Shown here: one piece after another, positions 1 to 64,000 of the stretch
Layout of the letters: every line of letters starts with the position of its first letter
How positions within the stretch are numbered: the first letter of the stretch is position 1
DNA from: Hysterangium stoloniferum
Taxonomy: Eukaryota; Basidiomycota; Agaricomycetes; Hysterangiales; Hysterangiaceae
DNA: 64,000 nt
Direction: 5' to 3'
Assembly: GCA_015178975.1 (NCBI GenBank)
Contig: WHVD01000152.1
Location: 124,001 to 188,000 of the forward strand
Position numbers and translations under genes: made by a program
Notes under the pieces: model-generated
Seen by the model: only the letters and a program-made list of their open reading frames with translations
What the model was told of the DNA's origin: nothing
Databases searched by the model: none

Positions 1-273
1 TATTAGTTTCCGCGAATTTGTACTTTACCTTAGATCTGATATCGACTTAGTTTCTTATTCCTTCTTCCGTCTTTCTGTACGCTCGATATTCAGAACTCTT
101 CAGAACTCTGAATATCCGTAACTCCCATCATAAGTCTCACCTCCGAAATTAAGGACATTGAGCGTTTGTGTAGAGGTGCAGCACATAAGCTGAAGCCGAC
201 GTCCTGACCCTATCTAGTTGTTCCCGACTTCCCGGTGACTTCCCAATAGTTCCGGAATAAGTTCCCGACACGG
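1..273. other. unassigned sequence upstream of integrase remnant
   Basis: No coding frame or LTR end is recognisable. The only clear structure is an inverted repeat with 10-bp arms (85-94 GATATTCAGA and 107-116 TCTGAATATC). A short stretch near 172-200 (ataagctgaagcc, then gtcctg) resembles 26467-26490, so both may derive from one old repeat. Confidence 0.4.
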
Positions 274-1525
274 CACTTAACAATGGCATACGCTCGCAGC
301 TGTGACATATGCCAGAAAACTAAGGTCGATCATTCCACTCGACAAGGAGCTCTTCGACCCGCAGATGTACACAAAATGAGCTTTTTCCCCTTACGGAGCT
401 GAAGGATGCCAGGCAAGTGTACCCTTAAGGCCGTTTGAGGTTGTCTTGATGGTCCTGATTACGGGATTGCCTCCTTCTGCAGAGGGTGCCATCTTCGTCA
501 CTGTGGATAAACTCACGTGTTTCTTAATTTGTGAGCCCACAACTTCAGATCTATCCGCAGAAGGATTCACATGAATCTTTGTGAATAAAGTGGCCGCTCC
601 TTTCGGCCTACCTTCGAGGATAATCTGTGATCGAGACAAGAGATGGACCTGTAGGTTCTGGAGAGAGGTCTGCAAGGTATACGGAAGTGCCCTTGCGGTA
701 TCCTCGTCCCATCATCCTCAAACCGACGGTCAAACAGAGAATGCCAATGCTATCGTTGAGCAAATGCTCAGAGTGTACTTGCGCTTCTTCGAAGGAGGAA
801 TGGTCTAAATGGACTCAAATGGTGGCTCATACCTACAATTCGACGGTTCAAAGTTCAACAAGCTACACGCCGGTCTTTTTGCTGATGGGATACTTACCAA
901 GAGGAATGTCTCACTGTCTAGGAGGGGATGACCCCATGGTTCCCAGAGAATTATTGGATAGCCCCTTAGCTGACCAATGGATCTTAGAATTGGAAAACCA
1001 TCAGCAGGTGGCATGGGATTCGATTGCATGAGCACAAGAAACGCAAGCCTGCAGCTACAATAAGAGAAGGAGATTGGTGGAAGATATCTTGGAGGGAGAT
1101 TATGTTCTGATCAATCCCCATTCCCTCGAGCTCGTCGAAGCCAAAGGACCTGGAAGGAAACTTATACAAAGACAGATAGGGCCATTCGAAGTCTTGGAGA
1201 AGATCAATTCTCAAGTCTTTCGACTTCGCATTCCCTCAGAATATCAATTACACCCAGTGATCAACCGAGACCATCTTAAAAGGTACCATCTCTCCCCTAA
1301 GGAATTCGGATCCAGGGAGCTACTCGAGAATCCTCAGGAACTCAATCATAACGATGAGGAGTACAAAGTAGAAGCTATAGTAGGGCAAAAAAAGCATCAA
1401 AATTGACTCCTTTTCCAAGTTCGATGGAAAGGTTATGGACCTGAAGAGGACACCTGGTTAAACGGCAATGACCTTCATAATGCCCCCACTCTTCTTAGAG
1501 CTTACAAAACTATTTATCGAATCTA
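274..1525 (+). pseudogene. element B pol remnant: integrase plus chromodomain
   Basis: This is the 3' part of a Ty3/gypsy pol gene, homologous to 9280-9884 joined to 10364-10950 of element A. It begins in the integrase zinc-binding region (CDICQKTK at about 298-325) and continues through the catalytic core (ICDRDKRWTC, HPQTDGQTEN) to a chromodomain (VRWKGYGPEEDTW near 1420-1460). It is dead. There is a 47-bp insertion at 371-417 flanked by TGTAC repeats, a one-base frameshift near 780, and TGA stops at 1029-1031 and 1404-1406 where element A has arginine codons. The family and domains are clear from alignment inside this window. The start is truncated, so no initiation site is proposed. Confidence 0.85.
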
Positions 1526-1724
1526 ACGATCATTTCACCTTCTCACGACGACAATACTGTTTATTTACTTCTAACTCTACCCCTCACTTTCATCCCCCTC
1601 GGCCTTTCACCTCAATAACCGAGTGGAGCTTGAAATTAATATAAAATATGTAAATCTGCTAAAGAAAAAGTTCATCCCCTTACATATCTCTTTCCTCCAC
1701 GTCAACCTCTCAAATCAGTACACT

Positions 1725-2329
1725 ATGTCGCAGGAGCAACAACCCAAACCCAAGTTCCCCAATTTCAAAAGAATACCATGACCCCAACCTATTAATACTT
1801 CTATCACATCATCTCGTACTGAAAAAGTCGAGCACTCCACAGGTAATTCTGGAATGTCTTTGTCAATACCCTCTGCCATGCAGGACAACATGGTGGGAAC
1901 ATCCACCAACTTGGGGAACAAAACCACTTTCACTCCATACACTCCTCTCCCCAGACCTTGATTTCCCAATTTTAAAAGAATACCTCGACCCCAAACAACA
2001 GTTCCTCCTTCCCCACCACCTCGAACAGAAATTGTCAAGCATGTGGAGGAGACCTCATCATCCACACACCATATGCAAACAGACTCCGTTACAAAAGCTA
2101 TGCCCCTATCCTCTGATACTTGGGGGGCTCCCTCAGGAACATGGAGTGAAACCCCCACCTTCTCGTAGTATGTTCCCTTCTACTGAAGAGGAGATCAGGA
2201 AAAAATGGCAGTCTGAGGCTTTCTCTGCACAGGTCCAGGAGGAATTGAAAATGCTCAAGTGGAAGAGGAGGGAGGAGTACTTAGAAGGACAGTGGAAGAT
2301 GGGTGCTAGGGATAATGTCCCTTCAAGGT
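1725..2329 (+). pseudogene. element B third-ORF N-terminal remnant
   Basis: It lies about 200 bp after the chromodomain, in the same relative place as the long third ORF of element A. The start (ATG at 1725) is followed by a Q/K/P-rich segment like the MLPFQQNK start of the A copy. Further on (about 2160-2320) is a charged helical stretch rich in K, R and E, comparable to the RKRERRAEYRSQQ region of A. Frames are broken by several stops. Element A is inserted at 2330, and the C-terminal part of this ORF resumes after 14012 with an internal portion missing. Confidence 0.6.
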
Positions 2330-2973
2330 TGTAAAGGGTATGCATATATGCATACCTGGACTAAGGAATAATAGCTGGATTATAGTACTTTATTATTTGA
2401 CTTTTATTTTCTTTCTTTATATTCTTTCTATATTTTGAGCACACCTTGATTTTGTAGTTCGAAGCTTTGTGTATACGTATGGGCGCTCTCGGTGCCAAAA
2501 GAGACAGACAACTTTTACCCAGCAGACACCACCTCGTAAACGACCCAGATGTCAAATAGTGAGAGGTGTCAAGGGTAACATTTCAACTACCTTTAAAGGT
2601 AGTATTCTCTTGCATACTAACGTACTTCGGACTCGAACCGCGAAGGTCGAGTTCCAATCTAAGGTCTTTGCGCTAGTCGACATTATAGTCGACTCGCGCT
2701 ATTATTTCTTTACTCTAGATATTCAGCTTCGCGTTGATTATCTATTTAACATCTAGCTACGAGTTGTACTGTGAAGGTCAACTCTTTCATTCTTTCATTC
2801 TAGTCGTCAAGAGCAATGTACAGTTGCTCTTGTGACGCATAGCGTGTCTTCTTACTAGTACAGCTTGTCTAGTAAGCTACGGTATTGTACTGTACGGTCA
2901 ATATCTGCTAATAGTAGTTGAATAGACACTATTCTTCGTATATCGAACGGTCAGAATCTATCGACTCTTCACA
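2330..2973 (+). repeat. 5' LTR of element A (type A)
   Basis: Starts TGTAAAGGG and ends CTCTTCACA. Close to 13368-14012, but most differences are C-to-T or G-to-A at CpG sites (for example gacgtcgaatagcgag in the 3' copy reads gatgtcaaatagtgag here). It contains the ordered hairpins described in the findings. The 24-bp palindrome seen in the 3' LTR has lost one base here. Confidence 0.93.
2385..2465 (+). promoter_or_regulatory. pyrimidine/T-rich putative LTR core promoter
   Basis: Between the first LTR hairpin and the conserved TAGTTCGA motif lies a T/C-rich, TATA-like stretch (ttattatttg, tttctatatt). The equivalent part of type C, E and F LTRs is also T/C-rich and ends in AGTTCGA. Fungal promoters often have CT-rich tracts before the transcription start. 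That transcription starts near TAGTTCGA is inference. Confidence 0.35.
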
Positions 2974-2974
2974 G

Positions 2975-2990
2975 TGGTGACCCGAGCCGG
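2975..2990 (+). promoter_or_regulatory. candidate primer-binding site of element A
   Basis: One base after the CA end of the 5' LTR the sequence reads TGGTGACCCGAGCCGG. A TGG immediately after the LTR is the normal start of a site complementary to the CCA end of a tRNA. The tRNA species cannot be named from this window. Confidence 0.5.
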
Positions 2991-3049
2991 ACCGTTCTTT
3001 TCCTACGAGGAAAAACTTATTATTTGACTACTAAGACCTGAACACGCGA

Positions 3050-6000
3050 ATGACTACGGGCAAGAATCAAACATCTAGGCCTTCATCAACGCCAGGTAGC
3101 TCCATGCCTCGTCAAAAATCTTTTAACCTAGAACAACCCCGTAATGTCACCCTGAGGAAATCTTCATCGACTTTTCAAGGATCAGCTCCTCCGGAGGATT
3201 CCCCCGGAGTAGTAGCTGGATCATCTACGAACATTCCCCAGCTTCCTCCAGGATCACCTCCTCCAGAGGATTCCCCCGGAGTAGTAGCTGGATCGTCAAT
3301 GAACATTCCCCCCGATCCACCTGAGGAACGCTCATTACTCGAGCAGTTGGACACCCCTGGAGTTAACGTTGAGTCTAATTGAGCACCCACGCCCGTTCTC
3401 AGATTCCCTCCGAGACAGGTCATCCTTAAGCAGTTCCTCGGAGGTCATATGGTTTACGCCCAGCCCATCGATTACAAATGGGATATGTACTACACCGATC
3501 GAATCCCCGAGGATCAGGTTACCCCCTTTGTGGAGGAGTACAGTACGGATTACCCTATTCTACTGGAGACTGTAGCAGTCTGGTTAGGGCGTTATCAAGC
3601 GATTTTATCGGCGCGGGATTTATTCACGCGACCAGGGAACCTTGAGGATTTGACCCAATCGATTCCTGAATGGTCGAACGAGGTGACGACTACTATGGAA
3701 GGAGGAAGAAGAATTCTCAAGTGGGAGGTGTTTTCTCTGTTCCTTGAAGCACTTCGTATGCATGATGATGTGCTACAGATCCTGCATGTCCTGCTTGGCG
3801 GAGATCATGTTGTGCCTAAGGTTGACTACCAGTACATGTACATCCGTATGTTGGAGGAGTCTCTCAATGGAGTCACGCCGAATCTATCGCTGGCATACCT
3901 CACTTTAAGAGGTTGGTTGAAGTGAAACCAAAGAAGACTTGATAAGATGGTTTTAGAGGTACTTCTCCCCTATAACGACTCGATCCAGGTCCCTGATTCA
4001 CCTATCTCCACGACCAATTCGTTCGTTCGCAACTTAAACGGGTCCCCTGATACTCGTTTTCTGCATTCTCTCAACTGTCCCGTAATATTGGAGGATTTTC
4101 CACTGGACTTGAGGACGCAAGTGATAGAACGCCTTCAGGAGAAGAGGATTGAGGTCTGCACTCCCTTCCATCAACCCCAGCCGTGTCGACTTCTGAACGC
4201 GACAGAGAGCGAGAGACAAATCGCGATGGAACTGGGCCTAACGTCTCTCCAGGGAGATCACCGCTCTCGCGTCGCATTTGAGGGAGTCTCCAATGGCCCT
4301 AACTTCAGGGATGAAGTGACCACTCTCAGAAACCGATCAGTCGCCAACAAGGGTCGACCGTCCTTCTCCACGGCATTCACTGAGGGCATAGCTGGCCCAG
4401 TTGCTGGTCGAGGATTGCTTAATCCAGACGGTCCCCGCCATTCTCTACCGATCACTTCAAACCCTTTCTTGCCATCAGGAGGACCCCCTAGCGATTCATC
4501 TGGGAGTTCGAATACTTCAGACCGGGGAGGGAACTCAGGACGTGGGGAACGCCACAATGGAGTGCCTAATACCCCTTTTCGAACTCCGATGCGGTCTCGA
4601 GCTAGCGCGCTTACTGATGACTTACCTAAGGACAAGAAGGTCACTCTTAACACCAACGACCTTAAGATCAAATGGTCTGATCTCCCTGAATACGATGGAT
4701 CTCAATCTGAAGCCCTGGACTATATCATGGATATCATGAGTCTCGCGGAGATATCAGACTCTATGAGTGCGATCTTAGGAGTTGCTCTACCAAGACGACT
4801 CAAGGGGCACGCTAAGGTCTGGTGGAGCACCTTAGACTGTGAGCATCATACTGAATTCAGTCAATCTCATGGGTCGTTTCTTTGGGGTATCGTCGAAGGA
4901 TTGCTTGGAACTTGTTGGCGTGAATCCTTAGCCTTAGAATGGGAAGCTATGAAATTTCGATAGGCTGGTCACGATCGTGAGACACCCGTCCACTATATCC
5001 AATGGAGAGTTAAACTTTATCGTTTCCTGTACGGGTTCCACCAGGACAGAGGGGATGAGACACGCAGACTCATTCTCACACTGCCTACGGAATGGCTCTA
5101 CCTTCTTCAAGGACAACCCATCGATGATATCATGAGTTTACAGACTTATGCTAATAACCTGCAAGAAGCTCTGATTAACGCTTGGGTCCAAACACACCGG
5201 GAACATTACAGGTTCCAGAAACCGCGTGTAATGTTATCGGAGGGTCAAGAATTGGATTTTAGAGTCACCGGCGACTCCTCTTCACCTAACCATATTCTCG
5301 TTAGTGAGACTAACGAGAGAGGCTCGACGAGAAGGACCGTTCCAGACGTCGCTGATCCAAAACAGGGAAAGTGTCACGGAAAAATGTTCTTCGAGAGGAG
5401 TAACAAGAGGAGTTCGGTCAAACCCACCAAGGAATGTTGGATATGCGGAAGTCCGGAGCATTTTAAGATAGACTGCCCTCAAGCTGGCAAAATGTCTCAT
5501 TATGTCTCTATCAACAAATGCTCCGCACAGGATATGTCGGAGGAAGCTGAGGAGCAAAGGTTATATGAAGCGGTTCATGGACTATCTATACAAGGACAAG
5601 TAAATAACTCTGATGACGAATTGACTTTTGTTTCCATTTATTCGCCCCATGTCGAAGACAAATTAGTGAGGGAGGAAAATCGAACGACTGGTGAAGCTCT
5701 TCTGTCTGAAGCTTACGTATCCATACTCGCCGCAGATTTCTTCGAAAAAGGAGACCGGCTGAGTGCTTATCGGCAGGACCTTGAAGGCCTGACCGAGGAC
5801 TACTGTCAGACTGGAGATTCTCACGAACAAATCAGTTCGAATTCACTCTGTTCGCCTGGAGCTGATGTTGACACGTTCCCGTTTGATCCCAGGAACCCCC
5901 CCAATTTACTACCGTACGAGAACTCGGATTCGGAGGACAGCGACGATGATCCAGTATTGGATTCCCCTTCGAAGCATGTTCCTTGCCAAAGTGAACGCAG

Positions 6001-9000
6001 GAACGTAATCTTGTCCCTGCGCAAGGAAAGTAAGAGGCCTCGAATCCAATACCCTCGTCCCAGTCGTCTGATGAAGGAGGATACTACAATCCTTTATCGA
6101 AAACGGGATCCTCCCAGTGGTTACTCTAGCATAGGAGTTGCAGCGCTCCATGTTTTCGGTCATGTAGGAACTCCCGATTCACCCGAACGCGTTAAAATTC
6201 GAATGGACACGGGAGCGGATCTTTCCCTTATATCAGAGGAATTCTACAAGGAACTGCAGGGCATGTATAAGTTGAAACAAGGACTCAAGTTACGTCTAAT
6301 CCAGCTCACGGGTAACGCTAAGGTTATCGGATATGTTAATATTCCCATTTACCTGGAGGACGACAGTGGAACGTTACTGAAGTTCGTGGCAGAAACTTAT
6401 GTCGTTAGAGGAATGACGGTGCCAATTCTTTTAGGAGAAGACTTCCATATTAATTATGAAATTGGTACTCTAAGAGATCAGCCATTAGGATCTAGACTTA
6501 TCCTCCTGGGACAACAGGGTTTTATTCCAGCCAGTTCTTCTAAGGAACCTCAACCTTTGACCTTCACCGTCAATAAGGCCCCTTTCGGGAAGCATGAGAA
6601 GGAGTCATCCAAACTCACCTCTCTCCCCGATAAAGGTGTGCGTACTGAAAGAGTCGCGCGAGCCTTGGAGGATTGCACTATCGATCCAGAGTCAGCCAGA
6701 CTAGTGCCTATTTTTGTTGAAGATCTAAAGGGCGAGGAATGGATTGTTGAAGGAATTGTACTGCAAAACGAGGACGGTTCTATATTAGCCACACCAATCA
6801 CGGCAATTTCAAGGAATAGTGTGGCAGTACCTTTAGCCAATCCATCGCTAACCCCTAAGACTATCCGACGAGGGGAGACAATAGGGATAATTCATGACCC
6901 CGCTCGTTGGGCTCACAAGCCCAGGTCACTCGAGGAGAAAGGTTTAATGGTAGCAGGCGTGACCAAGATCACACACCTTATCGAAAGTCTCTCTCAACTT
7001 GAGGAGGACCGTCAAGTCGCCTCAGAAAGGCCTAAGCCACCTGTTGAACCAGAGATTGCAGACGATTTCGAACCGCCTGGTCCTAAGACGGCTGCAGTGG
7101 CTGATAATGAGAAATTTGCCTCAGAGGATCTTCACAAGTTAGTCAATTTGGGACCGGATATACCAACGGAGGTCCTACCATGTCTCAGATCAGTTTTGAC
7201 TGAGAACGTTAAGGCTTTCGGAGTCGACGGACGGTTAGGGCAAGTGGAATGTAGAGTCCCTGTCCCCTTGAAAGAGGGAGCCCAGCCCATATCCATGCCT
7301 ATGTTCCCTTCATCCCCTGCCAATAGGAGAGTTATAGACGAGCAAATGGATACCTGGTTCGAACAGGGTGTCATTGAACCATCTAAAAGCCCCTGGGGAG
7401 CGCCAGCCTTTGTAGTATATTGCAATGGTAAACCGCGGGTGGTCATCGACTATCGGAAACTTAATCATCTCACTGTTCCAGACGAATTCCCTTTACCACG
7501 TCAATCGGAGATTATGCAGGTGCTGTCAGGGTCAAATGTTCTTTCTTCTTTCGATGCGCTAGCCGGGTTTACTCAATTAGAAATGTTGGAGGATGATAAA
7601 CCCAAAACAGCCTTTAGATCCCATAGAGGGCTGTGGCAATTTAAAAGGATGCCATTTGGGCTCAGAAACGGCCCCTCCACATTTCAGCGCATCATGCAAA
7701 CAGTTTTAGCACCCTACTTGTGGATTTTTTGTTTAGTCTACATCGATGACATAGTCGTATTCTCTAAGAACTGGGATGATCATTTGCTTCACCTGAATCA
7801 GGTGCTTGGCGCTATCGCTTCGGCCGGTATCACTCTCTCTCCCAAGAAATGTTTTATCGGATATAATTCAATATTGTTATTGGGTCATAAAGTATCTAGG
7901 CTGGGTTTTTCAACCCACCAAGAAAAGGTTCGCGCTATATTGGAATTGGCCCCACCCACTAAGGTTTCTGACCTACAACGGTTCCTTGGAATGGTCCTTT
8001 ACTTTTCAGCATATATACCATTCTATTCATGGATGGTGTCCCCTTTATTTTCACTCCTAAAAAAGGGAACACCCTGGACGTGGACTGCTGAACATGTCCG
8101 AGCTTATGAGGATGTTAAAACCACATTAGGATCAGCTCCAGTGCTGGGACATCCAGTTAGTGGGATGCCCTACCGATTGTATACGGACGCTTCGGATTTT
8201 GCCTTGGGTTGTTGCCTCCAACAAGTCCAGAAGATGGCTTTAGGAGACTTAGTGGACACTAAAATATATGCCCAAGCCAAATTGGCTTTTGACCGTGCGC
8301 AGGACGTGCCATCCTTTGTTCATCGGTACAAAACCAAACAGCCCGAGATTGAGTGGTCGGATTCGTGGGGATCCACTTTTGAGGCGACCGAAGTTACTGT
8401 TGAACAAGTCATTGCATATTGGAGTCACACGCTGAAAAGTGCTGAGCGTAACTATTCTGCTACTGAACGGGAAGCATTAGCAGCAAAGGAGGGACTAGTC
8501 CACTTTCAACCTTTCATTGAAGGTGAACATGTTCTGCTCATTACGGACCATGCAGCTCTGCAATGGGCTAGATCTTACGAGAACACTAATCATCGACTAG
8601 CCGCATGGGGGGCAATATACGCTGCATTTCCAGGTCTCGAGATTTTGCATCGAGCAGGGAGAGTTCACAGCAACGTGGATCCACTGTCCAGACTCCCTCG
8701 GGTACCAGCCTTTGTGAGCCCTATTAGAGATGATTTGCAGGCCATCACCTCGACCTCTCTGGACAAGAGTACTGAGGAAAAACTATGGAAGGACGAACCC
8801 GCTAAGAAAGCGGTCTTCTCTACCATACTCGATTCTATGGAACCTTTCGGAGTAACTCAAAAGGTCCGACGGTCAGAATGGGATTCTCATAACGCAATAA
8901 GGAATGACCAGGAAGACGAGTCTGACTTCGCATTGCGTCATCCTCAGCTACTAATCAGCATCGAGGAGGGATATATAAAGAAATTTCTAGAGGGTTATTC

Positions 9001-9884
9001 AAAGGACCAGGTTTTCAGGAATCTCTACGCTCTAGATACCCCTTCACCCAACGCGGTTGTTACTCCTTCTCACTACTTCGTGGGAGCAAACCGACTCCTG
9101 TACTTTCGCGACTCGGACTGGAAAAGTCGAGTCTGTGTACCCAGAACCATGATTAACTCGATTCTAAGGTTGGTACATGATAACCCTTTTGAGGGAGCAC
9201 ACGCCAGAGGCCAGCGGTTGTTCAACCTGATGAAAGACCGGTTCTTTTGGCCAAGAATGCTACAAGATTGCGTGTCGTACGCGCGTACCTGCGACATCTG
9301 CCAAAAAACCAAAGTTGATCGGACCGCTCGTCAAGGAGCCCTCAGACCGGCTGACGTACCTTTTAGGCCATTTGAGGTAGTTTCTATGGACTTAATCACT
9401 GGACTACCCGATTCAGGAAAGGATTCGTATTCCGCAGTCTTCGTCGCCGTTGATAAATTGACGCGTTACGCTATTACAATACCTACCTTTTCGAACCTTA
9501 CGGCTGAAGGATTCGCACGAATATTTGTCAAACAGGTAGCAAGCCCCTTCGGACTGCCCTCTCGAATAATCTGTGACCGGGATAAGAGATGGACCTGCAG
9601 GTTTTGGTGGGAAGTCTGTAAGATCTATGGTACCACCCTTGCGGTATCTTCGGCTCATCATCCTCAAACGGATGGGCAAATGGAGAATATGAATGCGACC
9701 ATAGAACAGATGCTTCGAGCCTATTGTGCCTCTGCTAAGGAAAGCTGGTCCCAGTGGATTGAAGTAGTTGTTCACGCATACAACTCGACTGTTCACAGTT
9801 CCACAAACTACGCCCCGGCCTTCTTATTAATGGGATACCTTCCAAGAGGAATGTCTCGAGTCCTAGGAGGTGACGAGCCCCTAG
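3050..9884 (+). pseudogene. gag-pol polyprotein of element A (three in-frame stops)
   Basis: One reading frame runs from ATG 3050 to 9884 with no frameshift. It is interrupted only by TGA (3380-3382), TGA (3923-3925) and TAG (4961-4963). Order: a Pro/Ser-rich N-terminus with a duplicated PPEDSPGVVAGSS segment; Gag (about 3450-5300); a CCHC zinc knuckle (CWICGSPEHFKIDC, about 5435-5476); aspartic protease (RMDTGADLSLIS, about 6203); reverse transcriptase (YIDDIVVFS, about 7739); RNase H (YTDASDFALGC, about 8180); integrase HHCC (CDICQKTK, about 9291) and catalytic core (MDLITGLP, ICDRDKRW, HPQTDGQ). The frame resumes after the solo LTR at 10364-10950. The stops look like C-to-T decay. Programmed readthrough is less likely because TAG 4961 falls inside Gag, before the zinc knuckle. 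Confidence 0.92.
3175..3321 (+). repeat. short tandem duplication in the Gag N-terminus
   Basis: Two copies of a ~72-bp unit containing ggattcccccggagtagtag encode PPEDSPGVVAGSS followed by (T/M)NIP. Only the spacer differs. Confidence 0.8.
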
Positions 9885-10358
9885 TGTGAGGAGTATGCTT
9901 TTACCACAGTTTCATTGTGGTAAAACACTCCTTTTATTTCATTTATATTTTACATATTCTATTCATATTTTACTATCTTTCATATTCTTCGAATATCGCA
10001 TATTTCATTAGTTCGAAGCATTGTGTATACTTGTGGGTGCACTCAGCACCAATTAGAACTCAGACACACTTTAACCCAAGAACCACCACTCGTAAGACAC
10101 AAACTAGGTCTACTACGAGTGGTGATCAGGGTAACGTGTCAGCTACTACATAGGTAGCATTATCTGAACTACTGAATACTTCTGGCCTCGAACTATAACA
10201 GTCGAGGCCTCCACTCGAACCATCGCACTCGTTGACTCCTTCGTCATCTCGTGCTCTTTCTCTCACTTTCTCTTATATTGCACCGAATAGGTCAATATCT
10301 TTCCTTTCTACTCATTTCTTCGTATATAGAACGGTCTGAACTTCTACCACTCTTCACA
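9885..10358 (+). repeat. solo LTR type E inserted in integrase of element A
   Basis: 474 bp, TGTGAGGAG...CTCTTCACA, flanked by perfect CCTAG duplications (9880-9884 and 10359-10363). Removing it plus one CCTAG restores the pol frame, and the inverted copy A2 shows the uninterrupted version. It holds several hairpins, including TTTTACCACA/TGTGGTAAAA just inside its start. Confidence 0.95.
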
Positions 10359-10363
10359 CCTAG

Positions 10364-10950
10364 TTCCTACAGAACTATCAGACAGCCCTATGGCCGACCA
10401 ATGGATCCTCGAGCTAGAAAATCATCGGCAGATGGCGTGGGATTCAATCGCTCGAGCCCAAGAGATTCAAGCACGAGCGTATAACAAGAAGCAAAGACCT
10501 GTAGAAGATATCTCTGAGGGAGACTTTGTATTGGTGAACCCCCACTCCCTCGAACTGGTGGAAGTCAAGGGAACGGGGAAGAAACTAATACAAAGACGGA
10601 TTGGACCATTCGAGGTCCTTGAGAAATTGAACTCTCAAGTATTTAGGCTTAAGATTCCCCCGGAGTATCCGATGCATCCAGTCATTAATCGGGATCATCT
10701 GCGGAAATATCAACCCTCTCCTTCCAAGCTAGGTCCGAGACCCCAACTTGAGAACCTAAGAGAGTTGAAATCAGATCATGAAGAATATGAAGTCGAAGCT
10801 ATTGTTGGACATAGGAAACAGCAAAATCGTCTGCTATTTAGGGTGCGCTGGAAAGGTTATGGACCCGAGGAGGATTCGTGGTTAAGCAGCACTGACCTTA
10901 GAAATGCTCCGGCACTTCTGAGGGCGTACAAGGCGCTGTTCAACATTTAA
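10364..10950 (+). CDS. integrase C-terminal part and chromodomain of element A
   Basis: Continuation of the gag-pol frame after the inserted LTR. It carries the integrase C-terminal segment (GDFVLVNPHSLELV, then RRIGPFEVLEKLNSQVFRL) and ends with a chromodomain (YEVEAIVGHRKQ, then FRVRWKGYGPEEDSWLSS), stop at 10948-10950. In chromoviruses this domain binds modified histones and can steer integration. The frame is open from before the first methionine at 10390, so this is the tail of the polyprotein and not an independent gene. Confidence 0.9.
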
Positions 10951-11296
10951 CGGGATATATGCGCTCAAGGAATCATCTATTCCATCTCTTTCGTAACTTC
11001 CTTTCAGAAATATCTCAGTTATTCAGTGAGCCATCTCATTGGCTTTTATTCTTTTTCATTTTTCTATCCCTTCGGTTGATTGGGACAACCACTAATTGGT
11101 AGCGGACACATTTCCCCAAAACCTGGCCACAATTAATGAATTTTATTTAACGACCAACCGAGTGGAGTTTCAATTCAATATATATAAAAAAGTACACATA
11201 AATTCGCATAAATTTTCTTTATCTTTCACACCACGTCCTTCACCTATCTACAGCCCTTCCCTCTATCTTCAACTTCACCACTTTTATCATGCTATA
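10951..11296 (+). other. spacer between pol and third ORF of element A
   Basis: About 350 bp, A/T- and pyrimidine-rich with repeated ttcttt/tttcac stretches. An open frame runs through from 11096, but the inverted copy A2 supports only the methionine at 11297 as the start of the next ORF. It may hold a promoter or splice acceptor for that ORF, but no firm signal is visible. Confidence 0.4.
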
Positions 11297-13342
11297 ATGC
11301 TCCCTTTCCAACAAAACAAGCAAGTCCTCCCTAAGTTCAAAAAGGTCCCACGAGCCCCGACAGCCAGTACATCCACGACTGGCGGGGGATTCATCACCCA
11401 CATGCCTCGTACAGACAATGTCGAGAGCAATTGGGGTACCCAAGAATCAACCCCCCTGTCGACTTTCCCCTTTGGTGATGAGCTGGGGGGAAATACCGGT
11501 ACGGATTGGAGCAAGCCGTTAGGCCCCTCCGTCAGACCGTCATCTGAGGAAGTCGCTGCTATCATGCGGAAGCAGGAAATGTTTATGGAAGAACACAACA
11601 CAAGGAGGCTCACCCGCAAAAGAGAAAGGCGTGCTGAGTATAGAAGTCAACAGGAGGCGAGGGGAGCAAGAGAAGGAGTCCCCTCCAAGCAGCAGCGGCG
11701 TGAGTACAGAGCGCAATTCGGAAACAGAGCTTCCGTGCCGATCCTTCCCCCCACGGGAGAGAAATGGGCCGACTTCGCGGAGACCGATGATAGTGAGGGT
11801 GGGACGCCTTGCATTAGGATGACGGGAACCAAGAGCTGGAAGGAGAAGGAGGGTACCATCTTTTACGACTGGGAGCTACTTCGACGCATTAAGTTGCAAC
11901 GCATAGTTCTTACCCGAGGGGACGGTCAAACGTTGCCCCAACAAGAAAAAGGATACCATAGGGGACCAATTGATTTTTCCTCGGATGAGGATGAGGATGA
12001 GGACGAGAACAGGAATGGCGTGTATAGCATCCGATCTCTGGGAGAGGATTGCCATGAAGGGTTCCTTCTCCCGTCTAAAGTTCGCTTCGTAACCAGCGAC
12101 CCCAACCAAAGACAAATGCGGAGACTGTCATCCAGAGTATGGAGGGGTCACCGCCCTAGTCAACAGTCACTGGAACGCAAACCTTCCACGATTCCGGTCC
12201 CACATCTCTCGCCAACGTCGAGGCCCCTTCCCATCATTCACCCTACACACACTCGCTCAGCCCTGATTCTAACACCTCATTTACCTCCCTCTTCAAAAGC
12301 TGTACCGGTCCCAACCTCACTTAGGATGTTGAGGCCCCCTCCCATCCTCCACCCGGCACACACTCCCTCAGCCCAACGCGAACCTTCCCCGATTCTGGCG
12401 CCTCGTCTCTCTCCCTCCCCGAAAGCTATACCGGTACCGACCCAACTTCTGCCGTCACCGGGTATCCCTCCCGACTCTCCGTATTCATATTGTGTGTCCT
12501 TGGGTAGCCCTATCCAGGACCTTCCACCAGAGCGAATGGATGTCGATTTGGACCCCCCTACACCGGACATCATCGATCCCATGGCAAGCAGAAAGGCGAA
12601 GGAGATGCAGAAAGCCACCACTCCTCTCCGAGAACAATCCCCTATTCCCGTCCTTGACAGCCCGGTTCCCCTCACTGAGCCCGTATCCACAACTTTCTGG
12701 ATGCGAGTAGCTGTCAACTACCCTTCCGAACAGTTTCCTGTCAGAAGGGTGCTATCACAGCTCGTGCCAGTACTTCAGCAACCGGTCCTTCAAGGGAGCC
12801 TCAAGGGTTGTCGCAGTCTGGCTCCGTTGTCAGAGATAATGGAGGATTTCTATCTCTCATTCGAGGATCTCGCAGAGGGGAAGAACTTTGCACGAGCAGC
12901 ACAGGAGATTAAACTCTCTATGTTCCGGCACATCATAGTGGAGCTTCACTGTCTGCCCCCAGACTCAGCGAATGTCCTCTCTATTGCTGGCTTAGTAGAT
13001 TTACTTGAGGCCCTCATCCTGACGCCTCCCACAGAGACCACCATGCAGCCACATGCTCCTGCCCCACTGCCCGCGTCTTCGTTTCCCCTCCCCAATGCTC
13101 CTCTTCTCGCGCGGATTTCCGCTCCACCGGTTAGTGTCCGCGCAGTCGTTCGTTGCAGAGAGAAAGCCTACAGACGATGGGCCGACTCCTTGTACAGGAA
13201 TTCTAGTGATTTGGCTCGGGCGAGAATAGCTGAATCCTTCAGAGTAAAAAGGGAACGATGGGGAAACATCATTTTGGACCTTGGGGGATCCTCACAGGAA
13301 GCTTGGGGCGGCATCCCAGATGCTCTTCGACACCTAGTATAG
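11297..13342 (+). CDS. third ORF of element A, unknown function
   Basis: About 681 residues from MLPFQQNK to a TAG at 13340-13342, placed where retroviruses carry env. I see no signal peptide, transmembrane segment or known enzyme motif. N-terminal third: basic, helical (RKRERRAEYRSQQ). Middle: an acidic stretch (SDEDEDEDE) and a long Pro/Ser-rich tract of repeated units (PIPVPHLSPTSRP, HPAHTPSA). C-terminal ~220 residues: a compact predicted helical domain from FWMRVAVNYPSEQF to LGGSSQEAWGGIPDAL. That domain recurs in A2 (-), in element B (14520-15226) and at 59412-59768 with clear divergence, so it has been kept as protein across two LTR families. A structural, nucleic-acid-binding or chromatin-related role is possible. 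No function is assigned. Confidence 0.8.
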   Translation: MLPFQQNKQVLPKFKKVPRAPTASTSTTGGGFITHMPRTDNVESNWGTQESTPLSTFPFGDELGGNTGTDWSKPLGPSVRPSSEEVAAIMRKQEMFMEEHNTRRLTRKRERRAEYRSQQEARGAREGVPSKQQRREYRAQFGNRASVPILPPTGEKWADFAETDDSEGGTPCIRMTGTKSWKEKEGTIFYDWELLRRIKLQRIVLTRGDGQTLPQQEKGYHRGPIDFSSDEDEDEDENRNGVYSIRSLGEDCHEGFLLPSKVRFVTSDPNQRQMRRLSSRVWRGHRPSQQSLERKPSTIPVPHLSPTSRPLPIIHPTHTRSALILTPHLPPSSKAVPVPTSLRMLRPPPILHPAHTPSAQREPSPILAPRLSPSPKAIPVPTQLLPSPGIPPDSPYSYCVSLGSPIQDLPPERMDVDLDPPTPDIIDPMASRKAKEMQKATTPLREQSPIPVLDSPVPLTEPVSTTFWMRVAVNYPSEQFPVRRVLSQLVPVLQQPVLQGSLKGCRSLAPLSEIMEDFYLSFEDLAEGKNFARAAQEIKLSMFRHIIVELHCLPPDSANVLSIAGLVDLLEALILTPPTETTMQPHAPAPLPASSFPLPNAPLLARISAPPVSVRAVVRCREKAYRRWADSLYRNSSDLARARIAESFRVKRERWGNIILDLGGSSQEAWGGIPDALRHLV

Positions 13343-13357
13343 CACATCCCTTCGAAC

Positions 13358-13367
13358 TGGGGGGCAC
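13358..13367 (+). promoter_or_regulatory. polypurine tract of element A
   Basis: CTGGGGGGCAC lies directly before the 3' LTR. The same feature precedes the type-C LTRs at 15236 (ctgggggacac) and 59794 (ctggggggcac). It would prime plus-strand DNA synthesis. Confidence 0.65.
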
Positions 13368-14012
13368 TGTAAAGGGTATGCATATATGCATACCTGGACT
13401 AAGGAATAATAGCTGGATTATAGTACTTTATTATTTATCTTTTATTTTCTTTCTTTATATTCTTTCTATATTTCGAGCACACCTTGATTTTGTAGTTCGA
13501 AGCTTTGTGTATACGTATGGGCGCTCTCAGCGCCAAAAGAGACAGACAACTTTTACCCAGCAAACACCACCTCGTAAACGACCCAGACGTCGAATAGCGA
13601 GAGGTGTCAAGGGTAACGTCTCAACTACCTTTAAAGGTAGTATTCTCTTGCATACTAACGTACTTTGGACTCGAACCGCGAAGGTCGAGTTCCACTCTAA
13701 GGTCTTTGCGCTAGTCGACATTATAGTCGACTCACGCTATTATTTCTTTACTCTAGATATTCAGCTTCGCATTGATTATCTATTTTACATCTAGCTACGA
13801 GTTGTACCGTGAAGGTCAACTCTTTCATTCTTTCATTCTAGCCATCAAGAGCAACTGTACAGTTGCTCTTGTGACGCATAGTGTGTCTTCTTACTAGTAC
13901 AGCTTGTCTAGTAATCTATGGTATTGTACTGTACGGTCAATACCTGCTAATAGTAGTTGAATAGACACTATTCTTCGTATATCGAACGGTCAGAATCTAT
14001 CGACTCTTCACA
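13368..14012 (+). repeat. 3' LTR of element A (type A)
   Basis: 645 bp, TGTAAAGGG...CTCTTCACA. Best-preserved plus-strand type-A copy. It contains a perfect 24-bp palindrome (13847-13870, half-site AAGAGCAACTGT) and four bulged hairpins at 13669-13690, 13799-13822, 13893-13912 and 13920-13944. The next base begins element B sequence. Confidence 0.93.
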
Positions 14013-15226
14013 CACCCTCACCCGCATCCAAGCCTTCTCCAGCACCACAGCCAACCCCACCCCTCCACACATCACCTGACCCCCTTGTCGCCACCCGCTC
14101 TACCCGGACACCATTGCTCCCTGCAGTGTTGGACACTTCCCTTGTTTCCTCATCAGTGCGGAGTCCACCGCCTGCCTCTCCCTACTCCCCTTGTGTTTCC
14201 CTGGGGTGCCCCATTCAACAACCTAACGTTACATTAATGGATGTTGATCACCCTACCCCAGAAATCCTCGCGATGCCTATGGAGGAAGTCCTCAAGGCAC
14301 CTCCTTCAGTCACGGAGGTCTCCAAGGAACCTCCCCCAGCAATGGATGTCTTCAAAAAGCCTCCCCCCTTAAGCGAAAAGACGAAAGGGAAGCGGAAAGC
14401 TGTTCAGGCTGATGAGCCCCTGGTCATTGACCCTCCCCCGGCCAACCCCATTCACAGCCCCCCACCACAGCTGCCCTCTCCCTCTCACTCTCGGGATACA
14501 GCTGGCTCCTCTCGTCTTTTCCAGTCAAGTTGGATGCGTGTGTCCATTAATTACCCCTCTGACATCTTCACTGTGGGACACATGCTAACGTGACTAGGAC
14601 CAACCCTGCGGCACCCTCTTCTTAAAGGGCATATTCAAGGGTATAGCAGGTCTCTCACATTGTCAGACCGCATGAGTACATTTTACTTATGCATCAATGA
14701 CCCTAAGGAACAGCTGCGTTTAGTGGAGGATATCGAACGGGTGGAGCTCTCCATATTTCGGTCCCTGCTCATCAACTCCTCTTGTGTTCTTCCTGAGCAT
14801 ACACCAATCCACTTAGCCGTGGACCTCGTCGACTTGTTGGAGCAACTGTTGTCAGATTCTGACACCTCGGGAGGAATTCCCCCTGGTGGAGACGTGCGCT
14901 CCACACCGCTTCTCACTCCTACCCTGCCATCATTACACCCTCAGCCTCCTCTCATTGCCCACATTACAGATGCTTCTGCTGATTGCATTCGCGCCATCAT
15001 TTGAACATGCCAGAAGGCCTACAGTCGTTGGGTCTCATCGATCCAGAAGCTGGATGGGTTGACATCCGCCAATGATGTTTCGAAGTGGGAGGACATTGCT
15101 CTTTCCTTTCACGCCAAGCATCTCACCTGGGGAGACGCTATCCTACACCTTGGAGGTTCGTCGCAGGACGCATGGGGAGGAGTTCCAAGTGTCCTTGACA
15201 CCTTCTTTGACATAGCTCTTTGACCT
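14013..15226 (+). pseudogene. element B third-ORF C-terminal remnant
   Basis: The frame resumes after element A in a Pro-rich region (SPYSPCVSLGCPIQ, cf. SPYSYCVSLGSPIQ in A), then WMRVSINYPSDIF, and ends with ILHLGGSSQDAWGGVP. TGA codons at 14591-14593 and 15002-15004 and a frame change near 14600-14660 break it. It shows that the third ORF belongs to more than one LTR family. About 200 codons expected between the two B fragments are missing around the insertion of element A. Confidence 0.75.
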
Positions 15227-15235
15227 GGGGGACAC

Positions 15236-15403
15236 TGTGAGAGGTACAGTGAAATATACTCAGGAAATATAGTCGGATGAGCTCATACTATATTTCTTTT
15301 ATTATTTCTACTTTCTCTCTATTTTATTATACACTTATAATTAGTTCAACAACCTATGTATGCAGTACATCGACTCTTGTGGGTGCATACATGCCAGACT
15401 TAT
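15236..15403 (+). repeat. truncated 3' LTR of element B (type C)
   Basis: Begins TGTGAGAGG after a polypurine tract and matches the first ~168 bp of the complete type-C LTRs at 62394 and 63354. It stops abruptly at the end of the inverted element A2. Confidence 0.88.
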
Positions 15404-16045
15404 TGTGAAGAGTCAATAGATTCTGACCGTTCAATATACGAAGTATAGCGTTTATTCAACTACTACTAGCAGGTATTGACCATTCAGTACAATACCATAG
15501 ATTACTAGACTGGCCGTACTAGTAAGGAGACACACAACGCGTCACAAGAGCAACTGTACAGTTGCTCTTGATGGCTAGAATGAAGAATGAAAGAGTTGAC
15601 CTTCACGGTACAACTCGTAGCTAGACGTAAGATAGATAATCAATGAGAGGCCGAATATCTAAAGTAAAGGGATAATAGTGCAAGTCGACTATAATGTCGA
15701 CAAGCGCAAAGACCTTAGAGTGGAACTCGACCTTCGCGGTTCGAGTCCAAAGTCTGTGAGTATGCGAGAGAACACTACCTTTATAGGTAGTTGAGACATT
15801 ACCCTTGACACCTCTCACTATTCGACGTCGGGGTCGTTTACGAGGTGGTGTCTGTTGGGTAAAAAGTGTCTATTGTTTGGCGCCGAGAGCGCCCATATGT
15901 ATACACAAAGCTTCGAACTACAAAATAAGGGTATACTCAAAATATAGAAAGAATGTAAATGAAGAAAATAAAAAGTAAATAATAAAGTACTATAATCCAA
16001 CTATTATTCCTTAGTCCAATTATGCATATATGCATACCCTTCACA
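15404..16045 (-). repeat. 3' LTR of A2 (type A)
   Basis: Reverse complement of the type-A LTR. Plus-strand left end TGTGAAGAG, right end CCCTTCACA, next to the G-run of the A2 polypurine tract. Confidence 0.92.
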
Positions 16046-16082
16046 GTGCCCCCCAGTTCGAAGGGATGTGCTATACAAGGTG

Positions 16083-18195
16083 TCAAAGAGCATCTGGGAC
16101 ACCACCCCAAGCTTCCTGTGAGGATCCCCCAAGGTCCAAAATGATGTCTCCCCATCGTTCCCTTTTTACTCTGAAGGATTTGGCTATTCTCGCCTGAGCC
16201 AAATCACTAGAATTCCTGTACAAGGAGTCGGCCCATCGTCTGTAGGCTTTCTCTCTGCAACGAATGACTGCGCGGACACTAACCAGCGGAGCGGAAATCC
16301 GCGCGAGAAGAGGAGCATTGGGGAGGGGAAACGAAGACGCGGGTAGTGGGGCAGGAACGTGTGGCTGTGTGGTGGTCTCTGTGGGAGGCGTCAGGACGAG
16401 GGCCTCGAGTAAATCTACTAAGCCAGCAATAGAGAGGACACTCGCTGAGTCTGGGGGCAGATGGTGAAGCTCCACTATAATGTGCCGGAACATAGAGAGT
16501 TTAATCTCCTGTGCTGCTCGCGCAAAGTTCTTCCCCTCTGCGAGATCCTCGAATGAGAGATAGAAATCCTCCATTATCTCCGACAATGGAGCCAGACCGT
16601 GACAACCCTTAAGGTCCCTTGAAGGACCGGTTGCTGAAGTACTGGCACGAGCTGTGATAGCACCCTTCTGACAGGAAACTGTTCGGAAGGGTAGTTGACA
16701 GCTACTCGCATCCAGAAAGTTGTGGATACGGGCTCAGTGGGGAGAAGCGGACTGTCGAGGACAGGAATAGGGGATCGCTCTCGGAGAGGAGTGGTGGCTT
16801 TCTGCATCTCCTTCGCCTTTCTGCTTGCCATGGGAACGATGACGTCCGGTGTAGGAGGGTCCAAATCAACATCCATTCGCTCTGATGGAAGGTCCTGGAT
16901 AGGGCTCCTAAGGACATGCAATATGAATACGGAGAGTCGGGAGGGATACCCGGTGACAGCGGAAGTGGGGTCGGGACCGGTATAGCTTTCGGGGAGGGAG
17001 AGAGATGAGGCGCCAGAATCGGGGCTGAGGGAGTGTGTGCCAGAAGGAGGATGGGAAGGGGCCTCGACGTTGGTGAAAGGCGTGGGACTGGAATCGGGGA
17101 AGGTTCACGTTCGGCTGAGGGAGTGTGTGCTGGGTGAAGGATGGGAGGGGGCCTTGACATTGACATCCTAAGTGAGGTTGGGACCGGTACAGCTTTTGGG
17201 GAGGGAGGTAGATGAGGCGTTAGAATTGGGGCTGAGGGAGTATGTGTTGAGTGAATGATGGGAAGGGGTCTCGACGTTGGCGAAAGATGTGGGACCGGAA
17301 TCGTGGAAGGTTCGCATTCCAGTGACTGTTGACTAGGGCAGTGACCCCTCCATACTCTGGATGACGGTCTCCGTGTTTGTCTTTGGTTAGGGTCGCTGGT
17401 TACGAAGCGAACTTTCGACGGGAGAAGGAACCCTTCATGGCAATCCTCTCCCAGATATCGGATGCTATACGCACCATTCCTATTCTCGTCTTCCTTCTCA
17501 TCCTCATCCGAGGAAAAATCAATTGGTCCCCTACGGTATCCCTTTTCTCGCTGGGGCAATGTTTGACCGTCCCCCCGGGTAAGAACTATTCGTTGCAACT
17601 TAATGCGTCGAAGTAGTTCCCAGTCATAAAAGATGGTACCCTCCTTCTCCTTCCAGCTCTTGGTTCCCATCATCCTAATGCAAGGCATCCCACCCTCACT
17701 ATCATCGGTCTCCGTGAAGTCAGCCCATTTCTCTCCCAGGGGGGGAAGGATCAGCGTGGAAGCTCTGTTTCCGAATTGCGCTCTGTACTCACGCCGCTGT
17801 CGCTTGGAGGGGACTCCTTCTCTTGCTCCCCTCGCCTCCTGTTGACTTCTGTACTCAGCGTGCCTTTCTCTTTTGTGGGTGAGCCTCCTTGCGTTGTGTT
17901 CTTCCATAAACATTTCCTGCCTCCGCATAGTAGCAGCGACTTCCTCTGATGACGGTCTGACGGAGGGCCCTAACGGCTTGCTCCAATCCGTACCGGTATT
18001 TCCCCCTGGCTCATCACCAAAGGAGAAAGTCGACAGGGGGGTTGATTCTTGGGTACCCCAATTGCTCTCGACATTGTCTGTATGAGGCATGCAGGTGATG
18101 AATCCCCCGCCGGTCATGGATGTACTGGCTGTCGGGGCCTGCGGGACCTTTTTGAACTTAGGGAGGACTTGCTTGTTTTGTTGGAATGGGAGCAT
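16083..18195 (-). pseudogene. third ORF of A2, frameshifted
   Basis: Starts MLPFQQNKQVLPKFKKV at 18195 and stays open to about 16930. One frameshift there and a second near 16610 move the conserved C-terminal domain into other frames. A premature TGA at 16083-16085 replaces a CGA of element A (13327-13329). The Pro-rich tract is longer than in A by one or two repeat units. Confidence 0.85.
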
Positions 18196-18556
18196 TGTAG
18201 CACGATAAAGTGGTGAAGTTGAAGGTAGAGGGAAGGGCTGTAGATAGGTGAAGGACGTGGTATGAAAAATAAAGAAAATTTATGCAAATTTACATGTACT
18301 TTCTTTTTTATATATATTGAATTGAAACTCCGCTTGGTTGGTCGCTAAATAAAATTCATTAATTGTGGCTGGGTTTTGGGTAAATGTGTCCGCCGCCAAT
18401 TAGTGGTTGTCCCAATCAACCGGAGGGATAGAAAAATGAAAGAGAATAAAAGCCAATGAGATGGCTCGTTGAATGACTGAGATATTTCTGAAAGGAAGTT
18501 ACGAAAGAAATGGAATAAATGATAGAATAGATGATTCCTTGAGCGCATATATCCCG
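18196..18556 (-). other. pol to third-ORF spacer of A2
   Basis: Homologous to 10951-11296 of element A and A/T-rich. No gene is seen. Confidence 0.6.
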
Positions 18557-21500
18557 TTAAATTTTGAACAGCACCTTGTATGCCCTCAGAAGTGCCGGAG
18601 CATTTCTGAGGTTAGTGCTGCTTAACCATGAATCCTCTTTGGGTCCATAATCTTTCCAGCGCACCCTAAATAGCAGACAATTTCGCTGTTTTCTATGTCC
18701 AACAATAGCTTCAACTTCATATTCTTCATGATCTGATTTCAACTCTCTTAGGTTCTCAAGTTGTGGTCTTGGACCTAGGTTGGGAGGAGAGGGTTGATAT
18801 TTCCGCAGATGATCCCGATTAATGACTGGCTGCATCGGATACTCTGGGGGAATCTTAAGCCTAAATACTTGAGAGTTCAATTTCTCAAGGACCTCGAATG
18901 GTCCAATCCTTCTTTGTATTAGTTTCTTCCCCATTCCCTTGACTTCCACCAGTTTGAGGGAGTGGGGGTTCACCAATACGAAGTCTCCCTCGGAGATATC
19001 TTCTACAGGTCTTTGCTTCTTGTTATATGCTCGTGCTTGAATCTCTTGGGCTCGAGCAATGGAATCCCGAGCCATCTGTCGATGATTCTCTAGTTTGAGA
19101 ATCCATTGGTCAGCCATAGGGCTGTCTGATAGTTCTCTAGGAACTAGGGGTTCGTCACCTCCTAGAACTCAAGACATCCCTCTCGGGAGGTATCCCATTA
19201 ATAAGAAGGCCGGAGGGTAGTTCGTTGAACTGTGAACGGTTAAGTTGTACACGTGGACTACCACCTCAATCCGTTGGGACCAGCTCTCCTTAGCAGAAGC
19301 ACAATAGGCTCGAAGCATTTGTTCTATGGTCGCATTCATATTCTCCGTCTGTCCATCCGTTTGGGGATGATGGGCAGAAGATACTGCAAGGGTGGTGCCA
19401 TAAATCTTACACACTTCCCGCCAGAACCTGCAGGTCCATCTCTTGTCCCGATCGCAGATTATTCGAGAGGGTAGTCCGAAGGGGCTGGCCACCTGTTTAA
19501 CAAACATTCGTGCAAATCCTTCAGCCGTAAGGTTCGAGAAAGTAGGTATTGTAATAGCGAAACACGTTAATTTATCAGCGGCGACGAAAACTGCTGAATA
19601 CAAATCCTTTCCCGAGTCAGGTAGTCCAGTGATCAGGTCCATAGAAACTACTTCAAAAGGCCTAAAAGGTACGTCGGCAGGTCTGAGAGCTCCTTGACGA
19701 GCGGTGCGATCAATTTTGGTCTTTTGGCAGATGTCACAGGTACACGCGTACAACACGCAATCTTGCAGCATTTTTGGCCAAAAGAACCGGTCTTTCATTA
19801 GGTTGAACAACCGCTGACCTCCGGCGTGCGCTCCCTCAAAAGGATTATCATGTACCAATCTTAAAATAGAGCTAGTCATGGTTCTAGGCACGCAAACTCG
19901 ACTTTTCCAGTCCGAGTCACGAAAGTACAGGAGTCTGTTTGCTCCTACAAAGTAGTGAGAAGGAGTAACAACCACATTGGGCGAGGGGGTATCGAGAGCG
20001 TAGAGGTTTCTGAAGACTGGGTCCTTCGAGTATCCTTCTAGAAATTTCTTTATATATCCCTCCTCGATACTGATTAGCAGCTGAGGATGACGCAGTGCAA
20101 AGTTGGACTCGTCCTCCTGATCGTCCCTCACTGCGTTATGAAAATCCCATTCCGACTGTTGAACCTTCTGAGTTACTCCAAAAGGTTCCATGGAATTGTT
20201 TATGATTGAGAAGACTGCCTTCTTAGCAGGTTCGTCCTTCCATAGTTTTTCCTCAGTGCTTTTGTCCATAGAGGTCGAGGTGATAGCTTGTAAATCATCT
20301 CTAATAGGGCTCACGAAGGCTGGTACCCGAGGGAGTCTGGACAATGGGTCCACATTACTGTGAACTCTTCCTGCTCAATGTAAAATTTCGAGACCTGGAA
20401 ATGCAGCGTATATCGCCCCCCATGTGGCTAGTCGACGATTAGTGTTCTCGTATGATCTAGCCCATTGCAGAGCTGCATGGTCCGTAATGAGTAGAACGTG
20501 TTCACCTTCAATAAAGGGTTGGAAGTGGACTAGTCCCTCCTTTGCTGCTAACGCTTCCCGTTCAGTGGCAGAATAGTTACGTTCAGCGCTTTTCAGCGTG
20601 CAACTCCAGTATGCAATGACTCGTTCAACGGTAACTTTGGTCGCCTCAAAAGTGGGTCCCCATGAATCCAACAACTCAATCTCGGGCTGTTTAGTTTTGT
20701 ACCGATGAACAAAGGATGGCACATCCTGCACACGGTCAAAAGCTAACTTGGCTTGGGCATAGATTTTAGTGTCCATCAAGTCTCCTAAAGCCATCTTCTG
20801 GACTTGTTGGAGACAACAACCTAAGGCAAAATCCGAAGTGTCCGTATACAATCGATAGGGCATCCCACTAACTGGATGTCCCAGCACTGGTGCTGATCCT
20901 AGTGCGGTTTTAACATCCTCATAAGCTCGGACATGTTCAGCGGTCCATGTCCAGGGTGTTCCCTTTTTTAGGAGTGAGAATAAAGGGGACACCATCCATG
21001 AATAGAATGGTATATATGCCGAAAAGTAAAGGACCATTCCAAGGAACCGTTGTAGTTCAGAGACCTTAGTGGGTGGGGCCAGTTCCAATATAGTGCGAAC
21101 TTTCTCTTGATGGGTCGAAAAACCCAACCTGGATACTTTATGACCCAACAACAAGATCGAATTATATCCGATAAAACATTTCTTGGGAGAGAGAGTGATA
21201 CCGGCCAAAGCGATAGTGCCAAGCACCTGATTCAGGTGGAGCAAATGATCATCCCAGTTCTTAGAGAATATGACTATGTCATCGATGTAGACTAGACAAA
21301 AAATCCACAAGTAGGGTGCTAAGACTGTTTGCATGATGCGCTGAAATGTGGAGGGGCTGTTTCTGAGCCCGAACGGCATCCTTTTAAATTGCCACAGCCC
21401 TCTATGAGATCTAAAGGCTGTTTTGGGCTTATCGTTCTCCAACATTTCTAATTGAGTAAACCCAGCTAGCGCGTCGAAAGAAGAAAGAACATTTGATCCC

Positions 21501-22081
21501 AACAGCACTTGCATGATCTCCGATTGATGTGGTAAAGGGAATTCATCTGGAACAGTGAGATGATTAAGTTTCCGATAGTCGATGACCACCCGCAGTTTAC
21601 CATTGCGATATACTACAAAGGCTGGCGCCCCCCAGGGGCTTTTAGATGGCTCAATGACACCCTGTTCGAACCAGGTATCCATTTGCTCATCTATAACTCT
21701 CCTATTGGCAGGGGATGAAGGGAACATAGGCATGGATATGGGCTGGGCACCCTCTTTCAAGGGGACAGGGACTCTACATTCCACTTGCCCTAACCGTCCG
21801 TCGACTCCGAAAGCCTTAACGTTCTCAGTCAAAACTGACCTGAGACGTGGCAGGACCTCTGTTGGTATATCTGGTCCCAAGTTGACTAGCTTGTGAAGAT
21901 CCTCTGAGGCAAATTTCTCATTATCAGCCACTGCAGCCGTCTTAGGACCAGGCAGTTCGAAATCGTCTGCAATCTCTGGTTCAACAGGTGGCTTAGGCCT
22001 CTCTGAGGTGACTTGACAGTCCTCCTCAAGTTGAGAGAGACTTTCGATAAGGTATGCGATCTTGGTCACACCTGCTGCCAT
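18557..22081 (-). pseudogene. pol of A2 (RT, RNase H, integrase, chromodomain)
   Basis: Open from 22081 through reverse transcriptase (YIDDIVIFS) and RNase H (YTDTSDFALGC) to TGA 20375-20377. It reopens through integrase (CDICQKTK, HPQTDGQTEN) to TGA 19169-19171, then GGDEPLV and on to MADQWILK and the chromodomain, ending at 18557. Both stops sit at codons that are CGA in element A. The second RNase H residue reads YTDTS instead of YTDAS. It provides the uninterrupted version of the site where the type-E LTR landed in A. Confidence 0.9.
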
Positions 22082-22427
22082 TAAACCTTTCTCCTCAAGT
22101 GACCTGGTGTGAGAGGTATGGCGAAATACACTCAGGAAATATAGTCAGATGTGCTCTTACTATATTTCCTTTATTATTTCTATTTTCTCTCTTTCATTAT
22201 ACCTATAATTAGTTCAACGACCTATGTATGCGGTACATCGACTCTTGTGGGCGCACACACGCCAGACTTATGTATTCTAGCGCCGGTAGTTTAGAACTCA
22301 GACACTTTTTACACCGCAACCACAACTTACCCAGACACCTGTTAGTGTCCTGTAAGTTGTGATTGGTGTATGGTCTCGACCGTCACAGACGGGCTTTAGC
22401 TACTCATTCAAACTGAGTTTCGAACTG

Positions 22428-22826
22428 TATCAGTCGAAACTCAATCCCTATCAGTCGAAACTCAATCCCTATCAGTCGAAACTCAATCCCTATCAGTCGA
22501 AACTCAATCCCTATCAGTCGAAACTCAATCCCTATCAGTCGAAACTCAATCCCTATCAGTCGAAACTCAATCCCTATCAGTCGAAACTCAATCCCTATCA
22601 GTCGAAACTCAATCCCTATCAGTCGAAACTCAATCCCTATCAGTCGAAACTCAATCCCTATCAGTCGAAACTCAATCCCTATCAGTCGAAACTCAATCCC
22701 TATCAGTCGAAACTCAATCCCTATCAGTCGAAACTCAATCCCTATCAGTCGAAACTCAATCCCTATCAGTCGAAACTCAATCCCTATCAGTCGAAACTCA
22801 ATCCCTATCAGTCGAAACTCAATCCC
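22428..22826 (+). repeat. 21-bp minisatellite, left block (19 units)
   Basis: Nineteen head-to-tail copies of TATCAGTCGAAACTCAATCC plus one C, all with TCGAAAC. Intact type-C LTRs carry one copy. The unit is the 3' arm and loop of a bulged hairpin plus the next few bases. Confidence 0.97.
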
Positions 22827-22830
22827 TATC

Positions 22831-23471
22831 TGTAAAGGGTATGCATATATGCATACCTGGACTAAGGAATAATAACCGGATTATAGTACTTTATTATTTG
22901 ACTTTTATTCTCTTTCTTTATATTCTTTCTATATTTCGAGCACACCTTGATTTGTAGTTCGAAGCTTTGTGTATACGTATGGGCGCCCTCGGCACCAAAC
23001 GATAGACAACTTTTTACCCAGCAGACACCACTTCGTAACGACTCAGACGTCGAATAACGAGAGGTGTCAAGGGTAGTATCTCAGCTACCATAAAGGTAGC
23101 ATCCTCTAGTCTACTAATAGCCTTTTGAACTCGAACCGCTAAGGTCGAGTTCCGCTTTCAAGATTTTGCGCTCGTCGACACCGTAGTCGACTCACGCTAC
23201 TAATACTCTATCCTAGACTCTCAGTCTTTAGCTGAGTATCATTCTTATTTCTAGCTACTAGTTGTACCGTAAAGGGTCAACTCGTTATCTTACTGTTCTA
23301 AGCCGTCGCGAGCAACTATACAGTTGCTCTTGAGGCGTGCAGTGCGTTCTTATACTAGTACTAACAGTCTAGTAGTCTATAGTATTGTACTGATGGTCAA
23401 TACTCTCTAATAGTAGTTGAATAAACACTATTCTTCGTATATAGAGCGGTCAGAACCCACCACTCTTCACA
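22831..23471 (+). repeat. solo type-A LTR inside the minisatellite
   Basis: 641 bp, TGTAAAGGG...CTCTTCACA, flanked by perfect CTATC duplications (22826-22830, 23472-23476). Internally diverged from the element A LTRs, especially in the middle third. Confidence 0.95.
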
Positions 23472-23473
23472 CT

Positions 23474-23851
23474 ATCAGTCAAAACTCAATCCCTATCAGT
23501 CAAAACTCAATCCCTATCAGTCAAAACTCAATCCCTATCAGTCAAAACTCAATCCCTATCAGTCAAAACTCAATCCCTATCAGTCAAAACTCAATCCCTA
23601 TCAGTCAAAACTCAATCCCTATCAGTCAAAACTCAATCCCTATCAGTCAAAACTCAATCCCTATCAGTCAAAACTCAATCCCTATCAGTCAAAACTCAAT
23701 CCCTATCAGTCAAAACTCAATCCCTATCAGTCAAAACTCAATCCCTATCAGTCAAAACTCAATCCCTATCAGTCAAAACTCAATCCCTATCAGTCAAAAC
23801 TCAATCCCTATCAGTCAAAACTCAATCCCTATCAGTCAAAACTCAATCCCT
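23474..23851 (+). repeat. 21-bp minisatellite, right block (18 units)
   Basis: Eighteen copies of the same unit, every one reading TCAAAAC instead of TCGAAAC. The last unit is followed by normal type-C LTR sequence. Confidence 0.97.
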
Positions 23852-24140
23852 ATCTCAACTCACGTGGACTACATCCACGCTACTCTATTATTCGACTCTC
23901 TAACTACTCTACTTGCACTCGAGCAGTTATCCAGAATCGCACTTAACTAGTCAATTCTGCTTATTCGTTCTAGCTATCTACCTTACTTTAGATAGCTATT
24001 TCTCTCTACCGTATTGAACTACATAGTCAATACGTGTTCGATCTGTATTAGACTTAGACAGTCAATACATAGTGGTATCGTACTTCAACGGTCAATATTC
24101 TTCGTATATAGAACGGTTAGAACTTCTACCACTCTTCACA

Positions 24141-24380
24141 AGCAGTGATCAGGGTAACATGTCAGCTACCACATAGGTAGCATTATCTGAACTACTGAAC
24201 ACTTCTGGCCTCGAACTATAACAGTCGAGGCCTCCACTCGATCCATTGCACTCATTGACTCCTGCATCATCTAGTGCTCTCTCTCTCACTTTCTCTCATA
24301 TTGCACCGAATAGGTCAATTCCTCCTCTTCTACTCATTTCTTCATATATAGAATGGTCAGAACTTCCACCACTCTTCACA
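24141..24380 (+). repeat. 3' half of a type-E LTR
   Basis: Matches the second half of 9885-10358 from gtgatcagggtaac to CTCTTCACA. Its 5' half is not next to it. It starts at the same internal point where LTR F interrupts the type-E copy at 27101. Confidence 0.85.
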
Positions 24381-24989
24381 ACAGGTCCCAGCAGGTTGGC
24401 CAATGACTGATGTATGAGGTAGAGGTCAGATGCCTATAAGGCAGGGTCTGGAGCCCAGTGGGTTTCTGGGTAACTGTGACCTGGTGTGAGAGGTACTGCG
24501 AAATATATTCTGAAATATAGTCTGGATGGACCCACACTATATTTCAGTTATTATTTCAATTTTTCTCTTTATTTTATCACATGCATATTAGTTCAATGAT
24601 CTATGTATCCCTATGGTACATAGACTCTTGTGGGTGCACACATACTAGATCTATGTACTCTAGTTGTTACAACCAGAATTCCCACCAGACTCCAGGCACT
24701 AACTTATATGCACCCACACCCTATACGCACCAATTGTCAGTTTACTGGAATTCCTGCCGGACTCCATACGTCAGACTTGTCCACGTTCAACTTTGTTACT
24801 CCATGTATCAGTCACCAGAATACCTGCCGGACTCCGTCCCTGTCTATGTCTGACTCTGTCCCATGCATCAGTCACTGGACCCTGCTCAGAAAACCCATCA
24901 TCCCTCTAACTGAGCCCCATTCCCATTATAGTCAAATGACCTGTCACGATTTGGACTCCACTCCATTCCATCCCATTCCTAACACCAAG
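24381..24989 (+). repeat. type-C-like LTR start and imperfect repeats
   Basis: 24485-24650 resembles the first quarter of a type-C LTR (TGTGAGAGGTACTGCG) and then diverges. 24665-24845 holds three imperfect copies of a ~24-bp unit (ccagaattcccaccagactc; ctggaattcctgccggactc; ccagaatacctgccggactc). The segment ggtctggagcccagtgggtt at 24440-24470 recurs at 28838-28860 downstream of another LTR end. No gene is seen. Confidence 0.55.
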
Positions 24990-26113
24990 TGTGAAGAGTG
25001 GCGGAAGTTCTGACTGTTCTATATATGAAGAAATGAGTAGAAAGGAAGGATATTGACCTATTCAGTGCAATATAAGAGAAAGTGAGAGAAGGAGCATGAG
25101 ATGACGAAGGAGTCAACGAGTGCGATGGTTTGAGTGTGTGAAGAGTCAATAGATTCTGACCATTTGATATACGAAGAATAGTGTTTATTCAACTACTATT
25201 AGCAGGTATTGACCGTACAGTACAATACCGTAGATTACTAGACAAGCAGTACTAGTAAGAAGACACGCTATGCGTCACAAGAGCAACTGTACAGTTGCTC
25301 TTGACGGCTAGAATGAAAGAATGAAAGAGTTGACCTTCACGGCACAACTCGTAGCTAGATGTAAAATAGATAATCAACGCGAAGCTGAATATCTAGAGTA
25401 AAGAGATAATAGCGTGAGTGGACTATAATGTCGACTAGCGCAAAGACCTTAGAGTGGAACTCGACCTTCGCGGTTTGAGTCCAAAGTATGTTAGTATGCG
25501 AGAGAATACTACCTTTATAGGTAGTTGAGACGTTACCCTTGACACCTCTCGCTATTCGACGTCTGGGTCGTTTACGAGGTGGTGTCTGCTGGGTAAAAAG
25601 TGTCTGTCGTTTTGGCGCTGAGAGCGCCCATACGTATACACAAAGCTTCAAACTACAAAATAGAGGTATGCTCGAAATATAGAAAGAATGTAAAGAAAGA
25701 AAATAAAAGATAAATAATAAAGTACTATAATCCAACTATTATTCCTTAGTCCAATTATGCATATATGCATACCCTTTACAGAGTGGAGGCCTCAACTGTT
25801 ACAGTTCGAGGCCAAAAGTGTTGGATAGTTCAGATATTGCTACCTATGTAGTAGCTGACACATTACTCTGATCACCGCTCGTAGTAGACCTAGTTTATGT
25901 CTTACGAGTGGTGGTTCTTGGGTTAAAGTGTGTCTGAGTTCTAATTGGTGCTGAGTGCACCCACAAGTATACACAATGCTTCGAACTAATGAAATATGCA
26001 ATATTCGAAGAATATGAAAGATAGAAAAATATGAATAGAATATATAAAATATAATTAAAATAAAAAGAGTGTTTTACCACAATGAAACTGTGGTAAAAGC
26101 ATACTCCTCACAC
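24990..26113 (-). repeat. solo type-E LTR, interrupted
   Basis: Reverse-orientation type-E LTR with perfect CCAAG duplications (24985-24989, 26114-26118). A type-A LTR sits inside it. Confidence 0.93.
25137..25780 (-). repeat. solo type-A LTR inside type-E LTR
   Basis: 644 bp with perfect GAGTG duplications (25132-25136, 25781-25785). It contains the intact AAGAGCAACTGT half-site palindrome in reverse orientation. Confidence 0.95.
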
Positions 26114-26118
26114 CAAGT

Positions 26119-26526
26119 TTGGTGTTTACTTATCTTGTTTTATGTTTGTTAGTTTCATTTTCATTATTACTGGATTTGGTATGTTATTCATTCCACAGTC
26201 TATATAGCCTGGCAGATGTTGTACATACAATCCAGTCAGAAAATCAGCTTAGATTCTCCCCAGTAATCTTAGTATATTCTCTGCTCTAAATTCCTCTTTG
26301 AATCACACTGCTCTTACTAGTTGGAGCCCACAGGCTCCAACACATCTATCACTCAACCTCCGACTTACCTATCTCGACTCCCCAACCTCTTGACCCACAA
26401 ACTCTGCACAGACTCCCCAGGATTCCCATCCGTCCATTTGAAATTGGACAAGACGATCTCGTGAGGGTGCCTATAAGCTGAAGCCATGTCCTACCAGATT
26501 TTCCGCAGGTTTCTCCGGAAACCCTC
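26119..26526. other. unassigned AT-rich sequence
   Basis: No gene or LTR is recognisable. A perfect 8-bp stem hairpin lies at 26321-26340 (TTGGAGCC/GGCTCCAA, loop CACA). Confidence 0.4.
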
Positions 26527-27100
26527 CGTGTACGCACCCTTAACACTAGTGCCTATAGTTAGAACTCAGACACTTTTTACCCAACAGACACCACCTTGTA
26601 ACGACTCAGAACATCAAACAGCGAGAGGTCTCAAGGGTGACATCTCAGCTACCAAGCAGGTAGCATTACTCAACTCACTGTTAGCTTCAGGACTCAAACC
26701 ATGAAGGTCAAGTCCTTCACTCACATTATTGTGCTCATTGATACCTCTATTGACTCGCACTACTCATACTCTTCCTTAGATAACTAATACCTTTATTAGT
26801 TATCTTTCCCTTCTCACAACTGTGAGTTGTACCAGAACAGTCAACTCCCTTATTCTCTTCACTAGCTATGAGGAGTATGCTTTTAGTTTCATTGTGGTAA
26901 AACACTCCTTTTATTTTATTTATATTTTACACATTTTATTCATATTTTTCTATCTTTTATATTCTTCGAATATTGTACCATTTCATTAGTTCAAAGCTCT
27001 GTGTATACTTGTGGGTGCACTCGGCACCAAATAGAACTCAGACACACTTTTACCCAAACACCACCACTTGTAAGACATAAACTAGGTCTACAGCAAGCAG

Positions 27101-27806
27101 TGTGAAGGATAGGTCACATAGGAGGCGCGACTAAAGGCTTTAAGCCTTAGACCTTAAGCTGCTTTATAATGCCATTATTTCCTTTATAATGCCATTATTT
27201 CCTTTATAATGCCATTATTTCCTTTCTGTTTTATATTTTTTATTCTCTCTTTATCACTCATACATACGCTTTTTATTAGTTCGAGAGTCCATGTATGCTT
27301 GTGGGCACTCTCGCCCACAAGAAGTATGCGTATGTCACAGTAGTAGTCACACAATAAAAACTCAGACACCTTTCAACCCCGACAACCATCACCTGCACAC
27401 GCAAGTATTGGTTCGGGGTCTTGTCTAAAACAAACCTCTACTCTATTTCTCTTCATAGAATTACAGTAGCTACACTTCACACTGAAACAGTCAAAGTCAG
27501 TTACTATTATTTGACTCAACTTCAAGCTCTTGCCTAGCGTGGTAAGAATATCCATCATAACTCACTTTCTTAGGATATTCTATCTCTTTCGCGCAATATA
27601 TACTTTCTCTTATCTACTCGGTCATCAGCCCAGCTAGCTACACAATTGAATCGTACCGTAAGGTCAATCCACCCTTGTAATAATCTACCAATCGTACCTT
27701 AAAGGTCAATCATAATCTACATCTTAACTACTAGTCGATTGTATTTCATACTATCGCTAGTCGATAACAATCGTACATTGAGTGGTAAACTACTCAACCC
27801 TTTACA
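27101..27806 (+). repeat. solo LTR type F inside type-E LTR
   Basis: 706 bp, TGTGAAGG...CCCTTTACA, flanks AGCAG and AGCGG (one mismatch). It has its own first hairpin (AAGGCTT/AAGCCTT) and a TTGTGGGC/GCCCACAA hairpin where A, C and E have theirs. A short triplicated segment cctttataatgccattattt occurs at 27161-27221. Confidence 0.88.
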
Positions 27807-27888
27807 AGCGGTGATCAGGGTAACGTGTCAGCTACCACATAGGTAGCATTATCTGAACTATCTGACACTTCAGGCCTTGGACTATAGC

Positions 27889-28531
27889 TGTGAAGAGTCG
27901 ATAGATTCTGACTGTTCTATATACGAAGAATAGTGTTTATTCAACTACTATTAGTAGGTATTGACCATACAGTACAATACCGTAGATTACTAGACTGGCA
28001 GTACTAGTAAGGAGACATGCTATGCGTCACAAGAGCAACTGTACAGTTGCTCTTGATGGCTAGAATGAGAGAAGGAAAGAGTTGACCTTCACGGTACAAC
28101 TCGTAGCTAGACATAAGATAGATAATCAACGAGAAGCTGAATATCTAAAGTAAAGATATAGTAGCGCGAGTCGACTATAGTGTCAACGAGCGCAAAGACC
28201 TTAGAGGGGAACTCGACCTTCGTGGTTCGAGTTCAAAGTACTTTAGTATGCGAGAGAATACTACCTTTATAGGTAGTTGAGACCTTACCCTTGACACCTC
28301 TCGCTATTCGACATCTGGGTCGTTTACGAGGTGGTGTCTGCTGGGTGAAAAGTGTCTGTCGTTTGGCGCCGAGAGCGCCCATATGTATACACAAAGCTTC
28401 AAACTACAAAATAAGGGTATGCTCGAAATATAGAAAGAATGTAAATGAAGAAAATAAAAGGTAAATAATAAAGTACTATAATCCAACTATTATTCCTTAG
28501 TCCAATTATGTATATATGCATACCCTTCACA
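27889..28531 (-). repeat. solo type-A LTR inside type-E LTR
   Basis: 643 bp with perfect ATAGC duplications (27884-27888, 28532-28536). The target is exactly the five-base loop of a type-E hairpin (GGCCTTG/CAAGGCC). Confidence 0.95.
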
Positions 28532-28949
28532 ATAGCAGTCAAGGCCTCCACTCAAATCATCCTTCTTCCCATTCTACTCATTTCTTCATATATAGAACGG
28601 TCAGAACTTCTACCACTCTTCACACTAGCCATCACAAGCAACTACATATATGGTTGCTCTAGTGACACATATCATACTCCCTTACTAGTACTGTTAGTCT
28701 AGTGATCTCTAGTATTGTACTAAATAGTCAATACTTGTTATTGTGCTTGAATAGTCAATATTCTTCATATGTATATAGAGTGGTCAGAATCCAGCAACTC
28801 TTCACACCTGGTATAGAGAGCCAGGTGCATATAAAATGGGGTCTGGAGCCCAGTGGGTTTTCCAGTTCTAACAAATATAAACAAAGAATACTTTAGTTAA
28901 AAAATAGTAGAAAATAAGAGAAAATCTAAGAAATATAATATGATGGAAT

Positions 28950-29312
28950 AGTTTTATTTCCCAGAGAGGGGTACACCTTACTCTCCACTTTGTACTTTTA
29001 CAGTTGAAGTGTAGGACTCTTCATGCAAACTTGCTTGTCAACTGTCATGCTCTTCACTCATCCTACTTCTTCTGGTGAATAGCCTTTCACCTGAACTCTA
29101 CTTAATCTAGTCTATTCAACTGTGATAGTACTGTTAAGGTCTATTCCATTTTTCTTATTCTAGTCACCTCTAGCAACTGTACACTCACTGATGGCAACTA
29201 CTACTACTTTATACCTACCTGTGTTGTACTTTGACAGTCAATACACTTGTATTGTACCTAGAAGGTTGATATTCTTCATATATTGAATGGTTAGAATTCC
29301 TATAACTCTTCA
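28950..29312 (+). repeat. very degenerate LTR-like remnant
   Basis: Retains the LTR style without close sequence identity. Hairpin GTGTTG/CAATAC with bulged T at 29221-29244, then attcttcatatattgaatgg and ctcttca near the end, as in the other LTRs. Confidence 0.5.
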
Positions 29313-30564
29313 GTCATAATCAGATCCAAAAGACCATTTTATCCCACCAAGTCATGATTAGAAAGTTGCTAGATCATTTCCTATGTATTTAATTATTTTT
29401 ACAACAGTGCAAAACATTGGAACAATTTTTTTGAGCCACTGTATATATTGATAATAACATGGTGGTACCACAAGAGAGTTTCTTAATTACACAAGGGGTT
29501 TCACAGGTGGAAATTTAAAGGTAGTCTAATTGCCATGGAGATACTTATTATTTAACTTTTACTTTAAAAAATGACCTGGATAAACAAACTGAATAATACA
29601 ATAATGCAACATAACAATATGTTCGTACATTCGATCAGTTAGTTGCACACACAATTGATCCAGACAAAACAAATAAAGAAAAGGGTAAAAAAAAAGGGGG
29701 AATAAATAAGGTATTAGAGCTGAAAAAACAACGGGCATCTCTAAACAACGCAAACACTACGATCTTGTGCCTGCATCGTCACTACTCTACATGCATTTGC
29801 TCCATTTCCCCACCATGGAACTTCTTCTAAATGGAACGTTCAAGTAAAATAACCATACATTGGCAACAAGCCCATCCATTTAGAAGAGAATCTTCTATGG
29901 CTCTTGTCCAAATGTCATACTGTAGAAGATTAGGATTGAAGTTCGTGGCCATCGAGGTTGGAAAGTGATTCTTAGTTAGATAAATATTATGTTAAGTACA
30001 TCCTTCTTAGAGCCATATGCCGTTGGGACCCTTTTCAGGTTCTTACCGTTGATTTAGAGTCCCAAAATAGGAGGGTAAAGTATATTCGATACTTATAGTT
30101 GTAGGATCGGAGGAGTATCACGCGGTGCAATTAATACCTGCAGACCAGCACAAAGGTCTGGCGCCACGCACTCAGATGTGATCAGGGATTCAGCGAATTT
30201 ATGCACAGATAAGTGTATATTGACTATTCAGTTTGGTTGTTGGTACGCATTAATAAATGGTCTGTTCCTAGACATGCAGAATTGAGGCTCCCTTGCCGGA
30301 AATAAACACAATTCTTTATAAGTCTATGATTTTATTCATTCAGGTCTTATAACCGTATTTCATTATTTCTGCAGGCGATCAAAACTACGTAAATATTCAC
30401 AAAAATGCGAGGCATACTTCAAAGATCATTTAATACAAATGCCCCTTTCAATGTATAGCCTTACTTTTCGAAAAGACTTCCCTAGGCTAGGATAAGATTG
30501 ACTTCGGCTCTATAGATATTTCTGCCTTAAACGAGATGTGGGTGTGGTGACATTTATGCGAAAC
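29313..30564. other. intergenic transition from repeats to gene island
   Basis: 1.25 kb, A/T-rich at first. No supported ORF, RNA gene or known repeat was recognised. The 3' UTR of the minus-strand gene that follows must lie in the last part. Confidence 0.4.
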
Positions 30565-31946
30565 TTACGCGATGCTCTTTAAAAAGTCTGTATTGGTGTG
30601 TGTAGGCTTCCACCCTAACGCACGAGGGCGGCCACCTCTGCATCGTGAATTTGATCCCAAATGGTAAGACTACATGGTGGGGATTCCAAGTCAAACCTCG
30701 TTTGAATGCAAGCATTATTAAGTAGCTTACACCACCATAATATTTCTTGATTTCTTCATCTGAAAATTGCACTGGTTCTGGCTTCCCGATGCCTTTGACA
30801 TGCAATGCTTTGGCTACTTCGACGGCAACGTCGTATTGCTTGTATTCTGCAATAAAAGATATAAATGGTTTTTCGGTTCAAGCCGAACTGGGAACTTGCC
30901 TCCGGATTCTGAGCAAGTGTATACGAGATCAAAACCAGTGTTTGCGTTTTCGAGAAAGAGATAACTTTACTACTTGCCTCCGAAGTAATATCCGTCCCAA
31001 CCGGTAGCCGTTTTGCCTTCAAGGGATGCTTCAAAAACAGTCGCAATTAAGGAAGCAACTGGTCAGATCATTTACTGATTAGCTAGGACTCCGAGTCCGA
31101 ATTTGACCATGAATAAAATTGCGTACTCTCAGAGATATGTATATTGGACCAAAGGTTTTCTCCTTTCCCCAGGACTCCTCCTTGCCCACGTGCAATGCTC
31201 GCGCGGATGAATTCTGGGATTTGCATAGAAATTGAGTTTGAAATGCTCTCTTGCACGAGAATATGGTCTGAAATGCCGTAGATCGTTGAGGGGGTTACAA
31301 TATGGGTTCGAATTTTGCCAGAGGAGGAAGCATTAAGGACCAGAAGCTCAACATCGCGATGAAAAGCTGTGTCAGGTATAGAGTTGACTTGCGCAGAGTC
31401 TAGGTCAGAGTAGATGATGTCTGTAGCTAGATAACATTTTAGTCATAAGTAATGAAAAGCCTTGCAACAATCTCTTACCATATTCTCCTCGTGCATCACT
31501 AGCGAGAACACCAGTTCCACTCTGCCCAGATGTTCTGTAGGTTGGGGGGATGGACGAGTCAAATTCTAGAAACTCACGATGTGGATATAAATTGGATTGT
31601 CATCTCTCTTTATCAATCCCTCCAGAATCGCTTTGACAGAAGGGACGTGTTCAGCTGATTCCGCGGTGTGGATTACAACATCGGCCTTGCTTGCTTCCTC
31701 GATTAAAATGTCTGCATCGTCAAGAGAGCCAAGCACAGCGCGAACGCCTAGAGCTTCCAACTTGGCAGCCTTATTTTTATTGCGAACAAGAGCGGAATAT
31801 TTGTGAGATTTTGAAGAAGAGGCGGTGAGGAGATGGGCAAGGGTTGCGCCTCCAATGTAGCCTGTTGCACTGTACACAGATCATATTAAATATGGATACA
31901 GCATCGTTTCATGGGCATACCCAGTAATGAAGACAGATTTGGACAT
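30565..31946 (-). CDS. NAD(P)-binding Rossmann / epimerase-like protein
   Basis: Several-exon gene. The first exon (31921-31946) encodes MSKSVFITG, joined over a 51-nt intron to ATGYIGGATLAHLL, giving the TGATGYIGG nucleotide-binding loop of extended short-chain dehydrogenases. Next come SALVRNKNKAAKLEALGV, then DADVVIHTA in the usual strand-4 position, a TPSTIYGISDH segment with a YxxxD form, and a C-terminal part (GWDGYYFGG, then FSDEEIKKYYGG, GSNSRCRGG, RALGWKPT) typical of uncharacterised fungal NAD-dependent epimerase/NmrA-like proteins. Stop TAA 30565-30567. The substrate is unknown and the classical YxxxK is not evident, so it may be a sensor or a reductase. Internal splice sites were read by eye. 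Confidence 0.82.
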
Positions 31947-32623
31947 GTTTAAGTCGAAGATGCAGCCTATAGCTAGGTACCTTTTTATAAAAAGGAATAA
32001 TATTCCTGGGGTAGCGCCATGGGATATGACATACAGGCCACCTTACAAACCACCTTATAAACCAAAACAAATTCTTTGTAATGCAAGTGATCATGAGACC
32101 ACATACTGTTTCGGTCGATGGCGACTTTCCGGGCGAAGGGATCAAGAGGACCTGCAATCTGAGAATGATGTAATAATAGAAAAGAACAACTCTAAAATGA
32201 CATTCATATTGACCTGTTAGGTACGATATGGGACGACCAGGACTTTGGAGCAAGAGTGTAGAACGATCGAGCGACCAACAATTGGTATCGACAACTAGTA
32301 TGGGATCTGAAGTTAAGGAAAGTGAACTGAGGCGATCGATATATAGTTATATGACAAGTACGAGAACAAGAACAGACTTGGGTTGACCTTGAGGATACAA
32401 CTAACGCGATATCGAGATGTCTGGCAATGGGTTTGTAAATGAGGTAAGAGCAGAGTGAGACAGCTTGGTATGTGTCAATTACCATGGAAAATTAGTAATG
32501 TTTAGATATCAAGTACAAGAAAATGCCTGTCCTCCATCATATTGGTATAAATATTCGTCCAAATTAGTGCTTTGCAAGTGCCAGGACGCCCTCAAATCAA
32601 AAATAATTACATCTGCCCATCGT
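31947..32623. other. intergenic, 677 bp
   Basis: Between two minus-strand genes. It should hold the promoter of the epimerase-like gene and the 3' end of the PDI gene. No other feature is seen. Confidence 0.5.
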
Positions 32624-34788
32624 TCAATCTAGTCGACCACCCGATTTTGAATTGACATAAACAGAACCGTATGATCTCTTAGAATCTTCATCCAACAGCC
32701 GTTTTATGCCCCAAAAGATGCCAATAGCCAAGCCGACGAATAACAAAACAGTCCGAATGGGGTGATTGTAGATGGCTGTTTGTATCCCAGAAATCCAGTT
32801 GTTAAATTGCTACATTCGTGCTTTTAATGGCCGTCACACAAGAAAAAGAAAATACTCACCCGCACAAATCGCTCTGCGATATTTTCCGAATGCTTCGCTT
32901 TCAATTTTCCATTTTGAACGCCTTCAACAGCCGCGGTGATGCTGTTCAGGTCGAGATCTATGCGGGACCCATCGGGGAACGAATCATAGTAGAGGAGACG
33001 CTGTTATTGCCAAGTAAGCCTAGGCATTAATTCCATCCATCCGGACATACGCTATGATCCACGACGACCACGGCAGGCTCAACATTCGCCTTGATTCCAT
33101 ATACACTCTTTAGCCAGCTGGCCCATTTGCCTCTGTCCATCCAAGCAAATACCACTTGCTTGTCCTCATACTTGTGTCCCTTATGCCATGCCTTGGCGGC
33201 TTCCCGCATACGCTCAATGTGAATAGGATCCCCCTCGCTAAGCGCTGCTAGAACAATTAGACGCTCGGGAGTACCTGTAGGTACTGGTGAAGAACCCATC
33301 ACTTTTGCAAAATTCTCGGCGGCAAGGGGTGTGCTAGAAGGGAGCGAGTGCTTGAGCAGCCAGTTCCATATGTTGTCTTGCGTAGAAGCTGATGAGAGTA
33401 CTAATTGATGGTCAGCTTCCAGAGAGTGATCTTTCAAAGAGACAAGAGCTGGGAGCGGCTGTGTTAAAGGCAGCGATACAGCTGATAAAAGGTCTGCGGA
33501 ATGTTGCATAGAAAATATTTTCGGGGACCCGTGGAGTGGCTGGGAGGCTTCTTCGACATTGTCCTAGAAATGGGCTTTAATTTTTTCCCCAAATATCAGG
33601 GAATAAAATGAGCACCCTAATATTCTCATCTAATTTGTCATGAATGAGCACATATACAACCTCATCCTGTTCGACAACAGATTTTAGATCAGGCAGAGTG
33701 ATCGTAGCCAGAGGTCTATAATCGGAACAATTTGTGATTTAAATTATCATTCTTGATAAACCGAAAAAAGGAGTCGTACGGTGCTAATGCCGCATCCACA
33801 AAAGCTTCCAGGGCTTCCAGAGTTCGACGGCCAGTATAATCATGAGTGCGTCCATGCTGATAGCTACAGGACATGTGTTAAAACCAATTCCTCAAAATCC
33901 AACGATCAACATACAAAAAGATAGTGGGATAGCCCTGAATTTTTTGCATCTTGCAAAGTACCTTATGATCATCACAATTAACCTCTGCAACTGTAACCTT
34001 TTCTTGCATCTGGAAGGCAAATTGTGCCCAGACTGGTAGGGTTGTATAATCTTAGATCGATATAAAAATAAATAAACGACTATCTTACTCGGAGCTAGCT
34101 TTTTGCAGTGTCCACACCATGGTGCGAAGAATTTCACGAAAGTAGGACCTTGGTCAATCGTTTCGGGGAATGTGCTATAGTCTAATGATAGAACTTGACC
34201 CTTGGGATTTGGGATAAATACTGGTTCCGATGGAGGTGGGGGTGGGGGTGGGGGCGGGGTCGAAGGTGATTTGCGTGCGTTTTCTTTGAGATACGACGCT
34301 AACAGGTCAAATTCGCGACTTTCCTGGAATTCTCCAATCTCCTTGCCGTCCTCGTATAATTTCAGCGAGGGATAGCCATTCACATCCTTAGCAGTGCAAA
34401 GATCTGGTATGATATGATGAAGGGACCTCTTTATAGGATAGAGAGGACAAACTAACCCCCTTGAACGACACAATTGACCCGAGCTAATGAGATGCCTGGA
34501 TCGTCTTGTGATGCGATATGATCAACGAGGCGCTCCCACGTTGGTGCAAAGTGTCTGCAATGAGGGCAAAATGGCGAGTAGAATTCGATAAACCTATATC
34601 AATTTGAACTTCATTCCGATGCGAGAGCTGGATCACTCATACCACCGCCCCTCAGGCTTTGTATCTGAGAAATCTGCATTGGTGAACTGACGAAGCTCAG
34701 CACTCTCAACCGGGAGAGATGTGGTGGCAATAAAGAGAGAAGAGAGAATGAGCGAATAGGGCAACGATGAGAATAACTTGTGTAGCAT
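32624..34788 (-). CDS. transmembrane protein disulfide isomerase (multi-thioredoxin)
   Basis: Starts MLHKLFSSLPYSLILSSLFI, a clear signal peptide, then LRQFTNADFSDTKPEGRW. The first thioredoxin domain has FCPHCRHF (CPHC active site). The second, after a proline spacer (nine Pro), has FFAPWCGHCKKLAP (CGHC) followed by the cis-Pro loop GYPTIFLY. The C-terminal half is a redox-inactive thioredoxin-like region (33027-33500), then a membrane helix (TVLLFVGLAIGIFWGI) and a short basic tail ending GGRLD. This fits the Eps1/TMX type of ER-membrane PDI that handles disulfides of membrane and secretory clients. It has several introns, with a stop at 32624-32626. It faces TAF7 across only 94 bp. Confidence 0.88.
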
Positions 34789-34882
34789 CGTAACGACTTC
34801 AAGGTAAAACGTAAGTAGTAAGTAATTTGGGCGCTAATTCTTACTTTCGTGTCTGCCTTCCTTTAAGTGCCAGCCAGAGGCT
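34789..34882. promoter_or_regulatory. 94-bp divergent promoter, PDI gene and TAF7
   Basis: The two start codons (34788 minus, 34883 plus) are 94 bp apart, so both 5' leaders and core promoters must share this interval or overlap the coding starts. No TATA box is obvious. Confidence 0.6.
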
Positions 34883-36674
34883 ATGGAAGAAGAGATCATT
34901 GATATCGATGGCGATCATGATGGTGACCACGATATAATAGATATCGAGAGTCCTATGCCTCTGAAAGATGGCTACAGTGCCGGTCCTTCAACGGTAGACT
35001 TGCCAGATACTCAAGAAACTATTGCATCTGTAGAACCGCCTCCTGCTCGACCGTCCAAGCCAATGACAGCCGCTGCTCAACTAGCTGCTTCATCCATGAC
35101 CACTCGACGGTCGAGCCGTAGTACTACCACACCGCCTTATGTTGAATCTTCAGATCGCGCTACCCGTAGTTCCACAATGCACCGGCCGCGGTTTCAACCT
35201 AAGTTGAAGCTTAAAGTCAGTGAAACGCAGGCTTCTGGGATGTCCTTTCTAGGTCCGTATGACCGGGAATTAGATTCGGATGATGAAGACCTTGCTTTTG
35301 AGGAACAATTTATCCTCAGGATGCCGGCTGGGGAGGACTGTGAGCGTCTTAGGGCCATGGTAGACAAGAGAGACATCTCGAAGGATGTTTGGTTTAAGTT
35401 TAAAGGTGAGTAGAACTCTCAGCCTCGCTTCCACGCTATTCGTTGAGGTCACCTCAAGTGCTGAGTTACATCTTTCAGATTCGCGAAGAGGCGTCTTCCA
35501 CATTGGGGATTCAACATATTCCTCGAAACTCGTAGACTTGCCTTGTATAATCGAATCACAGAAATCCCTCGACAACAAAAATATGTTCAAAGTCGCTGAT
35601 ATCTGCCAGGTAGGATCAAAGTGGTATCTTTGCTATATGCTAAGCTTTATGCTTCTTACCCTTATAGATGCTTGTCGTGGAGGATAAGATCAAAACCGAA
35701 GAGGATGTCCTTGCACACAAATCATTCAACATCGATGAGTTTATTTGGCCACACGGCCTTACCCCTCCATTACATTGGGTTCGCAAACGAAGGTTTAGAA
35801 AGCGTGTGAATCGAAGGGTATGTGGCATTACTACTATAGTAATGTGTATTCACTTTCCAAGTACCACCTAGACTATTGAAACTATTGAGCAAGAAGTTGA
35901 AAGACTGCTCGCAGAGGATGCCAAGTCCAGCAAAGTTACATATGGTATGCCTTTAGGGTAAATAAAAATATTAGGCGATGCTCAACCCGATTTTCCCTTA
36001 AACAGACGTACTTGATAATGTGAATCCTGACCTATCAGACTCGGAATTCATTGACCCCGAAGAACCAACCATGGAGGCAGATGTAGAGATGGATGGCGAA
36101 TTTGCTGTGCCAACATATCCAATGGAAGATGACGAAGAAGAAGAGGAGGAAGAGGAGGAGGAAGGTGATATTGACGAAGAGTTGGCCGCTGAGCTTGCTC
36201 GTGAGATGGGCGAAGAGGGTGATGAAGAAGGCAGCCAAAGTGACGCTAGCGATGAATCGTCAGAAGCAGGCGATGATGATGATGACGAAGATGAGGAGGT
36301 GGTACAAGCTAAGAAACTTCTTCTGGAGGAGATTCGCGATTTGGAAGTGGCTGTGGCAAGGAAGGAGACTGAGATTAGCACATCTGTTAATCCACTAATT
36401 AAGGTTCGTTTGCATGCTGTTCGCGACTTGAGGCATATGTTGAGTATTATATTATTTTTACTAGAAACGATTCGAAGATCAACTCAAGAAGATGCGTGCG
36501 GATTTGGAACAGAAGCAGGCTCAGCGTGAACAGCTGATTGAGGAGCAACGGCAGCAGAGGATGGGGAAGGAAGGCGGTCCATCTACTGTTGACGCTGTAG
36601 ATGCGGACGTTGAACAAGGGGTTGAGGAAGATGAAGACGCAGATATGGAGGAAGTGGTGGGGACGCCTGGATAG
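34883..36674 (+). CDS. TAF7: TFIID subunit TAF7
   Basis: Six exons (34883-35405, 35479-35609, 35668-35817, 35872-35944, 36006-36403, 36465-36674) give 494 residues. The TAFII55 domain is recognisable: EEQFILRMPAGEDCERLR, then DVWFKF, KLVDLPCIIESQKSLDNKNMFKVADICQ, and HGLTPPLHWVRKRRFRKRVNRR. N-terminal to it is a Ser/Thr/Pro-rich leader. C-terminal are a long acidic run (36125-36300, mostly E and D) and a coiled coil (LEEIRDLEVAVARKE, KRFEDQLKKMRADLEQKQAQREQL). TAF7 is a core TFIID component that contacts TAF1 and restrains its activity until pre-initiation complex assembly. All intron phases close correctly. Confidence 0.95.
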
Positions 36675-37259
36675 ACGAAGCTGGTGAGGTTTACCACGTG
36701 CAGTCATTAGCTGTTGCTCACAAACCATTTATTGCAACATAAAATGAAGAGAAATCAATCTATGTATTTGTTTAAATGCAGTACTCTGTTGTATTCCATT
36801 ATTCTAGCGTACCGTGGTAATACCGAGTTTGTATGTGGTTCCAAAGGTCTCTAAGATTGACATGTTTCCGGGATTTTGGCCTTGACCGAGGTCCTATCAT
36901 GTGTCTATCCGAAACAAATCCGGAATGATTGTCTTAGTTCCGAAAGCTGTTTCAATTTCCTTGGGTGTGCTTCCTACCCTTCTGCACCGGTTTTTGCTGT
37001 CGGCCATTTCGATGTGATTTTGGACGTGAGGATCCGTCATAGTCCCGCATTCGGAGCTCATGCAGGGTCAAGAACAAAGGCTCGCATTATTCCTTTCTTC
37101 CCACTATGTCATCCAGTGACAATGAGATGATGTATTTCGCTGACCATGTACACAGCGAGCGAAGCCCTGGTCAACGCTCGTCCATACCCAATTCATATTA
37201 GAATACGATGAGGTACCAGAACCTGATTTGTCACACATGAGTAAGCGCCTGGCTGTACT
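36675..37259. other. intergenic, 585 bp
   Basis: Between TAF7 and CGI121, both plus-strand. A 84-codon ORF at 36876-37130 has no recognisable domain and is not supported. Confidence 0.5.
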
Positions 37260-38025
37260 ATGGAGACGTTGACATATTCACACTTTCCCGACGGTGTCTC
37301 AGCTGTTCATATAGCATTGTTCACGAACATTTCCAATGCTGTTGAGCTGAGGAAACGACTTGTCAACGCTGCAAAACTCAAAGGTGAGGAAGGCGAACGT
37401 GAACGTGAAACCGTCAATTATGGTTTCGTCGATGCGAGGCTTGTCAGTCCTCGTTAGACAATCTCATTTGCTTTTACCAATCGTACCATCAGATCACCAG
37501 CAGACTGCACATACAAACAGCCGTATATCAAGCGATATTAGCTCATGTGCAAGGGACCATGGTCACCAAGACGTATCATTCGGAGATTCTGTGGGCACTC
37601 AGTCCTAGCCACAACGTGCGTAGGCAGATTGATGTTGTGGCAACCTAGATTTGATTTACCATCACCATATTTGTAGATATCAGAAGCCATCAAGCGATTT
37701 GGTGTTTCAGACTCCAGTCAAGCTCTCCTGGTCGTTCGCATCGGACCTCCCGCAATCACGAGTAAAATCTTTTCTGACAGTGTTAAACAAGTCGTCTCAG
37801 GCGACCTCACTGAGCTGTCTACACTAGCGTCATATACTGACTGGCCTCTCATTCGCAAGGTGGGTCTTATCAGTCCGATGATGAAACAACTAATCAGCCC
37901 CTCGACAGGTTTACAAATTTAGTGCGATATTCCCTCTTGAGGGGTCGAAGTCCGAGGTTGCAGAGCATGCGAGTATAGATCAGCTTGTAGTTAGTTCAGT
38001 GGCAATGAAAAGCGTTTCGGCGTGA
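37260..38025 (+). CDS. CGI121: EKC/KEOPS complex subunit CGI121
   Basis: Four exons (37260-37442, 37493-37615, 37677-37859, 37909-38025), 201 residues. N-terminus METLTYSHFPDGVSAVHIALFTN; middle LHIQTAVYQAILAHVQG and MVTKTYHSEILWALSPSHNISEAIKRFGV; end YTDWPLIRKVYKFSAIF and VAMKSVSA. This is the Cgi121/TPRKB fold. The protein binds the Bud32 kinase and helps recruit tRNA to KEOPS, which makes the t6A37 modification and affects telomeres. Length and the ILWALS and W-PLI motifs match the family. All introns are GT-AG, 50-62 nt. Confidence 0.95.
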
Positions 38026-38262
38026 AAATCGCGACAACGTACTCGTGCGTTGAAAGTTCGATCTACTATATTAGCGGCAATTTCGGCCGAAAAATGTTTC
38101 AAATCATGTAATGACAAGAATATATACTTTATACTAGTGGTGTCCAGGAATTACTACCATAACACCTGCTCTTAATTTTATGGCAGGGATACTCAAAGGG
38201 GAGGTATTCTGTAAAATATTTGCAAGACTTCTCCGATATCAATTTAGATATTTAGTCATACT

Positions 38263-39293
38263 CTATTGATTTTTCTTCTCTGCTCCTACACCTTTCTCCA
38301 TTCTCCCGATACCAGGGCTTTGAATACTCGCCAACGAATAAATCCCCAACAACAGGATAGGGACCAATAATCCAAAGGCAACGAGTAACGCCGTAATTAA
38401 GCCCGGAGTTAAGAACTGATAACGCGCAAATAACGGCCCACTTGGAAGAGTAGTATTGAGAGGATCAGCGGCAAAGTCAGATTCGCCTGAGACGACAAAG
38501 GCGCTGCCGTCTTCAGATTCGGGAGTGAAAGGTCGGGATGCAGTGTATATGACGAGGTAGGACTGGAAAACAGGTGAGATGCTATCCATCCATGAGGAAA
38601 GACGCTGTGCTATTCGAGGAAATTCAATGTATATTCAACATATAGTAAGTAGTCTGAGGTACCTGAATCGTTCATCTCGATTTGCCTCTGAAGGCTAGTA
38701 CGTGTGTCTCCCAAACTCGGCATGGCGACGCCGATAACATGCTTGGCGTTTGAATCGAATGAAACCAGCTTTCCTAGGGGTAGCTCTCTCCTATCGGAAT
38801 AACACCGTTCGCTAAGAGTGTTCTTGAAGTCTTCGAGGGCATTACTTCCGTCAAAAGGCAGATTGGGTATTTGGAGAGATGAAGCTGAGGATTTTAGGCG
38901 TGATGATATGTATGAAGTTGAAGGTAGTACACGGAGGTCTGTGGCATGGAGCTGTGTCATGCGTAAGAGAGCGTTGGTACACGGAAGACAGAAGTGAAAC
39001 TAACCCCCGGTTGATCAGCGACTATGACTGCATCAAATTGACACAATGAATCCCCTTCTAATAATTTATCGAACAACTGGGTTGCACTTAGGAAAGGCTT
39101 TGAAGTACGAGCAAGTGCATTGAGTTTAGTCGAGCTGCGGTTGGGAATGAAATTAACAGGTGAATATAAACAAAGCTAGAGCTTACGACTGTGTTCCCCA
39201 TGCAACAAAAGGTACAGAATCTGATGGTGCTGTTGAGAAGAGGGGAAGAAGGGAGGTCAACAGAAAGGTCCATGACCATAAGTGTAAGGTCAT
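38263..39293 (-). CDS. BIG1: BIG1-like ER protein / V-ATPase assembly factor
   Basis: Four exons (39187-39293, 39005-39134, 38663-38951, 38263-38609), 290 residues. Signal peptide MTLHLWSWTFLLTSLLPLFST, then VPFVAWGTQSS, FDAVIVADQPGLHATDL, and a single C-terminal transmembrane helix (LITALLVAFGLLVPILLLGIYSL) with a short basic cytosolic tail. This layout is that of fungal Big1, an ER type I membrane protein needed for beta-1,6-glucan and cell-wall formation and related to the Ac45/Voa1 V-ATPase accessory fold. Overall sequence similarity in this family is low, so the call rests on the VPF-AW start, the VADQPGLH motif, topology and length. Confidence 0.82.
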
Positions 39294-39498
39294 TGTTAGT
39301 GGCAGATGTGTCACGCTGTCACAGCTTTCACATGAATACACGCATCAGGTGCATGCGCCGATTCCCCGAAAACAATCCCACCAGATATCAAGTTGTATTT
39401 TGCTTACATGATAATTTTGGCGCCTAACGTCCACCTGGAAAATCATTTCCTTGAGAGGCTTGGACCAGGGCTTAAGTCGGGCTTTACACCTCGTCAAA

Positions 39499-42336
39499 AT
39501 GGAGCGACAAAACATATCTAGAGGTGCCTTGCTTGCCTCCAATCTTCCTCAACTCCAGAATCTCATCAAACGCGACCCACTTGCCTATCGAGAGGAGTTC
39601 CTACAACAATGGAATCATTATGAAAGTATACGCAAGATATTCGAGATAAATCCGGACGAACAAGCCCATCACTTCCGGCAACTTGTGTCTTTCTTGTCCC
39701 AGGTGCGTTGTCCAAGCTGGTGTTTTATTGAATGCTGAGATTTGTAGGTCGCACAATGCTACCCTAAAGAAACAGCCGATTTTCCCAGCCACATTTCGAC
39801 CTTGCTACTAGAGAGTTACTCGAGTCTTAGCCCAGACACTAGAAAGACTCTTATCCAAAATCTTGTTATGTTGAGAAATAAAAATGTTATCACCTCCATT
39901 GAGTATGTTCTTCCACCTTACATTAACTTGCGCACTCATACCAATTTATAGGTTACTCAAGACCCTATTCCCTCTTTTGCCTCGCACCACATCGTCCGCT
40001 TTGCGCACGTTTATTCGCAAAACTATCTTATCTGATATCCGCACAGCAAATTTGAAAGCTAAAAACCATAAGCTTAACCGAGCCGTGCAAGCCATGTTAT
40101 TCAGCATGATTGAACGTGGAATGGACGGAGAAGTCCTGGGAGATAAAGGAAAACTTAGAGCCCCTCCTGCTGCTAACAATGCGACAAAGCAGAGTGGAGA
40201 CGAAGCCATGTGGGCTGTTGTATTAGCGAAGGAGTTGTGGAAGAAGGGTATTTGGTGGGCATCGCTCTTCACTTAATCTCATGGGGAAAAACTATATAGG
40301 CATTGTAGGAACGATTCAAAGACGGTTTCTATTGTCGCGCTTGGTTGCTTCCACCCTTTTGCGAAAGTGCAAAGCGCAGCATTACACTTTTTCCTTGGTT
40401 CTGATGACGAAGATGAGCAGGAGAGCGAAGATGAAGAAGTGAGTGCTGAACTTTTCCATGTTCAGTTTACTGGATATTGCTGATCATGATATATATATAT
40501 TAGGGGCCTGATGTCAAGGGTCTTCAACACCGAAGAGAGATCAACAAAAAGACTCGTAGCGGTGATAAAAAATTGATGAAATCAATGAAGGCAGCCGCTA
40601 AGGCGAGAATTATTCATCCATCCATTACAATGATATCTGGCAATTGACATGATTGATCCTTAGAAACGGAAAGAAAAACGTAATGCTGAGACTAAAACAC
40701 CTAATTTCCCCGCTCTCCAGTTATTGAATGACCCACAATCTTTTGGCGAAAAACTATACGACAATCTAAACCGCTACGGTGGGGCATTACGCACTTCAAA
40801 AAAAAGAATGGGAAACCCAGCTAACATGACTAATATAGATAAGCGATTCTCCTTAGATCACAAAATTCTTCTTATGCAGCTGCTCAGTCGGATAATGGGT
40901 GCACATAAGCTGTGTATTCTCGGCTTTTATACTTACATCGTCAAGCGAGTTGTTTTATTATCACTCAGAGTAGCCTATTAAGCTTCATCTAATACAGATA
41001 CCTCGCTTACCACCAACTTCACATACCCGCTATTCTAGTATCTCTTGCTCAATCTGTACATTCCCTGACTCCACCCGATGTCCTTATGCCCGTGGTGCGC
41101 AAGCTTGCCGCAGAGTTTGTTCATCCAGGTGTTGGCCCTGAGGTCATTGCGGCGGGTATCAATGGCATCCGTGAAGTTTGCCGGCGCCAGCCATGGTGCA
41201 TGGAAGAAGATTTACTAAGCGATTTAGTAGAGTATAGAAAAAGTAGAGACAAAGGAGTGGTTACAGCGTCAAGGGGATTGCTACAGTTATATCGCGAAGT
41301 TAATCCAGGGATGTTGAAGAAGAGGGAGAGAGTGTGTTATTTTATTTATAAAGGTTCTTGATACTGATTGGCTTCGAATTCAGGGTAAGGAGGCAAGCAT
41401 GGCAAAGAAAAGTATTGAACCATTGCCGTTTGGACATGTTACGGACACTGTGGCCAACATTGAAGGTTTAGAGGTGCGTACTTACTATCGGCAATTGCTG
41501 AACGTTATTCACTCTGTTCGTAGTTGCTCGAGGACCATCTGGAAAAAATGCGCACGGAAGGTGGCGAGGGAGTGAACGAGGAGGACGAAGAAGCCGCATG
41601 GGAGGGTTGGGAAGTTGCTTCAGACTCCTCGAACTCAGACTCAGAGTCGGATGGATGGATCAATGTTGAATCGGACGGTGATGACCTGGAGATCACCGAT
41701 AGCGAGGACGAATCACCCAAGAAAGGAAATAGAAAGAATAGCGCAAAGGACGATGCTACAGATGATGAAAAGGATGGCTCCAAACTAACAGCCGCTGAGG
41801 AGATCACTCGTGTATCAACATTAGCCACGACCAAGGTTAGTGTCTCCCTTTGTTCAATCGAATGTTCTCTCATCTTCCTGCAAAAGATCCTAACACCCGC
41901 TGATTTTGCCTTGCTCAATGATCTACGCATCAAAGCTGCCACCGAGGCAGTTCAAGCCGGCGGTGGTTCGTCTACAAAACGGAAACTTGCGGCGCTTGAG
42001 GCGAATAGAAAGCTCATGAACAAGGATGCAGGGACAATGAGCGAGACCTTTGTATCTGAGGGAGATATCCTAGGGCCACGCAAAAAGACCAAGATGGATT
42101 ACGAGGAGCGGATGGCATCGATTCAGAAAGGAAGAGAAGGAAGAGAAAAGTTCGGTTCGGCGCGGGGGAAGAAGAAGAAAGAGACACCGAGCAGCTCGAC
42201 AAATCGCGAGAAGGCGAGGAACAAACCGATCATGATGATAATGGCCAGTGGTGCAGTCAGGGGAAAAAAGAAAGCATCACTGAGAGATAAACAGAAGAAA
42301 TTAAGAGCTCATCTCGACAGAGCAAAGAAGAGCTAA
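39499..42336 (+). CDS. SDA1: SDA1, 60S ribosome biogenesis protein
   Basis: Ten exons (39499-39702, 39748-39902, 39952-40254, 40309-40438, 40504-40602, 40664-40944, 40998-41331, 41384-41473, 41524-41835, 41887-42336), 785 residues. Conserved blocks: [59 protein letters not shown], then [60 protein letters not shown], and a C-terminal SDA1 domain ([55 protein letters not shown]). It acts in nucleolar pre-60S maturation and export. Introns 5 and 6 must use GC donors (40603, 40945) to keep the conserved frame. The long acidic stretch at 41575-41780 is normal for the family. Confidence 0.95.
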
Positions 42337-42540
42337 TTTCAGCATAGGGTTGCCCGGTTGCGTAGAAGTGCTAACTATTGAGCCTAATATTTTGTTATTC
42401 TATCTCAGGAATATTAGGAAAAGCACATGTCAGCCGATTTGGATCTGTGACTGTCACTTACCCCACCTTTAATTCAATTGTCCCTCATTTCTATTAATTA
42501 CTTACTGGGTTAAGCAGTGTGCACTCATACAGTCACTACC

Positions 42541-45342
42541 ATGACCTCGAGTTGGCTGGCCATTGCTCAGTCGATTAGCTCTACAGCGTCGGTCTTGACA
42601 CATTTCAGTTTTGGAGCTGCCAAAGCCTTCACCAAGTTTGGTGTAAGTTGTGAATGATTATCACGTGCAAACCTACTAATGACCTTCGCACAACATAACT
42701 TCAGTTTGCTATTGCTCGTAATATCATAAATGTCGCACCGATACCCTTATTATCAACATCTCTAGACCACTTAGAAAATATCAGCCTTTTACCAATACTT
42801 TTGGGGGAGTCTATTGCATCTACATCTTTAAACGCAGCATCGTCAGTAATTTTCCGCCTTCTTGAGTCTGGCGCGACCGATTCCGAAGCATCATTCTCGT
42901 TGGCATCCTTTGTCACTATAGCTCGCAATGAATTGGCAGAGTTAGGAGGTCTAAGCGTCTTGGAAATTTCTCGAGCCGTCGCTGCATGGGCAGCCATACA
43001 AGGATTTACCAAAGAGTGGAGCGAAGCACGCTGGCTGAAGCACACGACAGAGCTCACCAGTGATGATTTCAAACCTCCAGTTAGGGCCCCATCGGGGAGA
43101 TTTGGTCGTCGTGAGCGTGCCATCAGTCGAGTGAGCGTGACGGAAGACTCCATCTCCCCGATCCCCCCGGGACGACTTAGCCAAGTCGTCTCAGCCGACA
43201 TAGGAGAGAAAACTGCGATTTCGGATGACGTGCCGTCTTCAATACCGCGATTGGCTACCACACAATCTTTCCCTGCACGTTCCAATTACGAGACCTGGAA
43301 TAATGTCACAAGGCTATCAAAACTTGTTCTAGCAGGCTATGGCGGCGTTGGGCTGCTTTTCTTTGGGGCTCCTTTACATCCAGATGAGATTGTCTCGGCC
43401 AGTTCCAAACAGGACATCAAACAGTCAGAGGAAGATATTCTCGTGCATGCGGTAGAAGATGCAGAAACCGAAGCGTTATCCTCTTCCCAACCGCATATTT
43501 CCTTCCCAACCCAGAACATACCCAGCGCTCCCCCAACCTGTGCCTCTGCGTATTCTTGGTGGAACGTTCTTTTAGGAAAACATGACCGCGATATTTTTGA
43601 GGGGTTTGCATTTAGAGTATCCAAGGACTTGGACGGGGAGCATATGCGTTATGGCACCAATTCTCAATCTATTCCTTCATCGCCTATCAGCACAATGAGT
43701 ATGCATTTCCCTTCCTCGCCAACTCAAGAGAAAAGTCCTTTTGAAAGTCAGGGGATCCCTAGTACACAGCAAAAACCTTCCAAAAGATCGCAGTCAAAGC
43801 CGTCGACAACTTTTATAGGCGATATGCGTCATATGCCTCGTTTTTGGGTCCTTACGGATCATGTGAGGCGGCAAGTGGTCCTTGTTGTCAGAGGTATGTC
43901 AGTAATTGCTCAAAAGGTAGTTTTTTTCTTTATGCCTTTTCTCGTCCCAGGAACTATGTCGTTTAACGAGCTCGCAGCTGTAAGTGACATACAATTTTAT
44001 TTTACTCGTTTAACCCTTCTTCCAAACTCATAAGGATCTTACCTGTGAACCGACGTCGTTCGTTCCTGCCACTTCGTCTTCTGCTGCGGCGTCGCAGCCT
44101 ACAGATGACTTATGTGAGCCGCCGCAGACAGAGACAGAGAATATACCCACAAACTCCACAAAAAATGATTCAGGATCTGCACTCAATAATGAAGTGAAAC
44201 CAACGTCATCTACCGCAGGAGCCAACGGCCCCCCCAGCATTGTCCGATATCGTCCTTCCGTATTTTTCGAAAAAGAGGAAGATGGGCCTCCATATAAAGT
44301 CCATAGCGGAATCCTTCAATTAGCACGTGCCATGGGGAGCAAGGGGAGACCAGTGCATGATGTTATTTCTGCAGCATTATCAAATAATAGCCATTATGGT
44401 AAGCCTATTCCAACGTCTTCACTAACAGCACTCAGGGATAAGTTGCTTTGTAGAGCTTGTGTTATGTGGACACTCACTTGGTGCCGGGGTGGCGACGTTA
44501 CTTGCTTTGGTAGAGCCTAAAACACTTATATCTCACTGTACGACAACCGAGTGACATTTTTTGTTGTTTGTTAGATGTGGGCTGATCCGACAACTTGTCG
44601 CACGGTGCCTTCGAGTGGACTTTCTCCAAACCGTCGTGTATCAGTTTATTGTTTTGCTCCCCCGTATGTGATTTCTTTCTTTCTTTTTACCAACTTGCAA
44701 TTTTCTGAGGGACTAATGACACATGTTAATAAATAGTTGTGTGACCTCGCCATCACTCTCCCGACTGTGCAGAAATCTTATCACATCTCTTGTTTACTCA
44801 TTCGATTGCGTTTCGCGTCTCTCCTTGGGATCAATGCGCGATCTTAATAAGGCCGTTTTCTGGCTGTGCGAAGGCAAGGGGGAGGCGAGTACGGTGCGCT
44901 TATTGCGACGGGCCCTACAGGGGAAGATAGGTTTCGGTGAGCTTGTAGGCAATAACGAAGACGAGAAAAAATGGGTATGATCACCTTTAGCCTTCCATAA
45001 ATTTTCAAGAAACTCACCGCGCGACAGTTCATCGCCGTTCGTAAGACCTTGGAGGCCAATATGTATTTTTCGAATTTATTCCCCCCTGGTAAAGTGTGGT
45101 GGGCGTTGCGGAATGATGCATTACATCCTTCCCACCAGAGGACTGTTGTCAGTGATAGTTCTAGTCATGTTCGTCTGTTCGAAGTCCACAAGGTGGAACG
45201 TGTTTTCCATCAGATCGAGTTCAAGGGGGATATGCTTAGGTGAGATTTCAATATATCGCACTGGGAAAGTGTTGAATTTCTTTGCAGTTCACACTTGCCA
45301 CATCAGTATGACCGTGCACTCAGCGAGCTTGGATTTCAATAA
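42541..45342 (+). CDS. class-3 lipase, sn1-diacylglycerol lipase type
   Basis: Nine exons (42541-42642, 42705-43893, 43951-43979, 44035-44398, 44454-44509, 44575-44663, 44737-44974, 45028-45239, 45288-45342), 777 residues. The catalytic serine lies in LVLCGHSLGAGVATLLAL, formed only after splicing exons 4 and 5. Upstream is the FWVLTDHVRRQVVLVVRGTMSFNE strand with the G-T-S oxyanion region. Downstream CVTSPSLSRLCRNLITSLV and DCVSRLSLGSMRDL supply the Asp segment, and the final His probably lies in the C-terminal exons. The long N-terminal region is poorly conserved. It probably releases fatty acid from sn-1 of diacylglycerol at membranes. Exon 3 is only 29 nt. Confidence 0.88.
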
Positions 45343-45589
45343 TTAAGATTGCCCCGTTTCGTGGTAGGCAACGCATCTTGTATATCTAGCCATTACATTA
45401 TATACCTAATTTATGTTGTACCTCATATTTTCTATATATGGCTTCATAATCAGATGTCTTGTTTGGACGCTGTCTAACCTCCAACCTCCCCACATTCTGC
45501 TTCTGGCGCATGGTTTCTTGAAGATCGAAATTTAGATATGGGTGCTACAACAGTATCTGTGAACCGAGAGATATGACAGGACAAGGGGG
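45343..45589. other. convergent intergenic region
   Basis: 247 bp between the lipase stop and the SPT4 stop. It holds both 3' ends. No gene is seen. Confidence 0.5.
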
Positions 45590-46084
45590 CTATTCGCCAG
45601 TTTCATCCCTCGGACGGTAGACCATATGCCTTCGATTGATATCCTCCTCAATCTCATCGGGTATTCGACCGGACACTCTGGCTGCATACATACCCCGGAC
45701 ATATTTTGCTGTAAGAATGTAAGGTCAATCAGATTCTATGTATGAAAAGTGTAAAAAATTATACATGTCCGCTGCCACCTGGCGACCCAGCTGTTCTCCG
45801 GGTCAATTACAGCGATTATACCGTCAAACTGGCCAGATGTACACGACAAAAGTCTCTCATGGTGTATTTTGAGCTAAATACATGATGCAAAGCGCGTTTA
45901 GTTGCTTTAGCGAACCCTATCAAACCTATCTCAAACTCACCTGAAGGATCTCCTCACAATTCGGACATCCGTGTCTTTTGAAATCAGCAGGTGTCTGAAC
46001 TATGGAACATAAAAGACATGCGCGAAGTTGACGGCTCCGCGCATTGCTGGGAATAGCTGCTGTTGCATCTGCTTGCGATGCCAT
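45590..46084 (-). CDS. SPT4: transcription elongation factor SPT4
   Basis: Three short exons (45941-46084, 45765-45873, 45590-45708), 123 residues, so it is easily missed. The N-terminus carries the zinc finger: LRACLLCSIVQTPADFKRHG, then CPNCEEIL (two CxxC pairs). Exon 2: CTSGQFDGIIAVIDPENSWVA. Exon 3: YVRGMYAARVSGRIPDEIEE and a C-terminal RPRDETGE. These are diagnostic for Spt4, which dimerises with Spt5 (DSIF) on elongating RNA polymerase II and keeps it processive. All splice junctions are in phase. It is tandem with ARL2 on the same strand, with 259 bp between the two coding regions. Confidence 0.94.
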
Positions 46085-46343
46085 ACTGCACGGCGGAAGT
46101 GTGGTGTGACTACTACACTGTCACACCCCTCGACAATGAAGTCCCAAAAGACGTTGCTCAACCGCATTAGATGAGAAGTTTATATACCAGGGAATAAACC
46201 ATAAATGGTTATTTAAGCTGCTTGATTTTATTAGCATACTGGGTGTCTAATACACCAGAATCGACGGGCAAGAAGAGCGAATATAATAAGTTTCCGTCCA
46301 GAAGTCGGGGCCAATTAAATTTTTTATTTTGTGATGCGTACAC

Positions 46344-47176
46344 TCACTTCACTGAAGTAGGCATAGTGGTTGAACTGTAATACAGACGGCCTGCGACATC
46401 GTTAATGACCCAGTCCAGGCCGCTCACTAGGTTTTCTCCTGTCATGGCACTACAGGAGATGATTTTCCACTGGTGGGATTTTATCGAAGGCAAGTCCAGA
46501 GCCTGAAAATAGGATTAGCAAATAATATTCGCCATGGGAAGTTCCGGAGACATACATCACGGATTTCTGATTCGGACATAGACCCCTTGATATCTTGTTT
46601 GTTGGCAAAAACAAGAAGGGAGGCACCCGCCAGACGCTAAACGTTTCTTGATTAGAACAAAGCGATGATAAGAAGATCGATAGACGCACATCTTCGAGAA
46701 GGAGCGCATGCAGTTCTTCCCGACAGTCTTTCATGCGGAGACGGTCGCCTGAGTCAACGACCCAAACAATAGCATCTGTTTGTTCGAAGTAGTTTTTCCA
46801 GTATGGCCGTAACGTTCTTTGGCCCCCAACGTCCCCTGTGTTTTCGGGTTATTACGGAGCACGATAAAAATGGCATCTTCCACGAACATATATTAAGCGT
46901 GTATCTCGAGGATATTTAGCCCCCAAGTGCCTGGAGATTGATTGGCTAACTCACTTTCCGTGCACAAATGTCTTGATATTGAAGCCAAGTGTAGGACTGA
47001 CAGAAAGCACATCCTCGCCGTTGATCCTCTTCACAATAGTCGTCTTACCTGCGTTGTCCAGACCACTAAAGAGGATCAATATATAGGAAACGCAAGAGTG
47101 GAATAACCTACAGAAAGAGGATTCTCATTTCTTTCTCCTTTCGTCTGTTTTTCCTAATGATAGTTAACAGTCCCAT
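46344..47176 (-). CDS. ARL2: ARL2 small GTPase (tubulin-folding pathway)
   Basis: Six exons (47112-47176, 46955-47065, 46888-46904, 46690-46835, 46556-46636, 46344-46502), 192 residues. Start [20 protein letters not shown] (myristoylation-type Gly2), P-loop GLDNAGKTT, switch [10 protein letters not shown], switch [24 protein letters not shown] and SAMTGENL. The [10 protein letters not shown]-terminus is specific to Arl2 (yeast Cin4). It binds tubulin cofactor D and affects microtubules. Exon 3 is only 17 nt and encodes YTLNI; without it the frame breaks before WDVGG. Length is slightly above the usual 184 because of a longer C-terminus. Confidence 0.94.
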
Positions 47177-47438
47177 GATGAAGATATCAGGTTATTTTGT
47201 ACGTCGCACGGTCGCATGGCCTTTTGTTGTTGGAGGCGCTGAGTGGAATTCGCCGAAATCCCGCTTGGAGGGAAAACAGAAAAAAAAACATATTTCCAAT
47301 ATAGTTACAATGTTGTGGTACATGTTACTCATATTGACATCTTCATCCAGGTAAACATGACCAAAGTTCCTCGGAGCTCCATCTACGGGCAGGACTCCGC
47401 GTGGCAACGCTTCTTTCACCGCTTTCCCTCCTGTCTTC

Positions 47439-48165
47439 ATGTCTCCCATGTTCACAGACAACCCTTGCGCCTTCGAGGATGGTATCCAGTCATCAACAAC
47501 GGTTGTAGCACCACCTCCAATCCCTAATTCATATTGGGCAACTCCACTACTATGTGCCTCTGAGTATCCGTTCAGCCCAGGCCAGCCGCGACCACAATTG
47601 GACAAGTTGCTGAAAGCGGGCATACGCACCTTCATCGATCTTACTGAACCTGAAGAGCTAATACCCTACGAGTCTCTCTTGCGGTCTAGAGCTAGGGCTG
47701 TGGGCATTCTGGATTCAGAAGAGCTTTGGTATTATCGTTTCCCAATTAGAGATCGAAGTATCCCAGCTAGCGATGGTGATACCATGCTTGGCATAATGGC
47801 AGTTTTGCAGGTGCGTCGACAGCGTGCGTCATAGTGTGGATATTACGATTCAGCAGCTCGACGACATGTAGGAGTGTGAGCTGGCTGGCCGAAAAGCTGT
47901 CGTGCATTGCCGAGGAGGCATTGGAAGGACAGGTACTGTGGTAAGCTACATATTTATCTCTCAGCATTCACACGCCTCAAGTATCTCATAGGTTGGTTGT
48001 TGGTTTATTCAAAGCGGTAGGGTTCCGGACGGTGACAAAGCCTTGCAAACTGTAAAAAAGCTATGGAGAAAGGTAGAGAAATGCAAACGATATCCAGACA
48101 GTCCTGAGACCGGTCAACAATGCGAGTTTGTAAAACAGTTTGCAGGGGTTGTGCTAAAAGGTTAG
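47439..48165 (+). CDS. dual-specificity / tyrosine phosphatase
   Basis: Three exons (47439-47810, 47872-47940, 47992-48165), 204 residues. The active-site loop VVHCRGGIGRTGTV fits HCxxGxxR. An upstream conserved segment (LLKAGIRTFIDLTEPEEL, then FPIRDRSIPASD) holds the likely general-acid Asp of the DRSIP region. C-terminal VGCWFIQSGRVPDGDKALQTV follows the P-loop as in CDKN3-like and prokaryotic-type protein phosphatases. The acceptor TGTAG at 47871 is needed: the nearer acceptor would include an in-frame TAG. An upstream ATG (47358) is out of frame. The substrate is unknown. Confidence 0.85.
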
Positions 48166-48589
48166 ACGAGGGATCAGGTACGCGTTTGGAGTACATTTCG
48201 TTTCGAGTGGCGTAGAAGCTCACTACTCACAGTTCACAGATAGATGACGAGCTACACCACTGTCTTTCTCCTTACCTACTGTAGCATCTACTATTGTATT
48301 GTGGCATTATATCTTTGCTGGGTTTCCATTAGATAACTTGTTCACCGGCTGAACAAATATACATCTTATGCGCGATTCCGTGCTAGGCGAAAATGATTCA
48401 AAAGCAGTAGCTGTAAGACCGTTCACCGCACATAGAATCATACCTAGATGAGATCAAAGCTTCATGAGACCTCTCACAGGATATAATCTGAATATTCGGA
48501 TTACAAAGTTGTATAAATAACAGTATATATCATTGTATTGGTACGACCGTTAAGGTATACCGAGCCGCTAGAATTTAATCATTAGTTCA
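48166..48589. other. convergent intergenic region
   Basis: 424 bp between the phosphatase and eIF5B stops, A/T-rich. It holds both 3' ends. No gene is seen. Confidence 0.5.
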
Positions 48590-51500
48590 CTAACTGCAAA
48601 CGTGCAAAATGATATAACACACAGTCTTAAGACCTCGAATCAAGTTCCACTCCTCTTTTGATACATCTGCCTTGAATGACTCCTAATTCACACGATGAGA
48701 TGGATGCACGAGATTAAATGTGAAAACAAACCTTCAAAACGTCAATGCTCTGGCGAGTGATCTGACTCAACAGCTCATCCTTCTCGTCGAAATGCCGACC
48801 AAACATCTTCGCAGACTCATATACCGCATGTTCTATCTTCACAGCTACGCCACCACCAGCTTGCGATTTCTTCACAATCTACAGGGATGTTAATCAGGAG
48901 CTGGGCGCAAGGAATCAGTGGACATAGTACACACGTCCATTGATTTGTGATTGATTTCCAACGATGTGCTTGAAAACGCAACTATTAGACAGGTGAAACA
49001 ACATTTTCAAGAACCAGTCTCACATCTTTCCAAGACGTACAACTTCCCGTTTCGATGTCGTGGGATCTGTCTTGACTACACAAAGTGGTGTTCCGACACG
49101 GAGAGTACCGTCGAGAATATCTACACCTAAAATAATAGGATCACGTTTGCAAAACGCTGCGATGACTTTTAATCGACATGGCCAGATTGCTTGGGGAGCT
49201 GCGTCTTTTCGTTTCGCTTCCATAATCTCGGCATTATATGCGGTGAAGGCATCGAAGAGATGGTAAATAATGTCCGCTGATAACAACAGCCGTTCAGTAA
49301 ATATATGGTAACAATAATATGGGCAGACGAATAGGCGGCACCTTTGAACAATCGAATACCAAGCTCTTCAGCTAATTTCTCCGCCTCTTTATCCACGGTA
49401 ACGTCGAAGCAAAGAATACAGGCTAACTCCTTTGCCTTCTCCAACATCGTTGCCGACCGCATAACATCTTTCTTGTGTACAGGTCCGATATTGATGCCAG
49501 AAACCGGGATTTTACTGGACTTTAAGAAGTCCAGTAAGGCTTCTAACGATCCAAGTGTACTCGCCTGTACGCACACGCCGTGGCCAGATTTGTCAATGGT
49601 ATTTAACAAACTGGTCAGGTCAGACATAATCTCGTCCTTGAGATCATCTTCATCATCATCTGGGCCAACTACCATTAAACGCGATCCAGCAATAGCCTTC
49701 TCTAGATCAGGAGCTGTGATTTTGACACCCAACGCAGCCTTCACTTCTTTGTGATGGACATAAGCCGACTGCAAAAAAAAATTAGTGATTATCTCTAATA
49801 ATAAACAACGTTGTTACTTTGATACGAAGTTCTCGAAGAGGTTGCGGTGTCAACAAGGCCCTCACATTAGTGACTATGGGGCCATTGAGACCACAAACCA
49901 CAATGCGATCGCCTTCCCTGAGTATCCCATTCGACAATACGACGTCGATCGTCGTCCCCAGGCCCTCGATAACCTTTACTTCCAGAACCGTGCATTCCAA
50001 TTCTGATAGGTACATTAACCGATCACTCATCCGTTGCTGGGTCAAATTAATAAGGAGCATGATCATGTCGGGAATGCCCTCGCCGGTGATCGCTGATGTG
50101 GGCACCAAGGATACATTCCGGGCGAAGCTCTTGTTGTTGTAGTAGAGCTCGGCGTTCAAACCATGTTCGGCAAATGCGACCTTCGTTTGCTCAGCCCGAT
50201 GTTCGAATTCACGTTGTACGGAGGGTTTCTGCTTTGCCAGTGAATCTTGGAAGGCGTTATCGGGTATAGGTTCCCAACCATACATGCGATCGATCTGCCA
50301 TTGTTTTATTATAGACAAGCATTCTTATGTTGAATCAACTTGCCTTATTTAGAGCAACGATGAAGGGTGTTTTGCGATCACGCAACAACCGAAGGGATTC
50401 CAGTGTTTGCGGCTCTAAGCCGTGCTACAGAGACATTTCCATCAATAATCAAGGAGCAATAAGAGGGAAAAGGCATGCCATTATATCCACCACAAGAATT
50501 GCGATATTACATAGTGAACTACCTCGGCTTCGAAGATTTGTAAACGACTCATGCCCAGGTGTATCAATGATGAGGAGACCAGGAACCTTATAGTCGAATT
50601 TGCCATCCTGGAGACGCACGTTACGCTTCAAAAATGATCTGATATTCTATGGAACTCACGGTGTTCAATACGGCTGTCTTCGTCTTGATAGCATCCACAG
50701 GGAAGTAAGTTGCGCCAATCTGCTGTGTGATACCTCCTGCTTCGCCTTCTTGCACATTTGTTTGGCGAATCTATACCAATTATAAGTCTCCTGAAGTAAT
50801 GATAGTCATCTGTAATCACCTTATCCAAAAGCTTTGTTTTTCCAGTATCGACATGTCCTAAAATACAGCAAATTGGACTTCGCAGGTCATCCTTATTTCG
50901 CTGTGCAAGTGCCTCCTCGTGGCGCTTCGCTCGTCGTTCAGCAGCTTCAGCCTTCCGTTGTGCTGCTTGCCGCTGCGTCGCAGTCATACCATCTGAATCA
51001 GATTCTGACTCCGACTCTTCGTCTGAAGATTCTTCTTCTTCTGAGCTGTCTGATTCGTCTTCGGATGATGATTCCGCTGCGGCGGGAGCCTTCTTCTGCG
51101 GCAGCGCGCTCGTTTTGGGGACCGTGGCCGATTTCACTGCTAATGTGGCTTCTGTTGCAGGCTGGGCTGTTGAGACAGATTTCGGTGCCACAGACGCTTT
51201 CTGATTGGGGGCAACATTCAATTGGGCTTTGCCTACAGCTGATACCAGTGATGCCTTTACACCTGCCGTCGCCGGCGCCGATGGCTTTGGAGGCTCGGTT
51301 TCATCCTCACTGCTGGCATCCCAACTCTCCTTCACGTTGGCAGGTTTCTTATCAGCCTTTCCCTCTTCTTCCTCCTCTTCCTCGCTAGCCTCCCAGTCGT
51401 CTTTAGGCGAATCTGCCTCCTTCTCTTCGGCAATCTCTGTAGCAGTAACAATAGGTGACGTGATAGGCACTGGTTGTGCCGCTTCAACTTGTTGTTGTAC

Positions 51501-53129
51501 GGGCCCTAGTTCCGTGGGTTTTTGAGACGGGGTAGTTGCGTCCGTGGGCTGTGCGGGACCACTCGCAGGTCCCTTCTTTTTACGGTTGCCGTATACCACT
51601 TTCCTAGGCCCAGTAGAAGCGGCACTTGGTTGTCCATTTGGCTGTTGTTGCTGCAATCCCTCAACCTTCACGCCAGAGTGTAATAGAGCCTGACGCCGTA
51701 TTTCAGCAGCAGCCTTTTCCTCTTTTTGCTTCTTGGTCAGAAGTTTGCCTTCCTTCTTCAGTTGTTCCCGTTTGGCCTGACGTGTACATTAAACATTTGT
51801 GACCATGTCGAGCATTAATAGGATATACCTTTTCTTTTTCCTTCTTTTTCTGCTTAGCTTCTTCCCTCAATCGTTCTTCCTCCCTCTCCCGCTCCTCCTC
51901 CTCTTCAATCCTTCGCCGCTCCTCCTCCTCCTTCCTTCTTGCCTCTTCTTCTGCCAGCCGTTTTTGCTCCACGGCAGCCCTCAGTGCCGCTAAAGCACCG
52001 GCCGGCTTCTTAGCAACAGGAGCAGGCGCCTCTTCCTTCTTTGCAGCCTTCTTTTTCTTCTTTTTCTTGTCAGATTTACCACCCCCTGCGGCGTCGTCCG
52101 CATCGTCATCACGATCTTCTTTCTCCGCATGAGCCTCAGCTGCCGATGGCATGGGTGGGGCAGGCTCCGCCGGTGCCGTAGTTTCATCGCCACCACCCGC
52201 TGCTGCTTTCTTAGCTGCGGCCTGGGCTTTCTTTTTGGCCTGGCACAGCACAATGAAGTTAATACAAAGTTGGTCGGTGTAATACTAGCCGACTTTACCT
52301 TTTCTCTCTCCTTTTTCAGCCGTTCCTTTTCTTTTTTGGACAGAATCGTCAACCCTTCACCATCGCCTTCACCGTCACCTGCAGCATCGTCTTGCTCCTC
52401 TTTAACAGCAGGGGCTGGAGCTGCTTTGTTAGACTTAGCTTCAGGCTCTTCCTGTGCCGCCACTGTTATGTAGAATGTCAACTGCCAGTAATGAGCAAGG
52501 AAAAACAATGTGAGTCTCACCTGGTTCAAGTTCTTCTTCTTCATCCTCCGCCTTTTGGGCTTTTCCTTTCTTGCCCTTCTTTCCCTTCTTTGTTTTCTCC
52601 TTCACTGGTCCCCATTCCTCATCAGCCAACTCCTCTGCTGTGACTTGCACAGGCGCCTTCGCAGCGCTGATGTCTTCTTTGGCGGCCGTTTCCTCCCCGT
52701 CAGAGCCTTCTGCTGGAGGAGGGCCTTCCTGGAAAGTGACCGCAGCAGCACCTTTCTTCGGTTTCTTATCCTTTTTATTTTTCACAGCTTTTATAGTTGA
52801 CTAGGGGCTGTGAATATCGTTTCATAACATACTAGTCAGAAATATCATACACACCATTAGCCCTCCAAAGTCTTCCTCCTCTTCAGCATCTCCGGTATCC
52901 ATCCCACCCAACGCCGCAAACCCACTAAAAGCAGGCTTTGTGGGCGCGGGACTTTCTTGATCAGAGCCTTCTACCGCAGAAATCGCTAATGTGTTTGGTA
53001 TGGTCTCCCCAGCCTTCCCCCTTGTAGGAAATTAGGGATATTAATAGCAGATAATGGTCTTCAATAGCCTTACCAAAAATCATCATCGTCATTCTTCTTT
53101 CCCTTTCCTTTCTTTCCTTTGGGCGGCAT
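48590..53129 (-). CDS. FUN12: translation initiation factor eIF5B
   Basis: About ten exons, starting [19 protein letters not shown] at 53129. The long N-terminal half is charged and disordered (poly-Lys, poly-Glu, [13 protein letters not shown]). The GTPase core has G1 [14 protein letters not shown]2 [14 protein letters not shown]3 [15 protein letters not shown] and G4 NKIDR, then domain II ([20 protein letters not shown]), domain III ([16 protein letters not shown]) and domain IV ([10 protein letters not shown], then [16 protein letters not shown]). eIF5B joins the ribosomal subunits at the start codon. The C-terminal exon ([16 protein letters not shown]) is recognisable, but the last ~10 residues before the stop at 48590 look unusual, and a different final splice is possible. 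G-domain exons lie at about 50319-50970. Confidence 0.93.
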
Positions 53130-54370
53130 GTCGTCTTATAAGTGAACAAAGTACCTGCAACGAATGCACAGTGATGAATTTGAGTCTTATTTGCAAGCGC
53201 CGACCACTTCCTGATTACCACGGAAGTATTTTATCGAGTTATGTAATAGTTATTATGTAAGTTTGGATTAGATGTCGGCAAAGTATTCGAGATTCTTCTG
53301 ATCTGTCAAGGTAACCATTTGCTCGTGGTGAATGTAAGGGATGGCACAGAATATTCGGATTTGGGATGAACGAATGGGACGACTATGGAACGACAATGAA
53401 CGTGTGGCGACAACAACTATTCCGTTACTTGACCGGTCGCCGATCAAACCAATTTAGCATGACATCTTTCGGGACCTCCGCGTGCGCTGTCCCAATATCA
53501 TTCTGTGTCGATGATTATGGTGAGGATAGAATGATCGCTTTTCAATGCGCTTGCGCAGTCGGATGGTGTATTGGGATATATCCTCATAAAAAAAGACGTC
53601 GTCATGGGGTGTCGTTGTACTTCGTCCCATCTCAGCACAGGATGTTTCTCATACCATAATAGAGCGGTACTGATAAATCGGGTATAATGCAAGGAACATG
53701 CAGATGAGGCTTGCAGGAAATACTCCTCCGTCGTATCCGACTCGAGCTTGCACATCGTATCACACTTTGCATAGAGCGCATGCACAGTAAATGAAGATTC
53801 TTGTTGGGTCAATCTCTTTCATCCTCGAGAAGACACGAACCGCCACTTTACTTGTTGAGATGTTGCGTGCTAATATGCCTCCAACTTTTGAGTAGTAATT
53901 TCTGCGAAATTGGGTTCACTGTGCAACACCAGACACAGTTATGGGGGAGGAGCGCCAGGCTTCTGGTCACGGGGTGACGATAATATGGCGCACACTTTCA
54001 GGTAACCATTCCCTGGGAAGCGAAATAGAAATAATACATATGGGCCCAATTAACCTAAAAGAAAATAAAAAACCAAGAAATCGTGCGTCTATTCTCAGGC
54101 TTTGCCTCGGCTTCTAAGTGCGTACATCTCGCCACCTGCCTACTAACCAGCCCACAAGCGAGACATACATTAATATCTACACTACTTACACAAATAATAC
54201 TTTATTCACACAAAATATCATCCAACCAAGATTCGCGATACTACCACAAACAGATTTGCAGATCATGAACTACAAGATAATAATACACCGACACGTATAG
54301 GAGTGGTTGAAGCAACAGGAATACTAACACCACGAGCACAATGCAGACAATGTCACGGTTCACCCACTGG
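53130..54370. other. 1.24 kb intergenic region
   Basis: Between the eIF5B start and the MBP1-like stop. Frames at 53366-53659 (+) and 53498-53812 (-) have no domain features and overlap on opposite strands, so neither is called. The right part (54060-54370) is A/T-rich and probably a 3' UTR. Confidence 0.5.
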
Positions 54371-56779
54371 CTACCCCGTACCCAAAACAGCAGGTCGACT
54401 TTGTGTCGAGCCGTTCCAAAGAACTTCACTACTCGATTCTTCCGATTCAAGTGTCTGAAAAATAGATGTAAATCGGCCGCTATTGATTTGAGAAAACCCA
54501 TTGGACAGACACACCTCCAGAAGCAACCCCAGAACATTATCTACCTCCGTAGTTGGAACTCCCCCGCAACCAGCACCAATAAGTCGCCTATACTCGGGCA
54601 TACGGCCTCCAGTACCAGCCTCAGCCTGCTGTGTGATTAACGTGTCGAAGTTTTGCATACGCATTGTCCGATGCTGTAATAAATCCATCCGCAGCACCTC
54701 ACACACCCTAGCGAGTTCTTCGGGGTCTGTTGGAATGCCCCCGTAGAGCTCAACCAAATCTTGATCCATTTCATCCGCTGCCGTCGTGATCGAACTGTCA
54801 AATATGCCTCCCCGCTGCAAAAAATCTTGTTCTCGACTCTCCTCGTCCCGAACCCATTTCCCCCACCCAAGCTGATAACGCCGGCCCATTTTAAAGTTGA
54901 GAGTCTGCTCCAATTCATGCAGTCGATTCTTCGCAGCGTCAAGTCCACCAGCTTGCCGTCTGAGGTTTTCAACGGCTTTTTGGCTCTCAGTGATTTCAGC
55001 ATCGATGTTGTTCAGCAGTGCATGGGCTTGGCTCAAGTCACGTTCCTTTTCTAGTAATTCAGCATCAAAAGATTGGGCCAAGCTGTCGAGCATACTGGCC
55101 ATGTCATCAACGCAAGTTGTGCTTGCGCGCTGAGCTACGAAGGAATGGTGCAGAGGTAATTTCTCATATCCATATATGGGGTTGGAGGAGGGCCCTAAAT
55201 GACCATTGCCAACTGTATGCATTGCGGCTTGAGCATTTCTGTACGACATCGCGCTGATTCGCGAAGGGGGTGCGGGGGAACTTCTGAAACGCTCATCCTC
55301 AAGAATATAATCCTCTGCTGATTTCCCTTCGTCATTCGCAATCTTCGGGTCCGCACCATGGTCAATTAAAAGCTTAACAAGACGCTTACTCCTGCAGCGA
55401 GCAGCAAGCGTGAGGGCAGTTTCGCCTTCTTTTGATCGAAAATTAATAATGTCAGCAAGTTCATTTGGAAACTCTGATAGACGATTGAGGATTGTTTCCA
55501 TATAATAACGTGCTGCATGTGTCTTTCCTTTTGTCATGGCCAGCTCAACGATATGGTGAAATACTGTGCGATCCGATCTATCAATGTTGAGAGTAGACCG
55601 GTGTAGGAGTTCATAAAGCTCAGGAAACTTGCGAACGTCATAATTGTTGCTGAACATGACACCACGCATCAGAGGCGTTTGCCCCTCTTGATTTGTGCGG
55701 AATATATCACCACCCACGGTAAGAAGAAGCTTGATGATGCGTATACGACCCATGGCACACGCCCAGTGTAAGGCGGTGTGGCTTTCTTCGTCGATGGTCA
55801 TGTTGGGATCGAAATCAGCGGGGGGGTTGATCAGAAACGGGGGAATTTGCGTGGACTCTGATATGAAGTATTCAAGCATTGCGTCCGCGTAGTCAACCTG
55901 ACTGTTAACGGCATCATCCTCGGATATATAACCAGGTTGAACAGACTCAGTATGCAAAGAACGACGCGAAGGTTTATGTCTTGCATTCGCGGCGGCACGC
56001 GAACGCGTCGTGCGATGAGGGGGCGATGGGGGTAAGTCAAATTCTTCGGTAGTTTGCTTAGGTAAAGTCCGGATGGGTGAAGGCGTCCGTGATGTTGCAG
56101 ATACAGTACCTCCGGGAGACGTGGTCATAGACCCATCTTCAGAACCCAGCGGCGTGGGACTTCTAGATTCTGTGGGGGTTTCAGCACCTCTTTTTGACGA
56201 GCGTAAAGACATTGAACCGCCGGGAACTGGTCCCTCTGTGGGTGCAGCCTCGCGACCACGTTTTGGACGTGCAGGAGCACTTAAATGCTTTGGTGCAAGT
56301 GGAGGGCTAGATGCAGTTGGCTGGAACTCGATAAGGGGTTTCATCAGTTGGTCAATATTGTGCTGTTTAGCCAGAGCAACGCCCTTCTCCAGAGGGACCC
56401 ATGTACCTTTGAGAATGGCATTAGACTAAGCCAAAATCTACGAATGATCGCATTACCCTGGTACTTCCCGTAACCACCCTGAACCTTCTCATGTTCACCC
56501 TTCTGGACTTCACGCTCCAAGACGCGCGTCCGTTGAGGTTTATCAAATCCCGCGATCTTGAGAATCTGAGTGGCATTGAGCCACGAGTCTGCTCGACGCC
56601 TCATTACGGCCACCGACTTGACCATCCTGTGACCGCGTTGCAGAGCCAAGGTAGGTAAAGATCACGACACAACGTACATTTCGTAAACGGGAACGCCACT
56701 ATAAGTCGCCTTGAATACTATTAGTCGTGAGAACTTGAGAAAACGGGTCACCAACCTTGAAAATCTGGGACTCGGGCAT
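54371..56779 (-). CDS. MBP1: MBP1/SWI6-family APSES cell-cycle transcription factor
   Basis: Exons 56756-56779, 56678-56709, 56457-56626 and 54371-56406. Start MPESQIFK, then [37 protein letters not shown] and [21 protein letters not shown]: the APSES (KilA-N) DNA-binding domain, which recognises MluI cell-cycle box-like sites. Basic Ser/Pro linker, then ankyrin repeats ([39 protein letters not shown]) and a coiled coil (about 55000). This is the Mbp1/Res layout controlling G1-S genes. A 60-nt segment at 54455-54514 starts GTGTGT and ends TTTTTCAG. It is in frame, so it is either a spliced intron (733 residues) or retained (753). Divergent from uL24m. Confidence 0.93.
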
Positions 56780-56852
56780 GACTGTCGTAAACCTTGGGGC
56801 GCGTTGGATTTACACCACGTCCACAACTGTCCATAAGCGACCACGTCTCCCA
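56780..56852. promoter_or_regulatory. 73-bp divergent promoter, MBP1-like and uL24m
   Basis: The start codons at 56779 (minus) and 56853 (plus) are 73 bp apart. In-frame upstream ATGs of the plus gene (56757, 56778) lie inside the first exon or start of the minus gene, so the spacing could be even shorter. Confidence 0.5.
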
Positions 56853-58179
56853 ATGAGAGCTATTTGCTCTGCTGTAAAGCGGGCTGCTACACCTAAACCG
56901 AAGATCCTTACAGGACGGAGGACTGCAAATATCTTTAAAATCACGCAGGAGCCATGGACCCGCTCATGGATGCACTTATCCGACATCACCAAAGCTGAAA
57001 AAAAACTCATAAAGGTTGAGAAGCAGCGCAGGGAGATGTACCGTGGTTATGTCGATGTCAAGGATAGGATAAAGCAATGGAACATAATACCTGGAGATAT
57101 TATTCGGACTAGAGGCGGCAGTGATCATCTTCAAGAAGTTTTTGGCGTCAACAAGTTTAAAAATCTAGTGTACTTGAAGGGTAGCCAGGTGGGTCATTTT
57201 CACTCGAATTACTACATCGACCCATTGTAATATTGTAGGATGTTGACGAGGGAGGAATGCCCAAGACTCCCAGCGAGCATTATTCCAAGTGCCAACTGTA
57301 CCTTGGTGAATACGAATTTCCTCCGGCAAAAGGGGAAACAGAACCTACTCGACAACAGTACGAACTTGGATACATTCAGGAAATGTACACTTATTTCCTT
57401 TCAGTGTTTTTGCTCTAGATCTGCGCTGCACCGCGGCAAAATGGTCTCCATCCTTAGGCCGGTACCACTGGGAGCGTTATGCGGTAAGAACGACTCCCGC
57501 TCTCCCAGGCAATGAAAAAAAGGTTCATATTCCAATACCATGGCCCAAGCATGAAAAGCCATCCCCGCCACCACGTAAGCAATCGTTCCTAGTGACTCAT
57601 GTGTGTGAGCCGACTGACTTGGTTGGACATTTATTAGGCGAATACTTCGATACACCCGCAGAGGTAGTCAGAGAAATAACATGGAAACCATCAACAATGT
57701 TCTATCCCGCTTCTAACGTTGGAAAACTCAAACGTCTACAGGATGCTTATTTATACTATATCCGATCTCCCCCGCCTGGTCTTCCAACTATTCCGTACGA
57801 CCCAACCAATGCACCCCCTATGGAGCATGTGATCAGCCTAGAGCTTTCCAACCCCCATGGCGGGACAAGGAAAATGCTGCGTTCTATCGCTCGGGCTAAG
57901 GAGCGCCAGGTCCGCCAGAAGGCTTTTATCGCAGCAGAACTTGCCAATCTTGAAGGGCGAACGAAAAAAGAGGCACTTAAAGAAGCAGAGTTCAAATGGG
58001 AGGAGTTCCGCCGGAAGGAGGTACTGGCCGAGAGGAAGAAACGGTGGATTAAAAGGGGTAGTCTCGCGAGGTTGCAGCGCAAACGCGGGAGGAAAGCGAG
58101 GAAAGAGCGCAAACAGCAGGAGAAACTCAAAGCACTTGTCCTGTCACCTAAGGCAAACCAAGTTCTTCCCCAACAGTAG
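56853..58179 (+). CDS. MRPL40: mitochondrial large-subunit ribosomal protein uL24m
   Basis: Exons 56853-57188, 57239-57357, 57405-58179, 409 residues. The KOW-type core is VKDRIKQWNIIPGDIIRTRGGSDHLQEVFGV, NLVYLKGSQDVDEGG, as in bacterial L24. The N-terminus (MRAICSAVKRAATPKPKILT) is basic and free of acids, a likely mitochondrial presequence. A long fungal C-terminal extension (TWKPSTMFYPASNV, then a highly basic coiled coil RKKRWIKRGSLARLQRKRGRK) is like yeast YmL40. Start chosen at 56853 because the two upstream in-frame ATGs overlap the opposite gene; they cannot be excluded. Confidence 0.87.
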
Positions 58180-58767
58180 CATGCATCACAAGCGCAGGCT
58201 GTCGGTTAAAATTCGAATCTCATATGGCTTAGATTTCCATACCTCGAGATGTATCTAACCCGCCTGCTCTTCATTATCCCTCAACTACCAACGAAGTTGC
58301 CTTGTGGATATATATGAGCAGTGACCATCCATCCTCATTACACGCCTTTCGTAGCAAAGGTTTGGAATATAAATCTACTTTTTCTCACAACTCGCCCCGA
58401 TCAGAGCACCCAAATCCACCACAACAGCTGCAACACCTACCATCGCGTGAACCTCGGCACGAAAACCTTTCGCACCATGGTGACCACCTTTAGTACGTTC
58501 CATGCACTGTCGATGACCTTCAAAAGTGCGAGCAGTGCGACGAAACACAAGCAAGGGCAGAGTGGCTAATCAGTATGTGAATATTATTATGGATGACGGA
58601 TCCATATGAGTTTGCAAAGCCCATAAGTTGATGCTTTTTGATATTCCTGGATGACTCAAAGTTGTAGGCGAAAAGGAAGATATGGTCATGTCCCTCATAA
58701 CCCATTTATCCATAGTCCATTAAAACCAATAAAATATTTGATCTGCCAAGGATATTGTTACAATGTT
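58180..58767. other. gene-island edge, no gene seen
   Basis: 588 bp of non-repetitive sequence. The frame at 58321-58569 and its antisense have no recognisable features. The next base begins a type-A LTR. Confidence 0.5.
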
Positions 58768-59411
58768 TGTGAAGAGTTGATAGATTCTGACCGTTCGATA
58801 TACAAAGAATAGTGTTTATTCAACTACTATTAGCAGGTATTGACCGTATAGTACAATACTGTAGATTACTAGACAAGCAGTACTAGTAAGAAGACATGCT
58901 ATGCGTCACAAGAGCAACTGTACAGTTGCTCTTGACAGCTAGAATGAAAGAATGAAAGAGTTGACCTTCACAGTACAACTCGTAGCTAAATGTAAAATAG
59001 ATAATCAACGCGAAGCTGAATATCTAGAGTAAAGAGATAGTAGCACGAGTCGACTATAATGTCGACTAGCGCAAAGACCTTAGAGTGGAACTCGACCTTC
59101 GCGGTTCGAGTCCAAAGTACGTTAGTATGCGAGAGAATACTACCTTTATAGGTAGTTGAGACATTACCCTTGACACCTCTCGCTATTCGACGTCTGGGTC
59201 GTTTACGAGGTGGTGTCTGCTGGGTAAAAAGTGTCTATCGTTTTGGTGCCGAGAGCACCCATACGTATACACAAAGCTTCAAACTACAAAATAAAGGTAT
59301 GCTCGAAATATAGAAAGAATGTAAAGAAAGAAAATAAAAGATAAATAATAAAGTACTATAATCCAACTATTATTCCTTAGTCCAATTATGCATATATGCA
59401 TACCCTTTACA
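58768..59411 (-). repeat. type-A LTR at gene-island boundary
   Basis: 644 bp, plus-strand TGTGAAGAG...CCCTTTACA. Flanks ATGTT and GATTC do not match: left is host sequence, right is the third ORF of a B-type element. The GC hairpin reads GGTGC/GCACC where most A copies have GGCGC/GCGCC, so pairing is kept. Confidence 0.93.
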
Positions 59412-59768
59412 GATTCGGACACCTCGAGAGGCATCCCCCCTGGGGGAGACACGAGCTCCACACCGCTCATCACTCCTACCCCGCCATCACTACACCCTCG
59501 ACCCCCTCTCATTGCCCGTATTACTGACGCTTCCACTGACCGTGTTCGCACCATAATCCAAACACACCAGAAGGCCTATGGTCATTGGGTCTCGTCGATC
59601 CAAAAACTGGATGGGTTGACATCCGCCAATGATGCTTTGAAGCGGGAGGACATCGCTCTTTTCTTTCGTGCCAAGCGTCTTGCCTGGGGCAACGCTATCC
59701 TACACCTTGGGGGTTCATCGCAGGACGCATGGGGAGGAGTTCCAAGCATCCTTCGATATCTTCTTTGA
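59412..59768 (+). pseudogene. third-ORF C-terminus of a B-type element
   Basis: Encodes DTSRGIPPGGDTSSTPLITP to ILHLGGSSQDAWGGVPSILRYLL. It is close to 14862-15226 but without its internal stop. A polypurine tract and type-C LTR follow, so this is the 3' end of a full element whose 5' part is missing. Confidence 0.85.
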
Positions 59769-60274
59769 CATAGCTCTTCGACCTGGGGGGCACTGTGAGA
59801 GATATGGTGAAATACACTCCGGAAATATAGTCGGATGAGCTCTTACTATATCTCCTTTATTATTTCTATTTTCTCTCTTTTATTATATCTATAATTAGTT
59901 CGACAACCTATGTATGCGGTACATCAACTCTTGTAGGCGCACACGCAGACTTATGTATTCTAGTGCCCGTAGTTTAGAACTCAGACACTTTTTACACCGC
60001 AACCACGACTTACCCAGACACCCATTAGTGTCCTGTAAGTTGTGATTGGTGTATCGTCTCGACCGTCACAGACAGGCTTTAGCTATCTACTCTATCAGAG
60101 TTTCGAACTGTACCAGTCGAAACTCAATCCTCATCGCTACTCGCATGGACCACATACATGCTATTATATTATTTGACTCTCTAGTACTCTACTTTACTCT
60201 TGAGCAGTCGTTCAGAATTGCACTAGACAGTCAATTCTACTTATTCGTTTTAGCTCTCTACCTTATTCTAGATA

Positions 60275-61860
60275 CAGTAAGCAAAAAAAGGGTTGCAATG
60301 TTCAGTGAATTTTAACTCAAATGCTTATAACTCCAGAAATAAATTAGCTAAAATTAGAAAAAAATATACATTAGAATGCCCTGTTTCTGAACTTTAACAT
60401 GATAAACAAGTTTGTTCAAAAATATTCACTTATTGTTGAGATATTAAATATTGTGTACAGGAGTATCATTGCAACCCTTTTTTTGCTTTCATTTTATAAA
60501 CATAAAGCTATGCATTCTAGTACTTGGTATGACCTCCTTTAGCCTTGACCACTTCTGCAACCCTCCTAAGCATACTTTCAATCAAATTCTGGCACACTTC
60601 TGGCATTATTTTATCCCACTCTACTTGTACCCCCTCCCACAACTCCAATATCCCTCCTAGGGTCCTCTCATACTCTCCCAGCTACTTTTTCAGATGATCC
60701 CAGAGATATTCAATGGGATTGAGGTCAGGGGACTGTGCTGGCCTAGGAAGGACCTTGTACCCATGATCTTCAAACCAAGTTGTAGCTTTCTTGGACTTGT
60801 GCTTGGGATCATTATCCTGTGGGAAGATGATAGTTCTTGCCTTCTCCAGAGTTCATCTTTCAGAATATTGGTGTATAACTCTCCATCCATCCTCCAATCA
60901 ATCTTGTATACATACCCAACTCCCTCCCACAGTATGTAGCCCCACATCATTGGAGATCCACCCCCAAACCTTACAGTCTCCTTCACAAGCCTATCACTCA
61001 GACCCTCCTCTGCCTTCTTCCAAGCCCATCTCTTCCCATCTGACCCCAGCCTATTCATTTTGGTCTCATCAGACCATACAACAGTCTTCCAGTCCTTGAT
61101 AGTCCAATCCAAATCAGCCAGAGCAAAATCCATCCTCTCCTTCCTATGCCTCTTGGTAAGAAGGGGCTTCTTGGCCTTTACCACAGTTTTCATACCAGCT
61201 AACTTCAGGGTTATGAGTTGTCTGGGATGTGAGAGACTGGTTGGTAGTGTTCTGAAGGATCTGGGTGATCTGAGAGGTATTTTCAGCCTTCCCTGAGGTG
61301 ATGAGATACTGGGTATAGTGACTATCAACCTCAGAAAGCTTGGAAGGATGTCCACCAGTGGACTTCTTCAGGTAAGGATGGTGTTTTCTGTGAAGTCTGG
61401 AGATGGTACTGATGTGTAGATTAGTGGATGATGAAATCTGGTGGGCAGAATGACCAGAATCCAAGAGGGAGAGGATGTATTTGCATTGAGAAATAGAAGA
61501 GGCTGTATGCTGGAATCAACAAGACTGTTGTGGTCTGTTTGTCATGTGTTGAATATTTTGAACATGTCACATGATTACACAATCAAATACAATCTAACAA
61601 TGGATCAGAAACACCAGTACAACCTGCCTTTTCATATACAGAACAAAAGCAAAAAAAGGGTTGCAATGATACTCCTGTACAAAATATTTAATATCTCAAC
61701 AATGAGTGAATATTTTTGAACAAACTTGCTTATCATGTCAAGGTTCAGAAACAGGGCTTTCTAACTTATATTTTCTCCTAATTTTAGCTAATTTATATCT
61801 GGAGTTATAAGCATTTGAGTTAAAATTTACTGAACATTGCAACCCTTTTTTTGCTTACTG
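60275..61860 (-). mobile_element. Tc1/mariner transposon with ~214-bp terminal inverted repeats
   Basis: 1586 bp between TA duplications (60273-60274, 61861-61862). Terminal repeats are about 60275-60488 and 61647-61860. Each has CAAAAAAAGGGTTGCAAT at its outer end and the inverted copy at its inner end. The interior codes for a broken DD34E transposase on the minus strand. Confidence 0.93.
60690..61530 (-). pseudogene. Tc1/mariner DD34E transposase, frameshifted
   Basis: Three frames must be joined. N-terminal helix-turn-helix (ILSLLDSGHSAHQISSSTNL) and Tc1-type linker at 61464-61150; first catalytic Asp in WKTVVWSDETKMNRLGSDG at 61080-61050, followed by MMWGYILWEGVG; second in QDNDPKHKSKKA (about 60810) and the Glu in SPDLNPIEYLW (about 60710). 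There are 34 residues between the second Asp and the Glu. Two frameshifts (near 61210 and 60845) and a TGA near the presumptive start make it inactive. Confidence 0.85.
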
Positions 61861-62008
61861 TAGCTACTTCCTTCTACCATATTGAACTGAGTAGTCAATA
61901 CATGTTCGTTCTGTATTAGACTTTGACAGTCAATACATCTTGGTGTCGTACCTAAACGGTCAATATTCTTCGTATATAGAACGGTTAGAACTTCCACCAC
62001 TCTTCACA

Positions 62009-62393
62009 ACCACTGTCTAGACTTCCTCCAGTACCTGACTGTGCTAGCCCCGTGAGAGATGACCTCTTACCAATCGTAGTGGATTCTTACAACCAGAATG
62101 ACGACGAGACATTATGGGAGAACAAACCAGCGGAAAAGGCCGTCTTTCTCATTCATCACGAGTTAGTTGAACCAGTTGGAACGATGGAAGAGGTTCCTCA
62201 AACGAAATGGGACTTGCACAATGTCCCCAGAAATGATGAAACCGATGAGGCGAATTTTACTCTCTCGAATCCACAATTGCTTATAGAGATTGACAAAAAT
62301 TACGCTAGGGAACTTCGCGATGGATACTGGAAAGATCCTGCCTTCAGAAATCATTACACCGCAGATCCCATTTCTCCAAACATGGTAGCTACT
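62009..62393 (+). pseudogene. pol of element D, RNase H-integrase linker
   Basis: Homologous to element A from about 8680 (the SPIRDDLQAI segment) to 9070 (SPNAVVTPSHYF). It shows LWENKPAEKAVFLI, ANFTLSNPQLLIEID and YWKDPAFRNHYTADPISPN. Open throughout and diverged from A, hence the B-type family. Cut at 62393 by a solo LTR. Confidence 0.85.
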
Positions 62394-63024
62394 TGTGAGA
62401 GGTATGGTGAAATACACTCAGGAAATATAGTCGGATGTGCTCTTACTATATTTCCTTTATTATTTCTATTTTCTCTCTTTCATTATATCTATAATTAGTT
62501 CGATGACCTATGTATGCGGTACATCGACTCTTGTGGGCGCACACACGCCAGACTTATGTATTCTAGCGCCGGTAGTTTAGAACTCAGACACTTTTTACAC
62601 CGCAACCACGACTTACCCAGACACCCGTTAGTGTCCTGTAAGTTGTGATTGGTGTATCATCTCGACCGTCACAGACGGGCTTTAGCTATTCATTCAAACT
62701 GAGTTTCGAACTGTATCAGTCGAAACTCAATCCCTATCTCAACTCGCGTGGACTACATCCACGCTACTCTATTATTCGACTCTCTAACTACTCTACTTGC
62801 ACTCGAGCAGTTATCCAGAATCGCACTTAACCAGTCGATTCTGCTTATTCGTTCTAGCTATCTACCTTACTTTAGATAGCTATTTCTTTCTACCGTATTG
62901 AACTACATAGTCAATACGTGTTCGGTCCGTATTAGACTTAGACAGTCAATACATAGTGGTATCGTACTTCAACGGTCAATATTCTTCGTATATAGAACGG
63001 TTAGAACTTCTACCACTCTTCACA
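62394..63024 (+). repeat. solo type-C LTR in element D pol
   Basis: 631 bp, TGTGAGAGG...CTCTTCACA, flanks CTACT and CTGCT (one A/G change). Reference copy for hairpins at 62701-62728, 62817-62842, 62894-62918 and 62929-62952, plus a first hairpin GGAAATATAGT/ACTATATTTCC. Confidence 0.95.
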
Positions 63025-63029
63025 CTGCT

Positions 63030-63353
63030 CCTTCGCATTATTTCATCGGCAAGAATAAGCTACTGTTCTTTCAAGATTCGGCCTCAAAAAGTCGAATCTG
63101 TGTTCCTAGCAGCATGACGTCAACCATACTCAAGCTGATACATGATAACCCCTTCGAAGGAGCTCATGCAGGTGGCCACAGACTCTTTGGGCTGATGAAA
63201 GACCATTTCTTCTGGCTGAGGATGTTGCATGACTGTGTGGCGTATGCTCACAGCTGCGACATATGCCAGAAAACTAAGGTCGATCATTCCGCTCGACAAG
63301 GAGCTCTTCGACCCGCAGATGTACCCCTAAGGCCGTTTGAGGTTGTCTCGATG
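63030..63353 (+). pseudogene. pol of element D, integrase zinc-binding domain
   Basis: Continues PSHYFIGKNKLLFFQD, then HDNPFEGAHAGGHRLFGL, CDICQKTKVDHSARQGALRP and FEVVSM. This is the HHCC module of Ty3/gypsy integrase. The frame is open between the two solo LTRs. Confidence 0.88.
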
Positions 63354-63984
63354 TGTGAGAGGTATGGCGAAATACACTCAGGAAATATAGTCGGATGAGC
63401 TCTTACTATATTTCCTTTATTATTTCTGTTTTCTCTCTTTTATTATATCTATAATTAGTTCGATGACCTATGTATGCGGTACATCGACTCTTGTGGGTGC
63501 ACACACGCCAGACATATGTATTCTAGCGCCCGTAGTTTAGAACTCAGACACTTTTTACACCGCAGCCATGACTTACCCAGACACCCATTAGTGTCCTGTA
63601 AGTTATGATTGGTGTATCGTCTCGACCTTCATAGACGGGCTTTAGCTATCTACTCAATCAGAGTTTCGAACTGTACCAGTCGAAACTCAATCCTTATCTC
63701 AATCCGCAAGGACTACATCCACGCTACTGTATTATTCAACTCTCTAGTTACTCTACTTTACACTCGAGCAGGCGTTCAGAATCGCACTTAACAGTCAATT
63801 CTACTTATTCGTTCTAGCTCTCTACCTTGTTCTAGATAGCTACTTCTCTCTACCGTATTGAACTAAGTAGTCAATACGCGTTCAGTCTGTATTAGACTTA
63901 GACAGTCAATACATCTTAGTGTCGTACCTAAACGGTCGATATTCTTCGTATATAGAACAGTTAGAACTTCCACCACTCTTCACA
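63354..63984 (+). repeat. second solo type-C LTR in element D pol
   Basis: 631 bp with perfect CGATG duplications (63349-63353, 63985-63989). Excision restores EVVSM followed by DLIT of the integrase core, which runs off the window end. Confidence 0.95.
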
Positions 63985-64000
63985 CGATGGACCTGATTAC
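63985..64000 (+). pseudogene. start of integrase core, element D (continues off window)
   Basis: Reads cgatggacctgattac, encoding MDLIT as at 9387-9401 of element A. The gene continues beyond the window. Confidence 0.75.

Follow-up and report, generated by a model that had tools for sequence, protein, structure and literature searches.

A bulged hairpin of constant core but variable stem recurs in Ty3-type LTRs of Hysterangium stoloniferum

The operator of phage MS2 is a hairpin with a bulged A, an AUYA loop and a two-pair upper stem, and the VBS of the yeast L-A totivirus, also with a bulged A on its 5' side, is bound by Gag-Pol and acts as a portable encapsidation signal. Among retroelements, the Ty1 5' domain and the packaging hairpins of retroviruses offer a comparison, with structured 5' leaders that have packaging and priming functions, and we know of no such leader in which one hairpin is arrayed in copies whose stems are unrelated. 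Multiple packaging signals have been described in the RNAs of MS2 and of satellite tobacco necrosis virus (PMC3593212), and the VBS of L-A/M is named among packaging or replication stem-loops (PMC5618225). In yeast Ty3, both UTRs and POL are needed for the localization and packaging of the RNA, and its cis signals are described as not precisely defined (PMC11381356). For the question of how an element of the Ty3 type selects its own RNA, the lineage described here offers a compact, countable element with a clear core.

The hairpin-bearing stretch is 64,000 nucleotides of H. stoloniferum DNA, hereafter the window, and consists of a nest of Ty3-type LTR elements; the genome-wide counts given below cover the 111 Mb assembly of this fungus. 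The features of the Ty3 type (Metaviridae) are present, namely the pol order of zinc knuckle, RNase H and integrase, a primer-binding site after the 5' LTR and a purine tract before the 3' LTR. In Pfam, the zf-CCHC zinc knuckle, which lies close to the beginning of the ORF on the pol side, scored 21.2 bits against a cut-off of 20.8, and many among the homologs listed for the RNase H-integrase piece have PF17917/PF17919, PF17921 and PF00665. The first ORF, presumed to be gag from its position, gave no Pfam match, nor did the third ORF after pol in a type-A element (11096-13342), considered as a candidate binding protein; when 8000 candidates were scored against the piece 11294-13339 of the latter, a single homolog emerged, and it belongs to the same species. 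No tRNA gene was found in the window, and no relatives were found in viral contigs searched with an RT piece. The LTRs of types A, C, E and G have similar ends, the last 62 bases of C, E and G being 66-94% identical, and the LTR types are thus related. Their positions, and those of the hairpins they carry, are given below.

13368..14012, plus strand: type-A 3' LTR (TGTAAAGG...CTTCACA), with four hairpins, A1 to A4
13667..13692, plus strand: hairpin A1, GGACTCG / bulge A / ACC GCGAA GGT / CGAGTTC
13798..13823, plus strand: hairpin A2, GAGTTG / bulge T / ACC GTGAA GGT / CAACTC
13891..13914, plus strand: hairpin A3, TTACTAG / bulge T / ACA GCT TGT / CTAGTAA
13920..13944, plus strand: hairpin A4, GGTATTG / bulge T / ACT GTAC GGT / CAATACC, third pair U.G
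2330..2973, plus strand: type-A 5' LTR, hairpins at 2629-2654, 2760-2785, 2852-2875 and 2881-2905
15404..16045, minus strand: type-A LTR, hairpins at 15723-15748, 15592-15617, 15502-15525 and 15472-15496, all minus
62394..63024, plus strand: type-C LTR, hairpins at 62702-62727, 62817-62842, 62894-62918, 62928-62953 (shifted bulge) and 62958-62983
9885..10358, plus strand: type-E solo LTR, hairpins at 10184-10209 and 10274-10299
28564..28805, plus strand: LTR fragment G, limits approximate, hairpins at 28682-28705 and 28711-28735
29220..29245, plus strand: hairpin of an old LTR remnant, with weaker ones at 29123-29146 and 29248-29273
9109..9134, plus strand: integrase hairpin in pol (DSDWKSRV), second copy at 19894-19919, minus strand
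63074-63099: stem relative, core broken

The LTR at 2330 is read as a 5' LTR because the primer-binding-site-like sequence TGGTGACCCGAGCC comes 3' of it, and the LTR at 13368 as a 3' LTR because a G-rich tract (GGGGGG) lies upstream of it. The outer flanks of these two plus-strand copies are unlike, with AAGGT at 2325-2329 and CACCC at 14013-14017, so that the pair may not delimit a single insertion. The type-E solo LTR has the flank repeat CCTAG and splits a pol ORF.

Like the signals of MS2 and satellite tobacco necrosis virus, these hairpins are small, occur in many degenerate copies and have a largely free stem sequence (PMC3593212). The MS2 parallel drawn in the first-pass annotation of this DNA holds for the general plan, a bulged base just under a small apical stem-loop, but does not extend to membership of that class: any of the four bases can be bulged, there are three pairs in the upper stem, AUYA is absent from the 76 distinct loops listed, and the copies are clustered in the LTR. 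With the VBS of L-A/M they share the setting of a fungal capsid-type element whose RNA has a recognition stem-loop with a bulge on the 5' side, the difference being that L-A/M is a double-stranded RNA virus with one or few sites. Yeast Ty3 is likewise a Ty3-type element, but the passages on its signals describe no repeated bulged hairpin, and the word 'bulge' is absent from the text (PMC11381356). A search of Rfam returned no hit at the gathering threshold in the window and none at E <= 1 in 13368-14300, and narrow searches of the titles and abstract starts of open-licence PMC papers gave no earlier description of the element.

All 13 hairpins named by the first-pass annotation were recovered with a 26-position covariance model, a fit that is partly by construction, as the model was trained on 18 hairpins that include several of the 13; the hairpin with the shifted bulge (62928-62953) was a weak match, with 16.9 bits and an E value of 0.029. 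Most of them were also recovered by a plain scan for the structural plan, which counted 33 hairpins for the plus strand of the window and 13 for its minus strand. With the core left free, the two strands together yielded 61 bulged hairpins, of which 41 have the G.AC core, and the means in 10 dinucleotide shuffles were 9.7 and 0.2, respectively. Orientation was evaluated in the window, in LTR blocks defined by blastn that amount to 11,094 different bases: these contain 46 sense hairpins versus 0 antisense, and when the blocks were shuffled 200 times, 0.18 hairpins were counted on average and never more than 2. Outside the blocks, 52.9 kb contain 7 hairpins, counting both strands together, of which two are the integrase hairpin. 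An equal density in shuffled LTRs or in pol was named at the outset as the finding that would speak against the repeat; in the form of this comparison made here, the shuffled LTRs and the rest of the window are nearly without hairpins. These data strongly support the presence of constant-core, variable-stem RNA hairpins, several per LTR. Outside the LTRs, the matches at 5519, 6636, 16828 and 22005 may be due to chance, and a lone core-bearing hairpin on the minus strand at 32206-32230, outside the blastn LTR blocks, is perhaps the remnant of another LTR type.

The core reads U-Y-G, one bulge of any base, A-C-Y, a loop of 3-5 nt and R-G-U-C-R-A, with 3-4 further pairs beneath it whose sequence varies and whose complementarity is kept. 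The core GNAC...GTC proposed earlier is indeed constant, yet it was drawn too narrowly: among 103 distinct hairpins from the window and from loci L001-L068, which were picked without use of the core and three of which duplicate parts of the window, U-A occupies the second pair beneath the bulge in 95, and in a wider count that includes core-picked loci it does so in 124 of 134. The pair adjoining the closing G-C is U-A in 44 of the 103 hairpins, C-G in 32, A-U in 12, U.G in 4 and G-C in 1, and it is unpaired in 10, of which 7 are C.A. The bulged base is U in 51, A in 27, C in 20 and G in 5, its placement in GAAC (bulge A) being ambiguous between two A's. Where the loop has five bases, its third position is A in 25 of 33 distinct cases, and where it has four, in 15 of 21.

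The core requires its bulge. Across the window and L001-L068, 311 cores have one bulged base, none lacks it and 3 have two. Genome-wide, the pattern TYGNACYN5RGTCRA has 6,075 matches versus 137 for the reversed pattern, and the four-base-loop core 2,869 versus 222, which gives 8,944 matches for the two patterns together against 359 for their reversed controls; the core without a bulge occurs in 79 places, under its reversed control of 242. These genome-wide counts pool LTRs and other places, and with many copies per family the matches are non-independent. The first reading had also stated that a primary-sequence repeat finder would miss the element; its stems are unrelated, as was said, but a plain IUPAC pattern of the core finds the hairpins. 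Such an element is a repeat defined largely by shape, with unrelated stems and nearly 9,000 core matches in one genome.

Covariation in the outer stem, proposed at the outset as a check, was evaluated in sets of different selection that ignore kinship among the copies, and the outer stems proved complementary beyond expectation. In 71 distinct cases selected by their core, outer pairs 1-4 form in 67, 66, 61 and 45 cases, versus 36.5, 33.2, 55.4 and 27.3 predicted by column composition. For pairs 5 and 6 the counts of 14 and 26 are no higher than the 16.6 and 28.0 expected, which indicates a stem of defined length. By random re-pairing of 57 cases, taken one per different 5' outer tetramer under a looser selection that includes chance cores, the average number in which all four outer pairs form falls from 19.2 to 2.1, with a maximum of 7. 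As an illustration, 18 hairpins hand-chosen for pairing have a covariation score of 0.675 versus 0.178 when shuffled, with both sides changed in 6 of 10 pairs and the other 4 invariant.

Related LTRs could in principle have inherited a few inverted repeats, by chance or shared descent, and the similar ends of the A, C, E and G LTRs attest that they are related. Nevertheless, shared descent would not keep many different outer stems complementary (19.2 versus 2.1), and hairpins are absent or almost absent from shuffled sequence and from the antisense strand. The re-pairing test and the LTR-block shuffles exclude this explanation at the level of the window, and its probability is close to nil.

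The same outer stems bear on a reading at the DNA level, in which the repeats are inverted-repeat sites for a DNA-binding protein and have no RNA role. Repeated insulator sites bound at the DNA level are found in Drosophila gypsy, and the core TYGNAC...GTCRA is itself an imperfect inverted repeat. The 46-to-0 orientation would be compatible with a DNA site too. However, a DNA dimer site needs no complementary outer stems that are mutually unrelated, and this disfavours the reading. Mispairs add a strand test: at the third upper pair, U.G occurs in 21 distinct hairpins and C.A in 4, as expected for sense RNA, which speaks against a DNA site, whereas at the Y-R pair C.A (20) exceeds U.G (10), the opposite of the sense-RNA expectation. 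Genome-wide, the Y-R pair has a weak excess of U.G, with 621 versus 513 for C.A (controls 36 and 20), so this pair lacks a clear sense-RNA bias, as a DNA site would allow; the strand test is mixed there, and the decay of old copies may blur it. Taken as a whole, a pure DNA site is very unlikely.

If the hairpins act as RNA, they should lie in the transcript, and by eye they are downstream of an AT-rich, promoter-like part of the LTR, from which we infer that transcription runs through them. Folded as short RNAs, 13 hairpins (12 of the 13 named earlier plus the integrase hairpin) adopt the form with a single bulge on the 5' side, with z from -1.0 to -6.1, the weakest two being at -1.6 and -1.0. 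Three LTR leaders beat 100 of 100 shuffles each in folding, with z of -6.2, -7.5 and -6.8. Of 11 hairpins, 8 are present in the long-context minimum-energy folds of the leaders; the 3 that are absent belong to the C leader, which has 5, and A1 has its base altered in its leader. Upstream of the hairpins, a larger multi-helix domain is predicted at 13540-13645, followed by a stem CTACC...GGTAG, and type E is similar in parts.

A leader so strongly structured overall would also suit another step in the life of the RNA, such as dimerisation, placement of the tRNA primer, strand transfer or the translation of a long structured leader, and the loop of A4, GUAC, is self-complementary. The self-complementary loop that marks a retroviral-type dimerisation hairpin is nevertheless rare: in a tally that includes loci chosen by their core, self-complementarity was seen in a single one of 22 distinct four-base loops, and a four-base palindrome in 5 of 43 distinct loops of five bases. 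Kissing-loop dimers are therefore disfavoured as a shared role, and several copies of one core are a better match to a recognised site. These other RNA steps are unlikely to be the main function.

To place the element among the lineages of this genome, integrases were surveyed (the best 150 of 2,662 candidates), and other Ty3-type lineages were read 3' of the integrase. This comparison set comprises seven loci, L089, L090, L092, L093 and L094 together with the shorter L115/L116 and L117/L118, of four integrase types sorted by eye, in about 33 kb. A purine tract followed by TGT marks a candidate LTR start in six of the seven, L118 being without a clear one. The covariance model found no hairpin at E <= 1 in L089, L090, L092, L093 and L094, and the strict scan of the seven loci found no sense-strand hairpin and one antisense hairpin, in L092. 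In L091, which is of the same type as L089, hairpins appear only about 3.5 kb beyond the candidate LTR start, where they look like part of nested C- and A-type LTRs. On these loci, the hairpins seem to follow the A/C/E/G lineage.

This distribution is relevant to the nature of the partner. Among the usual targets of cellular RNA-binding proteins are small hairpins that combine a bulge with a constant core, and many copies per transcript would suit a host protein too, either exploited by the element for export, stability or translation or acting to repress it. Seven loci of four other integrase types without a sense-strand hairpin argue against a general need of retroelements in this host for such a protein, and an element-encoded partner, namely Gag, fits better; a host protein is an unlikely reader.

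The reading that we prefer, in which our confidence is evenly balanced, is that of a multi-copy cis-acting RNA element of one Ty3-type lineage, probably bound by Gag for packaging or assembly, the structure being well supported and the protein and its function proposed. Several traits together fit a protein-binding array: the core is constant and the outer stem free, the bulge is required, each LTR has several copies, and the hairpins seem confined to a single lineage. In the sense transcript, each hairpin would present a stem of 6-8 bp, a single bulge on the 5' side, three pairs and a loop of 3-5 nt. The recognised surface would consist of the pairs around the bulge (U-A, Y-R, G-C, bulge, A-U, C-G, Y-R) and the loop A, and the outer stem would contribute by its pairing alone, its sequence being free. 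Several LTR copies and a probable copy in the integrase region would form an avidity array for the protein on the full-length RNA. By the parallels of MS2, the satellite virus and the totivirus VBS, the binder would most likely be the zinc-knuckle Gag that the lineage itself encodes, acting most likely in selective packaging or in the assembly of particles.

The integrase copy deserves separate consideration. In the A type, the DSDWKSRV codons read GACTCG-G-ACT-GGAAA-AGT-CGAGTC, and the counterpart in the C-type integrase has GATTCG...CGAATC; between the two there is one clean compensatory pair, the rest being wobble or mismatch. The integrase tally (19/20 loci plus L082, picked by core) is no test, and the core might simply follow from what the sequence encodes. 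With one clean compensatory pair alone between A- and C-type pol, a firm second site was rejected, and the hairpin is regarded as a probable extra copy of the signal.

The several hairpins per LTR and the one in integrase may amount to a dispersed packaging signal, provided that this LTR part is present in the packaged RNA. A more far-reaching proposal, which we offer tentatively, is a phage-like packaging code of many hairpins, with thousands of copies, stems renewed across LTR types, retention in integrase and reading by Gag; if true, the packaging code of such a retroelement would be legible in the sequence itself. RNAs of 26 nt suffice for binding tests, and if Gag reads the hairpin, its presence would also identify the elements that are able to share particles.

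Other repeats were noted in the same DNA. The type-A LTR contains a perfect 26-base palindrome, CAAGAGCAACTGTACAGTTGCTCTTG, at 13846-13871, between A2 and A3. A 21-nt minisatellite is found at 22428-22830 and 23472-23854, with 19.2 and 18.2 copies and 100% matches, the unit being CAGTCGAAACTC in the left array and CAGTCAAAACTC in the right array. This unit derives from the 3' half of hairpin C1 and its flank, and the minisatellite is interrupted by a type-A LTR with the flank repeat CTATC.
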